A stretch of 64,000 nucleotides of DNA from Bacillus sp. AZ43 (GTDB lineage: Bacteria; Actinomycetota; Actinomycetes; Mycobacteriales; Geodermatophilaceae). The stretch spans positions 1-64,000 of the forward strand of contig SPQJ01000002.1 of NCBI GenBank assembly GCA_004570425.1. The letters run 5' to 3'. Position 1 is the first letter of the stretch. Each line of letters opens with the position of its first letter. A model generated the notes under the pieces. That model saw nothing but the letters and a program-made list of their open reading frames with translations. It made no database searches and was not told where the DNA came from. A program made the position numbers and the translations under genes. This document shows positions 1 through 64,000 of this stretch, in pieces.

Positions 1-37
1 GGCGTCGGCCGACCGGGCGCCGGGTGAGCCGGGCGCG

Positions 38-1684
38 ATGAGCGCCGAGCGGCGGGCGGGGCGGCCGGAGGTGCTCGCGGGGGTGAGCGAGTGGGCGGCG
101 CAGGAGCTGGTGGTGGCGCTGTCGATCAGCCGCGCCGCGGCCGAGGCGGAGCTGGCGCGGGCGCTGACGCTGGTGCACCGGCTGCCGGGGGTGCTGGCCG
201 CGTTGGAGGGCGGGGTGCTGCACGCCGGGCATCTGTGGCCGCTGCTGGAGCGGGTCGCGCCGGTGGCCGATGCCCGGGTGCGCCGGGAGCTGGAGCGGGA
301 CCTGCTCGCGTGGGTCGCGAGCCGGGACGTGACGACGCCGGCGCAGCTGGGCGCGAAGGTGCGCCGGGAGGTGCTGCGGCGGGACGCCGGCGCGGTGGCG
401 CGGGAGCTGGCGGCGGCGCTGCGGCGGCGGGGGATCAGCGCGCGGCCGGCCCGGGCGGAGGGGATGGCGGTGCTGGAGGCGCTGCTGACCGTGCCGGAGG
501 CCGAGGCGCTGCTGGATGCGCTGGGCCGCTACGCCGACGCCCTGGACGACGGCGAGGGCCCGGCGCGCACGCGGGGGCAGAAGATGGCCGACTGCCTGCT
601 GGACCTGGTGCTGCGCCCCGGGCAGACCGACCTGCCCGCCGTGCGCGCCCAGCTGACCCTGGTCGCTCCGGTGGCCACGGCGCTCGGCGGAGAGGCCCCC
701 GGTGAGGTCGGCGGCCGGCCGGTGCCGGCCGCCGTGGTCCGCGCCCTCGCCGACGCCCTCGACCTGCTCGACGAGCCCACCGCCGACGAGCCCACCGACG
801 CCCGGCCCCCCGCCGACGAGCCGACCGCCGAAGCCGATGAGCGGTGGTGGGCCGAGGTCGAGGCCCGGGCGCTGCGCGGCGAGTGGCGCGGCGCGGACGA
901 CCCGCCGCGGGAGGAGCTGGAGCGCTGGTGGGCCGAGGAGGCCCGCTGGGCCGACGAGGAAACCCTGCCCGGCCCCGCCGCGGACCTGTGCGACGACGAG
1001 CCGGCCGAGGATCTCGCGACCTGGTCGGCGGCCGACCGGGCGGTCGAGCAGGCCGGGGCGACGCTGCTGGAGCTGGACCGGCAGCTGTCCCGGGCCCGCA
1101 CCGCGGTCAGCCTGGCCCGGTGGGCCGAGGCCGCCGAGGACGAGGGCCGGGAACGCTCCCCCGCCGGCCGGCTGAGCGCCGCCCCCGACGCCATCACCGC
1201 GCTCACCACCGCCTCCCGGGCCCAGCGCGCCGCGCTGGCCGACCTGCTCGACCGCACCGCCGGCGGTGGGCTGGTCGACCGGCCCCGGATCGCGGTCACC
1301 GACGCCCTCACCGGCGCCCTGCTCGCCCTCACCGACGCCCCCGACCTCCGCCGACGCGCACGCGACGGCGACGGCCTGGGACCGCCCGGCGCCGGCCCCG
1401 GCTACCGGCCGAACGCCGCCCTCGACCGCCACGTGCGCGCCCGCGACCGGCGCTGCCGCTTCCCCGGCTGCCGCAACCGCGTGCCCACCCGCGGCGAGCT
1501 CGACCACCACGTCCCCTGGCCCGACGGCCCCACCACCGCAGGCAACCTCACCGGCTTCTGCACCACCGACCACCGCGGCAAGCACCAGGCCCCCGGCTGG
1601 CGCTACCGGCTGACCGGCAACGCCGTCCTCACCGTCACCACACCGAGCGGGCTTACCGCCACCTCCCACCCGCCGCCGTTCTGA
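38..1684 (+). CDS. DUF222/HNH endonuclease domain protein (13E12 repeat family)
   Basis: Member of the actinobacterial DUF222/HNH family, whose physiological role is unknown. The first ~240 residues form the helical Arg/Ala/Leu-rich DUF222 region. An acidic Asp/Glu/Pro/Thr linker follows at about 240-330. The HNH module is at about 462-516, with CRFPGC, an LDHH pair, the Asn of GNL and a final His in RGKH, so the nuclease residues look intact. A Thr/Pro-rich tail ends the protein, as usual for the family. The frame stays open to the left window edge, and relatives often have more residues before this point, so the true N-terminus may lie outside. There are no flanking repeats or transposase, so nothing marks it as mobile. 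Confidence 0.85.
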   Translation: MSAERRAGRPEVLAGVSEWAAQELVVALSISRAAAEAELARALTLVHRLPGVLAALEGGVLHAGHLWPLLERVAPVADARVRRELERDLLAWVASRDVTTPAQLGAKVRREVLRRDAGAVARELAAALRRRGISARPARAEGMAVLEALLTVPEAEALLDALGRYADALDDGEGPARTRGQKMADCLLDLVLRPGQTDLPAVRAQLTLVAPVATALGGEAPGEVGGRPVPAAVVRALADALDLLDEPTADEPTDARPPADEPTAEADERWWAEVEARALRGEWRGADDPPREELERWWAEEARWADEETLPGPAADLCDDEPAEDLATWSAADRAVEQAGATLLELDRQLSRARTAVSLARWAEAAEDEGRERSPAGRLSAAPDAITALTTASRAQRAALADLLDRTAGGGLVDRPRIAVTDALTGALLALTDAPDLRRRARDGDGLGPPGAGPGYRPNAALDRHVRARDRRCRFPGCRNRVPTRGELDHHVPWPDGPTTAGNLTGFCTTDHRGKHQAPGWRYRLTGNAVLTVTTPSGLTATSHPPPF

Positions 1685-1717
1685 CCTGCGTGGACGTCGA
1701 CAGGGCAGACTGGCGAC

Positions 1718-2335
1718 GTGGAGATCACCAGCGAGGCCCAGCTGCGCGAGCTGCTCGGCGAGCCTGCGCCGGCAGCCCTCGCCAAGGAGCGCACGTCGCT
1801 CCACGACCTCGACCGGGAGTGGCTGGCAGCGTCGCCGTTCTGCCTGGTCGCGACCAGCGCCGCGGACGGCAGCTGCGACGTCTCCCCCAAGGGCGATCCG
1901 CCCGGGTTCACGCTCGTGCTCGACGAGCGGACGATCGCGCTGCCCGAGCGGTCGGGCAACCGGCGGGCCGACGGCTACCGCAACATCCTGGCCAACCCGC
2001 ACGTCGGGCTGATCTACCTGCTGCCCGGGCGCACCGACACGCTGCGGATCAACGGCCGGGCGCGCCTGGTCACCGATGCCGGACTGCTCGACCGCATGGT
2101 GGTGAAGGGGCACCGCCCGGTGCTCGCCGTCGTCGTCGAGATCGAGCAGGTCTTCCACCACTGCGGCAAGGCGTTCCTGCGCTCCGGGTTGTGGGACGTC
2201 GACAGCTGGACGCCCGACGCCGTGCCGTCACGGGCCCGGATCGCCCACGCGCTGGAGCGGCGGGACCAGCGGCTCGAGGACGTCGAGCGCTACTACGGCG
2301 AGCAGTACGCCGCCGGCCTGTACCCGGCGTCCTAG
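1718..2335 (+). CDS. Pyridoxamine 5'-phosphate oxidase (PPOX) family flavoprotein
   Basis: A 205-residue protein of the PPOX split-barrel flavoprotein class, probably cytoplasmic and FMN-binding. The conserved strand pattern is visible at about 45-140: FCLVATSAADGSCDVSPKG, then ALPERSGNRRADGYRNIL and VGLIYLLPG, as in the MSMEG_1061-like subfamily. Its substrate is unknown; relatives bind FMN or F420. The GTG start is chosen because a CAGACT element (1706-1711) lies 6 bases upstream, fitting a leaderless message. Its stop codon interlocks with that of the convergent serine hydrolase through a shared CTAG. Confidence 0.85.
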   Translation: MEITSEAQLRELLGEPAPAALAKERTSLHDLDREWLAASPFCLVATSAADGSCDVSPKGDPPGFTLVLDERTIALPERSGNRRADGYRNILANPHVGLIYLLPGRTDTLRINGRARLVTDAGLLDRMVVKGHRPVLAVVVEIEQVFHHCGKAFLRSGLWDVDSWTPDAVPSRARIAHALERRDQRLEDVERYYGEQYAAGLYPAS

Positions 2336-3654
2336 CGCCAGCCGCTCTCGTCCACACCGCCGGGAACCGGCGCCTCCGGGTCGTACGGCGTCCGCGTGAG
2401 GATGAACGTGCCGAGGTCCAGGTGGTCGTCGGCGAACCGCAGGCGCTCGCCGGCGTAGTACCCGTCCAGCCCGCGCCAGCTGCCGTCGTCCTGGCGGGCG
2501 AACCGGCTGGCCCGGCCGGTGCGACCGGGCATCGGCCCGAGGTGCAGCAGCCCGTCGCCGACGGCGCGCAGCAGCAGCGGTGACGGCCCCCAGAACCACA
2601 CGCCCAGCGCGTCCAGGGACACCGGCGGCGGCGAGGGCCGCCACACCTCCACGACCCTCGGCTCGGCAGCGCGCAGGTCGGACAGCAGGCCGGGGACCAC
2701 CGCGTCGAGCCCGGCCGTCGTGTTCGCCAGCGACACCGCCCCGGTCTGCTCCTCCCGGTCGACGAACACCCCGGCCAGGAAGCCGGGCATCGACCCGCCG
2801 TGCCCGACCAGCGTGCGGCCGTCCACGCGCAGCACCTGGACGCCGAGCCCGTAGGACGACCACCCCGGGGCCGAGGAGTCGACGCCGGCCGGCACCGTCA
2901 TCTCCTCGAGCGTGTCGGGGGAGAGGACGTCGCCGGTGTCGCCGAGCAGGAAGGCGGCGAACCGGCCGAGGTCCTCCAGCGTCGCCCACAGCTGGCCGGC
3001 CGCGGCCATCACGCCGGCGTGGTGCTCGGGCTCGGGCAGGACCACGTCGGCCCAGGGGTGCACGGCGGTGCCGGCCGCCGCGGGCGCGACCGGGCGCGGC
3101 GTCGTCCGCGCCATGCCCAGCGGGGCGAGCACCTCCGCGGTGACGACGTCGTCCCAGGATGCCCCGCGCGCCCGGGCGACCAGCTCGCCGAGCAGGCCGA
3201 AGCCGAGGTTGGAGTAGTGGAAGCGCCGGGCGGCCCCGAGGACGACGTCGTCGGCGCCGAGGCCCAGGTCCTCCAGCGAGCCGCCGGGCGTGCGCTCCCA
3301 CCAGCCGCCCGGGCTCTCGGCCGAGGCGCCGGCGAGGTGCGAGAGCAGCTGCCCGATCGTGCGGTCGCCGAACGGGGTGCCGGGCAGGTGCCGGTCGAGC
3401 GGGTCGTCGAGCCCGAGGCGACCCTCGTCGCGCAGCCGCAGCACGGCCACCGCGGTCACGGTCTTGCTGATCGAGCCGAGGCGGTACTGGACGTCGGTGT
3501 GCGGCTCGGGAACGTCCCCCCGTCCGGCCGACCAGGCCAGCCCGCCGTCCCGGACGACGCCGGCGACCAGGCTGGGTGCCCGGCCGTCCCGCTGCGCGCG
3601 GGCGGTGCGCGCCAGGAGGATGCGGGCGGTACTGGGCAGGACGGGCTCGGGCAT
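2332..3654 (-). CDS. Class C beta-lactamase-like serine hydrolase
   Basis: A 440-residue member of the beta-lactamase/DD-peptidase-like serine hydrolase family. The nucleophile motif S-I-S-K is at 61-64 and the Y-S-N motif at 147-149; a GHGG segment near residue 280 is the expected third motif. A C-terminal beta-rich region follows the catalytic domain. No signal peptide is evident, so a cytoplasmic esterase or peptidase role is more likely than antibiotic resistance. Substrate is unknown. A TACGGT element 7 bases before the ATG suggests leaderless initiation. The gene converges on the PPOX gene with a 4-base overlap. Confidence 0.85.
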   Translation of the reverse strand: MPEPVLPSTARILLARTARAQRDGRAPSLVAGVVRDGGLAWSAGRGDVPEPHTDVQYRLGSISKTVTAVAVLRLRDEGRLGLDDPLDRHLPGTPFGDRTIGQLLSHLAGASAESPGGWWERTPGGSLEDLGLGADDVVLGAARRFHYSNLGFGLLGELVARARGASWDDVVTAEVLAPLGMARTTPRPVAPAAAGTAVHPWADVVLPEPEHHAGVMAAAGQLWATLEDLGRFAAFLLGDTGDVLSPDTLEEMTVPAGVDSSAPGWSSYGLGVQVLRVDGRTLVGHGGSMPGFLAGVFVDREEQTGAVSLANTTAGLDAVVPGLLSDLRAAEPRVVEVWRPSPPPVSLDALGVWFWGPSPLLLRAVGDGLLHLGPMPGRTGRASRFARQDDGSWRGLDGYYAGERLRFADDHLDLGTFILTRTPYDPEAPVPGGVDESGWR

Positions 3655-3661
3655 GACGGGG

Positions 3662-3667
3662 ACCGTA
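3662..3667 (-). promoter_or_regulatory. TACGGT -10 element, leaderless start of serine hydrolase
   Basis: TACGGT on the minus strand ends 7 bases before the ATG at 3654, which puts the predicted transcription start at the start codon. No Shine-Dalgarno-like sequence intervenes. Confidence 0.5.
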
Positions 3668-3682
3668 GCGAGCCGCGCCAGG

Positions 3683-4006
3683 TCAGGCGGCGACGGCCTC
3701 GCTGCTGGGCAGCGCGCCCGTGCGGGTGGCCCGGCGCTCGAACCAGATGGTGGCCAGCGGCGGGACGGACGCCACGAGGGCGAGCAGCGTCGTCCCGGCC
3801 GACCAGCGCAGCACCCGGGCGGCGACCAGGGCGACGACCACGTAGGCGACGAAGATGCCGCCGTGGATCGGGCCGAAGATCTTCACGCCGAGCTCGGTGG
3901 TCTCCGGCACGTACTTGATGAACATGCCGATCAGCAGGCCCACCCAGGAGAAGGCCTCGGCGACGGCGACGACGCGGAACGCGGTGGCGACGGTACGGGG
4001 AGTCAC
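3683..4006 (-). CDS. DUF3817 family integral membrane protein
   Basis: A 107-residue membrane protein matching the DUF3817 pattern: an early helix with EAFSWVGLLIGMFIKY, then FGPIHGGIFVAYVVVALVAA, and a third hydrophobic segment around 70-90. The central G-P-I-H-G segment is the family hallmark. Function is unknown. The GTG start overlaps the stop of the upstream ASCH-like gene by 4 bases (GTGA), so the two are probably co-transcribed and translationally coupled. Confidence 0.85.
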   Translation of the reverse strand: MTPRTVATAFRVVAVAEAFSWVGLLIGMFIKYVPETTELGVKIFGPIHGGIFVAYVVVALVAARVLRWSAGTTLLALVASVPPLATIWFERRATRTGALPSSEAVAA

Positions 4007-4602
4007 GTCCCGATCCTCCCCGAGCGATCAGCCCAGGTAGGCACGCCCCCGGGTGAGATTTCATACCCCACCGGCAGGCTGACGGTCAGCCCGAGCTCCT
4101 TGAGCTTCCGGACGTCGCGCTTGAACGGCAGGGTCTCCCGCCCCAGGGACGCCGCCAGGTCCGGCGCCCGGACGCCGGGACGCTCGGCGATCAGGCGCAG
4201 CACCGTGCGGGTCCACGGGGCGGTCGCCGCGGCGTCCGGCCGGTCGAGCCGCGCGTCGATCGCCCGCCGGTCGTCGTCGGACAGCGCCGCCTCCTCGCGC
4301 AGGGCGACGCGAGGGTCGGGACCGGCGAACGAGACGGACATCCGGTAGACGTGCGCCCCGTCCCGCCGGTCCACCAGGCGCCGGAGCTCGGCCAGCGACC
4401 GGACGCCGGCCCGCGCCGCGTCGTCCTCGGTGAGCGTCTCCGGGTCGATCTCGTCGACCGTGTCGATCCGGATTACACCCGCCGTCGTCCGTTGGGTGCT
4501 GCCCGGGCGCATCCGCGGCCGGTCCCAGCGGCGGAAGGCGAGCGTGACGGACCCTGACGCGATCCCCGCGGCGGTGGCCGGACTGATCAGCACGGCGAGC
4601 AT
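4003..4602 (-). CDS. ASCH-like domain protein with C-terminal winged-helix region
   Basis: A 199-residue protein in two parts. Residues ~1-115 resemble an ASCH/PUA-like fold: a FRRW-x-RP-x-MRPGS stretch followed by a beta strand [10 protein letters not shown], then AGVRSLAEL and [14 protein letters not shown]. Such domains are associated with RNA or modified-base binding. Residues ~128-199 resemble a winged helix: [31 protein letters not shown] and a GYEISPGG wing. It is upstream of and overlaps the DUF3817 gene and diverges from a small unknown gene starting only 18 bases away. The family call rests on pattern recognition; a nucleic-acid-binding role is inference. Confidence 0.65.
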
Positions 4603-4620
4603 GGTGACAGGGTCGGGGAC

Positions 4621-4863
4621 GTGCGGGCACTGGCGCGGCGGGAGTTCTGCCTAGTGCTGCTGCGGCGGATGGCCGACGTCCGTCCCGACCTGGTGGCCGA
4701 GGCCCTCCCCCGGCTGGGCGCCACCCGCGCCGAGGCGCACGCGGCGCACACCCGCTGGCAGGCGCTCCACCACGCCCGCCGCGCGCCGAGCGGGCTGGCG
4801 CTGCGGACCGCCGTCCTGGGGCCAAGCCTGCCGGGTGCGGTCGCGTGGACCCGGGCGTGGTGA
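4621..4863 (+). CDS. Small conserved hypothetical protein
   Basis: An 80-residue, Arg/Ala/Leu-rich protein I do not recognise. It looks like an all-helical basic protein with no membrane span or signal. It starts with GTG after a G-rich stretch (GGGTCGGGGAC) that could serve as ribosome-binding site, and ends in front of a long hairpin. Codon use is as G/C-biased as its neighbours. It diverges from the ASCH-like gene, so the two may share a control region. It is supported by compact placement rather than recognised homology. Confidence 0.5.
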
Positions 4864-4876
4864 CCCGGTGGGCTGG

Positions 4877-4925
4877 CCCCGTCCAGAGGCTCGCGGCGAG
4901 CTTGCGAGCCGTGAGGGGGACGGGG
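4877..4925. terminator. Nested long hairpin, bidirectional terminator
   Basis: Outer arms CCCCGTCC (4877-4884) and GGACGGGG (4918-4925) enclose inner arms GGCTCGC (4888-4894) and GCGAGCC (4904-4910). The + strand continues with TCCTTTCT. It sits between the convergent ends of the small gene at 4621 and the NlpC/P60 gene. Confidence 0.65.
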
Positions 4926-4932
4926 TCCTTTC

Positions 4933-5985
4933 TCAGGCCGCGATGCGACGGGCGCCGCTGAAGCCGCTCATAATCGGCGCGACCTTGACCACGTCGCCCG
5001 ACGTGGGCGCGTGCACCATCTGGCCGTTGCCGATGTAGATGCCCACGTGGCTCACCGGGCTGTAGAAGAACACCAGGTCGCCGGGCTGCAGCTGGTCGCG
5101 GGAGACCGGCTGGCCCATCTGCGACTGCAGCCGGCTGGAGTGCGGCAGCTTGATGCCGGCGGCACGGAACGCGTAGGCGGTCAGGCCCGAGCAGTCGTAG
5201 GCGTTCGGCCCTCCGGCGGCCCAGACGTAGGGCTTGCCCCGCTGCGCCATCGCGGTGTCGATCGCGATCTGCGCGGCCGCGCTGTCGGCCACGACCGGAC
5301 CGGCCGGGGCGGCAGGCTCGCGGTCGGCGCGGCTGGCGCGGTCACTCCGGTCGTGGCCCGCGACGGCCGCCTGCTGCTCCTGCGCGCTGAGCTGGGCGAA
5401 GTCGGCACGGTAGCGGTCGACCTCGGCCTGCAGGGTGGCCTGCTGGGCGGCGACGGAGTCGTAGGTGGCCTGCGCCTCGGCGGCGGCCTGCTGCGCGGTG
5501 GCCTGCGCCTGGGCGGCCGCGGCGCTGGCCGCGGCGGCGCGCTCGAGGATCCCGCTCTGGTGGCCGGCGACCAGCTGCAGCGTGGACATGCGGTCGACGA
5601 ACGCGTCGGCGGACTCGCTGGTGAGCAGCGCCTGGAACGAGCCGAGGCCCTCGCCGGTGTAGGCCGTGCGGGCCAGTCCGCGCACCTGCGCCTGGGCGGC
5701 GGCGAGGTCGGCGGTGGCCTGCTCCATCACGGCGATGGCCGCCTTGGCCGCCTCCTGCTGCTCGGCCAGCGCGGCCCGCGCGTCGTTGAACTGCTCGGTG
5801 ATGACCTCGAGCTCGTGCCCGCGGGCGGCGAGGAGCTCCGCGGCCTCCCCGGAGCTGGCCGGCGCGGCCTGCGCGGGGGCGATGACGAAGAGGCTGCCCG
5901 CCACGGCGAGGAGCGCGATCGCGCCGCGGACCAGCGCCGGGCGGCGGGACGACGTGCGGGCGGCACGGCCGAGGGGGAACGCCAT
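4933..5985 (-). CDS. Secreted NlpC/P60 (C40) peptidoglycan endopeptidase with coiled-coil N-terminus
   Basis: A 350-residue cell-wall hydrolase of the RipA-like architecture. A Sec signal peptide (basic start, hydrophobic core ~20-38, cleavage near APAQA-AP) is followed by a long Ala/Gln/Glu coiled coil (~45-215), a short linker, and an NlpC/P60 domain. Catalytic residues are visible: C265 in DCSG, H313 in SPVSHVGIY and H325 in MVHAP. The enzyme is expected to cut within the stem peptide during cell separation. The coiled coil probably keeps the enzyme in check, as known for RipA-type proteins. A paralogue lies at 51757-52773. A promoter is proposed about 105 bases upstream. Confidence 0.93.
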   Translation of the reverse strand: MAFPLGRAARTSSRRPALVRGAIALLAVAGSLFVIAPAQAAPASSGEAAELLAARGHELEVITEQFNDARAALAEQQEAAKAAIAVMEQATADLAAAQAQVRGLARTAYTGEGLGSFQALLTSESADAFVDRMSTLQLVAGHQSGILERAAAASAAAAQAQATAQQAAAEAQATYDSVAAQQATLQAEVDRYRADFAQLSAQEQQAAVAGHDRSDRASRADREPAAPAGPVVADSAAAQIAIDTAMAQRGKPYVWAAGGPNAYDCSGLTAYAFRAAGIKLPHSSRLQSQMGQPVSRDQLQPGDLVFFYSPVSHVGIYIGNGQMVHAPTSGDVVKVAPIMSGFSGARRIAA

Positions 5986-6280
5986 GATGCGGCGGCTCTC
6001 CGTTTCTTCGTCTCTGCTGCGATGTCACCGCGGACGCGGGGTCCGGACGGGCGGCTCGCTCGGTCACTGAGCGCCGCTGCGGACACACAGACCGTAAGAG
6101 CCGTGACCCACCCGTGACAATGACAAAGATGTTTTTTGTTTGCTCCTCCAGTTCAGCGGGCAGGAGAGATCGCTGCCGTCGCACCGCTCGTCACACGAGC
6201 CCCACGCGCACCGCGTGATCACCGCCCCGTCTGACCGGGGATGCGTTTCGGGCGACGCCTCCCGGACCAGTACCGACGGC
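5986..6280. other. Intergenic region between divergent NlpC/P60 and lipoprotein genes
   Basis: A 295-base spacer. Its left two-thirds should be the 5' leader of the NlpC/P60 mRNA. An AT-rich island at 6115-6145 (TGACAATGACAAAG, then a T-run) stands out from the surrounding GC. I looked for a c-di-AMP riboswitch core and did not find a convincing one. Confidence 0.5.
6091..6120 (-). promoter_or_regulatory. Candidate promoter of NlpC/P60 gene with CCGTGAC direct repeats
   Basis: On the minus strand TTGTCA (6115-6120) and TACGGT (6091-6096) are 18 bases apart, a good -35/-10 match. Between them, on the + strand, CCGTGAC occurs twice (6101-6107 and 6112-6118), an 11-base period. One-turn direct repeats suggest a response-regulator site; MtrA is a candidate because it controls cell-wall hydrolase genes in actinobacteria, but this is inference. 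Confidence 0.45.
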
Positions 6281-6466
6281 ATGGATCTGAAGCGGCCGCT
6301 CCTCGTGCTCGCCCTCGCCGGCTCGCTGGTCGCCTGCGGCGACAACACCGACCTCGAACGAGGCGAGACCAACTGCGACTCCAGCGGCCAGGACGCCGCC
6401 AACCCGCACGACGCCAGCTGCGAGGAGACCGGGACGCCGGACGGCAACGACGAGGGCGACGACTGA
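6281..6466 (+). CDS. Small acidic lipoprotein
   Basis: A 61-residue protein with a lipoprotein signal: MDLKRP, hydrophobic LLVLALAGS, then the lipobox LVAC with the modified Cys at residue 19. The mature part is short, acidic and apparently disordered, with two further Cys (NC and SC) and an Asp/Glu-rich C-terminus. Upstream in-frame codons lack signal-peptide character, so the internal ATG at 6281 is taken as the start. It would be tethered to the outer face of the membrane. Function is unknown. Confidence 0.65.
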   Translation: MDLKRPLLVLALAGSLVACGDNTDLERGETNCDSSGQDAANPHDASCEETGTPDGNDEGDD

Positions 6467-6496
6467 CCCGGCCCCCCGCGCGGCCCTGACCGGCGA

Positions 6497-6502
6497 TACC
6501 GT
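6497..6502 (+). promoter_or_regulatory. TACCGT -10 element, leaderless start of FAD oxidoreductase
   Basis: TACCGT ends 6 bases before the GTG at 6509, placing the predicted transcript start at the start codon. Confidence 0.5.
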
Positions 6503-6508
6503 CCGCCG

Positions 6509-8071
6509 GTGACGCAGACCAGGTACGACGTCGTCGTCGTCGGCGGTGGCCACAACGGCCTCGTGGCGGCGGCCTACCTCGCCCGGGCCGGCCGCTCGGT
6601 CCTCGTGCTGGAACGGCTGCCCCAGGTCGGGGGAGCGGCGGTCAGCCAGCAGGTCTTCGAGGGCGTCGACGTCCGGCTCTCCGCCTACTCCTACCTGGTG
6701 AGCCTGCTGCCCGACCGCATCGTCGACGACCTGGGTCTCGACGTCCGGCTCGCCGACCGGTCGGTGGCCTCCTACACCGCCGCCGTCCGGGACGGGCGGT
6801 CGACGGGCCTGCTCGTCGAGCGCGACGAGGGCCCCGCCACGGCGACGTCCTTCCACCAGCTGACCGGGTCCGACGCCGAGTTCGCCGGCTGGCAGCGCTT
6901 CTACGGCCGGCTGGCGACGCTGGCCGAGGACCTGGCCCCCACCCTCACCGAACCGCTGCTCTCGCCCGACGACCTCGCCGGACGGCTCCGCGACGCCGAG
7001 CTCTGGCACGACCTCCGGGAGCGGCCCCTCGCCGACGTCGTCGCCGACCACCTCGCCGACGACGTCGTCCGCGGCATCGCGCTCACCGACGGGCTGATCG
7101 GCACCTTCGCCGACGTGCACGCCGACGACGGCCTGGCGGGCCGGTGCTTCCTCTACCACCTGGTGGGCAACGGGACCGGCCGCTGGCGGGTGCCCGTCGG
7201 GGGCATGGGCGCGGTCAGCGGCGCCATCGCCGCGGCCGCCCGCCGGGGCGGCGCCGAGTTGGTCACGCGGGCCACGGTCACCGCGCTGGAGCCGGCCGCG
7301 GACCGGGTGACGGTGCACTGGACCGACGACGCCGGCGGCACGCAGGCGGTCGACGCCGGCCACGTCGTCTCCGGGGCCGCGCCGACCGTGCTCGCCGAGC
7401 TCACCGGCACCGACCCCGGCCCGCGGCCGTCGGGCTCGCAGCTCAAGGTCAACATGGTGCTCGCCCGGCTCCCCCGGCTCCGGTCGGGGGCCGACCCGGC
7501 GACCGCCTTCGCCGGCACCTTCCACGTCGACGAGGCGGCGGCCCAGATCGACGCGGCGTACGCGCAGGCGGCGGCCGGGCGGCTGCCCGACGTGATCCCG
7601 TTCGAGGTGTACTGCCACTCGCTCAGCGACCCCTCGATCCTGGGCCCCGCCGAGCGCGCCACCGGCCACCACACCCTGACCCTCTTCGGGCTGCACACGC
7701 CCGCCGAGCTCTACCGCGCGGACCCCGTCGGCACCCGCCGTGAGGCGGTCCGGCGGGTCGTCGCCCAGCTCGACGCGCACCTCGAGGAGCCCCTGCTGGA
7801 CTGCCTGGCCCGCGACGCCGCCGGGGAGCCGTGCCTGCAGGCCGCCTCGCCGCTCGACGTCGAGGCCTCCCTCGCGATGCCGGGCGGGCACATCTTCCAC
7901 GGCGACCTGGCCTGGCCGGTCGCCACGACGCCGGAGGAGGCGGGGACGTGGGGGGTCACCACCGAGCACCCGCGCATCGTGGCGGCGTCGTCGGGAGGGA
8001 CCGTGCGGGGCGGCGCGGTGAGCGGCCTGGGCGGGTACGCCGCCGCCCGGCACCTGCTGGACCCCCGCTGA
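6509..8071 (+). CDS. Phytoene desaturase-like NAD(P)/FAD-dependent oxidoreductase
   Basis: A 520-residue flavoprotein of the phytoene desaturase/amine oxidase superfamily (PYROXD2-like branch). The Rossmann dinucleotide motif VVVGGGHNGLVAAAYLARAG is at ~9-28, followed by an acidic end strand (LVLERL). The second FAD-contact region is at the C-terminus (GGTVRGGAVSGLGGYAAARHL). No other carotenoid genes are nearby, so a carotenoid substrate cannot be claimed. It is followed after 16 bases by the BrkB gene, which may be co-transcribed. Confidence 0.85.
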   Translation: MTQTRYDVVVVGGGHNGLVAAAYLARAGRSVLVLERLPQVGGAAVSQQVFEGVDVRLSAYSYLVSLLPDRIVDDLGLDVRLADRSVASYTAAVRDGRSTGLLVERDEGPATATSFHQLTGSDAEFAGWQRFYGRLATLAEDLAPTLTEPLLSPDDLAGRLRDAELWHDLRERPLADVVADHLADDVVRGIALTDGLIGTFADVHADDGLAGRCFLYHLVGNGTGRWRVPVGGMGAVSGAIAAAARRGGAELVTRATVTALEPAADRVTVHWTDDAGGTQAVDAGHVVSGAAPTVLAELTGTDPGPRPSGSQLKVNMVLARLPRLRSGADPATAFAGTFHVDEAAAQIDAAYAQAAAGRLPDVIPFEVYCHSLSDPSILGPAERATGHHTLTLFGLHTPAELYRADPVGTRREAVRRVVAQLDAHLEEPLLDCLARDAAGEPCLQAASPLDVEASLAMPGGHIFHGDLAWPVATTPEEAGTWGVTTEHPRIVAASSGGTVRGGAVSGLGGYAAARHLLDPR

Positions 8072-8087
8072 CTCCGGACCGGCCCCG

Positions 8088-8909
8088 GTGAGCACCGCGG
8101 CGGAGCTGGTCGCCGGGGTGCGGCGCCGGCTCGACGGCCGCGACCTCGCCCTGATCGCCGCCGGGCTGACGTTCTACGCGGGCATCGCTGTGGTCCCCGT
8201 GCTCGTGCTGGCGTTCGCCCTCACCACCCTGCTGACCTCCCCGGACCGCGTGGCCGAGCTCGGCGGCCGGCTGGCCGAGCTGGTGCCCGCCGCCGTCGGC
8301 GCACCCGACGCGGTCGAGCGGCTGGTCGGCGCGGGGCTCGAGCTCTCCCTGGTCGGCGGCCTGCTGGCCGTGGTGCCCATGTCCTTCTACGGGGAGGGGC
8401 TGCGCCGAGCGCTGCTGCGGTTCAGCAGCCGACGCGAGGGACTCACCGGTTGGAAGGGGCGGCTCGCCGCGCTGCCCGTGCTGCTCCTCGCACCGCTGCT
8501 GCTCTACCCCCTGCTGCTCACCGTCCCCGTGATGGCCGACCTGGCCGAGACCGGCGGCTTCGGACCCACGGTGGGCCGGATCGCGATCGGCTTCTACGCC
8601 GTCATGGCGGCGCTCACCCCGGCCCTCGCCTGGGGTTTCCGCGTCGTGGCCGCCGGGCGGGTGCGGTGGCCGGCCCTGGTGGTGGGCGCGCTGTTCACCG
8701 CGGCGTGCGTGTCGGGGTTCCTGCAGGGCTTCGTGCTGTTCCTGGCGCTGCCGCTGGACCTGGGCGCCCCGTTCGGCGGCCTCGACGTCGTCGGCGGGGT
8801 CGTGGCCCTCGGCCTGTGGCTCTTCGCGCTGCACGTGGTGGTCGTCGTCGGCTGGCTGGCGACCCAGTCGCTGGACGAGCTGCTGGAGCGGCGGTCAGCG
8901 GCCCGGTAG
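8088..8909 (+). CDS. YihY/BrkB family inner-membrane protein
   Basis: A 273-residue polytopic membrane protein with about six hydrophobic segments (20-45, 85-105, 125-150, 160-190, 195-215, 225-255). The N-terminal pattern ALIAAGLTFYAGIAVVPVLVL matches the YihY/virulence-factor-BrkB family, whose members usually read A-(A/G)-x-L-x-(F/Y)-x-x-(L/I)-x-x-x-P. Molecular function is not established. It starts with GTG 16 bases after the oxidoreductase gene, and its 3' end overlaps the convergent PBP gene by 15 bases. Confidence 0.85.
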   Translation: MSTAAELVAGVRRRLDGRDLALIAAGLTFYAGIAVVPVLVLAFALTTLLTSPDRVAELGGRLAELVPAAVGAPDAVERLVGAGLELSLVGGLLAVVPMSFYGEGLRRALLRFSSRREGLTGWKGRLAALPVLLLAPLLLYPLLLTVPVMADLAETGGFGPTVGRIAIGFYAVMAALTPALAWGFRVVAAGRVRWPALVVGALFTAACVSGFLQGFVLFLALPLDLGAPFGGLDVVGGVVALGLWLFALHVVVVVGWLATQSLDELLERRSAAR

Positions 8910-11276
8910 GGGCGCCCGGCCGGGCAGCTCGCCCGGCCACCCCGGCAGACCCTCCGGCGGCGGCTCCACTGGTGGCGACGGCGGCCCGACCGGGGTCGTG
9001 GGCACGGGGACCGGCGTCGGCGTCGGCGTGGGCGTGGGCGTGGGTTCTGGCTCCGGCTCGACGTAGCGGCTGCCGTTGCTCACCAGGATGGTGACGACCT
9101 GGCCGGGGACGGCGCGGCCGCCCCGCGCCGGGCTCGTGCCGGCGAGCTCGCCCTCGGGCTGCTCGCCGTCGACCCGCATGGTCGTGCTCCGGAAGCCGGC
9201 CGCCGCGAGCGCCTCGGCGCAGTCGATGACCGAGTCGCAGCTCGGCACCGGTCGGGTGTTGCCGTCGGCCACCTTCCGATCGGCCGGCGGGAAGTCGCTG
9301 CTCCCGCGCGCCTCGAGGATCGGCGCCATCGCGTCGTGCCAGATCGTGGCGCCCTTGCCGCCGCCGAAGCCACCGACGTTCTGGTTCCGCTTCGGGTTGA
9401 AGACCATCACGCCCGCGGCGATCTCGGGGGTGTACCCGACGAAGGTCACCGAGACGTTGCCCTGCGCGGTTCCGGTCTTGCCCGCGATCTGGTGCCCGCG
9501 GACGTACGCCGCCGGTGCGGTCTGGCCCGGGTTCCCCGGCTCGACGTCCTTGCGCAGCATCTGGTTCAGCGTGGTGGCGACGCCGGCCGGGATCGCCTCC
9601 TCCCTGCAGTTGTCGGCCGGCAGCAGCGGCTCGCCGTCGTCGCCGACCGCCGGCTTCCCGTCGCGGTCGAGGATCTCGAGGACGGGCAGGACGTCGCACT
9701 GCGTGCCACCGGCGGCCAGGGTGGAGTAGGCGCTGGTCAGGCCGAGCGGGCTGGTGGCGTCGGGGCCGAGGGTGAACGACCCGCGGTTCTGCTCGATGAC
9801 CTCCTGCGCCGCGCCCTCGTCGGAGAACTGGTAGAGCCCCATCGCCTCGGCCATCTCGACCGGCTCCCGGACGCTGCCGAGCGCGTCCTCCAGCGCGACG
9901 AAGTACGTGTTCGACGACTGGTAGAGGGCCGTCGTGAGGTCCAGGGTCGCGCGATAGCTGCCGGCGTTCTCGACGGTGTAGGGCCCGCCGTCCTCCCGGT
10001 AGACGCGGGAGCGGTAGGGACTGGCCGCGGTCAGCGTGTACTCGTCGGAGAACCCCCGGGCCAGCGCGGCGGCGGCCACGAAGACCTTGTAGGTGGAACC
10101 GGCGCCCCGGCTGGGTGCGACGTTGAGGTTGTACGACTCCTGGGTCGGGTCGTTGACGTCGTAGCCGAAGACCCGGTTGACGCTCAGGGCCAGCAGGTGG
10201 CCGGTCCCCGGCTGGACGGCGCTGAACGTCGCGACCCGCTCGTCCTCCAGCGGCAGGGTCTCGAGCACCGCGGCGTCGCCGGAGCGCTGGAGCTCCACGT
10301 CCAGGGTGGTCCGGATGGTGTAGCCGCCGTTCTCCAGCTCCTTCTGGCTGATGCCGAGCTGCTGGGTGAGGTACCGCTGCACGAAGTCGCACACGTAGGG
10401 GCCGACGGTGGCCTCCACGCAGCCGCGGCGGGGGGCCGGCGCCGGGGCCAGCCCGAGCGGGGCGAGCCGGGCCTCCGCCTCCTGCGCCGGGGTGATGTAG
10501 CCCTGGTCGGCCATGCGCTCGAGCACCTGGTTGCGCCGGATGGTCGCGCCCTCGGGGTTGACGAACGGGTCGTCGTCGGTCGGGCTCTGCACGAGGCCGG
10601 CGAGCAGCGCCGCCTGCGGGAGGGTGAGCGCGGAGGCGTCCACCCCGAAGAAGGCGCGGGCGGCGGGCTGGACCCCGTAGGCGTTCTGCCCGAAGTAGAC
10701 GATGTTGAGGTACCGGGTGAGCAGCTCCTCCTTGCCGTACCGGTCCTCCAGCGCGAGGGCGAGCCGGGCCTCGCGCAGCTTGCGGCCCACGCTCTCCTCG
10801 ACGGCGGCCGCCCGCTCGACCGGGTCGTCGGTCGACTGCAGCAGGGTCTGCTTGACCAGCTGCTGGGTCAGCGTCGAGCCGCCCTCCATCACCTCACCGG
10901 CGGCGATGTTCTTCACCAGGGCGCGCACCGTGCCCTGCACGTCGAGGCCGCCGTGCTCGTAGAAGCGGGCGTCCTCGACCGCCACCATGGCGTTCTTCAT
11001 GATCTCGGCGATCTGGTCGCTCGAGACGGGCGCCCGGTTCTCCTCGTAGAAGGAGGTGATCAGCTCGCCGTTGGCGGCGAGCACGGTGGTGTTGCCCGGG
11101 GGCGGCCGGTCGGTCAGCTCCTCCGGCGGGTCGCCGAGCAGGCTGGTGGACTGCTGCGCGGCCAGCGCCGGACCGCCCACCCAGGGGAGGAGGAGACCGC
11201 CGAGGAGCGTCCCCGCGAGCACGATGCTGAGGGCCAGGGCGCACAGCGTGCCGAACGTGCTGGTGCGCCGCTTCAT
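8895..11276 (-). CDS. Class A penicillin-binding protein (glycosyltransferase 51 + transpeptidase + PASTA)
   Basis: A 793-residue bifunctional peptidoglycan synthase. A single N-terminal membrane helix (~10-40) is followed by the GT51 domain with EDARFYEHGG (catalytic Glu near 101) and GGSTLTQQL. The transpeptidase domain has S394-T-Y-K397, S-S-N at 453-455 and K599-T-G. A PASTA-like segment (~670-740) and a low-complexity Pro/Thr tail with PT repeats complete it. The ATG at 11276 is chosen over an upstream in-frame ATG because GGAGGAGGG precedes it by a few bases and the protein then starts with a typical short cytoplasmic tail. It acts outside the membrane in wall growth. Confidence 0.93.
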   Translation of the reverse strand: MKRRTSTFGTLCALALSIVLAGTLLGGLLLPWVGGPALAAQQSTSLLGDPPEELTDRPPPGNTTVLAANGELITSFYEENRAPVSSDQIAEIMKNAMVAVEDARFYEHGGLDVQGTVRALVKNIAAGEVMEGGSTLTQQLVKQTLLQSTDDPVERAAAVEESVGRKLREARLALALEDRYGKEELLTRYLNIVYFGQNAYGVQPAARAFFGVDASALTLPQAALLAGLVQSPTDDDPFVNPEGATIRRNQVLERMADQGYITPAQEAEARLAPLGLAPAPAPRRGCVEATVGPYVCDFVQRYLTQQLGISQKELENGGYTIRTTLDVELQRSGDAAVLETLPLEDERVATFSAVQPGTGHLLALSVNRVFGYDVNDPTQESYNLNVAPSRGAGSTYKVFVAAAALARGFSDEYTLTAASPYRSRVYREDGGPYTVENAGSYRATLDLTTALYQSSNTYFVALEDALGSVREPVEMAEAMGLYQFSDEGAAQEVIEQNRGSFTLGPDATSPLGLTSAYSTLAAGGTQCDVLPVLEILDRDGKPAVGDDGEPLLPADNCREEAIPAGVATTLNQMLRKDVEPGNPGQTAPAAYVRGHQIAGKTGTAQGNVSVTFVGYTPEIAAGVMVFNPKRNQNVGGFGGGKGATIWHDAMAPILEARGSSDFPPADRKVADGNTRPVPSCDSVIDCAEALAAAGFRSTTMRVDGEQPEGELAGTSPARGGRAVPGQVVTILVSNGSRYVEPEPEPTPTPTPTPTPVPVPTTPVGPPSPPVEPPPEGLPGWPGELPGRAPLPGR

Positions 11277-11394
11277 GACCCTCCTCCCGCCGATGCGGGG
11301 ATCACCCCAACAGAGAACCGGCCGGGCCACAATCCTCCGCGCCGTCCGTAGCCACGCCGTTACGGATCGCGATGTACGGATGAGAAGCCCGTGG

Positions 11395-13425
11395 TCAGAG
11401 CGTCGGGTGGTTCACCAGGGGTCCGGGGAGGTCGTCCCGGTGCAGCACGACGAGCGTGCCGACCGCCCGGGTGAGGACGACGTAGAGCCGGTGCAGCCCC
11501 CGCGGCTCGGCCGCCGCGATGGCCGCCGGGTCGACCACCACGACGGCGTCGAACTCCAGGCCCTTGGCCAGCGTCGCCGGGACGACGGCGACCCGCGGCG
11601 CCTCCTCGCCGTCGTCGCCGAGCACCTCCGCGCCGGTGCCCTGGAGCAGCGCGGCGACCTCGGCGACCGCCTCGTCCGCGCAGACGACACCGACCGAGCC
11701 GGGGGCCGCGGCCAGGTCGGCCACCACCTCGGTGAGCGGACCGGCCAGCGTGGTCACGGGCCGGAGGCGCAGCGAGCCGGGGTCGCGGCGCACGGCGCTC
11801 GCCGCGGGCAGGCCGGGGGCGATGAGCGGCAGCAGCCGGTTGGCGAAGTCCAGGACCTCGGCGGGCACCCGGTAGCCGCGGGTCAGCGGGCGGACGACGG
11901 CGTCCGGGCGGCCGAGGCCGGCCAGCGTCTCCTGCCAGTCCGACGGCGACCACGGGCTCGTGGCCTGGGCCAGGTCGCCCAGCACGGTCAGCGAGCCGGC
12001 CGCCAGCCGGCGGGCGACGGCCCGGCACTGCATCGGCGAGAGGTCCTGCGCCTCGTCGACGACGACGTGCCCGTATCCGGGGGTGCGCTCGATCAGGCCG
12101 GCCACCTCGTCGGCGAGGACGGCGTCGGCCGGCGTCCAGGGGGCCGTGCGCACCGACCGCGGCGAGGTCGTCCAGCGCAGCAGCGCCTGCTCGTCGTCGT
12201 CGAGGAGACCCCGGGCGGCCCGGGCCAGGCGCTCGGGATCGCTCCAGAGCTCGCACAGCAGCCCGGCGGCGTCGCGGGCGGGCCACACGTCGTCGCAGAA
12301 GGCGCGCACCTCGGCGCTGCGGGCCGCGCGACGGGTCTCGGCGTCGGTGGGGCTGCCGCCGGCCTCCTCCTTCTGCCGGCGGGCGTCACCGGCGAGCAGC
12401 ATCATCAGCCGCTCCCGCCCGGCGGCGTAGTGCAGCAGCTGCTGGTCGTCGTCGACCCGGCCGCGCCGGCGGAGGTCGTCGACGTACCGCTTGAGCCGCT
12501 CGACCGGCACGCGGTACCGCCGCCCGGCCAGGGGCACCAGGACGTCGTCCGCGGGCTTGCGGATCTCACCCCACAGCGCGCGCCGCAGGACCTCCGCCAT
12601 GCGTGCGTCGCCCTTGAGCACGGCGACCGCGGGCGGGTCCTCGGCGCGCACCGGCAGGCGCGCGGTCAGGTCGGCGACCGTGGTCTGCTCGACGTCGACC
12701 TCGCCGAGGGTCGGGAGCACCTGCTCGATGTAGCGCAGGAACGCCCGGTTCGGCCCGACCACGAGGACGCCGGTGCGGGCCAGCTGGCCGCCGTGCGTGT
12801 AGAGCAGGTAGGCGGCGCGGTGCAGCCCGACCGCGGTCTTGCCGGTGCCCGGGGCGCCCTGGACGCAGACGGACTCGGCCAGCGGGGCCCGCACGATGTC
12901 GTCCTGCTCGGGCTGGATGGTGGCGACGATGTCGCGCATGGGGCCGCTGCGCGGGCGCTCGATCTCGGCCCGCAGGAACTCGCCCTTCTCCTCCCCCGCG
13001 GCCAGGACCTCGTCCTCGTACCCGGTGAGCTCGCCGCCGGAGAAGCCGAAGCGACGGCGGCGGGTCAGGCCCTGCGGGTCGGCGGCGCTGGCCTGGTAGA
13101 ACGGCCGGCTCATCGGGGCACGCCAGTCGATGACGACCGGGTCGCCGGCCGCGTCGCGCACGTGCCGGCGACCGATGTGGAACGTCTCGTCGGCGCCGTC
13201 GGTGCGGCCGAAGAACGGGGGGACGCCGGGGTCGGCGGCCAGGGCCCTCAGCCGCTCGGCGCGGGCGGCACCCAGCCGCTCGGAGGCCCAGGCGTCGACG
13301 CCCGCGTCGACCACGGCGGAGGCGGCCGCACGCATCTCGGTGAGGCACTCGGCCGCGCGGGCGAGGTGCGCGCGCTCGGCGGTCAGGACGGGATCGGGGA
13401 CGGCGGTCTCGGGTTCGGGAGACAC
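11395..13425 (-). CDS. helD: HelD-family RNA polymerase recycling ATPase (UvrD-like)
   Basis: A 676-residue superfamily 1 ATPase of the HelD type, which removes stalled RNA polymerase from DNA and in some actinobacteria (HelR) protects against rifamycins. A short helical N-terminus leads into the conserved FGRTD...HIGRRHV...VIDWRAPMSRPFY block (~71-110). Walker A G-A-P-G-T-G-K-T is at ~180-187 and Walker B VVVDEAQD at ~444-451; motif VI-like YVVLTRAV is near the C-terminus. It is the last gene of a run with acVLRF1 (12-base gap) and an MFS transporter. GTG start. Confidence 0.88.
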   Translation of the reverse strand: MSPEPETAVPDPVLTAERAHLARAAECLTEMRAAASAVVDAGVDAWASERLGAARAERLRALAADPGVPPFFGRTDGADETFHIGRRHVRDAAGDPVVIDWRAPMSRPFYQASAADPQGLTRRRRFGFSGGELTGYEDEVLAAGEEKGEFLRAEIERPRSGPMRDIVATIQPEQDDIVRAPLAESVCVQGAPGTGKTAVGLHRAAYLLYTHGGQLARTGVLVVGPNRAFLRYIEQVLPTLGEVDVEQTTVADLTARLPVRAEDPPAVAVLKGDARMAEVLRRALWGEIRKPADDVLVPLAGRRYRVPVERLKRYVDDLRRRGRVDDDQQLLHYAAGRERLMMLLAGDARRQKEEAGGSPTDAETRRAARSAEVRAFCDDVWPARDAAGLLCELWSDPERLARAARGLLDDDEQALLRWTTSPRSVRTAPWTPADAVLADEVAGLIERTPGYGHVVVDEAQDLSPMQCRAVARRLAAGSLTVLGDLAQATSPWSPSDWQETLAGLGRPDAVVRPLTRGYRVPAEVLDFANRLLPLIAPGLPAASAVRRDPGSLRLRPVTTLAGPLTEVVADLAAAPGSVGVVCADEAVAEVAALLQGTGAEVLGDDGEEAPRVAVVPATLAKGLEFDAVVVVDPAAIAAAEPRGLHRLYVVLTRAVGTLVVLHRDDLPGPLVNHPTL

Positions 13426-13437
13426 GGTCGCGAGACG

Positions 13438-14097
13438 CTACTCCCCCGGCTCGGTGATGTGCACGCGGATTGCCCGGAACTGCTTCGGGGTCTCGAGCAG
13501 CACGGCCTTCGTCGGGTCGCCCACGTCGAGCGGCGGCTCCCTGCGCAGCACGGCGAGCGGAGCCAGGCGCGGGTCGTCCAGCACGTCGTCGACGAGTCCC
13601 CGGTCGCCGCCGGTGAACAGCGCCTCCACCGAGGCGGCGTGCGGGAGGAGCACCCGCACCGCCGTCTCCACCGCGTGCTCGACGACGGCGTCGGTCTGGT
13701 TACCCCGGCGGCGGGCGAACCGCTGCTGCGACCACCCGCCGGCGGCCGTGCGGCCCTGCACCTGGCGGGCGTCGACCTTGGAGACGACGAGGTCCCCGCC
13801 GTCGAACACCCCGACCGCCCAGCGGCCCCGGCGCACGAGCAGCACCGCCGCCCGGTGCGGCTGCCGCGCCGCCGCGGTGAAGGTCGAGAGCAGCGCCGGG
13901 CCGGTGTCCCCCGGGAACGGGGCGCGCAGGACGACGGTCGTGCCGTCGGTGCAGGTGATCCGCAGCGCGCCGTCGTCGACCCGCACGTCGGCGAAGACGC
14001 CGTGCCGCTCCGCGACGCCGTCGAGCCAGCGGCCGAGGCGCTCGGGCGCCACGCCGAGGATCCGGCCGCCCCCGGCGGCCGGGCGCGGCCGGGTCAC
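13438..14097 (-). CDS. acVLRF1 family peptidyl-tRNA hydrolase/release factor
   Basis: A 219-residue member of the actinobacterial Vms1-like release factor 1 family (eRF1-like fold). In this family the protein releases stalled nascent chains from tRNA on split large ribosomal subunits. The diagnostic catalytic loop GGWSQQRFARRRGNQ is at ~120-134, including the Gln expected to act in place of the GGQ glutamine. The flanking strand VSKVDARQVQGRTAAGG is typical. The GTG start lies one base after the MFS stop and the HelD gene follows after 12 bases, so this is the middle gene of an operon. Confidence 0.88.
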   Translation of the reverse strand: MTRPRPAAGGGRILGVAPERLGRWLDGVAERHGVFADVRVDDGALRITCTDGTTVVLRAPFPGDTGPALLSTFTAAARQPHRAAVLLVRRGRWAVGVFDGGDLVVSKVDARQVQGRTAAGGWSQQRFARRRGNQTDAVVEHAVETAVRVLLPHAASVEALFTGGDRGLVDDVLDDPRLAPLAVLRREPPLDVGDPTKAVLLETPKQFRAIRVHITEPGE

Positions 14098-14098
14098 C

Positions 14099-15355
14099 TC
14101 AGCCGGCCAGCGCCGGCTCGGTGGCGTGCTCGGCCGGGATGTGCAGCAGCCGCTGGCACAGCACGACGACGACCGCGGCCACGGCCGCCGCCACCGAGGC
14201 GACCAGGAACGCGGCGTTCGCCCCCGAGACGTCGACGACCTTGCCGGCGATCGACGACCCCACCGCCACGCCCAGCCCCAGCGCCGTCCCGATCCAGGTG
14301 AACGCCTCGGTGACCGCCGCCCGCGGCACGAGCAGCTCGGCGAGGGTGAACGAGCTGATCAGCGACGGCGAGACCGCGACCCCGGCGATCAGCACGAACG
14401 GGACCATCACCCAGACGTCGGTGACGAACAGCAGCGGCAGGCTGCACACGGTCAGCAGCACCAGGGCAGCCGCCAGCCGGATCCGCAGCGGCAGGCGCCA
14501 GTGCACGGTGCCCCAGCCGATCCCGCTGGCCATCGACCCGACCGCGAGGGCGGCGATGAGCACGCCGGACAGCGACTTCGCGCCCTCCTGGTCGGCGAAG
14601 GCGACCAGGGCGATCTCCAGGCAGCCGAGGATCGCCCCGACCGCCGCCCCGACGACGAACAGCACCCGGAGGCCCTTGGTGCGGATGGCGGAGGGCCCCT
14701 GCCGCGCCTCGTGCCCGTGCGGCGGCGGCTCGCTGCGGACCTGGGCGGCGAACAGCAGGCTGCCCACGGTGGCGAGGGCGAAGGCGGTGACCACGCCGCT
14801 GGTGGCGTGGCCGGTCGTGGAGAGGAAGGTGACCAGCACCGGCCCGACGATGAAGGCGAACTCGTCGACGACGGACTCCATGGCCAGCGCCGTCGGCAGG
14901 CGGTGGCTGCCGCGCAGAAGGTGCGTCCAGCGGACCCGGATCATCGAGGCGACCGGGGGGATGCAGGCGCCCGCCAGACCCGCGGCGGCGAACACCGTCC
15001 ACAGCGGCCAGTCGTCCTTCACCGCGGCCAGGAAGCCGACGCCGGAGAGCACGAACACCACGACCACGGGCAGCAGCACCCGGCGCTGCCCGTGGGTGTC
15101 GGCCCAGCGGCCGAGCAGCGGACCGGAGGCGGCCGTGGTGACCGCGCCGGTGGCCGCGACGGCGCCGCCCAGGCCGTAGGAGCCGGTCTCGTCGGCGATG
15201 AGCAGCACGCAGCCCAGACCGACCATCGACAGCGGCAGCCGCCCGATGAACGCGGCCAGCACCATCGGCAGGGCGTGCGGCGTCCGCAGCACCTGCAGGT
15301 AGGGGTTCGCCACGGGCGGAAGGGCCTCCGTCACACGTCTTCGGGCACCCGTCAC
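14099..15355 (-). CDS. MFS transporter
   Basis: A 418-residue major facilitator transporter with about twelve membrane segments. The PLLGRWADTHGQRRVLLP segment between the second and third helices is the MFS loop 2-3 signature (G-R-x-A-D-x-x-G-x-R-R). Substrate is unknown; a drug exporter is plausible from the neighbours. It is the first gene of the run with acVLRF1 and HelD. The GTG at 15355 is used; a GTG seven codons later (15334) is an alternative, and neither has a strong ribosome-binding site. Confidence 0.85.
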   Translation of the reverse strand: MTGARRRVTEALPPVANPYLQVLRTPHALPMVLAAFIGRLPLSMVGLGCVLLIADETGSYGLGGAVAATGAVTTAASGPLLGRWADTHGQRRVLLPVVVVFVLSGVGFLAAVKDDWPLWTVFAAAGLAGACIPPVASMIRVRWTHLLRGSHRLPTALAMESVVDEFAFIVGPVLVTFLSTTGHATSGVVTAFALATVGSLLFAAQVRSEPPPHGHEARQGPSAIRTKGLRVLFVVGAAVGAILGCLEIALVAFADQEGAKSLSGVLIAALAVGSMASGIGWGTVHWRLPLRIRLAAALVLLTVCSLPLLFVTDVWVMVPFVLIAGVAVSPSLISSFTLAELLVPRAAVTEAFTWIGTALGLGVAVGSSIAGKVVDVSGANAAFLVASVAAAVAAVVVVLCQRLLHIPAEHATEPALAG

Positions 15356-15391
15356 GCTAACCGACGCGCACGGGCGGCGCCGGGAACGACG

Positions 15392-15422
15392 GCGGCCCGG
15401 GACCGCTCGGGTCCCGGGCCGC
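15392..15422 (-). terminator. Terminator after pckG
   Basis: A perfect 13-base stem, GCGGCCCGGGACC with GGTCCCGGGCCGC, and a 5-base loop, 12 bases past the pckG stop and before the MFS gene start. Confidence 0.65.
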
Positions 15423-15434
15423 AGCGCCGTGCCG

Positions 15435-17249
<1,815 letters not shown>

Positions 17250-17346
17250 GGCTTCTCCATCCTCTGGTAGCCGGGGCGGTCCGTCACCGGCGGTGGTGCG
17301 GTCGGCCCGACGTCGGTGCGGGGTGCAACGATCCGGATCAGGGGAG

Positions 17347-17373
17347 GTTACCGACGTTCTAGACGTCTGTAAC
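17347..17373. promoter_or_regulatory. 27-bp palindromic operator candidate, pckG/OYE spacer
   Basis: GTTAC (17347-17351) and GTAAC (17369-17373) flank GACGT (17353-17357) and ACGTC (17363-17367) around one centre at 17360. Ten of thirteen positions pair. It lies 98 bases upstream of pckG and 89 upstream of the OYE start. Confidence 0.55.
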
Positions 17374-17383
17374 CGTGAGAGAT

Positions 17384-17400
17384 GTTACGTCTAGGACGTC
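17384..17400. promoter_or_regulatory. Second ACGT-N5-ACGT site, pckG/OYE spacer
   Basis: ACGT-CTAGG-ACGT at 17387-17399 repeats the core ACGT-TCTAG-ACGT of the first site (17354-17366), with centres 33 bases apart, close to three helical turns. A GTTAC half-site at 17384-17388 adjoins it. Confidence 0.5.
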
Positions 17401-17461
17401 TTCTCCTCAGGTCGGAAGACCCTGGTGGGGGCCGCGCCACCCGCCCGTGTTCGGATGGGTC

Positions 17462-18622
17462 GTGAGCTCCTCCCACCTCTTCACGCCTCTGACCCTGCGC
17501 GGCGTGACGCTGCCCAACCGGCTCGTCGTCGCGCCCATGTGCCAGTACGCGGTCAGGGACGGCTTCGTGGGCGACTACCACCTGGCCCACCTCGGCCGCT
17601 TCGCGCTCGGCGGGTTCGGGCTCGTGGTCGTCGAGGCGACCGGGGTGACCCCCGAGGGCCGGATCAGCCACGGCGACACGGGTCTGTGGTCCGACGAGCA
17701 CGTCCCCGGGATGGCGCGGGTGGTCGACTTCCTCCACGCCCACGGGTCGACGGCGGGCATCCAGCTGGCGCACGCCGGCGCCAAGGCGTCCAGCAAACGA
17801 CCCTGGGACGGCGAGGGGCCGGTGACCGCCGAGAACGCCCTGCCGGGCGAGGAGCCGTGGCCGACCGTGTCGGCCAGCGCGGTGCCGGTCGGCCCGGGCT
17901 GGCCCACCCCGCACGCCCTGACCGGTGACGAGCTCGCCGAGGTGCGGGAGGCGTTCGTCGCGGCCACCCGGCGCTCGCTGGCCGCGGGGTTCGACGTCGT
18001 CGAGGTGCACGCCGCCCACGGCTACCTGCTCAACCAGTTCCTCTCCCCGCTGACCAACCGGCGGGACGACGGGTACGGCGGCTCGCGCGAGGCCCGCATG
18101 CGGTTCCCGCTCGAGGTCGTCGAGGCCGTGCGCGCGGCGTGGCCCGACGACCGGCCGCTGTTCGTGCGCGTCTCGTCGGTCGACGGCTCGCGCGACGGCG
18201 TGACGCTGGAGGACACCGTCGCCTTCGCCCGCGAGCTGAAGGCCCGGGGCGTGGACGTCGTCGACACCTCCGGCGGCGGCCTCGGCGGCGGGTGGCAGCA
18301 CCCGATCGGCTACGGCTACCAGGTGCCGCACGCCGCCCGGATCCGCGCGGAGGCCGGCATCGCGACCATGGCCGTCGGGCTCATCGTGGACGCGCGGCAG
18401 GCCGAGGCGGTCGTCGAGCAGGGCCTCGCCGACCTGGTGGCCGTGGCGCGCGAGGCGCAGGACGACCCGAACTTCGCCGCGCGCGCCGCGCGGGAGCTCA
18501 CCGGCAGCCACGACGTCTACCCGGTGCAGGCCGGTCCCCGGCTGGCGGCGCGGGACAGGCTGCTCGGCCGGCTCGGGCCGTGGACCGGACCCGACCCCGT
18601 GCAGGTGGAGCTGCCCGCCTGA
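17462..18622 (+). CDS. NADH:flavin oxidoreductase, old yellow enzyme family (YqjM-like)
   Basis: A 386-residue FMN-dependent ene-reductase with a TIM barrel. Family motifs: [24 protein letters not shown] (FMN contacts; the C of PMCQY is the YqjM-type redox-tuning Cys), [10 protein letters not shown], the catalytic [17 protein letters not shown] block, and [11 protein letters not shown]. Substrates are usually activated enones. The GTG at 17462 is preferred to an earlier in-frame GTG because the protein then begins directly at the conserved LFTPLTL region. It diverges from pckG over a palindrome-rich spacer. Confidence 0.9.
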
Positions 18623-18634
18623 CCCCGATGCGCC

Positions 18635-18640
18635 TACGGT
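18635..18640 (+). promoter_or_regulatory. TACGGT -10 element, leaderless start
   Basis: TACGGT ends 8 bases before the ATG at 18649. Confidence 0.45.
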
Positions 18641-18648
18641 GCGGGCGC

Positions 18649-19065
18649 ATGCCGCACACCTCGGCGCTCGTCCGCGCCGCCAGGATCCAGCTCGCCGCCG
18701 GCCTGGCCGGCCAGGTGGTCGCCCTGCGCCGGCGGCTGCACTACGACGTGCCGGTCATGACCGGCAGTCCCGACCACGTCGGACGGGACTCCTGGTGGTT
18801 CGGCACGGCGATCAGCGCGCCGTCGTACATGCTCGCCGCGCAGGCGTGGGCCATCGCCCGGCTGCGCCGGGGCCCGGACGAGCGGGCGCGGCAGGCCCTG
18901 CGCCTGCTGGGCACCGGGATGGTCGCCGGATACCTCTCCGAGCGGCTGTGCCGGCGCCGCATGACGCCGGCCGGCGTCGACCCGGTCGAGACGCCGATCG
19001 TGCTGGCCGGCTTCGGCGGGGCCGTCGCGATGGCGCTGCTGTCCCGCCCTCAGCCGCGGCCGTAG
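18649..19065 (+). CDS. Small membrane protein of unknown function
   Basis: A 138-residue protein I do not recognise. It has two to three weakly hydrophobic segments (about 52-72, 83-98 and 113-132) separated by Arg-rich stretches, suggesting a small membrane protein. An in-frame ATG 21 bases upstream is possible, but a TACGGT element 8 bases before 18649 favours the later start. It follows the OYE gene closely and its 3' end overlaps the convergent SRPBCC gene by 16 bases. Confidence 0.6.
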   Translation: MPHTSALVRAARIQLAAGLAGQVVALRRRLHYDVPVMTGSPDHVGRDSWWFGTAISAPSYMLAAQAWAIARLRRGPDERARQALRLLGTGMVAGYLSERLCRRRMTPAGVDPVETPIVLAGFGGAVAMALLSRPQPRP

Positions 19066-19559
19066 GCGGCGCCGTTCTCCGCGAGGAAGGCGTCCCAACT
19101 CCCGGGCACGGGGGCGCCGTCGACCTCGGCGCCGAGCTTGTCGAGGTACCAGTGCCAGCCCATCGCGAAGTCGGTGACGTCGGCGCCGGCCGGGAAGAGC
19201 TGGGTGAAGCGGAGGTGGGTGCGACCCCCCTCCGTCCAGAGGTCCAGGTCGACCCGCCACGTCACGCCGTCCTGCTGCTGCGCCCACTGCACGACCAGCC
19301 GCCGGGGCGGGTCGCACTCGAGGATCGTCATCTCCTCGCCGACCGGCTCCTCCTCGTGGGTCATCGTGAAGGTCCCCGTGGCGCCCGGGGCCCGCGTGCC
19401 CTCGAAGGTCCCGATCCAGCGGGCGAGGCGGTCCGGCTCGGTGAGCGCCGCCCAGACGTCGTCGATGGCGTCGGGCCAGGAGCGGCGGAACTCCAGGCGC
19501 TGCCGCCCGTCGTCCTCGACGGTGACGGTCCCACGGCGGGTCCCCAGGTCCTCGGTCAT
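19050..19559 (-). CDS. SRPBCC (AHSA1-like/START) domain protein
   Basis: A 169-residue SRPBCC-fold protein of the AHSA1 type. The pattern FRRSWPDAIDDVWAALTEPDRLARWIGTFEG at ~21-51 and the later VVQWAQQ and HLRFTQLFP strands are characteristic. This fold has a deep hydrophobic ligand cavity; the ligand is unknown. The ATG overlaps the stop of the upstream ArsR gene by 4 bases (ATGA), the standard arrangement of ArsR-SRPBCC pairs. A second, non-identical pair is at 57411-58246. Confidence 0.88.
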   Translation of the reverse strand: MTEDLGTRRGTVTVEDDGRQRLEFRRSWPDAIDDVWAALTEPDRLARWIGTFEGTRAPGATGTFTMTHEEEPVGEEMTILECDPPRRLVVQWAQQQDGVTWRVDLDLWTEGGRTHLRFTQLFPAGADVTDFAMGWHWYLDKLGAEVDGAPVPGSWDAFLAENGAAYGRG

Positions 19560-19903
19560 GCGTCGTCCCCTGTTCGTCGCGCCCGCCGGCCGCGGGCGAT
19601 CTCGGTGTCCAGTGCGTCGAGCCGCTGCGCCCACAGGTCGCGGTAGGGCTCCAGCCAGTCGTCCAGTTCCCGGAGGGGCCGGGGGTCGAGCGCGTAGAGC
19701 CGGCGCCTGCCCTCGGTGCGCGCCGTCACCAGGCCCGCCTCGCGGAGCACGCGCAGGTGGCGGCTGACCGCCGGCCGGCTCACCGGGAACCGGTCGGCGA
19801 GCTCGCCGGCGGCGAGCTCCCCGCGGGCGAGCAGCGCGACCAGTTCCCGCCGGACCGGGTCCGCCAGTGCCGCGAGCGCCTCCACGAGGCATGCGTAACA
19901 CAT
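19556..19903 (-). CDS. ArsR/SmtB family transcriptional regulator
   Basis: A 115-residue winged-helix regulator. ALADPVRRELVALLARGELAAGELADRFPVSRPAVSRHLRVLREAGLV spans the helix-turn-helix, and the wing reads RTEGRRRLYAL. No metal-binding Cys cluster of the classical ELxVC type is present, so it is a non-metal sensor type, as usual when paired with SRPBCC proteins. The ATG at 19903 lies inside a 24-base palindrome; a GTG at residue 7 (19885) would put the palindrome wholly upstream. It is translationally coupled to the SRPBCC gene. Confidence 0.9.
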   Translation of the reverse strand: MCYACLVEALAALADPVRRELVALLARGELAAGELADRFPVSRPAVSRHLRVLREAGLVTARTEGRRRLYALDPRPLRELDDWLEPYRDLWAQRLDALDTEIARGRRARRTGDDA

Positions 19904-19914
19904 CGGTTACGCAT
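19891..19914. promoter_or_regulatory. Perfect palindromic operator at ArsR gene start
   Basis: ATGCGTAAC (19891-19899) and GTTACGCAT (19906-19914) are perfect inverted repeats with a 6-base spacer, overlapping the start of the ArsR gene. This placement fits an autoregulatory ArsR operator. Confidence 0.6.
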
Positions 19915-19960
19915 TGCGCCAGAGGTTTCCGCGCGCGGACGGGCGGGGCATGCCGTCCGC

Positions 19961-20170
19961 ATGACCGTCACCGATCCCGACGTCCCGGACCCGCTCAACG
20001 ACCCGCGCACGCTGCAGGCCGACCCCGGCGCCCTCGGCCAGGGCGAGAACCTCGCTTCCGCCGAGGACAGCCCGGAAGCCGCGGGCGAGGACGAGCTCGC
20101 CACCAGCCAGAACCTGCCCGACGAGGCCGGCGGCGGGGACGTCACCGGGGGCATGGCCTCGGAGCCCTGA
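19961..20170 (+). CDS. Small acidic, probably disordered protein
   Basis: A 69-residue protein very rich in Asp, Glu, Pro, Gly and Ala, with no hydrophobic core, membrane span or Cys. It probably lacks a stable fold. I do not recognise it. The ATG follows CCGTCCGC, with no strong ribosome-binding site. It diverges from the ArsR gene and precedes another small unknown gene. Support is the codon bias and clean placement only. Confidence 0.5.
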   Translation: MTVTDPDVPDPLNDPRTLQADPGALGQGENLASAEDSPEAAGEDELATSQNLPDEAGGGDVTGGMASEP

Positions 20171-20239
20171 CCTCGATGTGACGGAGCGGTCCGGCCCGGG
20201 TAGTGCGCGGGCCCAACCGCTACGGACCGAGGAGGACCC

Positions 20240-20482
20240 ATGGCCACGGGTGAGACCGGCTTCGAGGACGTCTTCTACGACCTCGTCTCCGTCCAGTACC
20301 ACTCGCTGAAGGCCGGGCACGACTACGGCCAGTACGTCCGGGACGCCGAGAACGCGGGCCTCGACGACATCGCGGCGTTCTTCCGCGAGGTGATGGAGCA
20401 GGACTCCGCGCGGGCGAAGCGCTGCCACGAGTTCCTCGGCCGGCTGCAGGGCACGTCGCAGGGCGGCCCGGCCACGCAATGA
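20240..20482 (+). CDS. Small helical hypothetical protein (ferritin-like pattern)
   Basis: An 80-residue protein with GGAGG placed ideally before its ATG. The sequence looks like two or three amphipathic helices: FYDLVSVQYHSLKAGHDYGQYVRDAE, then IAAFFREVMEQDSARAKRCHEFLGRL. The spacing of Glu, Tyr and His resembles one half of a ferritin-like or rubrerythrin four-helix bundle, so a metal-binding dimer is possible. That is inference from pattern only. The nitronate monooxygenase gene starts 7 bases after its stop. Confidence 0.65.
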   Translation: MATGETGFEDVFYDLVSVQYHSLKAGHDYGQYVRDAENAGLDDIAAFFREVMEQDSARAKRCHEFLGRLQGTSQGGPATQ

Positions 20483-20489
20483 TGTCCGG

Positions 20490-21452
20490 GTGATCCGGAC
20501 CCCGCTGACCCGCTGGTTCGACCTGACGACACCGGTCATCGGTGCGCCGATGGCCGGTGTCGCCGGCGGGGAGCTCGCCCGAGCCGTCTCCCTGGCCGGC
20601 GGCCTCGGCATGATCGGCGTCAGCGGCCGGCACGGCGCAGAGTTCGTCACCGAGCAGTGCGCGGTGCCCACCGAGGCGCAACTGCCCTTCGGCGTCGGGC
20701 TGATGGTCTGGACGCTGGCCGAGCGACCCGAGCTGTTCGAGGCCACCGTCGCCGCGCAGCCGAGCCTGGTCTCGATGTCCTTCGGGGATCCGGCGCCCTA
20801 CATCGGGCCGCTGCACGACGCCGGGATCGCCGTCGCGGCGCAGGTGAACACCGTCGCCGACGCCCGGCGCGCGATCGACGCGGGCGTCGACGTCCTCGTC
20901 GCCCAGGGGACCGAGGCGGGCGGGCACACCGGGCAGCGGTCGCTGCTGCCCCTGCTGCAGGAGGTCCTGACCCTCACCGACCGGCCCGTCGTCGCCGCCG
21001 GTGGGATCGCGACGGGGGGCGCGATGGCGGCGATGCTGGTCGCCGGCGCCGCGGGGGTCTGGATCGGCACGGCCCTGCTCGCGTGCACGGAGGGGCTCAA
21101 CGCCGCTGCCGCTCGGCAGCGCATCCGGGCGGCCACGGGCGACGAGACGGTGCTCACCCGCGCCTTCGACGTGGCGGAGGGCATCGCCTGGCCCGAGCGC
21201 TGGCCGGGCCGGGCGCTGGTGAACGACTTCTCCCGCGCGTGGCACGGCCGTGAGACCGAGCTCGCGGCGGACGACGCGGCGCGGGCGCTCGTGGTCGAGG
21301 GCCGGCGCACGGGGGACCCGGCGACCGCCCCGCTCTACGCCGGCGAGGCGGTCGGGCTGGTCACCGCGGAGCGCTCCGCGACCGACGTCGTCCGGGAACT
21401 CGACGCCGAGGCGGAGCGGCTCCTGCGGAGGGTGCCGAAGCTGCTCAGCTGA
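20490..21452 (+). CDS. Nitronate monooxygenase
   Basis: A 320-residue FMN-dependent TIM-barrel enzyme that oxidises alkyl nitronates. VIGAPMAGVAGGELARAVSLAGGLGMIG is the N-terminal FMN region, AQGTEAGGH at ~138-146 is the family hallmark with the catalytic-site His, and VVAAGGIATGGAMAAMLVAGAAGVWIGTALLA is the phosphate-binding segment. It starts with GTG close behind a small helical protein and converges on the dsbA-like gene with an 8-base overlap. Confidence 0.9.
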   Translation: MIRTPLTRWFDLTTPVIGAPMAGVAGGELARAVSLAGGLGMIGVSGRHGAEFVTEQCAVPTEAQLPFGVGLMVWTLAERPELFEATVAAQPSLVSMSFGDPAPYIGPLHDAGIAVAAQVNTVADARRAIDAGVDVLVAQGTEAGGHTGQRSLLPLLQEVLTLTDRPVVAAGGIATGGAMAAMLVAGAAGVWIGTALLACTEGLNAAAARQRIRAATGDETVLTRAFDVAEGIAWPERWPGRALVNDFSRAWHGRETELAADDAARALVVEGRRTGDPATAPLYAGEAVGLVTAERSATDVVRELDAEAERLLRRVPKLLS

Positions 21453-22140
21453 CCGCGCAGGTCCCGTCCTCGCAGCCCTCAGCGGCGGGGACGGTGAGCA
21501 GCGGGTGGGCGTCGGCCCAGGCTCGCTCGAGGATCTGCAGCAGGAGCTCGGCCGGCTGCGCGCCGGCGGCGCCGTACTTCCGGTCGACGACGAAGAACGG
21601 GACACCGGTGGCGCCCAGCGCCTGCGCGGTGGCGCCGTCCTCGCGCACGGCGGCCAGGTAGCGGCGGTCGGCCAGCGCCTGACGGACCTCGGCCTCGTCG
21701 AGCCCGACCTCGAGCGCCAACGGCACGAGCGACTCGACGTCGAAGACGCTCCGCCCCTCCTCGAAGTAGGCGTGCAGCAGGCGCTCCTTGAGCTCGTTGC
21801 GCGTGCCGTGCTCGGCCGCCAGGTGCAGCAGCTCGTGGGCCGGCAGGGTGTTGCCGCTGATGCCGTCGGCCAGGTGGTAGTCGAGGCCCTCCTCGGCGGC
21901 GATCTGCTCGACGCGGGCCATGTTGGCGCGCATGTCCTCGACGCTGGCGCCGTACTTGGCGGCCAGCGCGGGCAGCGTCGGGTGCGTCTCACCCTCGGGG
22001 ATCGAGGGGTCGAGCTGGAAGGACCGCCAGACGACCTCGACCTGGTCGCGGTGGGGGAACCGCTCCAGGGCGGTCTCCAGGCGGCGCTTGCCGATGTAGC
22101 ACCACGGACAGACGACGTCGGACCAGACTTCTACCTTCAT
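21445..22140 (-). CDS. DsbA family oxidoreductase (FrnE-like)
   Basis: A 231-residue thioredoxin-fold protein with an inserted helical domain. The redox motif C11-P-W-C14 is in WSDVVCPWCYIGKRR, and the cis-Pro segment is GATGVPFFVVDRKYG. There is no signal peptide, so it acts in the cytoplasm, as FrnE-type proteins do. Two further Cys close the C-terminus (EGCEDGTC), reminiscent of the C-terminal redox pair in Deinococcus FrnE. A perfect 18-base palindrome lies 14-31 bases upstream of the ATG. Confidence 0.9.
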   Translation of the reverse strand: MKVEVWSDVVCPWCYIGKRRLETALERFPHRDQVEVVWRSFQLDPSIPEGETHPTLPALAAKYGASVEDMRANMARVEQIAAEEGLDYHLADGISGNTLPAHELLHLAAEHGTRNELKERLLHAYFEEGRSVFDVESLVPLALEVGLDEAEVRQALADRRYLAAVREDGATAQALGATGVPFFVVDRKYGAAGAQPAELLLQILERAWADAHPLLTVPAAEGCEDGTCAVS

Positions 22141-22153
22141 GCCCGGCCCAACG

Positions 22154-22171
22154 TCGTTGACCGTTCAACGA
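22154..22171. promoter_or_regulatory. Palindrome upstream of FrnE-like gene
   Basis: TCGTTGA (22154-22160) and TCAACGA (22165-22171) with a 4-base spacer, immediately before the FrnE-like gene and just past the FKBP stop. Operator is more likely than terminator given the short stem and absence of a T-run. Confidence 0.4.
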
Positions 22172-22178
22172 TTCCGGG

Positions 22179-22556
22179 TCAGCGCACGCCGACGAGGTCC
22201 ACCACGAAGACGAGGGTCGCACCGGGCTTGATGACGCCGCCGGCGCCGCGGTCGCCGTAGGCCTTGTGCGGCGGGATGGTCAGCCGGCGGCGGCCGCCGA
22301 CCTTCATGCCGGCCATGCCCTCGTCCCATCCCTGGATGACCATGCCGACGCCGAGGCGGAACTCCAGCGGTGCGCCGCGGTCCCAGGAGGCGTCGAACTG
22401 CTCGCCACCGTCGTGGGTGACGCCCACGTAGTGCGCGCTCACCAGGTCGCCGGCCTTCGCCTCGGGCCCGTCGCCGACGACGAGGTCCTCGATCACGAGG
22501 TCGTCGGGTGCCGGCCCGGTGGGCGGGTCGACGTCCGGTCGGCTCAGCTCCGCCAC
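22179..22556 (-). CDS. FKBP-type peptidyl-prolyl cis-trans isomerase
   Basis: A 125-residue single-domain FKBP. Recognisable blocks are SAHYVGVTHDGGEQFDASW, FRLGVGMVIQGWDEGMAGMKVGGRRRLTIPP and YGDRGAGGVIKPGATLVFVVDLVGV; the F-D, V-I-x-x-W and Y-G positions of the active site are kept. No signal peptide, so cytoplasmic. The GTG is chosen because GGAGGGAGAA precedes it by a few bases. Confidence 0.93.
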   Translation of the reverse strand: MAELSRPDVDPPTGPAPDDLVIEDLVVGDGPEAKAGDLVSAHYVGVTHDGGEQFDASWDRGAPLEFRLGVGMVIQGWDEGMAGMKVGGRRRLTIPPHKAYGDRGAGGVIKPGATLVFVVDLVGVR

Positions 22557-22652
22557 GGTTCTCCCTCCTGCACCGGGGAGGTCCCGGCACCTGCACCCAT
22601 CCAAGCAGCGGCGACGGGGCCCCGCCCGGGTGCCCGCGGCCCGCACCGCCGC

Positions 22653-22658
22653 TAGCGT
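22653..22658 (+). promoter_or_regulatory. TAGCGT -10 element, leaderless start of VOC gene
   Basis: TAGCGT ends 6 bases before the ATG at 22665; the same TAGCGTCG string precedes the starts at 33166 and 44757. Confidence 0.55.
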
Positions 22659-22664
22659 CGCGGC

Positions 22665-23051
22665 ATGCTCGATCACCTGTCGCTGCAGTGCGCGGACGTC
22701 GGTGCCGCGGCGGACTTCTACACGCGGGTGTTCGCCGCCTGCGGCGTGCGCGAGCTGATGCGTTACGAGGGGCCCGGCGGGGCGGTGGTCGGGTTGTGCG
22801 GGCCCGACAGCTTCCCACGGCTGTGGCTGGGGGCCGCCGTCGACACGGGCGTGCGCCCGGTGCACCTGGCGCTCACCGCACCCTCGCGGGAGGCGGTCGA
22901 CGCCGTCTTCGCGGCGGCGACCGCCACGGGGACGGAGATCCTGCACGAGCCGCGGCTCTGGCCGGAGTACCACCCGGGCTACTACGGCGTCTTCTTCCGC
23001 GACCCCGACGGCAACAACGTCGAGGCCGTCCACCACACGTTCGGCTCGTGA
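22665..23051 (+). CDS. VOC family protein (glyoxalase/dioxygenase fold)
   Basis: A 128-residue vicinal oxygen chelate protein. It opens with MLDHLSLQCADVGAAADFYTRVF (first metal His), then VHLALTAPSREAVDAV in the second module, and ends with GVFFRDPDGNNVEAV, the common VOC C-terminal motif with the metal Glu. Specific reaction unknown. The stop overlaps the alpha-glucosidase ATG by one base (TGATG), so the two are coupled. Confidence 0.9.
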   Translation: MLDHLSLQCADVGAAADFYTRVFAACGVRELMRYEGPGGAVVGLCGPDSFPRLWLGAAVDTGVRPVHLALTAPSREAVDAVFAAATATGTEILHEPRLWPEYHPGYYGVFFRDPDGNNVEAVHHTFGS

Positions 23052-24760
23052 TGGAGCCCGCCGCGGCGCCCTGGTGGACCAGCGCCGTCGTCTACCAGGT
23101 CTACCCGCGCTCCTTCCAGGACTCCGACGGCGACGGCATCGGCGACCTCGGCGGGATCCTGGAGCGGCTCGACCACCTCGCCGACCTCGGCGTCGACGTC
23201 CTGTGGCTCTCGCCGATCTACCGCTCGCCCCAGGCCGACAACGGCTACGACATCAGCGACTACCAGGACATCGACCCGCTGTTCGGCACGCTCGGGCAGC
23301 TCGACGAGCTGATCGCGGCGCTGCACGCGCGCGGCATGAAGCTGCTCATGGACCTGGTGGTCAACCACACCAGCGACGAGCACCCGTGGTTCGTGGAATC
23401 CCGCTCGTCGCCGGCCTCGCCGAAGCGGGACTGGTACTGGTGGCGCCCGCCGCGGGAGGGCTACGCCGGCGGTGACCCGGGCGCCGAACCGACCAACTGG
23501 CAGTCGTTCTTCAGCGGGCCGACCTGGGAGTTCGACGAGGCCAGCGGCGAGTACTACCTGCACCTGTTCGACCGGAAGCAGCCCGACCTCAACTGGGAGA
23601 ACCCCGAGGTCCGGCAGGCGGTGCACGCGATGATGCGGTGGTGGCTCGACCGCGGGGTCGACGGCTTCCGCATGGACGTCATCAACATGATCAGCAAGGA
23701 CGTCGCCGGGGACGGCCACCTGCACGACGGGCCCCCGATCCCCGGGACGTCGCTGGGTGACGGCTCGGCGTCCTACCTGTGCGGTCCGCGGATCCACGAA
23801 TTCCTTCAGGAGATGCACCGCGAGGTCTTCGCCGGGCGGGACGGCGCCTTCCTGACCGTCGGCGAGATGCCGGGCGTGACCGTGGAGCAGGCCCGGCTGT
23901 TCACCGACCCGGCGCGGGCCGAGGTGGACATGGTGTTCCAGTTCGAGCACGTCGGCCTGGACCACGGCGCGTCGAAGTGGGACCTGCGGCCGCTGCGCAT
24001 GCGCGACCTCAAGACGTCGTTCGGAAGGTGGCAGGCGGGCCTGGCCGACGTCGGCTGGAACTCGCTCTACTGGGACAACCACGACCAGCCCCGGGCGGTC
24101 TCCCGCTTCGGCGACGACTCCCCCGGGTTCCGCCGCGACTCCGCCACCTGCCTGGCCACGCTGCTGCACCTGCACCGGGGGACGCCGTACGTCTACCAGG
24201 GCCAGGAGCTCGGCATGGCGAACTTCCCGTTCGCCGGCGTCGACGACTTCCGCGACGTCGAGTCGGTCAACCACTTCGCGGCGGCGATGGTGGCCGGGCA
24301 GGAGCCGTCCGCCGTCCTGGCGGCGCTGCGCACCATGAGCCGGGACAACGCGCGGACCCCCGTGCAGTGGGACGGCTCGCCGCACGCCGGGTTCACCACC
24401 GGGACGCCGTGGCTGCCGGTGAACCCCGACCACGTCGAGTGGAACGCCGAGGCGCAGCGGCGCGACCCCCGGTCGGTGTTCGCGCACTACCGGCGGCTGA
24501 TCGCGCTGCGGCACGAGAACCCGGTGGTGGCGCTGGGCGACTTCGCGATGCTGCTGCCCGAGCACGACGACGTCTACGCGTTCACCCGCACGCTGGGAAG
24601 CGACGTGCTGCTCGTCGTCTGCAACCTCAGCCGGACGCCGTACCCGCTGACCGAGCTGCTGCCCGAGGCGCGCACCGGCCGGCTGGTGCTGGGCAACCTG
24701 CCCGACGAGGACCCCGACCGTCTCCGCCCCTGGGAGGCCCGGGTGCTCGCCATCGGGTGA
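23051..24760 (+). CDS. GH13 alpha-glucosidase (oligo-1,6-glucosidase type)
   Basis: A 569-residue glycoside hydrolase family 13 enzyme acting on alpha-glucosidic oligosaccharides. The EF-like loop DSDGDGIGDL is at 24-33, DLVVNHTSDEH at ~101-111, nucleophile D209 in DGFRMDV, acid/base E272 in TVGEMP, and the transition-state stabiliser in N343-H-D345. An all-beta C-terminal domain ends the chain. There is no secretion signal, so it works on imported sugars. It is coupled to the upstream VOC gene and followed by an MFS transporter. Confidence 0.94.
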   Translation: MEPAAAPWWTSAVVYQVYPRSFQDSDGDGIGDLGGILERLDHLADLGVDVLWLSPIYRSPQADNGYDISDYQDIDPLFGTLGQLDELIAALHARGMKLLMDLVVNHTSDEHPWFVESRSSPASPKRDWYWWRPPREGYAGGDPGAEPTNWQSFFSGPTWEFDEASGEYYLHLFDRKQPDLNWENPEVRQAVHAMMRWWLDRGVDGFRMDVINMISKDVAGDGHLHDGPPIPGTSLGDGSASYLCGPRIHEFLQEMHREVFAGRDGAFLTVGEMPGVTVEQARLFTDPARAEVDMVFQFEHVGLDHGASKWDLRPLRMRDLKTSFGRWQAGLADVGWNSLYWDNHDQPRAVSRFGDDSPGFRRDSATCLATLLHLHRGTPYVYQGQELGMANFPFAGVDDFRDVESVNHFAAAMVAGQEPSAVLAALRTMSRDNARTPVQWDGSPHAGFTTGTPWLPVNPDHVEWNAEAQRRDPRSVFAHYRRLIALRHENPVVALGDFAMLLPEHDDVYAFTRTLGSDVLLVVCNLSRTPYPLTELLPEARTGRLVLGNLPDEDPDRLRPWEARVLAIG

Positions 24761-24778
24761 CCGTAGGCTCCGGTCCTC

Positions 24779-26023
24779 GTGGGCCGGATCGTCGACGCAG
24801 TGCTGCCGCCCCGCATGGGGACGCCGTTCCGCTGGCTGGTCGGCTCCGCCTGGGTGGGCAACCTGGGCGACGGCATCGCGCTCGCCGCGGGACCGCTGCT
24901 GGTCGCGTCGCAGACGTCCGACCCGCTCCTCGTCGCCCTGGCCGGGCTGCTGCAGCGCCTGCCCTGGCTGCTGTTCGGGCTGCACGCGGGCGTCCTGGCC
25001 GACCGGCTCGACCGCCGCCGGGTCGTGATCGTCGTCGACCTGATGCGGGCGCTCGTCCTCGCCGTCCTGGTCGCGGCCCTGCTCACCGACGCCGTGAACG
25101 TGCCGGTCGTCCTGGGCGCCGTGTTCCTGCTGGGCGTCGCGGAGGTCTTCGTCGACACCACGACGGCGACGCTGATGCCGATGGTCGTGCCGAAGGCGGA
25201 CCTCGGCATCGGCAACGCCCGGCTGATGACGGCCGGGATCACCATGAACCAGCTGATCGGGCCGGCGGTCGGGGCCGCCCTCTTCGCCGCCGGGATCGCC
25301 TGGCCGTTCGTCGTCCAGGTGGTGTGCCTGCTGCTCGGGGCGGTGCTGATCTCGCGGATGACCGTCCCGCGGCTGCCCGCGCCGGAGGGGCCGCGGCACG
25401 TCGGACGGGACATCGCCGAGGGGTTCCGGTGGACGTGGCACAACCCCGCCGTCCGCACCCTGACGCTCACGATCGTCACGTTCAACGTCACCTACGGCGC
25501 CGCCTGGTCGGTGCTGGTGCTCTACGCGACCGAGACGCTGGACATGGGCGCGATCGGCTTCGGCCTGCTCACCACCGTGGGCGCGGTCGGCGGCCTGCTC
25601 GGGACGGCCGGCTACGACTGGCTCGAGCGGCGCGCCAGCCTGGCCCGGATCATGCGGGTCGGGCTGGTGATCGAGACGTTCACCCACCTGGGCTTCGCGC
25701 TCACCACCACCCCGTGGGTCGCGCTCGCGATCATGTTCGTCTTCGGCGCGCACGCGTTCGTGTGGGGGACGACGTCGCGCACCGTCCGGATGCGGGCGGT
25801 GCCGCACGCGCTGCAGGGCCGGGTGGGCAGCCTGTACTCGATCGGCGTCTTCGGCGGCATCGTCGTCGGCCAGGCGCTGGGCGGGGTCATCGCCAGGGTC
25901 TGGGGGATCACCGGCCCGTTCTGGTTCGCCTTCGTGGGCTCGGCGGTCATCCTGGTGCTCATCTGGCGCGGGCTGGCGCACATCGCGCACGCCGACGAGG
26001 AGGCGCTCGCGCGTGAGGCTTGA
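24779..26023 (+). CDS. MFS transporter
   Basis: A 414-residue major facilitator protein with about twelve membrane segments and the loop motif GVLADRLDRRRVVIVVD between helices 2 and 3. The N-terminal GSAWVGNLGDGIALAAGPLLVASQT pattern is typical of the enterobactin-exporter-like/MFS_3 group. Substrate unknown. GTG start after a TAGGCT element 10 bases upstream. The MerR-type operator of the next gene overlaps its last codons, so the MerR-clamp protein may control or be read through from this gene. Confidence 0.88.
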   Translation: MGRIVDAVLPPRMGTPFRWLVGSAWVGNLGDGIALAAGPLLVASQTSDPLLVALAGLLQRLPWLLFGLHAGVLADRLDRRRVVIVVDLMRALVLAVLVAALLTDAVNVPVVLGAVFLLGVAEVFVDTTTATLMPMVVPKADLGIGNARLMTAGITMNQLIGPAVGAALFAAGIAWPFVVQVVCLLLGAVLISRMTVPRLPAPEGPRHVGRDIAEGFRWTWHNPAVRTLTLTIVTFNVTYGAAWSVLVLYATETLDMGAIGFGLLTTVGAVGGLLGTAGYDWLERRASLARIMRVGLVIETFTHLGFALTTTPWVALAIMFVFGAHAFVWGTTSRTVRMRAVPHALQGRVGSLYSIGVFGGIVVGQALGGVIARVWGITGPFWFAFVGSAVILVLIWRGLAHIAHADEEALAREA

Positions 26024-26041
26024 CCCTCGACCGGGTCGAGG
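26020..26041 (+). promoter_or_regulatory. MerR-type operator/promoter
   Basis: TTGACC (26020-26025) runs into a perfect palindrome CCTCGAC-CGG-GTCGAGG (26025-26041), the layout of MerR-family operators overlapping the -35/-10 spacer. It straddles the stop of the MFS gene and lies 17 bases before the MerR-clamp ATG. Confidence 0.6.
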
Positions 26042-26057
26042 CCGGACGGTCGTCCCC

Positions 26058-27065
26058 ATGGAGGAGCACGTGCGCGGGATCGGCCGCATGGCCCGGGAGT
26101 CGGGGCTGACGGTGAGCGCCCTGCGGTTCTACGACGGCGCCGGAGTGCTGGTGCCGGCCCGCGTGGACCCGCACAGCGGCTACCGCTGGTACACCGACGA
26201 CCAGGTCGTCTCGGCGCGGCTGATCGCCCGGCTGCGCCGGGTCGGCATGCGGCTGGCCGACATCTGCCGGGTCCTCGAGCACCGCGACGACCCGGTCGTG
26301 GTGGACGAGGTCCTGCGGGCGCACCTGACGCGCCTGGAGGACGGCCTGGCCGACGCCCGCCGCGAGCTCTCCGCCGCCCGAGCCCTACTCGACCTGGAGA
26401 GCCGCATGACGACCACGATCCGCACCACCGCCGCCGAACTGCGCCGCGCCCTGTCCGCCGTCCGCCACGCCGTCGGCACCGACCCCGAGCTGCCCATGCT
26501 CACCGGCGTCCTGCTCGACGCGACCGAGGGCGACCCGCGCCTGGTCGCCACCGACCGCTACCGGCTGGCGCTGCGCGCGCTGCCGGGCGCGGCCGTGGAG
26601 GGCGAACCGCTCGCGGTCCTGCTGCCGACGGCCCTCGTCGACGAGGCGCTCGCGTCACTGGAGGACGGCGAGGTGACCGTGCGGGTGGACGGCCCGTCGA
26701 TCGCCATCGGCGACCTGCGCGGGCAGCGTCTGGACCACGACTTCCCCGACTACCGCCGGATCCTGCGCGACGCCGGGGAGCAGCGGATCGACGTCGACGT
26801 CGCCGCCTTCCGCTCCGAGCTGGCCGCGGCGCCCACCCGGGCCGTGCCGACCGGTCCGGGCGGCGCCGAGGAGATCGCAACGGTTCTGACGCTGGGCGGT
26901 CTGGAGATGGGCGTGAACCGCGAGTTCCTGCTGCAGGCGCTGGACGCCGGGGACGCCGGCCAGCTCGTGCTGGACCTCGACGGGCCGCTCGCCCCGCTGG
27001 CGATCCACGACCCTCGACGCCCCGGCGACGTCGACCTGCTCATGCCCATCCGCCTGACGGCGTGA
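26058..27065 (+). CDS. MerR transcriptional regulator fused to DNA polymerase III beta-clamp-like domains
   Basis: A 335-residue fusion. Residues ~6-75 are a MerR helix-turn-helix plus wing (IGRMARESGLTVSALRFYDGAGVL, then SGYRWYTDDQV and ARLIARLRRVGM). A helical coil follows at ~76-118. From ~124 the chain resembles a sliding clamp: AAELRRALSAVRHAV...LPMLTGVLLDAT...LVATDRYRLALRALPG, and at the end VNREFLLQALDAG...LLMPIRL, matching the last DnaN domain. At ~210 residues it is shorter than the three-domain DnaN, so one domain is missing or reduced. Known MerR proteins carry ligand-binding domains here. The ATG at 26058 follows a MerR-type operator. Partner or ligand unknown. Confidence 0.8.
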   Translation: MEEHVRGIGRMARESGLTVSALRFYDGAGVLVPARVDPHSGYRWYTDDQVVSARLIARLRRVGMRLADICRVLEHRDDPVVVDEVLRAHLTRLEDGLADARRELSAARALLDLESRMTTTIRTTAAELRRALSAVRHAVGTDPELPMLTGVLLDATEGDPRLVATDRYRLALRALPGAAVEGEPLAVLLPTALVDEALASLEDGEVTVRVDGPSIAIGDLRGQRLDHDFPDYRRILRDAGEQRIDVDVAAFRSELAAAPTRAVPTGPGGAEEIATVLTLGGLEMGVNREFLLQALDAGDAGQLVLDLDGPLAPLAIHDPRRPGDVDLLMPIRLTA

Positions 27066-27070
27066 TCGTC

Positions 27071-27117
27071 GTGCGCTGGTCCACCCCATCCGCCCGCGAT
27101 GAGGTGGACCAGCGCAC
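27071..27117. terminator. Bidirectional terminator hairpin
   Basis: A perfect 15-base stem (GTGCGCTGGTCCACC with GGTGGACCAGCGCAC) and 17-base loop, filling the gap between the convergent MerR-clamp and acyl-CoA dehydrogenase genes. Confidence 0.7.
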
Positions 27118-27122
27118 AGCCG

Positions 27123-28382
27123 CTAGCTGAGCGGGGAGCGCGGCAGGAGGCGGTCGCTGATGATCCGCTTCTGGATCTCGCTGGTGCCCTCGAAGATCGT
27201 GGTCAGCCGGGCGTCGCGCCAGTGCCGCTCCACCTGCCGCTCGGTGGTGTAGCCGTTGCCGCCGTGCAGCTGCATGGCCTGGTTGGTCACCCGCACCGAC
27301 ATCTCGGTCGCCTCGAGCTTCACCATCGAGGCCTCCTTGTGCACCGGCAGCCCGAGGTCGAGCAGGTGGGCCACCTGGCGGTAGAAGGCGCGCGACTGCT
27401 CGATCTGCGCGGCCATCTCGGCGACGGCGAACCGCAGCGCCTGGAAGTCGCCGATCGGGTGGCCGAACTGCTCGCGCTCCTGCAGGTAGAGGATGCAGTC
27501 CTCCAGCGCCGCCCGGGCCAGGCCGACGGCACGGGCCGCGGTGTGCACCCGCGCCGTGTTGAGGAACTTCTGCGCCTCGGCGAACCCGGCCTGCTCGGCC
27601 GCCTTGCCCTCCTCGGCGCTCTCCTCCTGCGCGGCCTTGGCCTGGTCGATCACGTTGTCCTTCGGGATCCGGACGCCGTCGAACGTCAGGTCCCAGGTGA
27701 GGAAGCCGTGGTAGCCGATCTTGTCGATCGGGGAGCCGGTGAGGCCCTCGGGGAACTCGCCGCGCTCCTTCTCCAGCAGCAGGTTGATCAGGCCGGCCGA
27801 GCGGGACTCGCCCTCCTCGGGGTCCCGCTCGCGCACCAGCACCTGGATGAAGTCGGCCGCCTTCGCGTTGCCGCACCAGCGCTTGTGGCCGGTGACCACC
27901 CACTCGTCGCCGTCGAGAACCGCCCGGGTCGAGACGCCGGCCAGGTCGGAGCCGGCGTCCGGCTCGGACAGCGCGATCGCGCCGATCCACTCGCCGCGGG
28001 CGCTGCGACCCAGCAGCTCGTGCCGCCGGTCGGCGTCGGCCACCGCGGTCCCGAGGCCCTGGGAGCGGGCCAGGATGCTGGCGGTCGACATCCAGGCGCG
28101 GGCCAGCTCCTCGCTGACCATGCAGTACTCGAAGACGCCGAGGCCCAGCCCGCCCTGCTCGGCGGGGACCGTGATGCCGAAGTACCCGAGCTCGGCGAGC
28201 CGGGCCAGCAGCGACGCCGGGATCTCGCCCTTCTGCGGGTCGAGCTCGTTGGCGACCGGCAGCACCTCGTCCATGGCGAACCGGCGGGCCTGCTCCTGCA
28301 GCTTCTCCCGCTCGGGCGTGTGCCACGGCGGCAGCAGCGCCGGCGGCTCGGGCTGCCAGGTCTCGGTCTCGCTCGACGTCAT
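27123..28382 (-). CDS. Acyl-CoA dehydrogenase family protein
   Basis: A 419-residue FAD flavoenzyme of acyl-CoA oxidation. Family signatures: YFGITVPAEQGGLGLG, then the FAD-binding strand IGAIALSEPDAGSDLAGVSTRAVLDGDEWVVTGHKRWCGNA, and the C-terminal AMQLHGGNGYTTERQVERHWRDARLTTIFEGTSEIQKRIIS. The long middle insertion rich in Glu (~190-250) is unusual for short-chain enzymes. Substrate length cannot be told. It is isolated from other beta-oxidation genes and ends at a strong terminator. Confidence 0.93.
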   Translation of the reverse strand: MTSSETETWQPEPPALLPPWHTPEREKLQEQARRFAMDEVLPVANELDPQKGEIPASLLARLAELGYFGITVPAEQGGLGLGVFEYCMVSEELARAWMSTASILARSQGLGTAVADADRRHELLGRSARGEWIGAIALSEPDAGSDLAGVSTRAVLDGDEWVVTGHKRWCGNAKAADFIQVLVRERDPEEGESRSAGLINLLLEKERGEFPEGLTGSPIDKIGYHGFLTWDLTFDGVRIPKDNVIDQAKAAQEESAEEGKAAEQAGFAEAQKFLNTARVHTAARAVGLARAALEDCILYLQEREQFGHPIGDFQALRFAVAEMAAQIEQSRAFYRQVAHLLDLGLPVHKEASMVKLEATEMSVRVTNQAMQLHGGNGYTTERQVERHWRDARLTTIFEGTSEIQKRIISDRLLPRSPLS

Positions 28383-28478
28383 CGTCGGTCGTCTCCACTC
28401 GTGAGGCGGATGATCACGTTCACCTTGGCGGCTGGACCTTCCCCCCGCACGCCGTCGTCACCCGTCAGGTGAGCAGCC

Positions 28479-29438
28479 TCACGACGGGACGGCCGCCGCG
28501 TATCGGGCGGCCAGCACGCGCACCCGCTCGACGAGCTCCGGCGGCTCGAGCACGCGGAAGTCCAGGTCGAGCAGCGAGACGTAGACGGCCATGGTGTCGA
28601 CGCTGTCCGCCCCCGTGACCAGGACGCTGGTGTGCTCGTCGACCTCCTCGACGACGCCGACGGCGGGGTTGATGCGCGCCCGCACCTCGGCGGCCGGGGC
28701 CAGCACGGTGATCCGGGCGTGCACGGCCCACCCTTCGTAGGCCACCGCCCGCATGACGTAGGCCCGGATGTCGTCGGCCGGCAGCGGCTGCGGCTCGAAC
28801 CGGCGGCCGGTCCGCGGCGAGAGCGTCATCCGGTCGAGCCGGAACACCCTCCACCGGCCGGTCTCGGGCTCGCGGCCCAGCAGGTACCAGCGTCGCTCCC
28901 AGCTGACCAGCCGGTACGGCTCGACCAGCACGCGCACGTCCTCGTGCTGGAACCGCAGCCACTCGACGTCCCGGATCGCCGCCGCGACCGCGGTGAGCGC
29001 CTCCGGGTCGACCTGCGGATCGGTCTCCGGCGTCCCGGCGTCGTCGGCGATCTGGGTCGTGGCCGCCGTGAGGCTGCTGACCTGCCGGCGCAACCGGGAG
29101 GGCAGCACCTGCTCCAGCTTCGCCAGCGCCCGGGCGCTGCTCTCCGCCACCCGGTCGATGGCGCTCGCGGCCGCCGCGCGCAGCCCGAGGGTGAGCGCGA
29201 CCGCCTCCTCGTCGTCGAGCAGGAGCGGCGGGAGCGACGCCCCGGCGCCCAGCCGGTAGCTGCCCAGCGCCCCCCGCGTGGCCTCCACCGGGTAGCCGAG
29301 GGTGCGCAGCCGCTCGACGTCGTTGCGGACGGTCCGGGTCGTGACCCCGAGCCGGTCTGCCAGCTCCGGCCCGGTCCAGGCCGGCCGGGACTGCAGCAGC
29401 GCCAGCAGCGAGAGCAGCCGGGCAGAAGTTTCCAGCAT
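28479..29438 (-). CDS. YafY-type helix-turn-helix/WYL-domain regulator
   Basis: A 319-residue regulator. An N-terminal DeoR-like winged helix (ARLLSLLALLQSRPAWTGPELADRLGVTTRTVRNDVERLRTLGYPV) precedes a helical linker and a WYL domain (VLVEPYRLVSWERRWYLLGREPETGRWRVFRLDRM). The ATG at 29438 is preferred to an upstream TTG because the family typically begins MLETSARLL. It diverges from the epoxide hydrolase gene, with a perfect palindrome between them, so it probably controls that gene and itself. WYL domains are thought to sense ligands, including nucleic acids. Confidence 0.9.
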   Translation of the reverse strand: MLETSARLLSLLALLQSRPAWTGPELADRLGVTTRTVRNDVERLRTLGYPVEATRGALGSYRLGAGASLPPLLLDDEEAVALTLGLRAAAASAIDRVAESSARALAKLEQVLPSRLRRQVSSLTAATTQIADDAGTPETDPQVDPEALTAVAAAIRDVEWLRFQHEDVRVLVEPYRLVSWERRWYLLGREPETGRWRVFRLDRMTLSPRTGRRFEPQPLPADDIRAYVMRAVAYEGWAVHARITVLAPAAEVRARINPAVGVVEEVDEHTSVLVTGADSVDTMAVYVSLLDLDFRVLEPPELVERVRVLAARYAAAVPS

Positions 29439-29449
29439 CAGCGCATTCA

Positions 29450-29470
29450 ACAGGAACGAGGTGTTCCTGT
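29450..29470. promoter_or_regulatory. 21-bp perfect palindrome between YafY-type regulator and epoxide hydrolase
   Basis: ACAGGAAC and GTTCCTGT, 8-base perfect arms with a 5-base spacer, 12 bases upstream of the regulator ATG and 22 upstream of the hydrolase ATG. Confidence 0.6.
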
Positions 29471-29491
29471 ATCGCTCATAACGTCTCCCGC

Positions 29492-30646
29492 ATGACCTCC
29501 ACGAGCATCCCCGCCCCCGGAATCCGCCCGTTCCGCGTCGAGTTCCCCCAGGCCGACCTCGACGACCTCACCGCCCGCCTCGGGCGCACCCGCTTCCCGG
29601 CCCCGGCACCCGGGGACGACTGGACCTACGGCGTCCCGAACCACTACCTCGTCGACGTCGTCGAGCAGTGGAAGACCTTCGACTGGCGGGCGCAGGAGGC
29701 GCGGATGAACGAGTTCCCGCACTTCCTCACCGAGATCGACGGGCAGACGGTCCACTTCCTGCACGTCCCGTCGGCCGAGGCCGGCGCGACGCCCCTGCTC
29801 CTCCTGCACAGCTACCCTGGCTCCTTCGTCGACCTCCTCGACCTGATCGGCCCGCTGACCGACCCGGTCGCGCACGGCGGCCGACCCGAGGACGCGTTCT
29901 CGGTGGTGGTGCCATCGATGCCCGGCTTCGCGTTCAGCACGCCCGTCGTCGACCGGGGCTGGACGATGGCCCGCGTCGCCCGCACCTACGACACCCTGAT
30001 GCGGCGGCTCGGCTACGAGAGCTACGGCGCGCACGGCAGCGACGCCGGCGCGATGATCTCCCGCGAGCTGGGGCTGCTCGCACCGGAGGGGTTCCTCGGC
30101 GCGCACGTCCTGCAGCTGTTCTCGTTCCCCTCGGGCGACCCGGCCGAGTTCGAGAAGCTCGAGCCCAAGGACTACGCGGCGCTGGAGCACCTGCAGTGGT
30201 TCCAGTCGGTGGGCGGCTACAACGCGTTCAACGCCTCCCGGCCGCAGACCGTCGCCGCGGCGCTGTCGGACTCCCCCGTCGGCCAGCTGGCCTGGAACGA
30301 GCTGTTCCAGTCCTTCGGCAACGGCACCAGCCTGGTGACCACCGAGCAGATCCTCACCGAGGTGACCCTCGAATGGCTCACCAACACCTCGGCGACCGTC
30401 GGCCGCTACCACTACGAGGAGGCCCACGCGCAGGCCGAGCCCGCCGTCAACCACTCCCCCGTCGGCGTCGCGGTCTTCTCCGACGACTTCACGTCCATCC
30501 GGACCTTCGCCGAGCGGGACAACGACGCCATCGTCCACTGGAGCGAGTTCGACGGCGGCGGCCACTACGCGGCGCTCGAGCGTCCCGACGTGCTCGCCAG
30601 GGACATCCGGGCGTTCTTCGCGACCCTGGCCCGCCTCGCCAGCTGA
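29492..30646 (+). CDS. Epoxide hydrolase family alpha/beta hydrolase
   Basis: A 384-residue hydrolase of the microsomal-type epoxide hydrolase group. The EHN domain (PFRVEFPQADLDDLTARLGRTRFP; W..G.P.hYL) occupies ~10-95. The alpha/beta domain has the oxyanion motif HSYPGS at 106-111, nucleophile D184 in HGSDAG, and the catalytic His in GGHYAALERP near 363. It opens epoxides to diols through an aspartyl ester. It lies divergent from a YafY-type regulator, which suggests substrate-induced expression. Confidence 0.92.
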   Translation: MTSTSIPAPGIRPFRVEFPQADLDDLTARLGRTRFPAPAPGDDWTYGVPNHYLVDVVEQWKTFDWRAQEARMNEFPHFLTEIDGQTVHFLHVPSAEAGATPLLLLHSYPGSFVDLLDLIGPLTDPVAHGGRPEDAFSVVVPSMPGFAFSTPVVDRGWTMARVARTYDTLMRRLGYESYGAHGSDAGAMISRELGLLAPEGFLGAHVLQLFSFPSGDPAEFEKLEPKDYAALEHLQWFQSVGGYNAFNASRPQTVAAALSDSPVGQLAWNELFQSFGNGTSLVTTEQILTEVTLEWLTNTSATVGRYHYEEAHAQAEPAVNHSPVGVAVFSDDFTSIRTFAERDNDAIVHWSEFDGGGHYAALERPDVLARDIRAFFATLARLAS

Positions 30647-30682
30647 CCGGAGGCCCAGGCCGCGCGGAGCTCCGCAGGCAGG

Positions 30683-30728
30683 GGACTTCCGGTGGAGGAG
30701 GTCCTGAGACCCTCTGCACCGGAAGTCC
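30683..30728. terminator. Bidirectional terminator hairpin
   Basis: GGACTTCCGGTG (30683-30694) pairs perfectly with CACCGGAAGTCC (30717-30728), between convergent epoxide hydrolase and acetoacetyl-CoA ligase genes. Confidence 0.65.
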
Positions 30729-30729
30729 T

Positions 30730-32697
30730 CTAACGGCTGCGGCTCCTCGCGAGCGCGATGTAGTGCTCGACCAGCGAGGCGTCGTCGACGGCGCCGGTGT
30801 TGACCGCCTTCGCCGGGTCGGCGCCCTGGAACAGCTTCTTCAGCGGCACCTCCAGCCGCTTGCCGGTGCGGGTGTGCGGCACCCCGGGGACGGCGATGAT
30901 CTCGTCGGGCACGTGCCGCGGCGAGGCCTGCTCGCGGATCGCCGCCGTCAGCCGCCCCGTCAGCTCCTCGGTGAGCTCCTCCCCCGGCGCGAGCTGCACG
31001 AACAGCGGCATCCAGTAGCCGCCGTCGGGCTGCTCCACCCCGAGGACGACGCAGTCGAGCACCTCCGGCACCGACTCGACGGCGGCGTAGATGTCGGCGG
31101 TCCCCATGCGGACGCCGCCGCGGTTGAGCGTCGAGTCGGAGCGGCCGGTGATGACGCAGGTGCCCCGCTCGGTGATCTCCAGCCAGTCGCCGTGCCGCCA
31201 GACGCCGGGCCACGGCTCGAAGTAGGCCGCCCGGTAGCGCTCACCGGACGGGTCGTTCCAGAAGTACAGCGGCATCGACGGCATCGGCTCGGTGACGACC
31301 AGCTCGCCGAGCTCGCCGACGACGGGCCGACCCTCCTCGTCCCACGAGGCGACGGCGACCGCCAGCATCGGCCGCTGCAGCTCCCCCGCCGTCACCGGCA
31401 ATAGCGGCGAGCTGCCGATGAACCCGGTGGCCACGTCGGTCCCCCCGGACGCCGACGTGAGCTGCAGGTCGGTACCGACGGCGTCGTAGACCCAGTGGTA
31501 GGACGCGGCGGGCAGCGGGGAACCGGTGGCGCCCAGCACCCGGACCGACGACAGGTCGTGGTCGTCCCCCGGGCGGACGCCGGCCTTCTGGCAGGCGGCG
31601 AGGTACCCCGGGCTGGTGCCCAGCAGCGTGACGCCGGTCCGCGCGGCGAGCGCGAACTGCGCGTCGACCGTCGGGTACGCCGGGGCGCCGTCGTGCAGCA
31701 CGGCCGTGGCGCCCGACAGCAGCGAGGACACCACGACGTTCCACATCATCCAGGCGGTCGACGTGTACCAGTAGAAGCGGTCGCCGGGGCGGAGGTCCTG
31801 GTGCAGCAGCCCCCACTTGAGGTGCTCGAGCACCACGCCGCCGTGCCCGTGCACGATGCCCTTCGGCAGGCCCGTCGTCCCCGACGAGTAGAGGATCCAC
31901 AGCGGGGAGTCGAAGGGGAGCGCCTCGAACACCGGCTCCTGCTCGTCCGCGACCGCCTCGGCCCACGGCAGGGCCCCGTCGGGCACCTCGCCCGGGAAGA
32001 GCCGCGGCACGGCGATCGTCGTCCGCACGGTCGGCAGCCCGGCGCGCAGCTCGGCGACGACGTCGCGCCGGTCGTGGGCCTTCCCGTTGAACCGGTAGCC
32101 GTCGACGGCGACCAGCACCACCGGCTCGATCTGGGCGAACCGGTCGAGGACGGCGCGCGTGCCGAAGTCCGGCGCGCAGGAGGACCACACCGCCCCGATC
32201 GAGGCGGCGCCGAGGAACGCGACGACCGCCTCCGGCACGTTGGGCAGGTAGCCGACGACGCGGTCGCCTCGCCGGACACCCAGCCGGCGCAGCGTCGCGG
32301 CGAAGGCCCCGACCTGCCCGCGCAGCGTGGCCCAGGAGATCTCCACCGGGTCGCCGTCCTCCGCGACGGCGATCAGCGCGGGGGCGGCGTCCGTGGACCG
32401 GCGGAGCGCCTGCTCGGCGTAGTTCACCGTCGTCCCCGGGAACCAGACGGCCCCGGGCATCCGGCGGTCGGTCAGCACGGCGTCGTCCGGGACGTCGAGG
32501 ACGCCGGTCCAGCGCGCCAGGTCGCCCCAGAACCGGTCGAGGTGCTCGACCGACCAGCGCCAGAGGGCGTCGTAGTCGGTCGGGTCCCCGAAGGAGACCC
32601 CGCGGCGCTCCTCCACCCAGCGGGCGAAGGCGGCCATGCGGCTGGCCCGCATGCTCTCGGGCGTCGGCTTCCAGAGTTCGGCGGGGACGTCGGCCAC
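30730..32697 (-). CDS. Acetoacetate--CoA ligase
   Basis: A 655-residue ANL-superfamily adenylating enzyme that activates acetoacetate to acetoacetyl-CoA. The ATP-binding motif YSSGTTGLPKG, the A5-like TSASGGTDV, and the late GDWLEITERGTCVITGRSD and TGKRLEVPLKK (catalytic Lys) blocks are present. The N-terminal ELWKPTPE...M..F..WV and VWFPGTTVNYAE blocks distinguish acetoacetyl-CoA synthetase from acetyl-CoA synthetase. The GTG at 32697 is chosen over an upstream GTG: it gives the usual N-terminus and lies 6 bases after a CATGGT element. Confidence 0.92.
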   Translation of the reverse strand: MADVPAELWKPTPESMRASRMAAFARWVEERRGVSFGDPTDYDALWRWSVEHLDRFWGDLARWTGVLDVPDDAVLTDRRMPGAVWFPGTTVNYAEQALRRSTDAAPALIAVAEDGDPVEISWATLRGQVGAFAATLRRLGVRRGDRVVGYLPNVPEAVVAFLGAASIGAVWSSCAPDFGTRAVLDRFAQIEPVVLVAVDGYRFNGKAHDRRDVVAELRAGLPTVRTTIAVPRLFPGEVPDGALPWAEAVADEQEPVFEALPFDSPLWILYSSGTTGLPKGIVHGHGGVVLEHLKWGLLHQDLRPGDRFYWYTSTAWMMWNVVVSSLLSGATAVLHDGAPAYPTVDAQFALAARTGVTLLGTSPGYLAACQKAGVRPGDDHDLSSVRVLGATGSPLPAASYHWVYDAVGTDLQLTSASGGTDVATGFIGSSPLLPVTAGELQRPMLAVAVASWDEEGRPVVGELGELVVTEPMPSMPLYFWNDPSGERYRAAYFEPWPGVWRHGDWLEITERGTCVITGRSDSTLNRGGVRMGTADIYAAVESVPEVLDCVVLGVEQPDGGYWMPLFVQLAPGEELTEELTGRLTAAIREQASPRHVPDEIIAVPGVPHTRTGKRLEVPLKKLFQGADPAKAVNTGAVDDASLVEHYIALARSRSR

Positions 32698-32750
32698 GGT
32701 CCGACCATGCCATCCTGGGCCCACCTGCGCATCGACCGCCGAGGAGCACC

Positions 32751-33146
32751 GTGGAGCCCGACGAGCGCAACGTCCTGGGCGGGCCGCTGGAACCGTGCGG
32801 CACCGAGCCGCTGACCGGCTTCTACCGGGACGGCTGCTGCTCCACCGGGCCCGAGGACCTGGGGTCGCACACCGTCTGCACCGTCGTCTCGGCGGAGTTC
32901 CTCGCCGTGCAGCGCGACCTGGGCAACGACCTGTCCACCCCGCGGCCCGAGTACGGATTCCCCGGTCTGCGGCCCGGCGACCGCTGGTGCGTCGTCGCGG
33001 TCCGGTGGCTGCAGGCCTACCAGGCGGGGGCCGCGGCCGGCGTGGTGCTGGCGGCGACCAACGCCCGCGCGCTGGAGATCGTGCCGATCGAGGCGCTGCG
33101 CCAGCACGCGGTCGACGTCCCCGACGACGTCAGCGGGCTGGAGTGA
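32751..33146 (+). CDS. DUF2237 family protein
   Basis: A 131-residue protein with the full DUF2237 pattern: NVLGGPLEPCGTEPLTGFYRDGCCSTGPEDLGSHTVCTVVSAEFL, then GNDLSTPRPEYGFPGLRPGDRWCVVAVRWLQA. Four conserved Cys cluster in the first third, suggesting metal or redox chemistry, but no function is established. A GAGGAG ribosome-binding site precedes the GTG start. Confidence 0.92.
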   Translation: MEPDERNVLGGPLEPCGTEPLTGFYRDGCCSTGPEDLGSHTVCTVVSAEFLAVQRDLGNDLSTPRPEYGFPGLRPGDRWCVVAVRWLQAYQAGAAAGVVLAATNARALEIVPIEALRQHAVDVPDDVSGLE

Positions 33147-33153
33147 TCGCGGT

Positions 33154-33159
33154 TAGCGT
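33154..33159 (+). promoter_or_regulatory. TAGCGT -10 element, leaderless start
   Basis: TAGCGT ends 6 bases before the ATG at 33166 and 3 bases before an in-frame GTG; the spacing favours the ATG. Confidence 0.5.
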
Positions 33160-33165
33160 CGGGTG

Positions 33166-33897
33166 ATGACCGTGCTCGAGCCGCGCACCCCCGACCTCCG
33201 GTTCTGGTTCGACCCCGTCTGCCCCTTCGCGTGGATGACCAGCAAGTGGGTCCGGATGGTGGCGCGGCAGCGGGAGTACGCCGTCGAGTGGCGGTTCATC
33301 TCGCTTCGGCTGCTGAACGCGCACATCGACTACGGGACCGCCTTCCCGCCGGAGTACGAGGCGGGGCACACGGCCGGCCTGCGGCTCCTGCGCGTGGCCG
33401 CGTCCGTGCGTGCCGCACACGGGCCGGAGGCGGTCGGCGCGTTCTACGAGGCCTGCGGGCGGCACGTGTTCGAGACCTTCGAGCGGCAGGACGGCGAGCG
33501 GCGCGGGAGCCGTCCGTTCGCCGAGGCGGTGCTCGCCGACGCCGGCCTGCCGGGCACGCTCGCCGGCGCGCTCGAGGACGATGCGTGGGATGCGGAGATC
33601 CAGGCGTCCACCGACGAGGCCCTCGCGCTGACCGGCAAGGACGTCGGCACGCCGATCCTGCACTTCCGTCCGCCGGAGGGGGTGGCGTTCTTCGGGCCGG
33701 TCATCAGCCGGCTCCCCGACGAGGCCGAGGCCGGGGAGCTGTGGGACCACGTGATCGCGCTCGCCGGCTTCCCGGGCTTCACCGAGCTCAAGCGCAGCCT
33801 GCGGGAGCGACCGCAGCTCCCGGCGTTCGGTGTCCGCCCGGGTGAGGTCGGCATCGAGGAGGACTGGCACGGCGGCAGCCGGCGCCTGAAGCGGTGA
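33166..33897 (+). CDS. Mycothiol-dependent nitroreductase (Rv2466c) family DsbA-like protein
   Basis: A 243-residue thioredoxin-fold protein resembling the mycobacterial mycothiol-dependent nitroreductase Rv2466c: FWFDPVCPFAWMTSKWV at the N-terminus, ISLRLLN, a helical insert, VGTPILHF (cis-Pro) and VAFFGPVISRLPDEAEAGELWD. The redox motif reads C-P-F-A; Rv2466c has CPWC, so the resolving Cys is absent. A one-Cys mechanism with mycothiol as second thiol would fit, but this is inference. The ATG at 33166 is chosen from its spacing to TAGCGT. Confidence 0.85.
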   Translation: MTVLEPRTPDLRFWFDPVCPFAWMTSKWVRMVARQREYAVEWRFISLRLLNAHIDYGTAFPPEYEAGHTAGLRLLRVAASVRAAHGPEAVGAFYEACGRHVFETFERQDGERRGSRPFAEAVLADAGLPGTLAGALEDDAWDAEIQASTDEALALTGKDVGTPILHFRPPEGVAFFGPVISRLPDEAEAGELWDHVIALAGFPGFTELKRSLRERPQLPAFGVRPGEVGIEEDWHGGSRRLKR

Positions 33898-33943
33898 GCG
33901 GCCGGACCGGAATGAAGTGGCCGGGTGCACTGCTGGAGCCGGC

Positions 33944-34438
33944 ATGAGCGACCTCCTCGACCTGCCGGTGACCACGCTCCAGGGCGAGCCGACGACGCTG
34001 CGCGAGCTGACCGGCGGGAAGCCGGCACTGGTGGTGAACGTGGCGAGCCGCTGCGGGCTCACCCCGCAGTACGCCGGCCTCGAGGCGCTGCACGAGGAGT
34101 ACGCCGCCCGCGGGTTCACCGTCGTCGGCGTGCCCTGCAACCAGTTCATGGGCCAGGAGCCGGGCACCGCCGAGGAGATCGCCGAGTTCTGCTCGTCCAC
34201 CTACGGCGTCACCTTCCCGATGACGGAGAAGGTGGAGGTGAACGGCCCCGGCGCGCACCCGCTCTACCAGCGGCTGACCGCCGTCCCGGACGTCGACGGC
34301 ACCGCCGGCGACGTCGCCTGGAACTTCGAGAAGTTCGTGCTCAGCGGCCAGGGCGAGGTCGTGGCCCGCTTCCGGCCGCAGGTCCAGCCGGACGCTCCCG
34401 AGGTCCGCGCCGCGGTCGAGAGCGTGCTCCCCGGCTGA
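33944..34438 (+). CDS. Glutathione peroxidase family (thiol peroxidase)
   Basis: A 164-residue peroxidase. The catalytic set is present: C37 in NVASRCGLTPQY, Q71 in CNQFMGQEPG, W126 and N127 in AWNFEKF. With a cysteine in place of selenocysteine, such bacterial enzymes normally use thioredoxin. Actinobacteria of this type lack glutathione, so the family name does not describe the reductant. The ATG at 33944 has GGAG upstream. Confidence 0.92.
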   Translation: MSDLLDLPVTTLQGEPTTLRELTGGKPALVVNVASRCGLTPQYAGLEALHEEYAARGFTVVGVPCNQFMGQEPGTAEEIAEFCSSTYGVTFPMTEKVEVNGPGAHPLYQRLTAVPDVDGTAGDVAWNFEKFVLSGQGEVVARFRPQVQPDAPEVRAAVESVLPG

Positions 34439-34462
34439 TCGGCGCCCGGAACCGGTGGGACC

Positions 34463-34481
34463 CCAGGTAAGGTAAGCCTTC
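34463..34481. promoter_or_regulatory. Iron box (DtxR/IdeR-like) upstream of FecCD permease operon
   Basis: The 19-base window matches the DtxR/IdeR consensus at its core (AGGT-A-AGG ... A-CCT), 31 bases before the first permease start. Weaker than the box at 37517. Confidence 0.55.
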
Positions 34482-34512
34482 CTTTCTCGCCGTCCGCCCT
34501 CGGGAGCCGCTC

Positions 34513-35574
34513 GTGACCGCCGCGACCGCCGCCCCCGCCCGGGGCTCCGCGGCACCGGCGCGCACCCCCCGGCCCGGCCGGGCCCGGCGCTGGACGGGCC
34601 TGCTCGTCCTCCTCGCCCTGACCGTCGTGGCCTGCGCGGCCAGCATCGCGGTCGGCACCCGCTCCCTGGGACTCGGCGAGGTGTGGCGGGCCCTGCTCGA
34701 CAGCGGGCTGACCAGCGAGGAAGCGGTCATCGTCCGGCAGCTCCGCGTGCCGCGGACCGTGCTGGGCCTGCTCGTGGGCATCGCGCTCGGCGTCGCCGGG
34801 GCCCTCATGCAGGGGCACACCCGCAACCCGCTGGGCGACCCGGGGCTGCTCGGGGTCACGGCGGGCGCCAGCCTCGCCGTCGTCCTGGCGATCGCGCTGC
34901 TCGACCTGACGACGCCGTCGGGCTACGTCTGGTTCGCGTTCCTGGGCGCACTGGCCGGCACGGTCCTCGTCTACGCGATCGGCTCGGCCGGGCGCGGCGG
35001 CGCCACACCGGTCACCCTCGCGCTGGCCGGCGCGGCCCTGTCGGCGCTGCTCTTCGGCCTCGTCCGCGCGGTCCTGGTGACCGACCAGCAGACGCTGGAC
35101 TCCTTCCGCTTCTGGGTCGTCGGCTCGCTGGCCGGCCGGGGCGGCGACATCGCCTGGCAGGTCGCCCCGTTCATCGCGGCCGGGCTGGTCCTCGCCCTGG
35201 TCAACTCCCCGGCGCTCAACCTGCTGGGTCTCGGCGAGGACGTCGCCCGGGGGCTCGGGCAGCGGATCTGGCTCGCCCGCCTGGTGGGGCTGCTGGCGAT
35301 CACGCTGCTGGCCGGCGCCGCCACCGCCGCCTGCGGGCCGATCGCCTTCGTCGGGCTGGTCGTGCCGCACGCCGTCCGTGCGTTCACCGGGCCCGACCAC
35401 CGCTGGCTCGTGCCGTGCTCCGCACTGGCCGGCGCGATCCTGCTGCTCACCGCCGACGTCATCGGTCGCGTCGTCGTCCGCCCCGCCGAGCTGCAGGTCG
35501 GCATCGTGCTGGCGCTGGTCGGCGCGCCGTTCTTCATCGCCCTGGTCCGCCGGCGCCGGACGGCGACGCTGTGA
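34513..35574 (+). CDS. FecCD-family iron-siderophore ABC transporter permease
   Basis: A 353-residue membrane permease with about nine to ten helices. FecCD hallmarks: LRVPRTVLGLLVGIALGVAGALMQGHTRNPLGDPGLLGVTAGASLAVV and ACGPIAFVGLVVPHAVRAFTGPDHRWLVP. It forms a heterodimer with the next gene product, to which it is coupled through a GTGA overlap. First gene of an iron-uptake operon behind an iron box. Confidence 0.94.
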   Translation: MTAATAAPARGSAAPARTPRPGRARRWTGLLVLLALTVVACAASIAVGTRSLGLGEVWRALLDSGLTSEEAVIVRQLRVPRTVLGLLVGIALGVAGALMQGHTRNPLGDPGLLGVTAGASLAVVLAIALLDLTTPSGYVWFAFLGALAGTVLVYAIGSAGRGGATPVTLALAGAALSALLFGLVRAVLVTDQQTLDSFRFWVVGSLAGRGGDIAWQVAPFIAAGLVLALVNSPALNLLGLGEDVARGLGQRIWLARLVGLLAITLLAGAATAACGPIAFVGLVVPHAVRAFTGPDHRWLVPCSALAGAILLLTADVIGRVVVRPAELQVGIVLALVGAPFFIALVRRRRTATL

Positions 35575-36647
35575 GCGCGCCCGTGCTCGACCAGCCGACG
35601 GCCGCGGTCCGCCGCCCCGGCCGGGTGGTGCGGATCGGCGGCGCCTCGGGGCTGCTGCGGTGGCGGCAGCTGGTCGTGCCGGTGGTCGCGTTCGCCGTCC
35701 TGGTGCTGATCTCGGCGATCAGCATGGGCCGCGGGGACTTCCCGATCAGCATCCCGGACGTCCTCCGCACGCTGGTGGGGCTCGGCGTGGGCGCGCAGGA
35801 CTTCATCATCTTCGAGCTGCGGGCGCCGCGGATCGTCGTCGGGGTGCTGGTCGGACTGGCCCTCGGCGTCGCCGGCGCGCTGTTCCAGACCTTCGCGCGC
35901 AACCCGCTCGCCTCCCCGGACACCCTCGGCATCACCATGGGCGCCTCCGCCGGCGCGGTGGGGGCCATCGTGGTCGGCGGGGGCGGCGCGCTGGGCGGCC
36001 TGGGCATCCCGCTGGCCGCGCTGCTGGGCGCGCTGCTCACCGGCGTGCTGCTCTTCCTGCTCACCTGGCGGGCGGGCATCGACGGCTACCGGCTCGTCCT
36101 CATCGGCATCGCGCTGTGGTCCCTGGGCACCGCACTGGTCGACTGGCTGCTGACCAACGCCGAGATTTACGAGGCGGCGTCGGCCTACGTGTGGATCACC
36201 GGGTCGCTCAACGCCCGCACCTGGGACCACGCCCTCCCCCTGGCCGTGGCGCTCGCGGTGCTGCTCCCACTCGGTCTGGCCGCCGGCCGCGTCCTCGGCG
36301 TGCTCCAGTTCGGCGACGACACCGCCCGCGGCCTCGGGGTGCGGCTGCAGACCGCCCAGGCCGCCGTCGTCCTCATCGCCGTGGGCTGCGTCGCCTTCGC
36401 GGTGTCGGCGGCCGGACCGATAGCGTTCGTCGCGCTGGTGGTCCCGCAGATCGCGCTGCGCCTGACCGGCGGCTCGCGGCCGCCGCTCCTGGCCTCCGGC
36501 CTGCTCGGAGCCGTCCTGGTGGTCGGGGCGGACCTCGTGAGCCGGACCGTGCTCCCGGAGGCGCTGCCGGTCGGCATCCTCACCGCCGTCCTCGGCGCCC
36601 CCTACCTGCTCTGGCTCCTCGTCCGCGGAAGGCGGCAGTTCACGTGA
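35571..36647 (+). CDS. FecCD-family iron-siderophore ABC transporter permease (second subunit)
   Basis: A 358-residue permease homologous to the preceding one: LRAPRIVVGVLVGLALGVAGALFQTFARNPLASPDTLGITMGASAGAV and AAGPIAFVALVVPQIALRLTGGSRPPLL. A ~30-residue cytoplasmic N-terminus precedes the first helix. The GTG overlaps the preceding stop by 4 bases and the ATPase gene follows after 13 bases. The two permeases form the membrane channel. Confidence 0.94.
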   Translation: MSAPVLDQPTAAVRRPGRVVRIGGASGLLRWRQLVVPVVAFAVLVLISAISMGRGDFPISIPDVLRTLVGLGVGAQDFIIFELRAPRIVVGVLVGLALGVAGALFQTFARNPLASPDTLGITMGASAGAVGAIVVGGGGALGGLGIPLAALLGALLTGVLLFLLTWRAGIDGYRLVLIGIALWSLGTALVDWLLTNAEIYEAASAYVWITGSLNARTWDHALPLAVALAVLLPLGLAAGRVLGVLQFGDDTARGLGVRLQTAQAAVVLIAVGCVAFAVSAAGPIAFVALVVPQIALRLTGGSRPPLLASGLLGAVLVVGADLVSRTVLPEALPVGILTAVLGAPYLLWLLVRGRRQFT

Positions 36648-36660
36648 GGCCGACACTGCC

Positions 36661-37491
36661 ATGACCGAGCTCCTGCACCGACCCGGCACGGAGGCGGGCG
36701 AGGGACGGGTCCGTCTCGCCGCCGAGCACGTGACCCTCGCCTACGACGAGCGGGTCGTCGTCCGCGACCTCGACCTGCAGCTCACCGAGGGGTCGTTCAC
36801 CGCGATCGTCGGCCCCAACGGCTGCGGCAAGTCCACCCTGCTCCGCGCCCTCGGCCGGCTGATGCGGCCCACCGGCGGCCAGGTGCTGCTCGACGGCCGG
36901 GCCATCGCCAGGATCCCCACCCGCGAGGTGGCCAAGGTGCTCGGGCTGCTGCCCCAGGCGCCGGTCGCGCCCGACGGGCTCACCGTGGCCGAGCTGGTGG
37001 CCCGCGGCCGGCACCCGCACCAGAGCTGGCTGCGGCAGTGGTCCCGGGACGACGAGGCCGTCGTCGCCGAGGCACTGGCCTGGACCGACATGGCCGAACT
37101 CGGCGAGCGGCCGGTCGACGAGCTGTCCGGCGGGCAGCGCCAGCGGGCGTGGATCTCGATGGCCCTGGCCCAGGGCACCGACCTGCTGCTGCTGGACGAG
37201 CCGACGACCTACCTGGACCTCTCCCACCAGATCGACGTCCTGGAGCTGGTGGGCCGGCTGCACGCCGAGCGCGGGCGGACCGTCGTCGTCGTGCTGCACG
37301 ACCTGAACCTGGCCGCCCGGTACGCGCAGCGGCTGGTCGCCATGAAGGACGGCGACCTCGTCGCGGCCGGCACCCCCTCCGAGGTGCTCACCGAGCAACT
37401 GCTGGCCGACGTGTTCGACCTCGAGGCCCGCGTGGTGCCCGACCCGGTCACCGGGACGCCGATGGTCGTGCCGGTGCGCCGGCTGCGCTGA
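36661..37491 (+). CDS. ABC transporter ATP-binding protein (FepC/FecE type)
   Basis: A 276-residue ATPase. Walker A GPNGCGKST at 51-59, Q-loop LLPQ near 97, signature LSGGQRQR at 155-162, Walker B LLLLDE at 175-180 and the switch His in VLHDLNLA. The DLSHQ stretch after Walker B is typical of siderophore importers. Third gene of the operon; the receptor gene follows after 91 bases with its own iron box. Confidence 0.95.
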   Translation: MTELLHRPGTEAGEGRVRLAAEHVTLAYDERVVVRDLDLQLTEGSFTAIVGPNGCGKSTLLRALGRLMRPTGGQVLLDGRAIARIPTREVAKVLGLLPQAPVAPDGLTVAELVARGRHPHQSWLRQWSRDDEAVVAEALAWTDMAELGERPVDELSGGQRQRAWISMALAQGTDLLLLDEPTTYLDLSHQIDVLELVGRLHAERGRTVVVVLHDLNLAARYAQRLVAMKDGDLVAAGTPSEVLTEQLLADVFDLEARVVPDPVTGTPMVVPVRRLR

Positions 37492-37516
37492 GCGGACCCC
37501 CACTTCCGCGGGCGAC

Positions 37517-37535
37517 TTAGGGCAGGCTAACCTTC
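37517..37535. promoter_or_regulatory. Iron box (DtxR/IdeR-like) upstream of siderophore receptor
   Basis: TTAGG-GC-AGGCTAACCT-TC matches 15 of 19 positions of the DtxR/IdeR consensus, 47 bases before the receptor start. Repression by iron is therefore likely. Confidence 0.75.
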
Positions 37536-37582
37536 CCCGCGACCGGGGATGATCATGCATCCCCCACCCCGAGGGAGTCCCG

Positions 37583-38590
37583 TTGCAGCGCACCACTCGC
37601 CGCCTTCTCGGCGGCCTCCTGGCCCTGGGCCTGACCGCCGGCGTGAGCGCCTGCGGCGGAGACGACGAGGGTGGCGCCGACGCCCCGGGCGACGGCGGCT
37701 GGTCGTTCACCGACGACCTGGGCACCACAGTCGAGCTCGACGAGACGCCGGAGCGCATCGCCGGCCTCAACGACCTGACCGCCTCGCTCTGGAACTACGG
37801 CATCGAGCCGGTCGCCACGTTCGGGCAGACCTCCGCCGAGGAGGACGTCGCCTTCGAGGGCAAGGACCTCTCCGACGTCGCGATCGTGGGCAGCGCCTAC
37901 GGGGAGATCGACCTCGAGGCGCTGGCCGCCGCCGACCCCGATCTGATCGTGACCACCGTCTACCCGGTGGACTCCTCCGGCGAGATCCCCGAGGGCACCG
38001 CCGGCTACGGCTTCACCGACATGGCGCAGCAGGAGCAGGTCGCCGAGATCGCGCCGATCGTCCAGATCGCCTACCGGGGGTCGGCCGCCGACGTCATCGA
38101 GCGCGTGGTCGAGCTCGCCGAGTCCCTGGGCGTCGACACCGAGGGCGGCGAGGTCGCCGAGGCGCGCGCCGACTTCGAGGCCGCGTCCGAGGCGCTGGCC
38201 GAGGCCGCCTCGAACGGCGTCAGCGTGCTGCCCGTGTACGCCACCCAGGCCGACGGCTGGTGGATGGCCAAGGCCGGCGACGACCCGCAGCTCGCGCTGT
38301 ACGAGGACCTGGGCGTGAACTTCGTCGACCCGGGCGGCGACGGCTACTTCTGGAACTCGGTGGGCTGGGAAGAGGTCCCCGACTTCCCGAGCGACGTGAT
38401 CCTCTACTCGCTGCGCTTCAGCATGACGCCCGAGGAGATCGCCGCACAGCCCACGGCCGCGCTGCTCCCCGCCGTCCAGAACGGCCAGCTGCACCCGTGG
38501 AAGTACATCGGCCCCGACTACGTCGCCCAGGCGGCCTACATGGAGGAGCTGGCCGGCTACCTGACCGAGGCGCGCGACGTCACCGCGTGA
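37583..38590 (+). CDS. Iron-siderophore ABC transporter substrate-binding lipoprotein
   Basis: A 335-residue receptor with a lipoprotein signal peptide and lipobox GVSAC (Cys24). The mature part has the FepB/FhuD-type two-lobe pattern: SFTDDLGTTVELDETPERIAGLNDLTASLWNYGIEPV, then ADPDLIV and a long central helix. The TTG start follows GAGGGAG. Acts outside the membrane, handing ferric siderophore to the two permeases. The specific siderophore is unknown; no biosynthesis genes are nearby. Confidence 0.93.
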   Translation: MQRTTRRLLGGLLALGLTAGVSACGGDDEGGADAPGDGGWSFTDDLGTTVELDETPERIAGLNDLTASLWNYGIEPVATFGQTSAEEDVAFEGKDLSDVAIVGSAYGEIDLEALAAADPDLIVTTVYPVDSSGEIPEGTAGYGFTDMAQQEQVAEIAPIVQIAYRGSAADVIERVVELAESLGVDTEGGEVAEARADFEAASEALAEAASNGVSVLPVYATQADGWWMAKAGDDPQLALYEDLGVNFVDPGGDGYFWNSVGWEEVPDFPSDVILYSLRFSMTPEEIAAQPTAALLPAVQNGQLHPWKYIGPDYVAQAAYMEELAGYLTEARDVTA

Positions 38591-38595
38591 GCCCG

Positions 38596-38633
38596 GACCC
38601 CGGCGGCGCTACGACGACAGCGCCGCCGGGGTC
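38596..38633. terminator. Bidirectional terminator overlapping eamA-type gene end
   Basis: A perfect 15-base stem (GACCCCGGCGGCGCT with AGCGCCGCCGGGGTC) and 8-base loop between convergent genes; its right arm lies inside the last codons of the DMT transporter gene. Confidence 0.7.
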
Positions 38634-39568
38634 TCCGGCAGCGGTGCCTGGGCGGTCCTGGCCGTCTGGGCCAGCACGATCCCGGTGAGGACGACGGCGC
38701 CGCCGGCGATCTGCCAGCCGGTGAGCATTTGCTCCACCCACAGCCAGGCGACGATCGAGGCGAACACCGGCTCGATGGTGGCGACCAGCCCGGCGGTCGT
38801 CGGCGCCAGGTGCCGCAGCGCGGCGATCGACAGCCCGAACGGCACCACCGCGCCCAGGACGACGATCCACAGCACCAGCACCCACAGCGGCAGCTGCACC
38901 GAGCCCAGCGAGACCGTCACGCGCTCGCCGAGGACGGCGCCGTCGAACCGCCACCACGGCGCGGCGACCGCCCAGAAGACCGCGGCGAACACGAAGCTCC
39001 AGCAGGTGAGCGTGACCGGGTCCCCGGACACCGTGCCGCGCTCGCCCAGCAGGTAGTAGGTGGCCAGGCAGAGGGCGGCCAGCAGTGCCGCACCCACGCC
39101 GACGGCGTCGAGCGATCCGCCGTCCTGCCAGACCTGCGCGACCAGCACGAGCCCGGACAGGGACAGCAGCAGCGCGAGCCACAGCCGGCCGCGGACCTTC
39201 TCCCGGCGGACCAGCCACACGTAGAGGGCGATGAACACCGGCGCGGTCATCTCGAAGACCAGGGCGATGCCGACCGGCATCCGCCCGATCGCCACGTAGT
39301 ACAGGAACTGGGTCATCGCGACGCCGACCACCCCGAAGACGGCCAGGAGCGGCAGTTCCCGCCGGCTGACCCGCAACCGGCCCGGGGCGAGCACGGCCAG
39401 CGCGACCAGCAGGACGACGGCCGCGCCGGTGCAGCGCAGCGCGGTGAGCCGGGTGGGCTCGATCCCCGCCTCGAGCGCGAGGGTGGACACCGTGCCGTTG
39501 ACACCGAAGAACGCGGCCGAGGCCAGCGTCAGGGCGTAGCCGACGGCGGGCACACGGGCGCGGGTCAC
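38609..39568 (-). CDS. EamA/DMT family transporter
   Basis: A 319-residue membrane protein with ten predicted helices in two EamA repeats (about 8-140 and 160-300). Typical family stretches are AAFFGVNGTVS, ALVFEMTAPVFIALYVWLVRREKV and LAPTTAGLVATIEPVFASIVAWLWVEQMLTGWQIAGGAVVLTGIVL. Likely a metabolite exporter; substrate unknown. TACATT 7 bases before the GTG supports leaderless initiation. Confidence 0.9.
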   Translation of the reverse strand: MTRARVPAVGYALTLASAAFFGVNGTVSTLALEAGIEPTRLTALRCTGAAVVLLVALAVLAPGRLRVSRRELPLLAVFGVVGVAMTQFLYYVAIGRMPVGIALVFEMTAPVFIALYVWLVRREKVRGRLWLALLLSLSGLVLVAQVWQDGGSLDAVGVGAALLAALCLATYYLLGERGTVSGDPVTLTCWSFVFAAVFWAVAAPWWRFDGAVLGERVTVSLGSVQLPLWVLVLWIVVLGAVVPFGLSIAALRHLAPTTAGLVATIEPVFASIVAWLWVEQMLTGWQIAGGAVVLTGIVLAQTARTAQAPLPETPAALSS

Positions 39569-39575
39569 GGAGCGG

Positions 39576-39581
39576 AATGTA
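39576..39581 (-). promoter_or_regulatory. TACATT -10 element, leaderless start of DMT transporter
   Basis: TACATT on the minus strand ends 7 bases before the GTG at 39568. Confidence 0.5.
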
Positions 39582-39633
39582 GCCGTCGAACCGGCTTGAG
39601 CCGCCTACCCACCCGATGCGACAGACTGCGGGC

Positions 39634-40428
39634 ATGGAGCTGCCCGCCGCCCTGTACGAACCCACCGACGACGGCTTCCTCGCCACCGCGCTGACCATCG
39701 GCCCCTGGGACACCGGCCTCCAGCACGCCGGGCCGCCGGCGGCGCTGCTGCTCCGCGAGGCCGAGCGCGCCGGCGCGATCAGCGGCGGGCAGACCGTGCG
39801 GCTCGCCTACGACATCTTCGCCCCGGTGCCCGTCGGGCCGGTGCGGGTGCGGTCGTCCGTCGTCCGCCCGGGACGCCGGATCGAGCTGGTCGAGACCGTG
39901 CTCTCGTCCGGCGACGACGACCGTCCGCTGATGCGGCTGTCGGCCTGGCGCATGCGCACCCGCACCGACGGCCCCGCCGCCTCGGAGGCACCGCGGCACC
40001 CTGCGGCGGCCATGCCGGAGGACAGCCGCGCGGAGGAACCGGCCTTCTTCAGCACCGACGTCGCGTACCACCGGGCCATGGAGTGGCGCTTCCCCACGGG
40101 CAGCTTCAACTCCCCCGGCCCGGCCTCGGCCTGGACCCGGCCGGGCTGCGCCCTCGTGGCGGGCGAGCCGATCACGCCGCTGCAGCACCTCCTGGTCATG
40201 ACCGACGCCGCCAGCGGCATCTCGGCCGAACTCGACTGGACGACGGCGACCTTCGCCAACGTCGACCTCCTGGTGTCGCTGCACCGCCAGCCGCGCGGCG
40301 AGTGGCTCGGCATGGATGCGGTCACGACCCTCGGCGACGGCGGGGCCGCCCAGTGCACCGCCGTCCTCTTCGACGCCGAGGGTGCGATCGGCCGCTCGGC
40401 GCAGGCGCTGTTCGTGGAACCCCGCTGA
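39634..40428 (+). CDS. Thioesterase family protein (double hotdog)
   Basis: A 264-residue protein with two hotdog halves. The first (about 15-110) carries LQHAGPPAALLLREAERAG; the second ends LHRQPRGEWLGMDAVTTLGDGGAAQCTAVLFDAEGAIGRSAQALFVEPR, the standard ending of TesB-like acyl-CoA thioesterases. Substrate unknown. The ATG at 39634 lies 6 bases after a CAGACT element. Confidence 0.85.
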   Translation: MELPAALYEPTDDGFLATALTIGPWDTGLQHAGPPAALLLREAERAGAISGGQTVRLAYDIFAPVPVGPVRVRSSVVRPGRRIELVETVLSSGDDDRPLMRLSAWRMRTRTDGPAASEAPRHPAAAMPEDSRAEEPAFFSTDVAYHRAMEWRFPTGSFNSPGPASAWTRPGCALVAGEPITPLQHLLVMTDAASGISAELDWTTATFANVDLLVSLHRQPRGEWLGMDAVTTLGDGGAAQCTAVLFDAEGAIGRSAQALFVEPR

Positions 40429-40495
40429 CGGTGTGGCACCACCCCCGCCGACCGAGCAAGGTGGGCGGGACGACGGATCGACCGACGGGAGTGGC

Positions 40496-41386
40496 ATGGA
40501 TGCACTGACCGAGCTGCGCGACTGGCTCTCCGGCCGGGGCCTCGAGGTCGTGCTGATCGTCCTCGGCTCGGTGCTGCTCGCCCGCTTCGTCTCCTGGGCG
40601 GGCGGCCGGATCACCGACCGCATCGACGCCCGGGCCACCGGTGGGGACGCCCTGGTGCGGTCCGAGGCGGCCAAGCACCGGCACTCCCTGACGCAGGTGC
40701 TCACCTGGGCGGCGATCGTGCTCATCTACTCGATCGCCGTCTTCTTCGTCCTGGACCGCCTCGGCGTGCCCGTCACCGGCCTCGTCGCGCCGGCGACGGT
40801 GCTCGGCGTGGGCCTCGGGTTCGGCGCGCAGCGGATCGTCGGCGACGTCCTCGCCGGGTTCTTCATCATCACCGAGCGGCAGTACGGCTTCGGTGACGTC
40901 GTCGCGATCAACGTCGTGGGCGCCGCCGACGCGGCGACCGGAACCGTCGAGGACGTCACGCTCCGGGTCACGCGCGTGCGGTCGGCGAACGGGGAGGTGA
41001 TCACGGTGCCGAACGGCCAGATCGTCAAGGTGGTGAACCTGTCCCGCGACTGGGCGCGCGCCGTGGTCGACGTCCCGGTGCCGACCAGCGTCGACGTCAA
41101 CCGGGTGAACGAGATCCTCCGCGACGTCGGCCGCGACGCCTTCCGCGATCCCGCCCTGCGCCCGCTGCTGCTCGACCCGCCGAGCCTCATGGGCGTGGAG
41201 AGCCTGGACCTCGACCAGGTCAACGTGCGCATGGTGGCCCGAACGCTGCCCGGCAAGCAGTTCGAGGTGGGCCGCGACCTGCGCGCCCGTGTCGTCCTGG
41301 CCTTCCGCAACCAGGGCATGAACGTGCCGCCGCCCACCACCGAGGTCATGGCGCACGACGGCGACCCCGGGGAGGAGGCCCGATGA
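40496..41386 (+). CDS. MscS-type mechanosensitive ion channel
   Basis: A 296-residue small-conductance mechanosensitive channel. Two or three helices (18-36, 72-92, 98-125); the pore helix reads VLGVGLGFGAQRIVGDVLAGFFIITERQYGFGDVV. The beta domain contains VEDVTLRVTRVRSANGEVITVPNGQIVKVVNLS, the classic MscS motif. It protects against hypo-osmotic shock. The next gene overlaps its stop by 4 bases. Confidence 0.94.
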   Translation: MDALTELRDWLSGRGLEVVLIVLGSVLLARFVSWAGGRITDRIDARATGGDALVRSEAAKHRHSLTQVLTWAAIVLIYSIAVFFVLDRLGVPVTGLVAPATVLGVGLGFGAQRIVGDVLAGFFIITERQYGFGDVVAINVVGAADAATGTVEDVTLRVTRVRSANGEVITVPNGQIVKVVNLSRDWARAVVDVPVPTSVDVNRVNEILRDVGRDAFRDPALRPLLLDPPSLMGVESLDLDQVNVRMVARTLPGKQFEVGRDLRARVVLAFRNQGMNVPPPTTEVMAHDGDPGEEAR

Positions 41387-41838
41387 CCGAGCCCGACAAG
41401 GCCACGGCCGAGCAGCCCGTCGTCGAGGCGCCCCGCGTCACCACCGCGCCCGCCCACGGAGGGCCGCTCTCCCGCATCCCGTCGCACCTAGGCCGGGCCC
41501 GGACCTCCACCGTCGTCCTCGGGATCCTGTTCGTGGCGATCTTCGCCCTGTACGTGAACATCCGCCCCGAGACCTCGCCGCCCCCGGCGGAGACCGGCAC
41601 CGAGCAACCGGCACCCGCCCCCGCGCCGACCTCGACACCGGCACCGGAGACGACGGCGGAGCCGCAGGAGACGACGGCGCCGCCGGCCACCTCCGCGCCG
41701 ACCACCCCGCCGCGGACGACGGAGCGGACCGAGCCCGGCGACACGACGGTCCCCCCGGAGGAGACCTCCGAGCCGTCTCCGCCGTCCCCGGAGACCAGCG
41801 CCCCGAGCCTGCCCACCGGCACCTCCCCGACGGGCTGA
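41383..41838 (+). CDS. Single-pass membrane protein with Pro/Thr/Glu-rich tail
   Basis: A 151-residue protein. A ~40-residue N-terminus precedes one membrane helix (TVVLGILFVAIFALYVNI, ~45-62). The rest is a low-complexity Pro/Thr/Glu/Ser tail, probably extracellular. The ATGA overlap with the MscS gene indicates coupled expression, so it may be an accessory or wall-spanning partner of the channel. That role is inference. Confidence 0.75.
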   Translation: MTEPDKATAEQPVVEAPRVTTAPAHGGPLSRIPSHLGRARTSTVVLGILFVAIFALYVNIRPETSPPPAETGTEQPAPAPAPTSTPAPETTAEPQETTAPPATSAPTTPPRTTERTEPGDTTVPPEETSEPSPPSPETSAPSLPTGTSPTG

Positions 41839-41841
41839 CGC

Positions 41842-42099
41842 TCACGCGCCGAGGAGCGCCCGCAGCCGTTCCTCGGTGCCGTCCTCGACCTCGACGACCT
41901 TGGTGCGCGCCGTCGCGCCGGTCACCAGGGCCACCGCGGACCGGCGCAGCCCGAACGCGTCGGCGACGGCGGCCAGCGCGGCCTCGGTCGCGCGGCCGTC
42001 GACCGCCCGCGCGGCGACCCGCACCACGAGCGCCCCGTCGTGCTCCCCGCCGACGGCCGTCCGGCCGGCGCCGGGTCGTACCCGGATCGTCACGCGCAC
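41842..42099 (-). CDS. DUF167 (YggU) family protein
   Basis: An 85-residue protein of the DUF167 family: VTIRVRPGAGRTAVGG at the N-terminus, LVVRVAARAVDGRATEAALAAVADAFG in the middle, and RTKVVEVEDGTEERLRALL at the end. Small cytoplasmic alpha/beta fold of unknown function. The GTG at 42099 is chosen over the GTG two codons earlier: a CAGACT element lies 7 bases before it, and most family members begin directly with the VTIRV strand. Confidence 0.85.
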   Translation of the reverse strand: MRVTIRVRPGAGRTAVGGEHDGALVVRVAARAVDGRATEAALAAVADAFGLRRSAVALVTGATARTKVVEVEDGTEERLRALLGA

Positions 42100-42137
42100 G
42101 CCCACCAGTCTGACCCGTCCAGCTGGTGGGACGGATG

Positions 42138-42166
42138 TTTCACGTGGGACAGCGGCTGTCTAAGAT
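42138..42166 (+). promoter_or_regulatory. metY: Candidate promoter of SAM riboswitch-metYX operon
   Basis: TTTCAC (42138-42143) and TAAGAT (42161-42166) are 17 bases apart. The predicted start near 42173 is exactly the 5' end of the riboswitch P1 stem. Confidence 0.5.
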
Positions 42167-42171
42167 CGGGA

Positions 42172-42290
42172 CTGGCTCACGAGAGGCAGCGACAAGCACC
42201 TGGCTGGCTGCCCGGCAACCTCTACTCCGTCCGAGGTGCTCCAGGGGAAGAGCCGGCTGGACGGCGCCCGCCGCCCGGCAAGACGGAGTC
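42172..42290 (+). promoter_or_regulatory. S-adenosylmethionine riboswitch, SAM-IV-like
   Basis: An mRNA leader aptamer. P1 is CTGGCTC (42172-42178) with GAGCCGG (42250-42256). P2 uses GGCAGC (42185-42190) with GCTGCC (42207-42212), followed by the SAM-box core CGGCAACC. CCTC (42219-42222) and GAGG (42233-42236) close a P3 hairpin whose loop ACTCCGTC (42224-42231) is perfectly complementary to GACGGAGT (42282-42289) downstream. That P3-loop/3' pseudoknot is the mark of SAM-IV rather than SAM-I. It precedes metY, as expected. SAM binding should lower expression. Confidence 0.85.
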
Positions 42291-42304
42291 CCCGTGCGCC
42301 GCGG

Positions 42305-42327
42305 GTTCTCCCGATCGAGAGGAGAAC
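42305..42327 (+). promoter_or_regulatory. Ribosome-binding-site sequestering hairpin for metY
   Basis: GTTCTCC (42305-42311) pairs with GGAGAAC (42321-42327), which contains the metY Shine-Dalgarno sequence. With the riboswitch just upstream, this suggests translational control. Confidence 0.55.
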
Positions 42328-42332
42328 GGCGC

Positions 42333-43625
42333 ATGAGCGATCCGCAGAGCTGGAGCTTCGAGACCCGGCAGATCCACGCCGGCACGAGCCCCGACCCGAC
42401 CACCGGCGCCCGCGCGCTGCCGATCTACGCCACCACGGCGTACCAGTTCCGTGACAGCCAGCACGCCGCCGACCTGTTCGCGCTGGCCGAGATGGGCAAC
42501 ATCTACACGCGGATCATGAACCCGACGCAGGACGCGCTCGAGCAGCGCGTGGCGTCCCTCGAGGGCGGCGTCGCGGCCCTTGCCGTGGCCAGCGGTCAGT
42601 CGGCGACGACCCTGGCGATCCTGAACATCGCCGAGTCGGGCGACCACGTCGTCGCGTCGGCGTCGCTCTACGGCGGCACCTACAACCTGCTGCACCACTC
42701 GCTGCCCAAGCTGGGTGTCACCGTCTCGTTCGTCGAGGACCCGGACGACCCGGAGGCGTGGCAGGCCCTGGTCCAGGACAACACCAAGGCGTTCTTCGGC
42801 GAGACGATCGGCAACCCGAAGGGCGACATCCTCGACATCGAGACCGTCGCCGGGGTGGCGCACCGCAACGGTGTCCCGCTGATCGTCGACAACACCATCG
42901 CCACGCCGTTCCTCATCCGGCCGCTCGAGTTCGGCGCCGACGTCGTCGTCCACTCGGCCACGAAGTACCTCGGCGGCCACGGCACCGCCATCGCCGGGAT
43001 CATCGTCGACGGCGGGTCGTTCGACTGGGGCAGCGGGAAGTTCCCCGGCTTCACCACGCCGGACCCGACGTACCACGGCGTCGTCTACAAGGACCTGGGT
43101 GCGCCGGCCTACGCGCTCAAGGCGCGGGTGCAGCTGCTGCGCGACCTGGGCCCGGCGATCTCGCCGTTCAACGCGTTCCTCGTCGTCCAGGGGATCGAGA
43201 CGCTGTCGCTGCGCATGGAGCGGCACGTGCAGAACGCGACGCGGGTGGCGGAGTTCCTGGAGGCGCACGACGCCGTCGACCGGGTCAACTACCCGGTGCT
43301 GGAGTCCTCGCCCTGGCACGCGGCGCAGCAGAAGTACGCGCCGAAGGGTGCCGGTGCGGTCCTCACCTTCGAGCTGCACGGCGGCCGGGAGGCCGGGCAG
43401 AAGTTCGTGGAGGCGCTCGAGCTGCACAGCCACGTGGCCAACATCGGCGACGTGCGCAGCCTGGTCATCCACCCGGCCTCGACGACGCACTCGCAGCTCA
43501 CCGCCGAGGAGCAGCTGACGACCGGCGTCACCCCGGGTCTGGTGCGCCTGGCCGTCGGCCTGGAGGGCATCGAGGACATCCTGGCCGACCTCGAGGCCGG
43601 CTTCCGCGCGGCGAAGTCAGCCTGA
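42333..43625 (+). CDS. metY: O-acetylhomoserine sulfhydrylase (bifunctional O-acetylhomoserine/O-acetylserine)
   Basis: A 430-residue PLP enzyme of the Cys/Met metabolism family that makes homocysteine from O-acetylhomoserine and sulfide. The PLP lysine is K211 in [36 protein letters not shown] and [17 protein letters not shown] are family signatures, and the length matches MetY rather than the shorter MetB. The ATG at 42333 follows GAGGAG; the open frame further upstream is riboswitch, not coding. metX follows after 2 bases, providing its substrate. Confidence 0.95.
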
Positions 43626-43627
43626 CG

Positions 43628-44659
43628 ATGGGCGGGTGGGTCGAGGGGGACCCGGTCGGCGACCGGGTCTTCCTCGACCTGCCCGCGTTCTCCCCGGAGC
43701 GCGGCGGTCACCTGCCGTCGGTCCGGGTGGCCTACGAGACCTGGGGGACGCTCGCGGCCGACGGCGGGAACGCCGTCCTCGTGGAGCACGCGCTGACCGG
43801 TGACAGCCACGTCGCCGGGCCGGCGGGGCCCGGGCACCCGACGGCGGGCTGGTGGGACGGGCTGATCGGCGCGGGCGCCCCGCTGGACACCGACCGGTTC
43901 TTCGTCGTCTGCGCGAACGTGCTCGGCGGCTGCCAGGGGACGACGGGGCCGTCGTCCCTCGCCCCGGACGGCGCCCGGTGGGGGTCGCGGTTCCCCGAGG
44001 TGACCGTCGCCGACCAGGTGGCGGTGGAGGCGGCGCTGGCCGACGCGCTCGGCATCGACCGCTGGGCCTGCGTGGTCGGCGGGTCGATGGGCGGGATGCG
44101 CGCGCTGGAGTGGGCGGTGGCCATGCCCGACCGGGTCGCGGCGCTGTTCTTCCTCGCCTCGGGCGCCGTCGCCACCGCCGACCAGATCGGCACCCAGACG
44201 ACCCAGCAGGCGGCGATCCGGTCCGACCCGGTCAACGGTCTGGGCATCGCCCGGCGCATCGCCCACCTGACCTACCGCAGCGCCTTCGAGCTGGGCGAGC
44301 GGTTCGGGTCGCGGGTGCAGGAGGACGGCCGGTTCGCCGTCGCCTCCTACCTGGACCACCACGCGGACAAGCTCACGGCCCGCTTCGACGCCGACAGCTA
44401 CGTGCTGCTCACCCAGGCGATGAACACCTGGGACGTCGGGCGCGGCCGGGGCGGCGTCGAGGCGGCGCTCGCGCGGGTGACGGCGCGGTCGGTCGTCGCC
44501 GGCGTGGACAGCGACCGGCTGTACCCGCTGGAGCTGCAGCGGCAGGTGGCCGACGGGCTCGGCGTCCCGCTCGAGGTGATCTCCTCGCCGTACGGGCACG
44601 ACGGCTTCCTCATCGAGACCGAGGCGGTCGGGAAGCTGCTCCGCGACCTGCTCGGCTGA
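43628..44659 (+). CDS. metX: Homoserine O-acetyltransferase
   Basis: A 343-residue alpha/beta hydrolase-fold acetyltransferase that makes O-acetylhomoserine for MetY. The catalytic triad is S153 in GGSMGGMR, D296 in VDSDRLYP and H324 in [18 protein letters not shown] and [14 protein letters not shown] are further signatures. The protein is shorter than the usual ~370-380 residues: after AIRSDP (~196-201) it runs directly into [16 protein letters not shown], lacking the x-W-x-G-G-x-Y lid segment of relatives, and a second short loop near 227 is also trimmed. The frame is intact. It lies 2 bases behind metY under the same riboswitch. Confidence 0.92.
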
Positions 44660-44726
44660 TGTGCCGAGATCACGCGATCTCGGCACATCGGGGGCCCTGA
44701 AGCGCCGAGATCACGCGATCTCGGCG
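44658..44726. repeat. Tandem REP-like palindromes
   Basis: Two hairpins with the same core GCCGAGATC-ACGC-GATCTCGGC: the first (44658-44689) has 14-base perfect arms, the second (44703-44726) 10-base arms. Centres are 41 bases apart. They directly follow the metX stop and may terminate transcription, but the near-identical tandem copies resemble repetitive extragenic palindromes. Confidence 0.7.
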
Positions 44727-44743
44727 GGAATCCGCCGCCGGGA

Positions 44744-44749
44744 TAGCGT
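44744..44749 (+). promoter_or_regulatory. TAGCGT -10 element, leaderless start
   Basis: TAGCGT ends 7 bases before the ATG at 44757. Confidence 0.5.
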
Positions 44750-44756
44750 CGGGCGC

Positions 44757-45962
44757 ATGAGCTACGACGTCGCCGCCGTCCGGGCGCAGTTCCCCGCCCT
44801 GCGAGCGGGAACGGCCCACTTCGACGGCCCCGGCGGGACGCAGGTGCCCGAGCCGGTCGCCCGGGCGGTCGCCGCGACGCTGACCTCGCCGATCGCCAAC
44901 CGCGGCTCGGTGACCGCCGCCGAGCGCACCGCCGACGGCGTCGTCCACGAGGCCCGCCGGGCCCTCGCCGACCTGCTGGGCGCCGATCCGCGCGGCATCG
45001 TGTTCGGCCGGAGCGCCACCCAGCTGACCTTCGACGTCTCCCGCGCGCTCGCCGCGGGCTGGGGCCCGGGCGACGAGGTGGTCGTCTCCCGCCTCGACCA
45101 CGACGCGAACGTGCGCCCGTGGGTGATCGCGGCCGAGGCGGCCGGCGCCACCGTCCGCTGGGCGGCCTTCGACCCGGCGACCGGGGAGCTCACCGCCGAC
45201 GACGTCGCCGAGGTGCTCACCGAGCGCACGAAGCTGGTCGCCGTCACCGGCGCCTCCAACCTGATCGGCACCCGTCCGCCGGTGGCCGGGATCGCGGAGC
45301 GGGTGCACGCGGCCGGCGCGCTGCTCGCCGTCGACGGCGTCCACCTCACCGCGCACACGCCGGTCGACGTCCGGGAGCTGGGGGCCGACCTCTACACCTG
45401 CTCGCCGTACAAGTTCCTGGGTCCGCACTGCGGCGTGCTGGCGGCGTCCCCGGCCCTGCTGGAGTCGCTGCGCCCGGCCAAGCTGCTGCCGTCCACCGAG
45501 GCCGTCCCCGAGCGGTTCGAGCTCGGCACGCTGCCCTACGAGCTCATGGCCGGGACGACGGCCGCGGTCGACTTCCTCGCCGGGCTGTCCCCGGTCGCCG
45601 GGAGCCGCCGCGAGCGGCTGGTCGCCGCGATGACCGCGCTGGAGGAGTACGAGGACGCCCTGCGGGCGCGGCTCGAGGCGGGCCTGGCCGAGCTGCCCGG
45701 TGTGCGGCTGTGGTCGCGGGCGGCGCGCCGCACACCCACGCTGCTGCTCACCTTCGACGGGCGCGACGCCGCGGACGCCTACCGGTTCCTCGCCGAACGC
45801 GGGGTCAACGCCCCGGCCGGGTCGTTCTACGCGATCGAGGCCAGCCGCTGGCTGGGGCTCGGCGACGCCGGCGGCCTGCGGGTGGGCCTGGCGCCCTACA
45901 CCGACGCCGACGACGTCGAGCGCCTGCTCACCGGGCTGCGGGAGTGGCTCGCCGTCCGCTAG
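44757..45962 (+). CDS. Cysteine desulfurase-like aminotransferase class V protein
   Basis: A 401-residue PLP enzyme. It opens with the family-typical AVRAQFPALRAGTAHFDGPGGTQVP, the PLP lysine is K219 in TCSPYKFLGPHCG, and LDHDANVRPW and AVDGVHLTAH match the cysteine-desulfurase-like subgroup. The reactive-Cys loop of genuine IscS/SufS is not clear and no Fe-S assembly genes adjoin, so its substrate is uncertain. Separated from metX by tandem palindromes, with its own leaderless promoter. Its stop interlocks with that of the convergent gene through CTAG. Confidence 0.88.
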   Translation: MSYDVAAVRAQFPALRAGTAHFDGPGGTQVPEPVARAVAATLTSPIANRGSVTAAERTADGVVHEARRALADLLGADPRGIVFGRSATQLTFDVSRALAAGWGPGDEVVVSRLDHDANVRPWVIAAEAAGATVRWAAFDPATGELTADDVAEVLTERTKLVAVTGASNLIGTRPPVAGIAERVHAAGALLAVDGVHLTAHTPVDVRELGADLYTCSPYKFLGPHCGVLAASPALLESLRPAKLLPSTEAVPERFELGTLPYELMAGTTAAVDFLAGLSPVAGSRRERLVAAMTALEEYEDALRARLEAGLAELPGVRLWSRAARRTPTLLLTFDGRDAADAYRFLAERGVNAPAGSFYAIEASRWLGLGDAGGLRVGLAPYTDADDVERLLTGLREWLAVR

Positions 45963-46537
45963 GGCATGTCGTCGCCGGGCAGGTGCCCGGCCGACGGCAG
46001 CGGGCGGCGGACCACGGGGCGCACCTTGCGCGCCTCGGGCAGCCGCTCGTAGTAGGCCGCCGCGTTCCCGCGGATGTGCAGCAGGTCGTCGTCCGTGGCC
46101 TCGCGCACGACCTTCGCCGGGACGCCGGCGATCACCGAGCGCGGTGGGAACTGCTTGCCCTGGGTGACGACGGCCCCCGCCGCGACGATCGAGCCGCTGC
46201 CGATGTGCGCGCCGTTCATCACCACGCTGCCCATGCCGACCAGCACCTCGTCGTCGATGCGCGCGCCGTGCAGCACGACGCGGTGCCCGACGGTGACGTC
46301 GCGGCCGAGCACCAGCGGGAACCCCGGGTCGGAGTGCAGGGTGCAGCCGTCCTGCACGTTGGAGCGCTCGCCGATCTCGATCGTCTCGTGGTCGGCCCGG
46401 GCCACGGCGCCGTACCAGATGCTCGACCGCGGCCCCATCGTCACGGCGCCCACGACGACCGCGGTGGGGGCGACGAAGGCCTCGTCGTCGATCTTGGGGG
46501 CACCGAAGGGCAGCTCAGCGATGTAGTTGTCGGCCAC
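45959..46537 (-). CDS. Gamma-class carbonic anhydrase family protein
   Basis: A 192-residue left-handed beta-helix protein. Hexapeptide repeats run from IDDEAFVAPTAVVVGAVTMGPRSSIWYGAVARAD to SIVAAGAVVTQGK. Metal-site histidines appear in TLHSDPG, TVGHRVVLHG and nearby, as in the YrdA/gamma-CA-like group, with a C-terminal helix (DLLHIRGNAAAYYERL). Whether it hydrates CO2 is unproven for this subgroup. GTG start. Confidence 0.92.
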   Translation of the reverse strand: MADNYIAELPFGAPKIDDEAFVAPTAVVVGAVTMGPRSSIWYGAVARADHETIEIGERSNVQDGCTLHSDPGFPLVLGRDVTVGHRVVLHGARIDDEVLVGMGSVVMNGAHIGSGSIVAAGAVVTQGKQFPPRSVIAGVPAKVVREATDDDLLHIRGNAAAYYERLPEARKVRPVVRRPLPSAGHLPGDDMP

Positions 46538-46576
46538 GCGTGCACTCTTCCACGCCGGTGCCCCGTTGAGCAGCCG

Positions 46577-48865
<2,289 letters not shown>

Positions 48866-48885
<20 letters not shown>

Positions 48886-49606
48886 CGGGCTCCTCGGTGA
48901 CGTCCTCGGACTGGTCGAGCAGGTGGTCGACGTCGTTGAACGACGCCAGGTGCAGGGTGCCGTCGGCGTCGGCCTCGTACCGGGTGAGCGAGGCGTTGGC
49001 CACCTGCTCCTCCCGGTCGACGGCGAGCAGCTCCTGCTCGGTGAGCTCCTCGAGCACGTAGCGGAACACCATGATCACCGTCTGGTGGGCGACGATCATC
49101 AGCCGGTCGCAGTCGTGCCGCAGCGCCTCGGTGGCCAGCAGCGAGCGGATGCGCAGCGCGACGTCGGCCCAGCTCTCGCCCCCGGGCGGCCGGTAGTAGA
49201 ACTTCCCGAGCAGGTCGCGGCGCCGCGCCTCGTCGGGGAACTGCTCGCGGATCCCGGCGCGGGTCATCCCGTCGAAGGCGCCGAAGTCCCGCTCGCGCAG
49301 CCGCTCGTCGGTGCGCACCCGAACGTCGAGGTCGGCCGTGGCCAGCTGCGCCGTCGTCAGGGCCCGGGCGAACGGCGAGCTGAGCACGGCGGTCGGCCGC
49401 TCCCCTCCCGGCAGCGACGCGAGGTACCGCCCCAGGGCCTCGGCCTGGGCGCGGCCGGTGTCCGACAGCGGGACGTCGGGGTCGCGGACGTCGAGCTCCA
49501 GCCGGCCGGCGCCGGTCGCGTGGGCGTTCGCGTCGGCGACGTTGCCGATGCTCTCCCCGTGCCGGACCAGCCACACCACCGACGGCCCCGGACCCCGTTC
49601 GCTCAC
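48866..49606 (-). CDS. Histidine phosphatase superfamily protein
   Basis: A 246-residue phosphoglycerate-mutase-like phosphatase. R15-H16-G17-E18 is the phosphohistidine motif; SSPFARALTTAQLA, RERDFGAFDGMT and MIVAHQTVIMVFRYVL supply the remaining active-site Arg, Glu and His. Substrate unknown. GTG start 7 bases after a TAACGG element. The 3' end overlaps nnrD, suggesting co-expression. Confidence 0.9.
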
Positions 49607-49670
49607 CCGGACGCCGTTAGCCGCGCGGCGGAGCGCCGAAACCGTCGGAGCCGGGCGGGATGATCACCGC

Positions 49671-50249
49671 ATGACGCTGCCGACCGACTTCCCGGTGCTG
49701 GCCTTCCCCGACCAGGCCGCGCTCGAGGAGTGGCTGGAGACCCATCACGGCACCGCGCCGGGGCTCTACGTGAAGATCGCGAAGAAGAGCGCCGGGGTGC
49801 CCTCGGTCAACTGGGAGCAGATGGTCGAGGTGCTGCTCTGCTTCGGCTGGATCGACGGCCGCGCCAATCGGCTCGACGACCACTGGTACCTCCAGCGCGT
49901 GACGCCGCGACGCGCGAAGAGCGTCTGGTCGCAGAAGAACGTCGCCACCGCGGAGCGGCTCATCGCCGAGGGCCGGATGCGACCGGCGGGGCTCGCCGCC
50001 GTCGAGGCGGCCAAGGCCGACGGTCGGTGGGAGCGCGCCTACGCCGGCCCGGCGACCGTCACGGTCCCCGACGACCTCGCCGCGGCGCTGGACGCGGAGC
50101 CCGCCGCCCGCGCCGCCTTCGACGGGCTGAACGGGGCCAACCGCTACGCCGTCCTGTGGCGGGTGCAGACCGCCGCCACGGAGGCCACCCGCGCGAAGCG
50201 GATCGCCGCCGCCGTCGAGATGCTGCGCGAGGGCCGCACGTACCACTGA
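49671..50249 (+). CDS. YdeI/OmpD-associated family protein
   Basis: A 192-residue protein of the YdeI/OmpD-associated family. Typical stretches are GLYVKIAKKSAGVPSVNWEQMVEVLLCFGWIDGRANRLDDHWYLQRVTPRRAKSVWSQKNVATAERLIAEGRM and a C-terminal helical repeat PDDLAAALDAEPAARAAFDGLN. Some relatives are linked to stress or bacteriocin protection; the mechanism is unknown. It diverges from the phosphatase gene and converges on the APC permease. Confidence 0.9.
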   Translation: MTLPTDFPVLAFPDQAALEEWLETHHGTAPGLYVKIAKKSAGVPSVNWEQMVEVLLCFGWIDGRANRLDDHWYLQRVTPRRAKSVWSQKNVATAERLIAEGRMRPAGLAAVEAAKADGRWERAYAGPATVTVPDDLAAALDAEPAARAAFDGLNGANRYAVLWRVQTAATEATRAKRIAAAVEMLREGRTYH

Positions 50250-50252
50250 CGC

Positions 50253-51713
50253 TCAGGGCGCGGCGGAGGCCCGTTCCCGCCAGAAGCGCGCGTCCCGGCG
50301 CCGCCAGGCCAGCATGAGCACCACGCCGGCGACCATGACGGCCACCCCGATCACCAGCGGCGGCCCGACGCCGAGCCAGGCCTGGCCGGTGTAGGAGTTG
50401 TCCGGGTCGGCCAGGTCGCGCACCGACAGGACGAGCAGCCAGGTGAGCATGCCCGCGCCGACCAGCGGCCCCACGCCGAGCAGCAGCAGGTCGCGCACGC
50501 TGCGCAGCAGCCGCCGGCGGAAGTACACCGCGCAGGCCAGGCCGGTCAGCGCGTAGTACAGCGCGATGAGCAGCGAGAGCCCGGTGATCGAGTCGTACAG
50601 CGCGTTCTCGCTGATCAGGCCGACGCCGAGATACCACGCGATGCCGACGGCGGCGACCCACCACGTCGAGACGTCGGGGGTGCGCCGCAGCGGGGAGATC
50701 GAGGCGAACCGGGCCGGCAGGGCCCCGCGCCGCGCCATCGACAGCCCGGTGCGGGACGCCGGGATGATCGTCGTCTGCGTGGAGGCGATCGCCGACGTGG
50801 CGACGGCGAGCAGCACCACCCAGTCCCACCCGCCGAGGGTCTCCGACGACAGCAGCGCGAAGACCGCCTCCTCCTCGTCGGCGTTGCCGGCGAGCCAGGT
50901 GGTGCCGGCGAAGGAGACGACGGCGGTGGCCACGCCCAGGTAGGTGAGCAGCAGGACGACGGTCGAGAGCACCCCCGCCCGGCCGGGTGCGCTCCTCGGG
51001 TTCGTCGTCTCCTCGGTCAGGTTGACCGCCGACTCCCACCCCCAGTACGCGAAGACGCCGAGCAGGAGACCGCCGGTGAGCGCCGCCCCGCCGGAGCCGA
51101 AGGGGTCGAGCCAGTCCCAGGACGGCGTCAGGGCACCGAACGGGCTGTCGCCCCGCAGGCCACGGACGAGCGCGACGGCGGCGAAGACCGCCAGCGCCGC
51201 CGTCTGGGCGAGGATCAGCCCGTTCTGCAGCCGCGCGGAGACCTCCGTCCCGCGCACGCAGATCCAGGCCATGAGCAGGATCAGGCCGACGGTCAGGGCC
51301 TCGAGCACCAGCGCGGACTCCACCCAGCCGTCCAGCCCGACCGCGAGCAGGGTGAACCGGACGCCGACCTCGGCGAGCGAGCCGAGCACGAGGACCCCGG
51401 TCATCGCGATGGCCCAGCCGCCGATCCAGCCGGCGACCGGCCCGAGCGCCCGGGTCACCCACGAGAAGGTCGTCCCGCAGTCGGGGTCCACGCGGTTGAG
51501 GGCGGCGAAGGCCCCGGCGATCAGCAGCATCGGCAGGAACGACGCCAGCAGGACGCCCGGCGCGTGCACGCCCACGAGCGCCACGACCGGCCCCAGGACG
51601 GCGGCCAGGGAGTACGCCGGGGAGGTGGCCGCCAGGCCGATGACGAGGGAGTCGAGGAAGCCGACGGCGTCCGGGCGGAGGGTCGGTCCCGCGGCGGGAA
51701 CGCGGACGGTCAC
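50253..51713 (-). CDS. APC family amino acid permease
   Basis: A 486-residue transporter with about twelve helices. The N-terminal LVIGLAATSPAYSLAAVLGPVVALVG and WVTRALGPVAGWIGGWAIAMTGVLVLG match the amino acid-polyamine-organocation superfamily, with GLLLGVFAYWGWESAVNLTEET as the conserved mid-protein substrate helix. Substrate unknown. GTG start. Confidence 0.9.
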   Translation of the reverse strand: MTVRVPAAGPTLRPDAVGFLDSLVIGLAATSPAYSLAAVLGPVVALVGVHAPGVLLASFLPMLLIAGAFAALNRVDPDCGTTFSWVTRALGPVAGWIGGWAIAMTGVLVLGSLAEVGVRFTLLAVGLDGWVESALVLEALTVGLILLMAWICVRGTEVSARLQNGLILAQTAALAVFAAVALVRGLRGDSPFGALTPSWDWLDPFGSGGAALTGGLLLGVFAYWGWESAVNLTEETTNPRSAPGRAGVLSTVVLLLTYLGVATAVVSFAGTTWLAGNADEEEAVFALLSSETLGGWDWVVLLAVATSAIASTQTTIIPASRTGLSMARRGALPARFASISPLRRTPDVSTWWVAAVGIAWYLGVGLISENALYDSITGLSLLIALYYALTGLACAVYFRRRLLRSVRDLLLLGVGPLVGAGMLTWLLVLSVRDLADPDNSYTGQAWLGVGPPLVIGVAVMVAGVVLMLAWRRRDARFWRERASAAP

Positions 51714-51756
51714 GTCCGGGATGGTGCCAGGCGGCCGGGAGCCCGGCGGTCCCGCG

Positions 51757-52773
51757 TCAGCCGAGGCGGACGCCGAAGCGGAAGCCCCGCTGGTCGACGC
51801 TGGTCACCGAGACCGGCACGCCGTAGGTCCGGGCGTGCACGATCATCCCGTCGCCGATGTAGAGCGCCACGTGGCTGATCGGCGAGTAGTAGAAGACCAG
51901 GTCGCCGGGCTGCAGCTCCGCCCGCGACACCTGCGTGCCGAGCTGCGACTGGGCGCGGCTGGAGTGCGGCAGCGCGATGCCGGCGGCCGCGTAGGCGTAG
52001 GACGTGAGGCCGGAGCAGTCGAACACGTCCGGACCGGAGCCCGCGTGCTGGTACGGAGCCCCGACCTGGGCGAGGGCGACCCGGATCGCCTCACCGGCCG
52101 CACCGGGCGGCATCGGCAGGTCGCGCGGCGCGGACAGCGCGCGGCCCGCGACGGCGGTGGTCACGGCGGCCTGCTCGGCGGCCGAGAGTCGCGCGAGATC
52201 GGCCTGGTAGGCGGTCGCCTTCTGCTCGGCCTCGGCCTTCTGGCCCTGGAGCTGCTCGAGCGACGCGCGAGCGGTGGCCGCGGCCTGGTCCGCGGCGGCC
52301 TGGGCCTGCTCGGCGGCGTCCTGGACGGCGTCCACCTGGGCGACGACGGCGTTGGTGTGCAGGGCGATCATGTCCAGCGTCGTCATCTGCTGGACGAGCT
52401 CGTCGGCGGACTGGCTGGTCAGGAAGGCCGCGACGCGGGACTGGCTCTTGCCGGTGAACCCGGTCTGGGCGATCGCCTTGATCTGCGGGGCGTAGCGGTC
52501 GAGCTCCTCCTGCGCGGCGGCGGCCTGGGCGGCGGCGTCGGCGGCGGCCTGCTGCTGCGCCTCGACGACGAGCGTGGCCTCGTGCAGCTGCTCGTCGATG
52601 ACGGTGAGCTGCTGCGCGGTCTCCTGCAGGAGCTTCCGGGCCTCGGCGGCGTCGGCCGGGTCGGCGGCCGCGGGGGCCGGCGCCAGGATGCCGGTCGCGG
52701 TGGCGACGAGGACCGATCCGAGGACAAGGAGCGCGCGGGACCGGCGCCGGGTCCCCGTGCGTGTGGACTGCAC
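51757..52773 (-). CDS. Secreted NlpC/P60 (C40) endopeptidase, second copy
   Basis: A 338-residue wall hydrolase with the same layout as the protein at 4933-5985: signal peptide (RALLVLGSVLVATATGILAPAPAAA), Ala/Gln-rich coiled coil (~40-215), then the NlpC/P60 domain with C253 in DCSG, H301 in SPISHVALY and H313 in IVHAR. The domains align without gaps from the catalytic Cys to the end (86 residues each), so the two are paralogues. GTG start after GGAGG. Confidence 0.93.
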   Translation of the reverse strand: MQSTRTGTRRRSRALLVLGSVLVATATGILAPAPAAADPADAAEARKLLQETAQQLTVIDEQLHEATLVVEAQQQAAADAAAQAAAAQEELDRYAPQIKAIAQTGFTGKSQSRVAAFLTSQSADELVQQMTTLDMIALHTNAVVAQVDAVQDAAEQAQAAADQAAATARASLEQLQGQKAEAEQKATAYQADLARLSAAEQAAVTTAVAGRALSAPRDLPMPPGAAGEAIRVALAQVGAPYQHAGSGPDVFDCSGLTSYAYAAAGIALPHSSRAQSQLGTQVSRAELQPGDLVFYYSPISHVALYIGDGMIVHARTYGVPVSVTSVDQRGFRFGVRLG

Positions 52774-52977
52774 GTCCGCCTCCGTCAGGTAAGCGCCGGC
52801 CCGGGGAAGGGGCCGTTCTCTGCGCGTCAGAACGGACGGTATGGATCCGCTGTCGACAAGTAGTGGAAGGCGCGCTGGTCAACTGTCGTCCTCGCGCCAC
52901 GCCCGTCCCAGTGGTCCCGGGAGGTCGCATCCGCCTCTGGCGTCCCGCGCCGGTGGGCAGGTCCGCACACCGGAAAG
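52774..52977 (-). other. 5' region of second NlpC/P60 gene
   Basis: About 200 bases between the gene start and an upstream terminator. It should hold the promoter and leader. CATACCGT at 52836-52843 (minus strand) is a possible -10. I see no convincing riboswitch core. Confidence 0.4.
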
Positions 52978-53018
52978 CGCCCAGGGCGCATTCCCGTGGT
53001 GGGAATGCGCCCTGGGCG
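52978..53018 (-). terminator. Strong terminator hairpin
   Basis: A perfect 18-base stem (CGCCCAGGGCGCATTCCC with GGGAATGCGCCCTGGGCG) and 5-base loop, downstream of the Cys-rich gene. Confidence 0.7.
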
Positions 53019-53027
53019 TGACAGACC

Positions 53028-53047
53028 GCCCGACCGTGCGGTCGGGC
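53028..53047 (-). terminator. First of two tandem hairpins after Cys-rich gene
   Basis: GCCCGACC and GGTCGGGC with a GTGC loop, 9 bases past the stop of the Cys-rich gene and 9 bases before the larger hairpin at 52978. Confidence 0.55.
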
Positions 53048-53056
53048 AGAAGTTGT

Positions 53057-53359
53057 TCAGCCGGCGAGGGGCTCCTGCGCCTGGAGGCTCGCGACCGTGT
53101 CGAGGTCGCGCAGGATCGCGGCGAGCTCGTCGGCGGTCCACGGCTCGCAGCAGTCGCAGCCGTCCTCGCGGTAGCTGGCGAGGCCGAGGCGTCCGCCGGC
53201 CTGGTCCTCGGCGATCGCGAGGTGCCCGGCGACGGGGTGGCGGTGGCAGGCGCAGCCCGAGGCGCACAGCCCCAGGCCCCAGCCGGAGATGACGACCGTG
53301 CGGCCGTCGTCACGGACCTTGCCCACCTGGAAGACGGACGGCTTGCGACTCCTGCTCAC
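53057..53359 (-). CDS. Small Cys/His-rich hypothetical protein
   Basis: A 100-residue protein I do not recognise. After a basic start, Cys and His cluster as LCASGCACHRHPVAGH (~31-46) and DGCDCCEPW (~68-76), a plausible metal-binding (zinc or Fe-S) arrangement. The C-terminal third is helical and acidic. GTG start preceded by GGGGAGGA, clearly better than further-upstream in-frame codons. It stands alone between tandem terminators and a 274-base upstream region, downstream of the TldD/TldE pair on the same strand. Confidence 0.7.
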   Translation of the reverse strand: MSRSRKPSVFQVGKVRDDGRTVVISGWGLGLCASGCACHRHPVAGHLAIAEDQAGGRLGLASYREDGCDCCEPWTADELAAILRDLDTVASLQAQEPLAG

Positions 53360-53633
53360 GGGAGTCCTCCCCTCGACAGCCCCTACCTGTGGCCGGGACC
53401 CGTTGTGCACGTTGCGGACGAACTGGATGGGATATCGGCAGGATTCGGGCGGGCCTGAATCCAGCCGGGAAGAATTCGCTCGAAGCGGGGTGTAGCGGAC
53501 TAGCTCCCCTGGGTAATGAGCGTATTCAGCCGTCCGCGTGGCGTCGCCGTCATTACTTCCCATCGATCGTGCGCAACGGTTGTGGGAACTACACCGGACG
53601 GAACCGTTCCGGTGACGGGTGTGACGGAAGGGG
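53360..53633 (-). other. Intergenic region upstream of Cys-rich gene
   Basis: A 274-base spacer with lower GC than its surroundings. It contains an inverted repeat GGATTC/GAATCC at 53441-53462 and a possible terminator near 53592-53614 for the TldE gene. No gene is supported here. Confidence 0.5.
53592..53614 (-). terminator. Possible terminator after TldE gene
   Basis: CACCGGA and TCCGGTG arms with an internal self-complementary CGGAACCG stretch, 20 bases past the stop. Confidence 0.35.
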
Positions 53634-55037
53634 TCAGCTGGCCGGGCTGACGCTGCTCATGTTGAAGTCCGGGACCCGCAGCGACGGCATCGCGCAGCGG
53701 GTGAACCAGTCGTTCCACTCGCGCGGGAGGGTGCGCTCGGTGCGCCCCGCCTGCACCGCCCGGCCGAGCAGGTCGACCGGCGACTCGTTGAACCGGAAGT
53801 TGTTCACCGCCCCGGTCACCTCACCGCCCTCGACGAGGAAGACGCCGTCGCGGGTCAGCCCGGTCAGCAGCAGGGTCTGCGGGTCGACCTCGCGGATGTA
53901 CCAGAGGCAGGTGAGCAGCAGGCCCCGGTCGGTGGCCGCGACCATCTCCTCCAGGCCCGCCGTGGCCGCCGGGTCCTCGAGCACGAGGTTGTCGATCGCC
54001 GCCGTCGCCGGGGCGGTGGTCTTCAGCGCCCAGGCGCGGGGCCGGACGAGGTTGGCCAGCGTCCCCTGCTCGATCCAGTTCACCGCCGGCGTGGTCATGC
54101 CGTTGTCGAAGACCGAGGCGGAGCCCGACGAGGCGCCGACGACCTGGAAGGGCGCGGTCTCCAGCCCCGGCTCGGACGGGTCGCTGCGCAGCGTCAGCGG
54201 CAGCGCGGCCAGCCGCTCGCCGATCCGGTTGCCGCCGCCGGGCCGGGCGAAGACGTTGCGGCCCTCGTCGGCGTCGCGCGCCTCCATCGTCCAGTACAGG
54301 TAGATCATCAGGTCGCTGACGGCCGACGGCGGCAGCAGCGTCTCGTACCGGCCGGCGGGCATTTCCACCCGACGCCGGGACCAGGCCATCTTGCGCGCGA
54401 CGTCGGGGGCGAGATCGGCGACCTCCACGTCGCGGAAGTCGCGCGTCCCCACGCCCGACCAGACCGACCGGCTGAAGTCGGGGCTCTTGCCGTTGAGCTC
54501 GACCTTCCCGGTGGGCTGGTCGTGCCGCAGCCGCAGCCCGGTGGTGCTGCCGAGGTACGTCGTGGCCATCGAGTGCTCGGCGAAGCCGTAGAGCAGCTCC
54601 CCGCGGTCGCGCGCCTCGCCGAAGGCCTGGCCGAGGTCGGGGGCGAAGTCGGCGAAGACCCCGATCGACGTCTCGGCGGGCGGGGCCGCCCAGTCACCGG
54701 CGCCCGGGGGCACCGTGCCGTCCGGGCCGGGGCCGATCAGCGGCATCGCGTCCTCGGCGGGCCCGGCGTCGCGGGCGGCCTGCTCGCTGGCGGCCACCAG
54801 CTCGGCGACGTCCGGCGTCCCGGTGCGGGTGACGGTGCCGGCGGCCATGCCGGCGCCACCGTCGACGAAGGACACGACGACGACCTGGCGGGAGCGCATC
54901 GCACCGTTCGTGGTGAGGCTGTTGCCCGCCCAGCGGAGGTTGGCCTGCGAGCTCTCGACGACGAAGGCGATCTGGTCGTCGGCGGTCGAGGAGGCCAGGC
55001 AGCGCTCCACCAGCTCCTGCGCGCTCAGCTGGCTCAT
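53634..55037 (-). CDS. TldE/PmbA family protein
   Basis: A 467-residue partner subunit of the TldD/TldE metalloprotease, which trims unfolded peptides and processes some ribosomally made peptides and CcdA. Family patterns include SLTTNGAMRSRQVVVVSFVDGGAGMAAGTVTRTG early, TYLGSTTGLRLRHDQPTGKVELNGKSPD in the middle and a beta-rich end (LLLTGLTRDGVFLVEGGEVTGAVNNFRFNESP). As expected for the E subunit, it lacks the HExxxH motif. The ATG overlaps the TldD stop by 4 bases. Confidence 0.9.
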   Translation of the reverse strand: MSQLSAQELVERCLASSTADDQIAFVVESSQANLRWAGNSLTTNGAMRSRQVVVVSFVDGGAGMAAGTVTRTGTPDVAELVAASEQAARDAGPAEDAMPLIGPGPDGTVPPGAGDWAAPPAETSIGVFADFAPDLGQAFGEARDRGELLYGFAEHSMATTYLGSTTGLRLRHDQPTGKVELNGKSPDFSRSVWSGVGTRDFRDVEVADLAPDVARKMAWSRRRVEMPAGRYETLLPPSAVSDLMIYLYWTMEARDADEGRNVFARPGGGNRIGERLAALPLTLRSDPSEPGLETAPFQVVGASSGSASVFDNGMTTPAVNWIEQGTLANLVRPRAWALKTTAPATAAIDNLVLEDPAATAGLEEMVAATDRGLLLTCLWYIREVDPQTLLLTGLTRDGVFLVEGGEVTGAVNNFRFNESPVDLLGRAVQAGRTERTLPREWNDWFTRCAMPSLRVPDFNMSSVSPAS

Positions 55038-56545
55038 CGCCCGGCCTCCTGGACGGTGTTGAGGATGTTCACGCTCTCGAACAGCGCCACCGGGCAGCCG
55101 TGGCTGACCGGGGCCACCTGCCCGGGCTGCGCCTTGCCGCAGTTCATGGCGCCGCCGAGGACGTAGGTCTGCGGGCCGCCGACCACGGACATGGAGCCCC
55201 AGAAGTCCGTCGTCGTCGCCTGGTACGCGACGTCGCGCAGCTGGCCGGCCAGCCGGCCGCCCTCGATCCGGTAGAAGCGCTGGCCGGTGAACTGGAAGTT
55301 GTACCGCTGCATGTCGATCGACCAGCTCTTGTCGCCGACGACGTAGATGCCGTGCTCGACGCCGGCGATGAGTTCCTCCGTCGAGGGGCCGGCCGGGTCC
55401 GGCCGCAGCGACACGTTGGCCATCCGCTGCACCGGCACGTGGCCGGGCGAGTCGGCGAAGGCGCAGCCGTTGGAGCGCTCCATCCCGCGCAGCCGGGCCA
55501 TGTTGCGGTCGACCTGGTAGCCGACCAGGACGCCGTCCTTCACGATGTCCCACTGCTGGCCGGCGACGCCCTCGTCGTCCCAGCCGACGGTCGACAGCCC
55601 GTGCAGGGCGGTGCGGTCGCCGGTGACGTTCATCAGCGGCGACCCGTACCGCAGGGTGCCGAGCTGGTCCGGCGTCGCGAACGAGGTGCCGGCGTAGGCG
55701 GCCTCGTACCCCAGCGCGCGGTCGAGCTCCGTGGCGTGGCCGATGGACTCGTGGATCGTCAGCCACAGGTTCGACGGGTCGACGACGAGGTCGTACCGGC
55801 CCGCCTGCACCGACGGCGCCTTCGTCTTCTCGCGCAGCAGCTCGGGGATCTCGGCGAGCTCGGCCCGCCAGTCCCAGCCGGTGCCGGTCAGGTACTCCCA
55901 GCCGCGGCCCACCGGCGGGGCGAGGGTGCGCATGCTCTCGAAGGCGCCGGTCGCGCGGTCGACGGTGAGCGCGGTGAGCTCCGGCTGGATGCGGATCCGC
56001 TGCTGGCGGGTGCGGGTGCCGGCGGTGTCGGCGTAGTACTTCTGCTCCTTCACGTGCATGACGCGGGTCTGCACGTGCTCCACGCCGTCGGCGGCCAGCA
56101 GCTGCTCGGAGAGGTCGGTGAGCAGGGCCAGCTTGTCGGCGTCGGGCACGGTGAAGGGGTCGACGTCGTAGGCGGAGACGAAGACGGCGTCCCGGTACAC
56201 CGGCTCGGGGGCCAGTGCGACGCGGTCGGTGTTGATGGCGGCGGAGACCTGCGCGACGGCGACGGCCTCCTCCGCCAGCCGCACGGCCTCGGCGGCGGTG
56301 AGCACGACGCCGGCGGCGAAGCCCCAGGTGCCCTCGTGGACCACGCGGACCGACAGGCCGAGGTCCTCGCCGTCCACGGACGCCTCGGGCCGGGCGTCGC
56401 GCAGGCTGATCGTCTGGGTGCGGATCCGCTCGACGCGGATGTCCGCGTGCTCGCAGCCGAGGTCCACGGCGCGTGTGAGCGCGGCGTCGGTCAGCGCGGA
56501 CAGGGGCAGGGCGAGGAAGGACTCGTCGATCTCGCGGACTGGCAC
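55034..56545 (-). CDS. TldD family metalloprotease
   Basis: A 503-residue catalytic subunit. The zinc motif H-E-S-I-G-H (HExxxH) is at 265-270 in LTIHESIGHATELDRALGYEAAYAGTSFA; GTLRYGSPLMNVTGDRT and the C-terminal Gly/Cys-containing QTYVLGGAMNCGKAQPGQVAPVSHGCP are typical. The GTG at 56545 is taken as start, giving the usual N-terminus; upstream in-frame codons look non-coding. Coupled to TldE downstream and divergent from an MBL-fold gene. Physiological substrate unknown. Confidence 0.9.
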   Translation of the reverse strand: MPVREIDESFLALPLSALTDAALTRAVDLGCEHADIRVERIRTQTISLRDARPEASVDGEDLGLSVRVVHEGTWGFAAGVVLTAAEAVRLAEEAVAVAQVSAAINTDRVALAPEPVYRDAVFVSAYDVDPFTVPDADKLALLTDLSEQLLAADGVEHVQTRVMHVKEQKYYADTAGTRTRQQRIRIQPELTALTVDRATGAFESMRTLAPPVGRGWEYLTGTGWDWRAELAEIPELLREKTKAPSVQAGRYDLVVDPSNLWLTIHESIGHATELDRALGYEAAYAGTSFATPDQLGTLRYGSPLMNVTGDRTALHGLSTVGWDDEGVAGQQWDIVKDGVLVGYQVDRNMARLRGMERSNGCAFADSPGHVPVQRMANVSLRPDPAGPSTEELIAGVEHGIYVVGDKSWSIDMQRYNFQFTGQRFYRIEGGRLAGQLRDVAYQATTTDFWGSMSVVGGPQTYVLGGAMNCGKAQPGQVAPVSHGCPVALFESVNILNTVQEAGR

Positions 56546-56588
56546 GCACCCCTGTCTACCAGCCGGTCTCCGGGGTAGAGGGCCTCCC

Positions 56589-57404
56589 ATGGCCCAGCCT
56601 CCCGGTCCGCCCGCGGACGACGTGACGATGACCTTCGGTGGCACCGCCACGATGCTGCTCCGGATCGGTGGGTTCACCCTGCTGACCGACCCCAACTTCC
56701 TGCATCGCGGGCAGCGCGCCCGGCTCGGCTACGGCCTGCGCAGCAAGCGCCTCACCGACCCCGCGCTGCTGCCGGCCCAGCTGCCCGCCCTCGACGGGAT
56801 CCTGCTGTCGCACATGCACGGCGACCACTGGGACCGCATCGCGACGACGTCGCTCCCCAAGGAGACGCCCGTCGTCACCACGCCGGAGGCGGCCACGTGC
56901 CTGGCCGACCGCGGCTTCACCGCCACCGCCGACCTGCGGGCGTGGCAGACGCACGAGTTCACCCGCGGCACCGAGACCCTGCGGGTCACCTCGGTCCCCG
57001 GCGTGCACGGCCCCGGGCCGCTGGCCCGCGTGCTGCCGCAGGTGATGGGCAGCGTGCTCGAGCTGGTGCGTGACGGGCAGGTCAGCTGGCGCGGGTACGT
57101 CAGCGGCGACACGCTCTACCGGCCGTTCCTCGGCGAGGTGCTGGAGCGCTGCGGGCCGCTCGACGTGCTCATCCCGCACCTGGGCGGCACGAAGGCCCTG
57201 GGTCTCACGGTCACCATGGACGCGCGGCAGGGCGCCGACCTCGTCGAGCTGCTGAAGCCGCCGGTCACCGTCCCGATCCACTACGACGACTACGACCGGT
57301 TCGCGTCCCCGCTCGGCGACTTCGTGGCCGAGGTCGCCCGCCGCCGGCTGCCCGGACAGCTCCGGGCAGCGCAGCGGGGCGAGACGATCTCGCTGCGGGC
57401 CTGA
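56589..57404 (+). CDS. MBL-fold metallo-hydrolase (UlaG/NAPE-PLD-like)
   Basis: A 271-residue metallo-beta-lactamase-fold hydrolase. MTFGGTATMLLRIGGFTLLTDPNF and H75-x-H77-x-D79-H80 (SHMHGDHWD) bind the metals; VPGVHGPGP and VSGDTLY supply the next ligands, and VPIHYDDYDRF the last. The pattern fits L-ascorbate-6-phosphate-lactonase-like enzymes. Substrate unknown. ATG about 43 bases from the divergent TldD gene. Confidence 0.9.
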   Translation: MAQPPGPPADDVTMTFGGTATMLLRIGGFTLLTDPNFLHRGQRARLGYGLRSKRLTDPALLPAQLPALDGILLSHMHGDHWDRIATTSLPKETPVVTTPEAATCLADRGFTATADLRAWQTHEFTRGTETLRVTSVPGVHGPGPLARVLPQVMGSVLELVRDGQVSWRGYVSGDTLYRPFLGEVLERCGPLDVLIPHLGGTKALGLTVTMDARQGADLVELLKPPVTVPIHYDDYDRFASPLGDFVAEVARRRLPGQLRAAQRGETISLRA

Positions 57405-57410
57405 GCCCGC

Positions 57411-57896
57411 TCAGCCGCGGGCCAGCAGCTCGTCGAGCCGCTCGTAGCCCTCGGTGACGCCGACCTCCATGCCGCTGGCGAGCATGGCGTCGCGGTCGGC
57501 GAAGGAGTCGCACAGCGACGTCGTGGTCAGCCGGGTGCGGCCGCCGCCGATGTCCTCGAGGAGCAGCTTCTCCAGGGCCACGCCGGCGGGCATGCCCTCG
57601 AAGGTGAAGGTCTGGACGATCAGCTCGCTCGGCCGCACCTCGTGGAACGAGCCGTGGAAGCCGTACTCCTCGCCGTCCTGGGTGTGGACGTACCGGTAGG
57701 AGCCGCCGGTGCGGCAGTCGTAGTGGTCGATCGTCATCTCGAGACCGCGCGGGCCGAGCCACTGGACGACGAGGTCGGGCTCGACGTGCGCCCGGAAGAC
57801 CTTCTCCCGCGGGGCGTCGAACTCGCGGGTGATCCGGATGAGCGGGACGTCCGGGTCGGCGGCGATCCGGGTCTCGTGGCGGGTGGTGCTGGTCAT
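57411..57896 (-). CDS. SRPBCC (AHSA1-like) domain protein, second copy
   Basis: A 161-residue SRPBCC protein. LIRITREFDAPREKVFRAHVEPDLVVQWLGPRGLEMTIDHYDCRTGGSYRYVH and the GFHGSFHEV and LVQTFTFEGMP stretches are typical of the ATPase-activator-like subgroup paired with ArsR regulators. Ligand unknown. ATGA overlap with the ArsR gene. It is not closely similar to the SRPBCC protein at 19050. Confidence 0.93.
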   Translation of the reverse strand: MTSTTRHETRIAADPDVPLIRITREFDAPREKVFRAHVEPDLVVQWLGPRGLEMTIDHYDCRTGGSYRYVHTQDGEEYGFHGSFHEVRPSELIVQTFTFEGMPAGVALEKLLLEDIGGGRTRLTTTSLCDSFADRDAMLASGMEVGVTEGYERLDELLARG

Positions 57897-58246
57897 GACG
57901 GCGTTCCTTCCTGGGTGGGTGGGCTGTCCGGCATGTCGCGCAGGACGTCGTCGAGGCGCCGGTAGCGGGCCTCGGCGCGACGGCGGTAGCGCTCGATCCA
58001 CTTCGTCATCAGGTCGAACACCTCCGCCTCGAGGTGGACCGGGCGGCGCTGGGCCTCCCGGCTCCGGCTCACCAGGCCGGCGTCCTCGAGGACCTTCAGG
58101 TGCTTCGAGACGGCCTGGAGGCTCACGTCGAAGGGGGCGGCGAGCTCGCTGGGCGTGGCGTCACCGATCGCGAGCCGCGCGATCATGTCCCGCCGGGTCG
58201 GGTCGGCCAGCGCCGAGAACACCCGGGAGAGTGGATCAGCCACCAC
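57893..58246 (-). CDS. ArsR/SmtB family transcriptional regulator, second copy
   Basis: A 117-residue winged-helix regulator: SRVFSALADPTRRDMIARLAIGDATPSELAAPFDVSLQAVSKHLKVLEDAGLVSRSREAQRRPVHLEAE. No metal-sensor Cys motif. GAGGAGG precedes two adjacent GTG codons (58246 and 58243); the first has 5-base spacing and is used. The promoter and two TCAACC-N4-GGTTGA operators lie upstream, so autoregulation is very likely. Coupled to the SRPBCC gene. Confidence 0.92.
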   Translation of the reverse strand: MVADPLSRVFSALADPTRRDMIARLAIGDATPSELAAPFDVSLQAVSKHLKVLEDAGLVSRSREAQRRPVHLEAEVFDLMTKWIERYRRRAEARYRRLDDVLRDMPDSPPTQEGTPS

Positions 58247-58262
58247 GTCGTCCTCCTCGTTC

Positions 58263-58278
58263 TCAACCTTTCGGTTGA
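58263..58278. promoter_or_regulatory. ArsR operator, proximal
   Basis: TCAACC-TTTC-GGTTGA, perfect palindrome (7-base arms if C/G ends at 58262/58279 are counted), just downstream of the predicted transcription start. Confidence 0.65.
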
Positions 58279-58283
58279 GGAAG

Positions 58284-58312
58284 ACGGTAGACCGCGCGAC
58301 GGCGATGGTCAA
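58284..58312 (-). promoter_or_regulatory. Promoter of ArsR-SRPBCC operon
   Basis: TTGACC (58307-58312) and TACCGT (58284-58289), minus strand, with a 17-base spacer. The distal operator covers the -35 and the proximal operator the start site. Confidence 0.65.
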
Positions 58313-58324
58313 CCATGTGGTTGA
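58309..58324. promoter_or_regulatory. ArsR operator, distal
   Basis: TCAACC-ATGT-GGTTGA, same half-sites and spacer length as the proximal operator, centre 46 bases away, overlapping the -35 element. Confidence 0.65.
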
Positions 58325-58343
58325 TAAACCAGCCGGGTGAGCG

Positions 58344-59642
58344 TCAGCCGGCCGCGAGCCGGGCGGCCCGCTCGGCGACGTCCCGGCGCAGCGCCTCGGT
58401 GTCCACGGTGGTCGAGGCGCCGTCGGCCACGACCCGGCGGCCGGCCACCCACACGTCGCGCACGTGCCGGCCCGCGCCGGACCACACCAGGTGGGCGAGC
58501 AGGTCCTCCGGGTCACCGACCGGTTCGAACACCAGGTCCCGGGTGTCGACGTGCACGAGGTCGGCCCGGCGTCCCGCCTCCAGCCGCCCCAGGTCGGGCC
58601 GGCCGATGGCGTCGGCCGCCGCCCCGGTGGCCAGCCAGACCGCCTCGGCAGCAGTGAGCGCGGTGGCCGACCGCTCGGCCAGGCGGGCGAACGAGGCGGC
58701 CAGCCGCAGGTCGGCCAGCAGGTCGAGACCGTCGTTCGACGCCGGGCCGTCGGTGCCCATGCCCACGCGGATGCCGCGGTCGAGCATCGCCCGCAGGGGG
58801 GCGACGCCGCTGGCGAGCTTCGCATTGCTCGCCGGGCAGTGCGCGACGGCGACGTCGTACTCCTGCCAGAGCTCGAGGTCGGCGTCGTCCAGGTGCACGC
58901 AGTGCGCGGCGAGCACGCGTCCCCCGAGGACGTCGTGCGACGCCAGCAGCGCCGGCACCGACAGGCCGTGCTCGGCGAGCAGGCCGGCGCCCTCGCTCGC
59001 CGTCTCCGCCACGTGCAGGTGCAGCAGCAGGTCGTGCTCGCGGGCGAGGCGGGCGGCCTCGCGCAGCACGGGCAGCGGCACCGTGTAGGCCGCGTGCGGG
59101 CCGATGCCGTACTCGACGGTGCCGTCGTCCGGCGCCGCGGCGGCCAGGGCGACGGCGTCGGCCAGCTGCCGCTCGAACGGGGGCATGCCCGGCAGCGGGA
59201 TCAGCGGCGCCAGGATCACCGCGCGGGCACCGGTGCGGCCGACCGCGGCGGCGATCCGCTCCGGGTGGAAGTACATCTCGACGCTGGTGGTCACGCCGTT
59301 GCGGAGCATCTCCGCCGACGCGGCGGTCATCGCGACCTCGACGTCGTCGCCCGTGAGACGGGCCTCGCGCGGCCACATCACCTCCTGCAGCCAGCGGTCC
59401 AGCGGCAGCCCCTCGCCCTGGCCGCGGAACAGGACCATCGGGGCGTGCGAGTGGCAGTTGACCAGGCCGGGCATCAGGACGCCGGGCAGCGCGACCCGCT
59501 CGGCGTCCGCGGCCGGCGGGGCCTCCGCGGCCGGACCGACGTGGGTGATCAGGCCGTCCGCGACGTCGACGACCGCATCGGGGACGACGGTGCCGGCGCG
59601 GTCCCCGACGACGGCGGCGCGGGCGGTGAAGCGGATCGGCAT
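58344..59642 (-). CDS. Amidohydrolase (TrzA/MtaD-type deaminase)
   Basis: A 432-residue metal-dependent hydrolase. H64-x-H66 (GLVNCHSHAPMV), a later HLHVAE, AAHCVHLDD and the metal Asp in GMGTDGPASND form the metal site of the S-adenosylhomocysteine/methylthioadenosine/8-oxoguanine/chlorohydrolase subgroup. The exact substrate cannot be read off, though deamination of a heterocycle is likely. A TAGGTT element 8 bases before the ATG suggests leaderless initiation. Confidence 0.88.
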   Translation of the reverse strand: MPIRFTARAAVVGDRAGTVVPDAVVDVADGLITHVGPAAEAPPAADAERVALPGVLMPGLVNCHSHAPMVLFRGQGEGLPLDRWLQEVMWPREARLTGDDVEVAMTAASAEMLRNGVTTSVEMYFHPERIAAAVGRTGARAVILAPLIPLPGMPPFERQLADAVALAAAAPDDGTVEYGIGPHAAYTVPLPVLREAARLAREHDLLLHLHVAETASEGAGLLAEHGLSVPALLASHDVLGGRVLAAHCVHLDDADLELWQEYDVAVAHCPASNAKLASGVAPLRAMLDRGIRVGMGTDGPASNDGLDLLADLRLAASFARLAERSATALTAAEAVWLATGAAADAIGRPDLGRLEAGRRADLVHVDTRDLVFEPVGDPEDLLAHLVWSGAGRHVRDVWVAGRRVVADGASTTVDTEALRRDVAERAARLAAG

Positions 59643-59650
59643 GGAACCCG

Positions 59651-59656
59651 AACCTA
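59651..59656 (-). promoter_or_regulatory. TAGGTT -10 element, leaderless start of amidohydrolase
   Basis: TAGGTT on the minus strand ends 8 bases before the ATG at 59642. Confidence 0.45.
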
Positions 59657-59701
59657 GTGCCGCCTCGTGCGCGGGGCGCGGCAGCGCGGGGGGGCCGCCG
59701 A

Positions 59702-59707
59702 TACCGT
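59702..59707 (+). promoter_or_regulatory. TACCGT -10 element, leaderless start of DedA gene
   Basis: TACCGT ends 7 bases before the ATG at 59715. Confidence 0.5.
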
Positions 59708-59714
59708 GGTGGCC

Positions 59715-60392
59715 ATGTCACTCCTCGCCGCCGCCGCATCCGACGAGGGCGGGATCACCGGCTTCCTGCTCGACCTGGTCGAGAGCCTCGGGCCCGTCGG
59801 CGTGGGGCTGGCGATCCTGGCGGAGACCGTCGTGCCGCCGATCCCGAGCGAGGCGGTGCTCGGGCTCGCCGGGGTGCTGATCAACGACGGCCGCATGTCG
59901 GTCGTCCCGGTGGTGCTCTTCGCGACGCTCGGGTCGGTCGTCGGCGCGATCTTCTTCTACTACGTCGGCCGCGCGCTGGGCCCCCGCCGGTCGCACGCCT
60001 TCCTGGACCGGCTGCCGCTGGTGGAGACCGAGGACGTGGACAAGACCTTCGCGTGGTTCGAGCGGCACGGGCGGTCGGCCGTGTTCTTCGGCCGCATGGT
60101 GCCCATCGTGCGCAGCTTCGTGTCCGTCCCCGCCGGCGTCGTCCGGATGCCGTTCGGCCAGTTCCTGCTGTACACGGCCGCGGGCAGCCTGATCTGGAAC
60201 AGCGTGCTCATCGGGCTGGGCGTCGCGCTCGGCGACCTGATCAACGAGTACCTCCAGTACATGGACTACCTCGTCGTCGCCGCGGCCGTGCTCGTCGTCG
60301 GCTGGTTCGTCTACCGCAAGACCAGCGGGAAGCTGCGCCGTCCCCCGAGGGCCGGATCGCACCTCCCCGCCGACGAGCGCGACCAGGCGTGA
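59715..60392 (+). CDS. DedA family membrane protein
   Basis: A 225-residue membrane protein with the DedA/SNARE-associated domain: LAETVVPPIPSEAVLGLAGVL, then the central FGRMVPIVRSFVSVPAGVVRMPFGQFLLYTAAGSLIWNSVLIGLGVALG. Members are undecaprenyl-phosphate or phospholipid translocases. About five membrane segments; a basic C-terminal tail. First gene of a three-gene coupled run (GTGA overlap with the next). Confidence 0.93.
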   Translation: MSLLAAAASDEGGITGFLLDLVESLGPVGVGLAILAETVVPPIPSEAVLGLAGVLINDGRMSVVPVVLFATLGSVVGAIFFYYVGRALGPRRSHAFLDRLPLVETEDVDKTFAWFERHGRSAVFFGRMVPIVRSFVSVPAGVVRMPFGQFLLYTAAGSLIWNSVLIGLGVALGDLINEYLQYMDYLVVAAAVLVVGWFVYRKTSGKLRRPPRAGSHLPADERDQA

Positions 60393-61057
60393 CGCCGTCC
60401 CGCCCCGACGTCGTCGCCTTCGACGTCAACGAGACCCTGCTCGACCTCTCCCCCGTCCGCGCCGCCCTGGTCGAGGCCGGGCAGCCCGCATCGCTGCTGG
60501 GCACGGTGTTCGCCCGCACCCTCCTGACCGGGTTCGCCGCCGCCACCACCGGGACGTGGTGCCGGTTCCGCGACGCGTTCGACGCGGCGCTGGCGCAGGA
60601 GAGCGACCTCTCCCCCGCCGCCCGCGCGACCGTGGCCGACGCGTTCGGGGAGCTCGCGCCGCACCCCGACGTCGAGCCCGCGCTGCGCCGGCTGACCGCG
60701 GCCGGCGTCCGGGCGGTCGCGCTGACCCACGGTTCCCCCGGGGTCGCCGAGGCGGGGCTGTCCCGGGGCGGGATCACGCCGCTGGTGGAGCGCTGCCTGT
60801 CCAGCGAGGCGATCCGCGCGTGGAAGCCTGCCCGCGAGGTCTACCTCTGGGCGGCCGGGGTGTGCGACGTGCCGCCGCAGCGGATGGCGCTCGTGGCGGC
60901 GCACGGCTGGGACGTGCAGGGCGCGCAGCGAGCCGGGCTCACCGGCGCGTGGTTCCCGCGCGGCGAGCGCACGTACCCGGCGGTCTACGACCCGCCGCAC
61001 GTCCTCGCCGGGGACCTCGGCGCCGCCGTGGACGCGCTGCTGGCGCTGCCCGCATGA
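60389..61057 (+). CDS. Haloacid dehalogenase type II-like hydrolase
   Basis: A 222-residue HAD-superfamily protein. Nucleophile motif AFDVNETLLDL with D12; ALTHGSPGVAEAGL is motif II-like, WKPAREVYLWAAGVC supplies the motif III Lys, and ALVAAHGWDVQGAQRAGL is motif IV-like, as in 2-haloacid dehalogenases. Real substrate unknown. GTG overlapping the DedA stop; followed by an ATGA overlap. Confidence 0.9.
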   Translation: MTPSRPDVVAFDVNETLLDLSPVRAALVEAGQPASLLGTVFARTLLTGFAAATTGTWCRFRDAFDAALAQESDLSPAARATVADAFGELAPHPDVEPALRRLTAAGVRAVALTHGSPGVAEAGLSRGGITPLVERCLSSEAIRAWKPAREVYLWAAGVCDVPPQRMALVAAHGWDVQGAQRAGLTGAWFPRGERTYPAVYDPPHVLAGDLGAAVDALLALPA

Positions 61058-61677
61058 GCGACGTGCACGAGATCGGGACGCCGCACGGCCCGGCCCGGGC
61101 GCACGTCGGCGGGTCGGGCCGCGCCGGCACGCTCGTCCTCGGTCACGGTGCGGGCGGCGGCATCGAGTCGGCCGACCTGGTCGCGGTGACCGAGGAGGCC
61201 GTGGGCGCCGGCTGGCGGGTGGTCCGGGTGGAGCAGCCCTGGCGGGTGGCCGGCAAGCGGATCGCCTCCGCGCCGCCCACGCTCGACGCCGGCTGGACCG
61301 CCGTCCTCGACCGGCTCCGCGCCGACGACGTCGTCACCGGCCCGCTGGTGCTCGGCGGCCGCAGTGCCGGCGCGCGGGTGGCCTGCCGGACCGCCGTGGC
61401 GCAGGGCGCCGCGGGCGTTCTGGCGCTGGCCTTCCCGCTGCACCCGCCGGGACGGCCGGAGAAGAGCCGCGCCGCCGAGCTGACCGGCGCCGGGGTGCCC
61501 CTGGTCGTGGTGCAGGGCGAGACCGACGCGTTCGGCGCGCCGGCCGCCGTGGCCGCCGTCCTCACCGGGCGGGCGACCGCCTCCGTCTACGCCGTCCCCG
61601 GCGACCACTCGCTCAAGAAGAACGTCGACGTCGTCGCCGCGGCCGCGATGTCGTGGCTGGACGAACTCACCGCCTGA
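61054..61677 (+). CDS. KANL3/Tex30-like alpha/beta hydrolase
   Basis: A 207-residue alpha/beta hydrolase. LVLGHGAGGGIESADL is the oxyanion region, the nucleophile S104 is in LVLGGRSAGARVACR, and the acid and base are in VVQGETDAFG and VPGDHSLKK. The compact form matches the KANL3/Tex30 (DUF1749-like/dienelactone hydrolase) group. Substrate unknown. Last gene of the DedA-HAD-hydrolase run, closed by a terminator. Confidence 0.9.
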   Translation: MSDVHEIGTPHGPARAHVGGSGRAGTLVLGHGAGGGIESADLVAVTEEAVGAGWRVVRVEQPWRVAGKRIASAPPTLDAGWTAVLDRLRADDVVTGPLVLGGRSAGARVACRTAVAQGAAGVLALAFPLHPPGRPEKSRAAELTGAGVPLVVVQGETDAFGAPAAVAAVLTGRATASVYAVPGDHSLKKNVDVVAAAAMSWLDELTA

Positions 61678-61688
61678 CCCGCGTCACT

Positions 61689-61735
61689 GTGCACTTTCCG
61701 GGCCTTCCGCCACCCGGAGGGCCCCGAAACTGCAC
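61689..61735. terminator. Bidirectional terminator hairpin
   Basis: GTGCA-C-TTTC-C-GGGCC pairs with GGCCC-C-GAAA-C-TGCAC (two C/C bulges) around a CCACC loop, between the convergent hydrolase and coxG genes. Confidence 0.6.
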
Positions 61736-61745
61736 ACTCGCCGGG

Positions 61746-62783
61746 TCAGCGGCGACGACGGCGACGGACCAGCAGCGCGATGACCAGCACCACCGCGGCG
61801 GCACCGGCGGCCGGGGCGGCGTAGCGGGCCATGGCGGCGCCGCCGGCGACCTCGAGCAGGTCGATCGGCTCGGGGTCCTCCTGCGGGCGGGTGACCGGGC
61901 GCGGGCCGGCCGAGGGGACGCTGCGCACCGGGGCACCGGTGGCCGGCCGGGACGGCGGCGCCGTGGGTCCGGCGGGCGGCGCGCTCGGCGCCTTCTTCTT
62001 GGCCGCGGCCGGGGCCGGGGCGGGATCCGCGGCCTGGGCCGCCTCCATGGCCTCGACCGCGATCTCGGCGGCGGACAGCGACGTGTCCGGGACCGCCTTC
62101 ACCGGCGCGGCCTTGGCGGCCGCCTTCTTGGCCGGGGCCGCCTTCTTCGCCGGCGGCGCGCTGACCTTGTCGGTGGCCGCGGCGGCGGCCTTCTTCGTCG
62201 CGGCGGCCGCCTTCTTCACGCCGCTCCCGTTGCTCGCGGCCTGCTCGGCCGAGGCGGCGATCTCCTCGACCGCGCCCGCGGCGGTGGCCGCGGCCTTCTG
62301 CGCGGCGCTCTCGGCGCGGGCGGCGTCGCCCTGCGCGTCGCCCTCGCCGAGCTGGGCGGCGAGCTTGTCCGCGAACTGGCCGAGCAGCTTGTTGCCGACG
62401 TCGGTCATCACGCCGCGGCCGAACTGGGCCGGGCGGCCGGTGATGTTCAGGTCGGTCAGCACGTTCACCCGGGTGATCGAGCCCTCGGCCTGCAGCCGGG
62501 CGGTGACGACCGCGGCAGCCGTCCCGTTGCCGCGCTGGTCCTTGCCACGCGCGTCGATGACGGCCGTGTGCGCGGCCTCGTCCTTCTCGACGAAGGACGC
62601 CTTGCCCTGGTAGGTCAGGTTGATCGGCCCGAGCTTGACCTTCACGCGCCCGGTGAAGTCGTCGCCGTCCACCGAGTCGAGGGCAGCACCGGGCATGCAC
62701 GGGGCGATCCGCTCGATGTCGAGCAGCACGCGCCAGGCCTCGTCGACGGGCACGGGCACGGTGAACGAGTTCTCCAGTTGCAC
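61746..62783 (-). CDS. coxG: CoxG-like SRPBCC protein with Ala/Lys/Pro-rich tail and C-terminal membrane anchor
   Basis: A 345-residue protein. Residues 1-150 are a CO-dehydrogenase subunit G (SRPBCC) domain: LENSFTVPVPVDEAWRVLLDIERIAPCMPGAAL, then RVKVKLGPINLTYQG and FGRGVMTDVGNKLLGQFADKL. In other organisms CoxG recruits CO dehydrogenase to the membrane. A low-complexity Ala/Lys/Pro region follows (~150-305), then one membrane helix (~318-337) and a poly-Arg end, about twice the size of a minimal CoxG. The GTG follows AGGAGG. A hairpin separates it from the FAD subunit gene. Confidence 0.88.
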   Translation of the reverse strand: MQLENSFTVPVPVDEAWRVLLDIERIAPCMPGAALDSVDGDDFTGRVKVKLGPINLTYQGKASFVEKDEAAHTAVIDARGKDQRGNGTAAAVVTARLQAEGSITRVNVLTDLNITGRPAQFGRGVMTDVGNKLLGQFADKLAAQLGEGDAQGDAARAESAAQKAAATAAGAVEEIAASAEQAASNGSGVKKAAAATKKAAAAATDKVSAPPAKKAAPAKKAAAKAAPVKAVPDTSLSAAEIAVEAMEAAQAADPAPAPAAAKKKAPSAPPAGPTAPPSRPATGAPVRSVPSAGPRPVTRPQEDPEPIDLLEVAGGAAMARYAAPAAGAAAVVLVIALLVRRRRRR

Positions 62784-62813
62784 GGTGTGACCTCCTGCGA
62801 GTCGCGCGGCCGA

Positions 62814-62840
62814 CCCGCCCCCCGGCGACCGGGGGGCGGG
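62814..62840 (-). terminator. G/C hairpin between coxM-type and coxG genes
   Basis: A perfect 12-base stem (CCCGCCCCCCGG with CCGGGGGGCGGG) and 3-base loop, 19 bases past the FAD subunit stop and 31 before the coxG start. It may attenuate rather than fully end transcription. Confidence 0.5.
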
Positions 62841-62858
62841 GCGGACAGGTCCTTCAAG

Positions 62859-63713
62859 CTACAGCCCGGCGGCCGCCGCGACCGCCCGGCGAGTCAGCAC
62901 CGTGGCGAGATGTTGCCGGTAGTCGGCCTGCGCGTTGAGGTCGCTGCTCGGGCTGGTCCCCTCGGCGGCTCGAGCCGCGGCCGCCGCGATCGCCTCCGCC
63001 GATGCCGCGGCCCCGGTCAGGGCCTCCTCCACGCCGGTGGCCCGCAGCGGCGTGGGGCCCATGTTGGTCAGCCCGATGCGGGCCTCCGCGATGTGCCCGT
63101 CCTCCCGGCGCACCGCCGCCGCCACCGCGACGATCGACCACGCCTGCGCGACGCGGTTGAACTTCTCGTAGTGCATCCCCCAGCCCTCGCGCTTGGGGAT
63201 GCGGACCTCCACGAGGATCTCCCCCTCCTCGAGCGCGGTGGTGAGGTAGTCGACGAAGAAGTCGGAGGCAGGGACGGTGCGGCGACCGGAGGGCCCGGCG
63301 ATCACGAACTCGGCGTCCAGCGCCAGCGCCACCGCCGGCAGGTCGCCGGCCGGGTCGGCGTGCGCCAGCGCCCCGCCGAACGTGCCGCGGTGGCGCACCT
63401 GCCGGTCGGCCACCGTCTCGGTCGCCTCGGCGATCAACGGCGCGTACCGCGCGATCAGCGGGTCGGCGAGGACGTCGGAGTGCGTCGTCATCGCCCCGAC
63501 GACGATCGCGTCGCCGTCGTCCCGGACGCCGCGGAGCTCGGCGATCCGGGTGAGGTCGACGACGGTCTCCGGGGCGGCCAGCCGCAGCCGCATGACCGGG
63601 ATCAGCGACTGCCCGCCGGCGAGGATCTTCACGTCCTCGCCGCCGGCGGCGACGGCCTGCAGCGCCTCGTCGAGCGTGGTCGGCCGGGCGTAGGCGAACG
63701 GCGCGGGGATCAC
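62859..63713 (-). CDS. coxM: FAD-binding subunit of aerobic CO/xanthine dehydrogenase family (CoxM)
   Basis: A 284-residue medium subunit. PFAYARPTTLDEALQAV opens the protein; the FAD motifs are AGGQSLIPVMRLRLA at ~36-50 and VRHRGTFGGALAHADPAGDLPAVALAL at ~107-133; VEVRIPKREGWG and YEKFNRVAQAWSIVAVAAAV complete the pattern. It passes electrons from the [2Fe-2S] subunit to its acceptor. Its ATG overlaps the large subunit stop by 4 bases. Confidence 0.93.
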   Translation of the reverse strand: MIPAPFAYARPTTLDEALQAVAAGGEDVKILAGGQSLIPVMRLRLAAPETVVDLTRIAELRGVRDDGDAIVVGAMTTHSDVLADPLIARYAPLIAEATETVADRQVRHRGTFGGALAHADPAGDLPAVALALDAEFVIAGPSGRRTVPASDFFVDYLTTALEEGEILVEVRIPKREGWGMHYEKFNRVAQAWSIVAVAAAVRREDGHIAEARIGLTNMGPTPLRATGVEEALTGAAASAEAIAAAAARAAEGTSPSSDLNAQADYRQHLATVLTRRAVAAAAGL

Positions 63714-64000
63714 AGCGCACCTCCCGAGGTGGACGGGGTGTCGGAGGAGTCGGCCGCCTGGGCGTTGGACCGGGCGGCGGCGCGGTCGCCGCCGTCCCCG
63801 CCCTGGTGGAGCGCTCGCCAGACCCGTTCCGGCGTCAGGGGCATCCGGATGTCGGACACCCCCAGGTGCCGGACGGCGTCGATCGCGGCGTTGACGACGG
63901 CGGGGGTCGAGGCGATGCAGCCCGCCTCCCCGACGCCCTTGGCGCCGATCGGGTTGGACGTCGCCTCGTGCACCGTGTTGCCGGTGTCGAAGTGCGGCAG
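63710..64000 (-). CDS. coxL: Aerobic CO/xanthine dehydrogenase-type large subunit, C-terminal part
   Basis: Only the last 96 residues are in the window; the gene runs off the right edge. LPHFDTGNT and then EATSNPIGAKGVGEAGCIAS, followed by VVNAAIDAV, DIRMPLTPERVW, are the standard C-terminus of molybdopterin-binding large subunits, including the active-site Glu in GVGEAG. The motif that separates true CoxL (form I) from form II enzymes is outside, so CO oxidation cannot be asserted. The ~30-residue tail after RALHQG is extra and disordered. Confidence 0.85.
   Translation of the reverse strand: MPHFDTGNTVHEATSNPIGAKGVGEAGCIASTPAVVNAAIDAVRHLGVSDIRMPLTPERVWRALHQGGDGGDRAAARSNAQAADSSDTPSTSGGAL

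Follow-up and report, generated by a model that had tools for sequence, protein, structure and literature searches.

The locus described here raises the question of what a MerR-type regulator senses, and what it controls, when its C-terminal region resembles the sliding clamp DnaN. The gene lies in a 64,000 nt stretch of DNA, the whole of which was analysed and is referred to as the window. The initial annotation had placed an open reading frame with MerR and clamp domains behind an operator, and all of these were found at the positions given for them by frame, Pfam, and palindrome checks. Absent from it were the translation start inside the gene, the spread of the gene over several genera, and the Micromonospora operator sites upstream of dnaN and MFS genes. 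Together these point to a sensor and decoy of the TipA kind. The reading preferred here, with a probability of roughly one half (0.52), is that the gene would control itself as TipA does and would supply both a sensor of clamp-binding compounds and a decoy for them, with the pocket of the clamp module as the ligand site; such a ligand would induce the gene and would be sequestered by the decoy.

A literature search by title and abstract opening found no description of a MerR-DnaN fusion. The main text of a 2024 beta-clamp review does not contain 'MerR', and MerR and DnaN are named separately in the available portion of PMC6344877.

Domain structure and pocket

The regulator and its parts are as follows.

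26058..27065, forward strand: full-length MerR-clamp regulator, 335 aa, with a probably leaderless start at ATG 26058, judged from promoter spacing
26079..26279, forward strand: MerR DNA-binding domain, residues 8-74 (Pfam MerR_1, E 5e-13)
26292..26399, forward strand: long helix, residues 79-114, presumed dimer coil (secondary structure of the AlphaFold2 model)
26409..26777, forward strand: clamp domain 2, residues 118-240, border approximate (Pfam, PDB, and model)
26778..27062, forward strand: clamp domain 3, shortened, residues 241-335, border approximate (weak by sequence, E 0.024; clear in the model)
26550..26567, forward strand: pocket residues T165-L170, matching E. coli T172-L177 in sequence
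26745..26762, forward strand: pocket residues P230-I235, matching E. coli P242-V247 in sequence
27036..27056, forward strand: C-terminal pocket edge LLMPIRL, residues 327-333 (E. coli V360-L366), with L328, M329, and P330 the same in all aligned members

The longest open frame starts at GTG 26013, and the homologs begin at the position equivalent to 26058. The MerR_1 match scores 49.3 bits against a cut-off of 21.6, showing that an N-terminal MerR helix-turn-helix is present. The helix that follows is seen in a monomer model only, and its role as a dimer coil is presumed from the MerR family. Beyond it, residues 126-210 match the Pfam model DNA_pol3_beta_2 (E 2.5e-11) and also DNA_pol3_beta, the model for domain 1 (E 6e-6), and residues 270-332 match DNA_pol3_beta_3 under its cut-off (E 0.024). 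The NCBIfam dnaN model gives E 1.5e-18 and 66.9 bits, under its cut-off of 137.65. A sequence search of the PDB returned mostly beta clamps (best E 8e-14). In the AlphaFold2 model, which has a mean pLDDT of 90.6, residues 118-333 match clamps and correspond to E. coli DnaN 125-366. Pfam gave no match to the TipAS domain (PF07739) at E up to 1, but clamp matches instead.

The claim that a MerR domain is followed by a clamp-like region is borne out by Pfam, the PDB search, and the model. The two checks proposed with it agree: the predicted structure folds like DnaN domains over residues 118-333, and profile searches return clamp Pfam models as well as NCBIfam dnaN, the latter below cut-off. The clamp fold of the C-terminal region is therefore well supported by sequence and model. 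The further proposal of a partial ring is not supported because the window protein lacks domain 1 and has a shortened domain 3.

The positions of the DnaN-type peptide pocket between domains 2 and 3 are kept in the sequence. The list of E. coli pocket residues used for this draws in part on general background. The 17 pocket positions have a mean entropy of 0.41 bits, compared with 1.35 bits for the rest of the module (p 9e-7, kinship ignored). Residues D166, P230, P313, L328, M329, and P330 are identical in all 77 aligned members. The conservation is uneven; L327 and I331 vary, and E. coli Arg365 is kept in 68/77. Such conservation fits the binding of peptides as well as that of drugs. The griselimycin site is between DnaN domains II and III, in a pocket that also binds replication proteins, as described in the available text of PMC5694481. 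That of PMC10817943 gives Met362 and Arg365 for the binding of mycoplanecin.

The MerR-clamp protein thus resembles DnaN in its peptide pocket and in the way domains 2 and 3 fold, and differs from it in lacking domain 1, in its shortened domain 3, in its fusion to a DNA-binding regulator, and in scoring below the dnaN cut-off. In the clamp ring, domain 3 faces domain 1 of the other subunit. As domain 3 is kept, the module, whether free or fused, might pair with domain 1 of DnaN and modulate the ring. This is highly improbable given the shortened domain 3 and missing domain 1 of the window protein, and it is at the pocket that conservation stands out.

Distribution, promoter, and a predicted internal translation start

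A genome scan identified at least 79 homologous loci, some genomes occurring under two handles in this and the other locus and genome counts. The MerR-clamp gene is therefore more than a chance occurrence. Identities among the matches listed are 64-71% for Blastococcus, about 40-53% for Micromonospora and Streptomyces, and 35-38% for Rhodococcus, with a few others. From the 79 listed loci, 76 proteins of at least 320 aa were obtained once L060, L082, and L086, which are broken or partial, had been dropped. In a sample of the phylum, the gene is present in 6 of 396 genomes at E 1e-35 or better, including that of the window. A sample of the Micromonospora-type genus has it in 143 of 151 genomes at E 1e-40. 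Few genomes of the phylum therefore have the gene, whereas almost all of that genus do. In a plasmid collection, 5 of 72,556 records matched at E 1e-25, three of them annotated only as MerR family regulator, and a phage collection gave no match at E 1e-10.

Clustering of the neighbouring open frames at 76 loci (frames of at least 120 aa passing a base-composition filter, within 4.5 kb) found no neighbour family recurring widely across genera. The largest family is an acyl-CoA dehydrogenase (8/8 Blastococcus and 1 Streptomyces), and another large one is a seryl-tRNA synthetase-like gene, named by eye (7/12 Micromonospora). The MFS frame upstream of the regulator in the window, which ends at 26023, was considered as a partner and rejected as a general rule: a homologous gene is present in the fetched flank of only 2/8 other Blastococcus loci, and the window operator stands downstream of the MFS frame.

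The control elements, the second start, and a repeat behind the gene are as follows.

26020..26025, forward strand: -35 element TTGACC, conserved in homologs
26025..26041, no strand assigned: operator palindrome CCTCGACC-G-GGTCGAGG, a perfect 8+1+8 inverted repeat
26045..26050, forward strand: proposed -10 GACGGT, 19 nt after the -35, placed from homologs
26396..26399, forward strand: internal Shine-Dalgarno GGAG, 6 nt before the internal ATG, conserved
26406..27065, forward strand: predicted short product, a free clamp module of 219 aa, from the internal ATG, a conserved start codon
27071..27117, no strand assigned: inverted repeat with 20-nt arms, perhaps a convergent terminator

A terminator scan found none, the repeat at 27071..27117 included.

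Promoters of MerR regulators have a dyad between the -35 and -10 elements and a spacer of 19-20 nt. The window promoter has this layout, with TTGACC, 19 nt, and the putative -10. In 72 of 77 aligned members TTGAC[C/T]CTC stands 37-39 nt before the start, and 70 of these match the pattern of the exact scans. The five members that lack this arrangement are four from Rhodococcus and the frameshifted copy L081. Inspection by eye places the dyad after the -35, then a -10-like hexamer at 19 nt (CAGAGT, CAGGAT, GACGGT, or similar), and about 7 nt to a GTG or ATG. This conserved operator-promoter, ending at a probably leaderless start, is a new feature at the level of sequence.

With up to 3 mismatches the operator pattern occurs once in the window, compared with 0.02 expected from shuffles. 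Across the 4.06 Mb genome of the window organism the gene's own operator is the sole site below 3 mismatches; seven further sites have exactly 3, and no operator was found there besides that of the regulator gene. In the phylum sample, the pattern is present in 7 of the 396 genomes, these being 6/6 carriers of the gene and 1/390 others (Fisher p 1.4e-12, kinship ignored). In the one non-carrier, G358, it precedes an unrelated frame. An exact-pattern scan of 48 genomes found one site (37) or none (1) in each of 38 non-Micromonospora genomes, and extra sites in 7/10 Micromonospora genomes. The putative autoregulation suggested by the initial annotation, through an operator with a TTGACC -35, is supported by this conservation. 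For the window organism, self-control alone is supported by the sequence; the links to dnaN and MFS genes come from another genus.

A second start codon precedes the clamp module. At the position of window residue 117, all 73 aligned non-Rhodococcus members have a start codon (68 ATG, 4 GTG, 1 TTG), counted with the 4 Rhodococcus rows set aside and the frameshifted L081 kept. All 73 have GGAG before it, at a spacing of 6 nt in 71. The codon preceding GAG has G as its third base in 72/72, while encoding seven different amino acids. Where it encodes Arg, it is AGG in 36/47, compared with 2.6% of Arg codons elsewhere in these genes; the binomial test on this excess ignores kinship, as does the codon-probability product for the internal start. 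Among 35 further loci, some from genomes already counted, all 35 have GGAG and a start, and 32 have the exact operator immediately upstream. On a tree of 106 distinct proteins, parsimony gives 9 changes of start state, two or so of which are absences (Rhodococcus and the mis-set row L081). This conserved internal start is a new feature of the sequence, and is read as kept by selection so that the clamp module is also translated separately, as in TipAL/TipAS, giving a predicted short product.

It could be that the protein is a multidrug MerR regulator of the usual sort except for its ligand domain, that its internal start is unused or minor, and that there is no decoy. The DNA-binding domain and operator layout are typical, the latter being like that of the BmrR/Mta type. 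All 4 Rhodococcus members lack the internal start and members of a second subfamily also do without it, which both favours this explanation and counts against a decoy. However, the conservation of start codon, GGAG, spacing, and the rare AGG is hard to explain without internal translation, making this explanation quite improbable. The BmrR/Mta multidrug regulators resemble the MerR-clamp protein in operator layout, in DNA-binding domain, and, through Micromonospora, in sites before MFS exporters. They differ in having an unrelated ligand domain, GyrI-like or TipAS in the available part of PMC7762955.

The second subfamily of MerR-clamp proteins is diverged and has a different operator (L257-L260). 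Such relatives (36-40% identity) are present in 4/8 non-carriers of the genus sample, one of them cut short. Their own operator is TTGACCTTCAGGTTGGTTGAAGG or similar, and they have no GGAG-ATG internal start. This operator occurs at one site per genome in 6/7 genomes, in four of which it is the gene's own. It was considered as a second route to dnaN and rejected, no second site having been found.

Operator sites before dnaN and other genes in Micromonospora

The exact operator is present in 137 of the 151 genomes of the genus sample, made up of 136/143 carriers and 1/8 others. A dnaN-type pattern, consisting of a slightly looser operator with the DnaA box TTGTCCACA at a set distance, is present in 99 of the 151, one of which lacks the gene; among these 99, dnaN itself is confirmed downstream in the fetched loci only. 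Of 300 genomes from the family, 72 have the pattern; all 72 are of one genus, and the other 43 of the 44 genera are without it.

The first 16 extra-site loci fetched include seven sites leading to dnaN, seven to a leaderless MFS gene, and one to a YunG-like gene. In each of the seven dnaN loci, dnaN is on the same strand as the site and starts some 690-700 nt beyond it; L105 and L106 among them have TGGACC instead of TTGACC. The MFS protein of the window matches five of the seven MFS loci at E 1e-6. A second fetch covered 40 non-self sites from the top 42 of the list, excluding two in G539, a genome already included under another handle. Here 17 sites are before dnaN (688-704 nt, same strand), 6 before an MFS gene, and 17 before others. 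The 17 others, which include ten with a TPR-like gene, four with a YunG-like gene, and two with a different MFS gene, were sorted by eye, and Pfam was applied to one protein each of the TPR-like and YunG-like kinds.

These observations bear on the chief rival of the sensor and decoy, which is that the regulator is a clamp homeostat or replication-stress sensor. Its pocket would read free clamp-binding proteins or peptides, and its output would be the level of dnaN, with no antibiotic involved. The dnaN sites in Micromonospora are as such a homeostat would have them, the gene is carried by 143/151 genomes of that genus, and the conserved pocket is one that also binds replication proteins (PMC5694481, as available). 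However, there is a single exact site in the window genome and in 37/38 non-Micromonospora genomes, the operator is shared by MFS genes in Micromonospora, and the gene is present in only 6/396 genomes of the phylum sample. The homeostat is therefore considered unlikely. The near-universality in Micromonospora does fit a housekeeping role as well.

The dnaN and other sites might instead belong to another MerR paralogue using the same operator, with the MerR-clamp regulator controlling itself only. Other MerR proteins with a similar DNA-binding part are encoded in the genomes, and sites are also found before TPR-like, YunG-like, and second MFS-type genes. Against this, operator presence follows gene presence, and the operator is absent from 7/8 Micromonospora-type genomes without a close homolog, a comparison confounded by kinship. 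Ownership by a paralogue is rather improbable.

The TPR-like genes behind the operator in Micromonospora are small and leaderless (L228, L212). The YunG-like genes behind it are in L224, L239, L240, L249, and L137, and the L249 protein matches PF24585. In 22/22 dnaN-type sites (L211, L216, and 20 others) there is a GTG at +37 or +38, where leaderless genes start; 2 of 24 dnaN-site loci without a DnaA box in reach were excluded from this count. Despite the GTG, the frame behind these sites was not accepted as a coding gene because its open length varies from 56 to 146 codons.

A candidate sensor and decoy for clamp-binding compounds

For the sensor and decoy, the following mechanism is proposed. 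The regulator would act as a stand-alone, autoregulated unit and bind its ligand in the pocket that clamp domains 2 and 3 form between them. In the unliganded state, a dimer would occupy its own promoter with the 19-nt spacer. A compound filling the pocket would make the regulator distort the promoter and turn transcription on, the likeliest ligand being a natural product of the griselimycin or mycoplanecin kind. The mRNA would then be read twice, from its leaderless first codon to give the regulator and from the internal Shine-Dalgarno start to give a decoy, the clamp module on its own. The switch may in Micromonospora also drive dnaN, providing more target, and an MFS exporter.

A clamp-binding compound fits best because of the operator, which we take to be of the drug-type MerR kind, the two-start design, the single-gene layout, the patchy presence in the phylum, and the Micromonospora sites before dnaN and exporters. 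That the biology of Micromonospora informs the window gene is something we infer. Counting against this sensor and decoy, the dnaN-type sites are in one genus only and there are none beyond its own in the window genome; nor does the model explain the sites before TPR-like and YunG-like genes.

In the TipA class (TipAL/TipAS, SkgA, AlbA), the MerR head and the single-gene minimal system are as here, as is autoregulation, predicted for the MerR-clamp gene. Production of the ligand domain alone from an internal start is also shared, here as a prediction only. The differences are that clamp domains 2-3 stand in place of the TipAS domain and that in Micromonospora the operator is also before dnaN. 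TipA has two isoforms from two start codons (PMC7762955, available part).

The available text of PMC10817943 describes the griselimycin and mycoplanecin biosynthetic clusters as containing dnaN, which in the mycoplanecin producer is a second copy; these DnaN-encoding genes are GriR and MypR. Like them, the MerR-clamp gene provides one more clamp-like protein, which could give protection from compounds that bind the clamp. GriR and MypR are described as genes for DnaN within clusters, whereas here a partial clamp (domains 2-3) is under its own sensor. In mycobacteria, griselimycin resistance depended on amplifying a region with dnaN and the origin (PMC5694481, in the part available). It is put forward more tentatively that the locus is a self-contained immunity switch, a copy of an essential target serving as both sensor and decoy, that clamp-binding antibiotics induce a transcript yielding the regulator as well as the free clamp mimic, and that in Micromonospora the real clamp is raised through an origin-region promoter.

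If the sensor and decoy reading is true, actinomycetes carry a dedicated sensor of clamp inhibitors. Such natural products would then seem common, and a reporter for finding them would be ready. The TipA principle would extend to a domain from an essential replication protein, and a transcription switch would be tied directly to dnaN expression at the origin.

The one Rhodococcus locus read, L078, has the operator before a 150-aa gene (L078:5532-5984), with the regulator after it. This gene has TPR matches below cut-off and looks related to the TPR-like genes of Micromonospora. Broken, split, or partial copies of the regulator gene are found at L060, L081, L082, and L086 and in G461, G494, G581, G605, and G603, which suggests that the gene is being lost in places.
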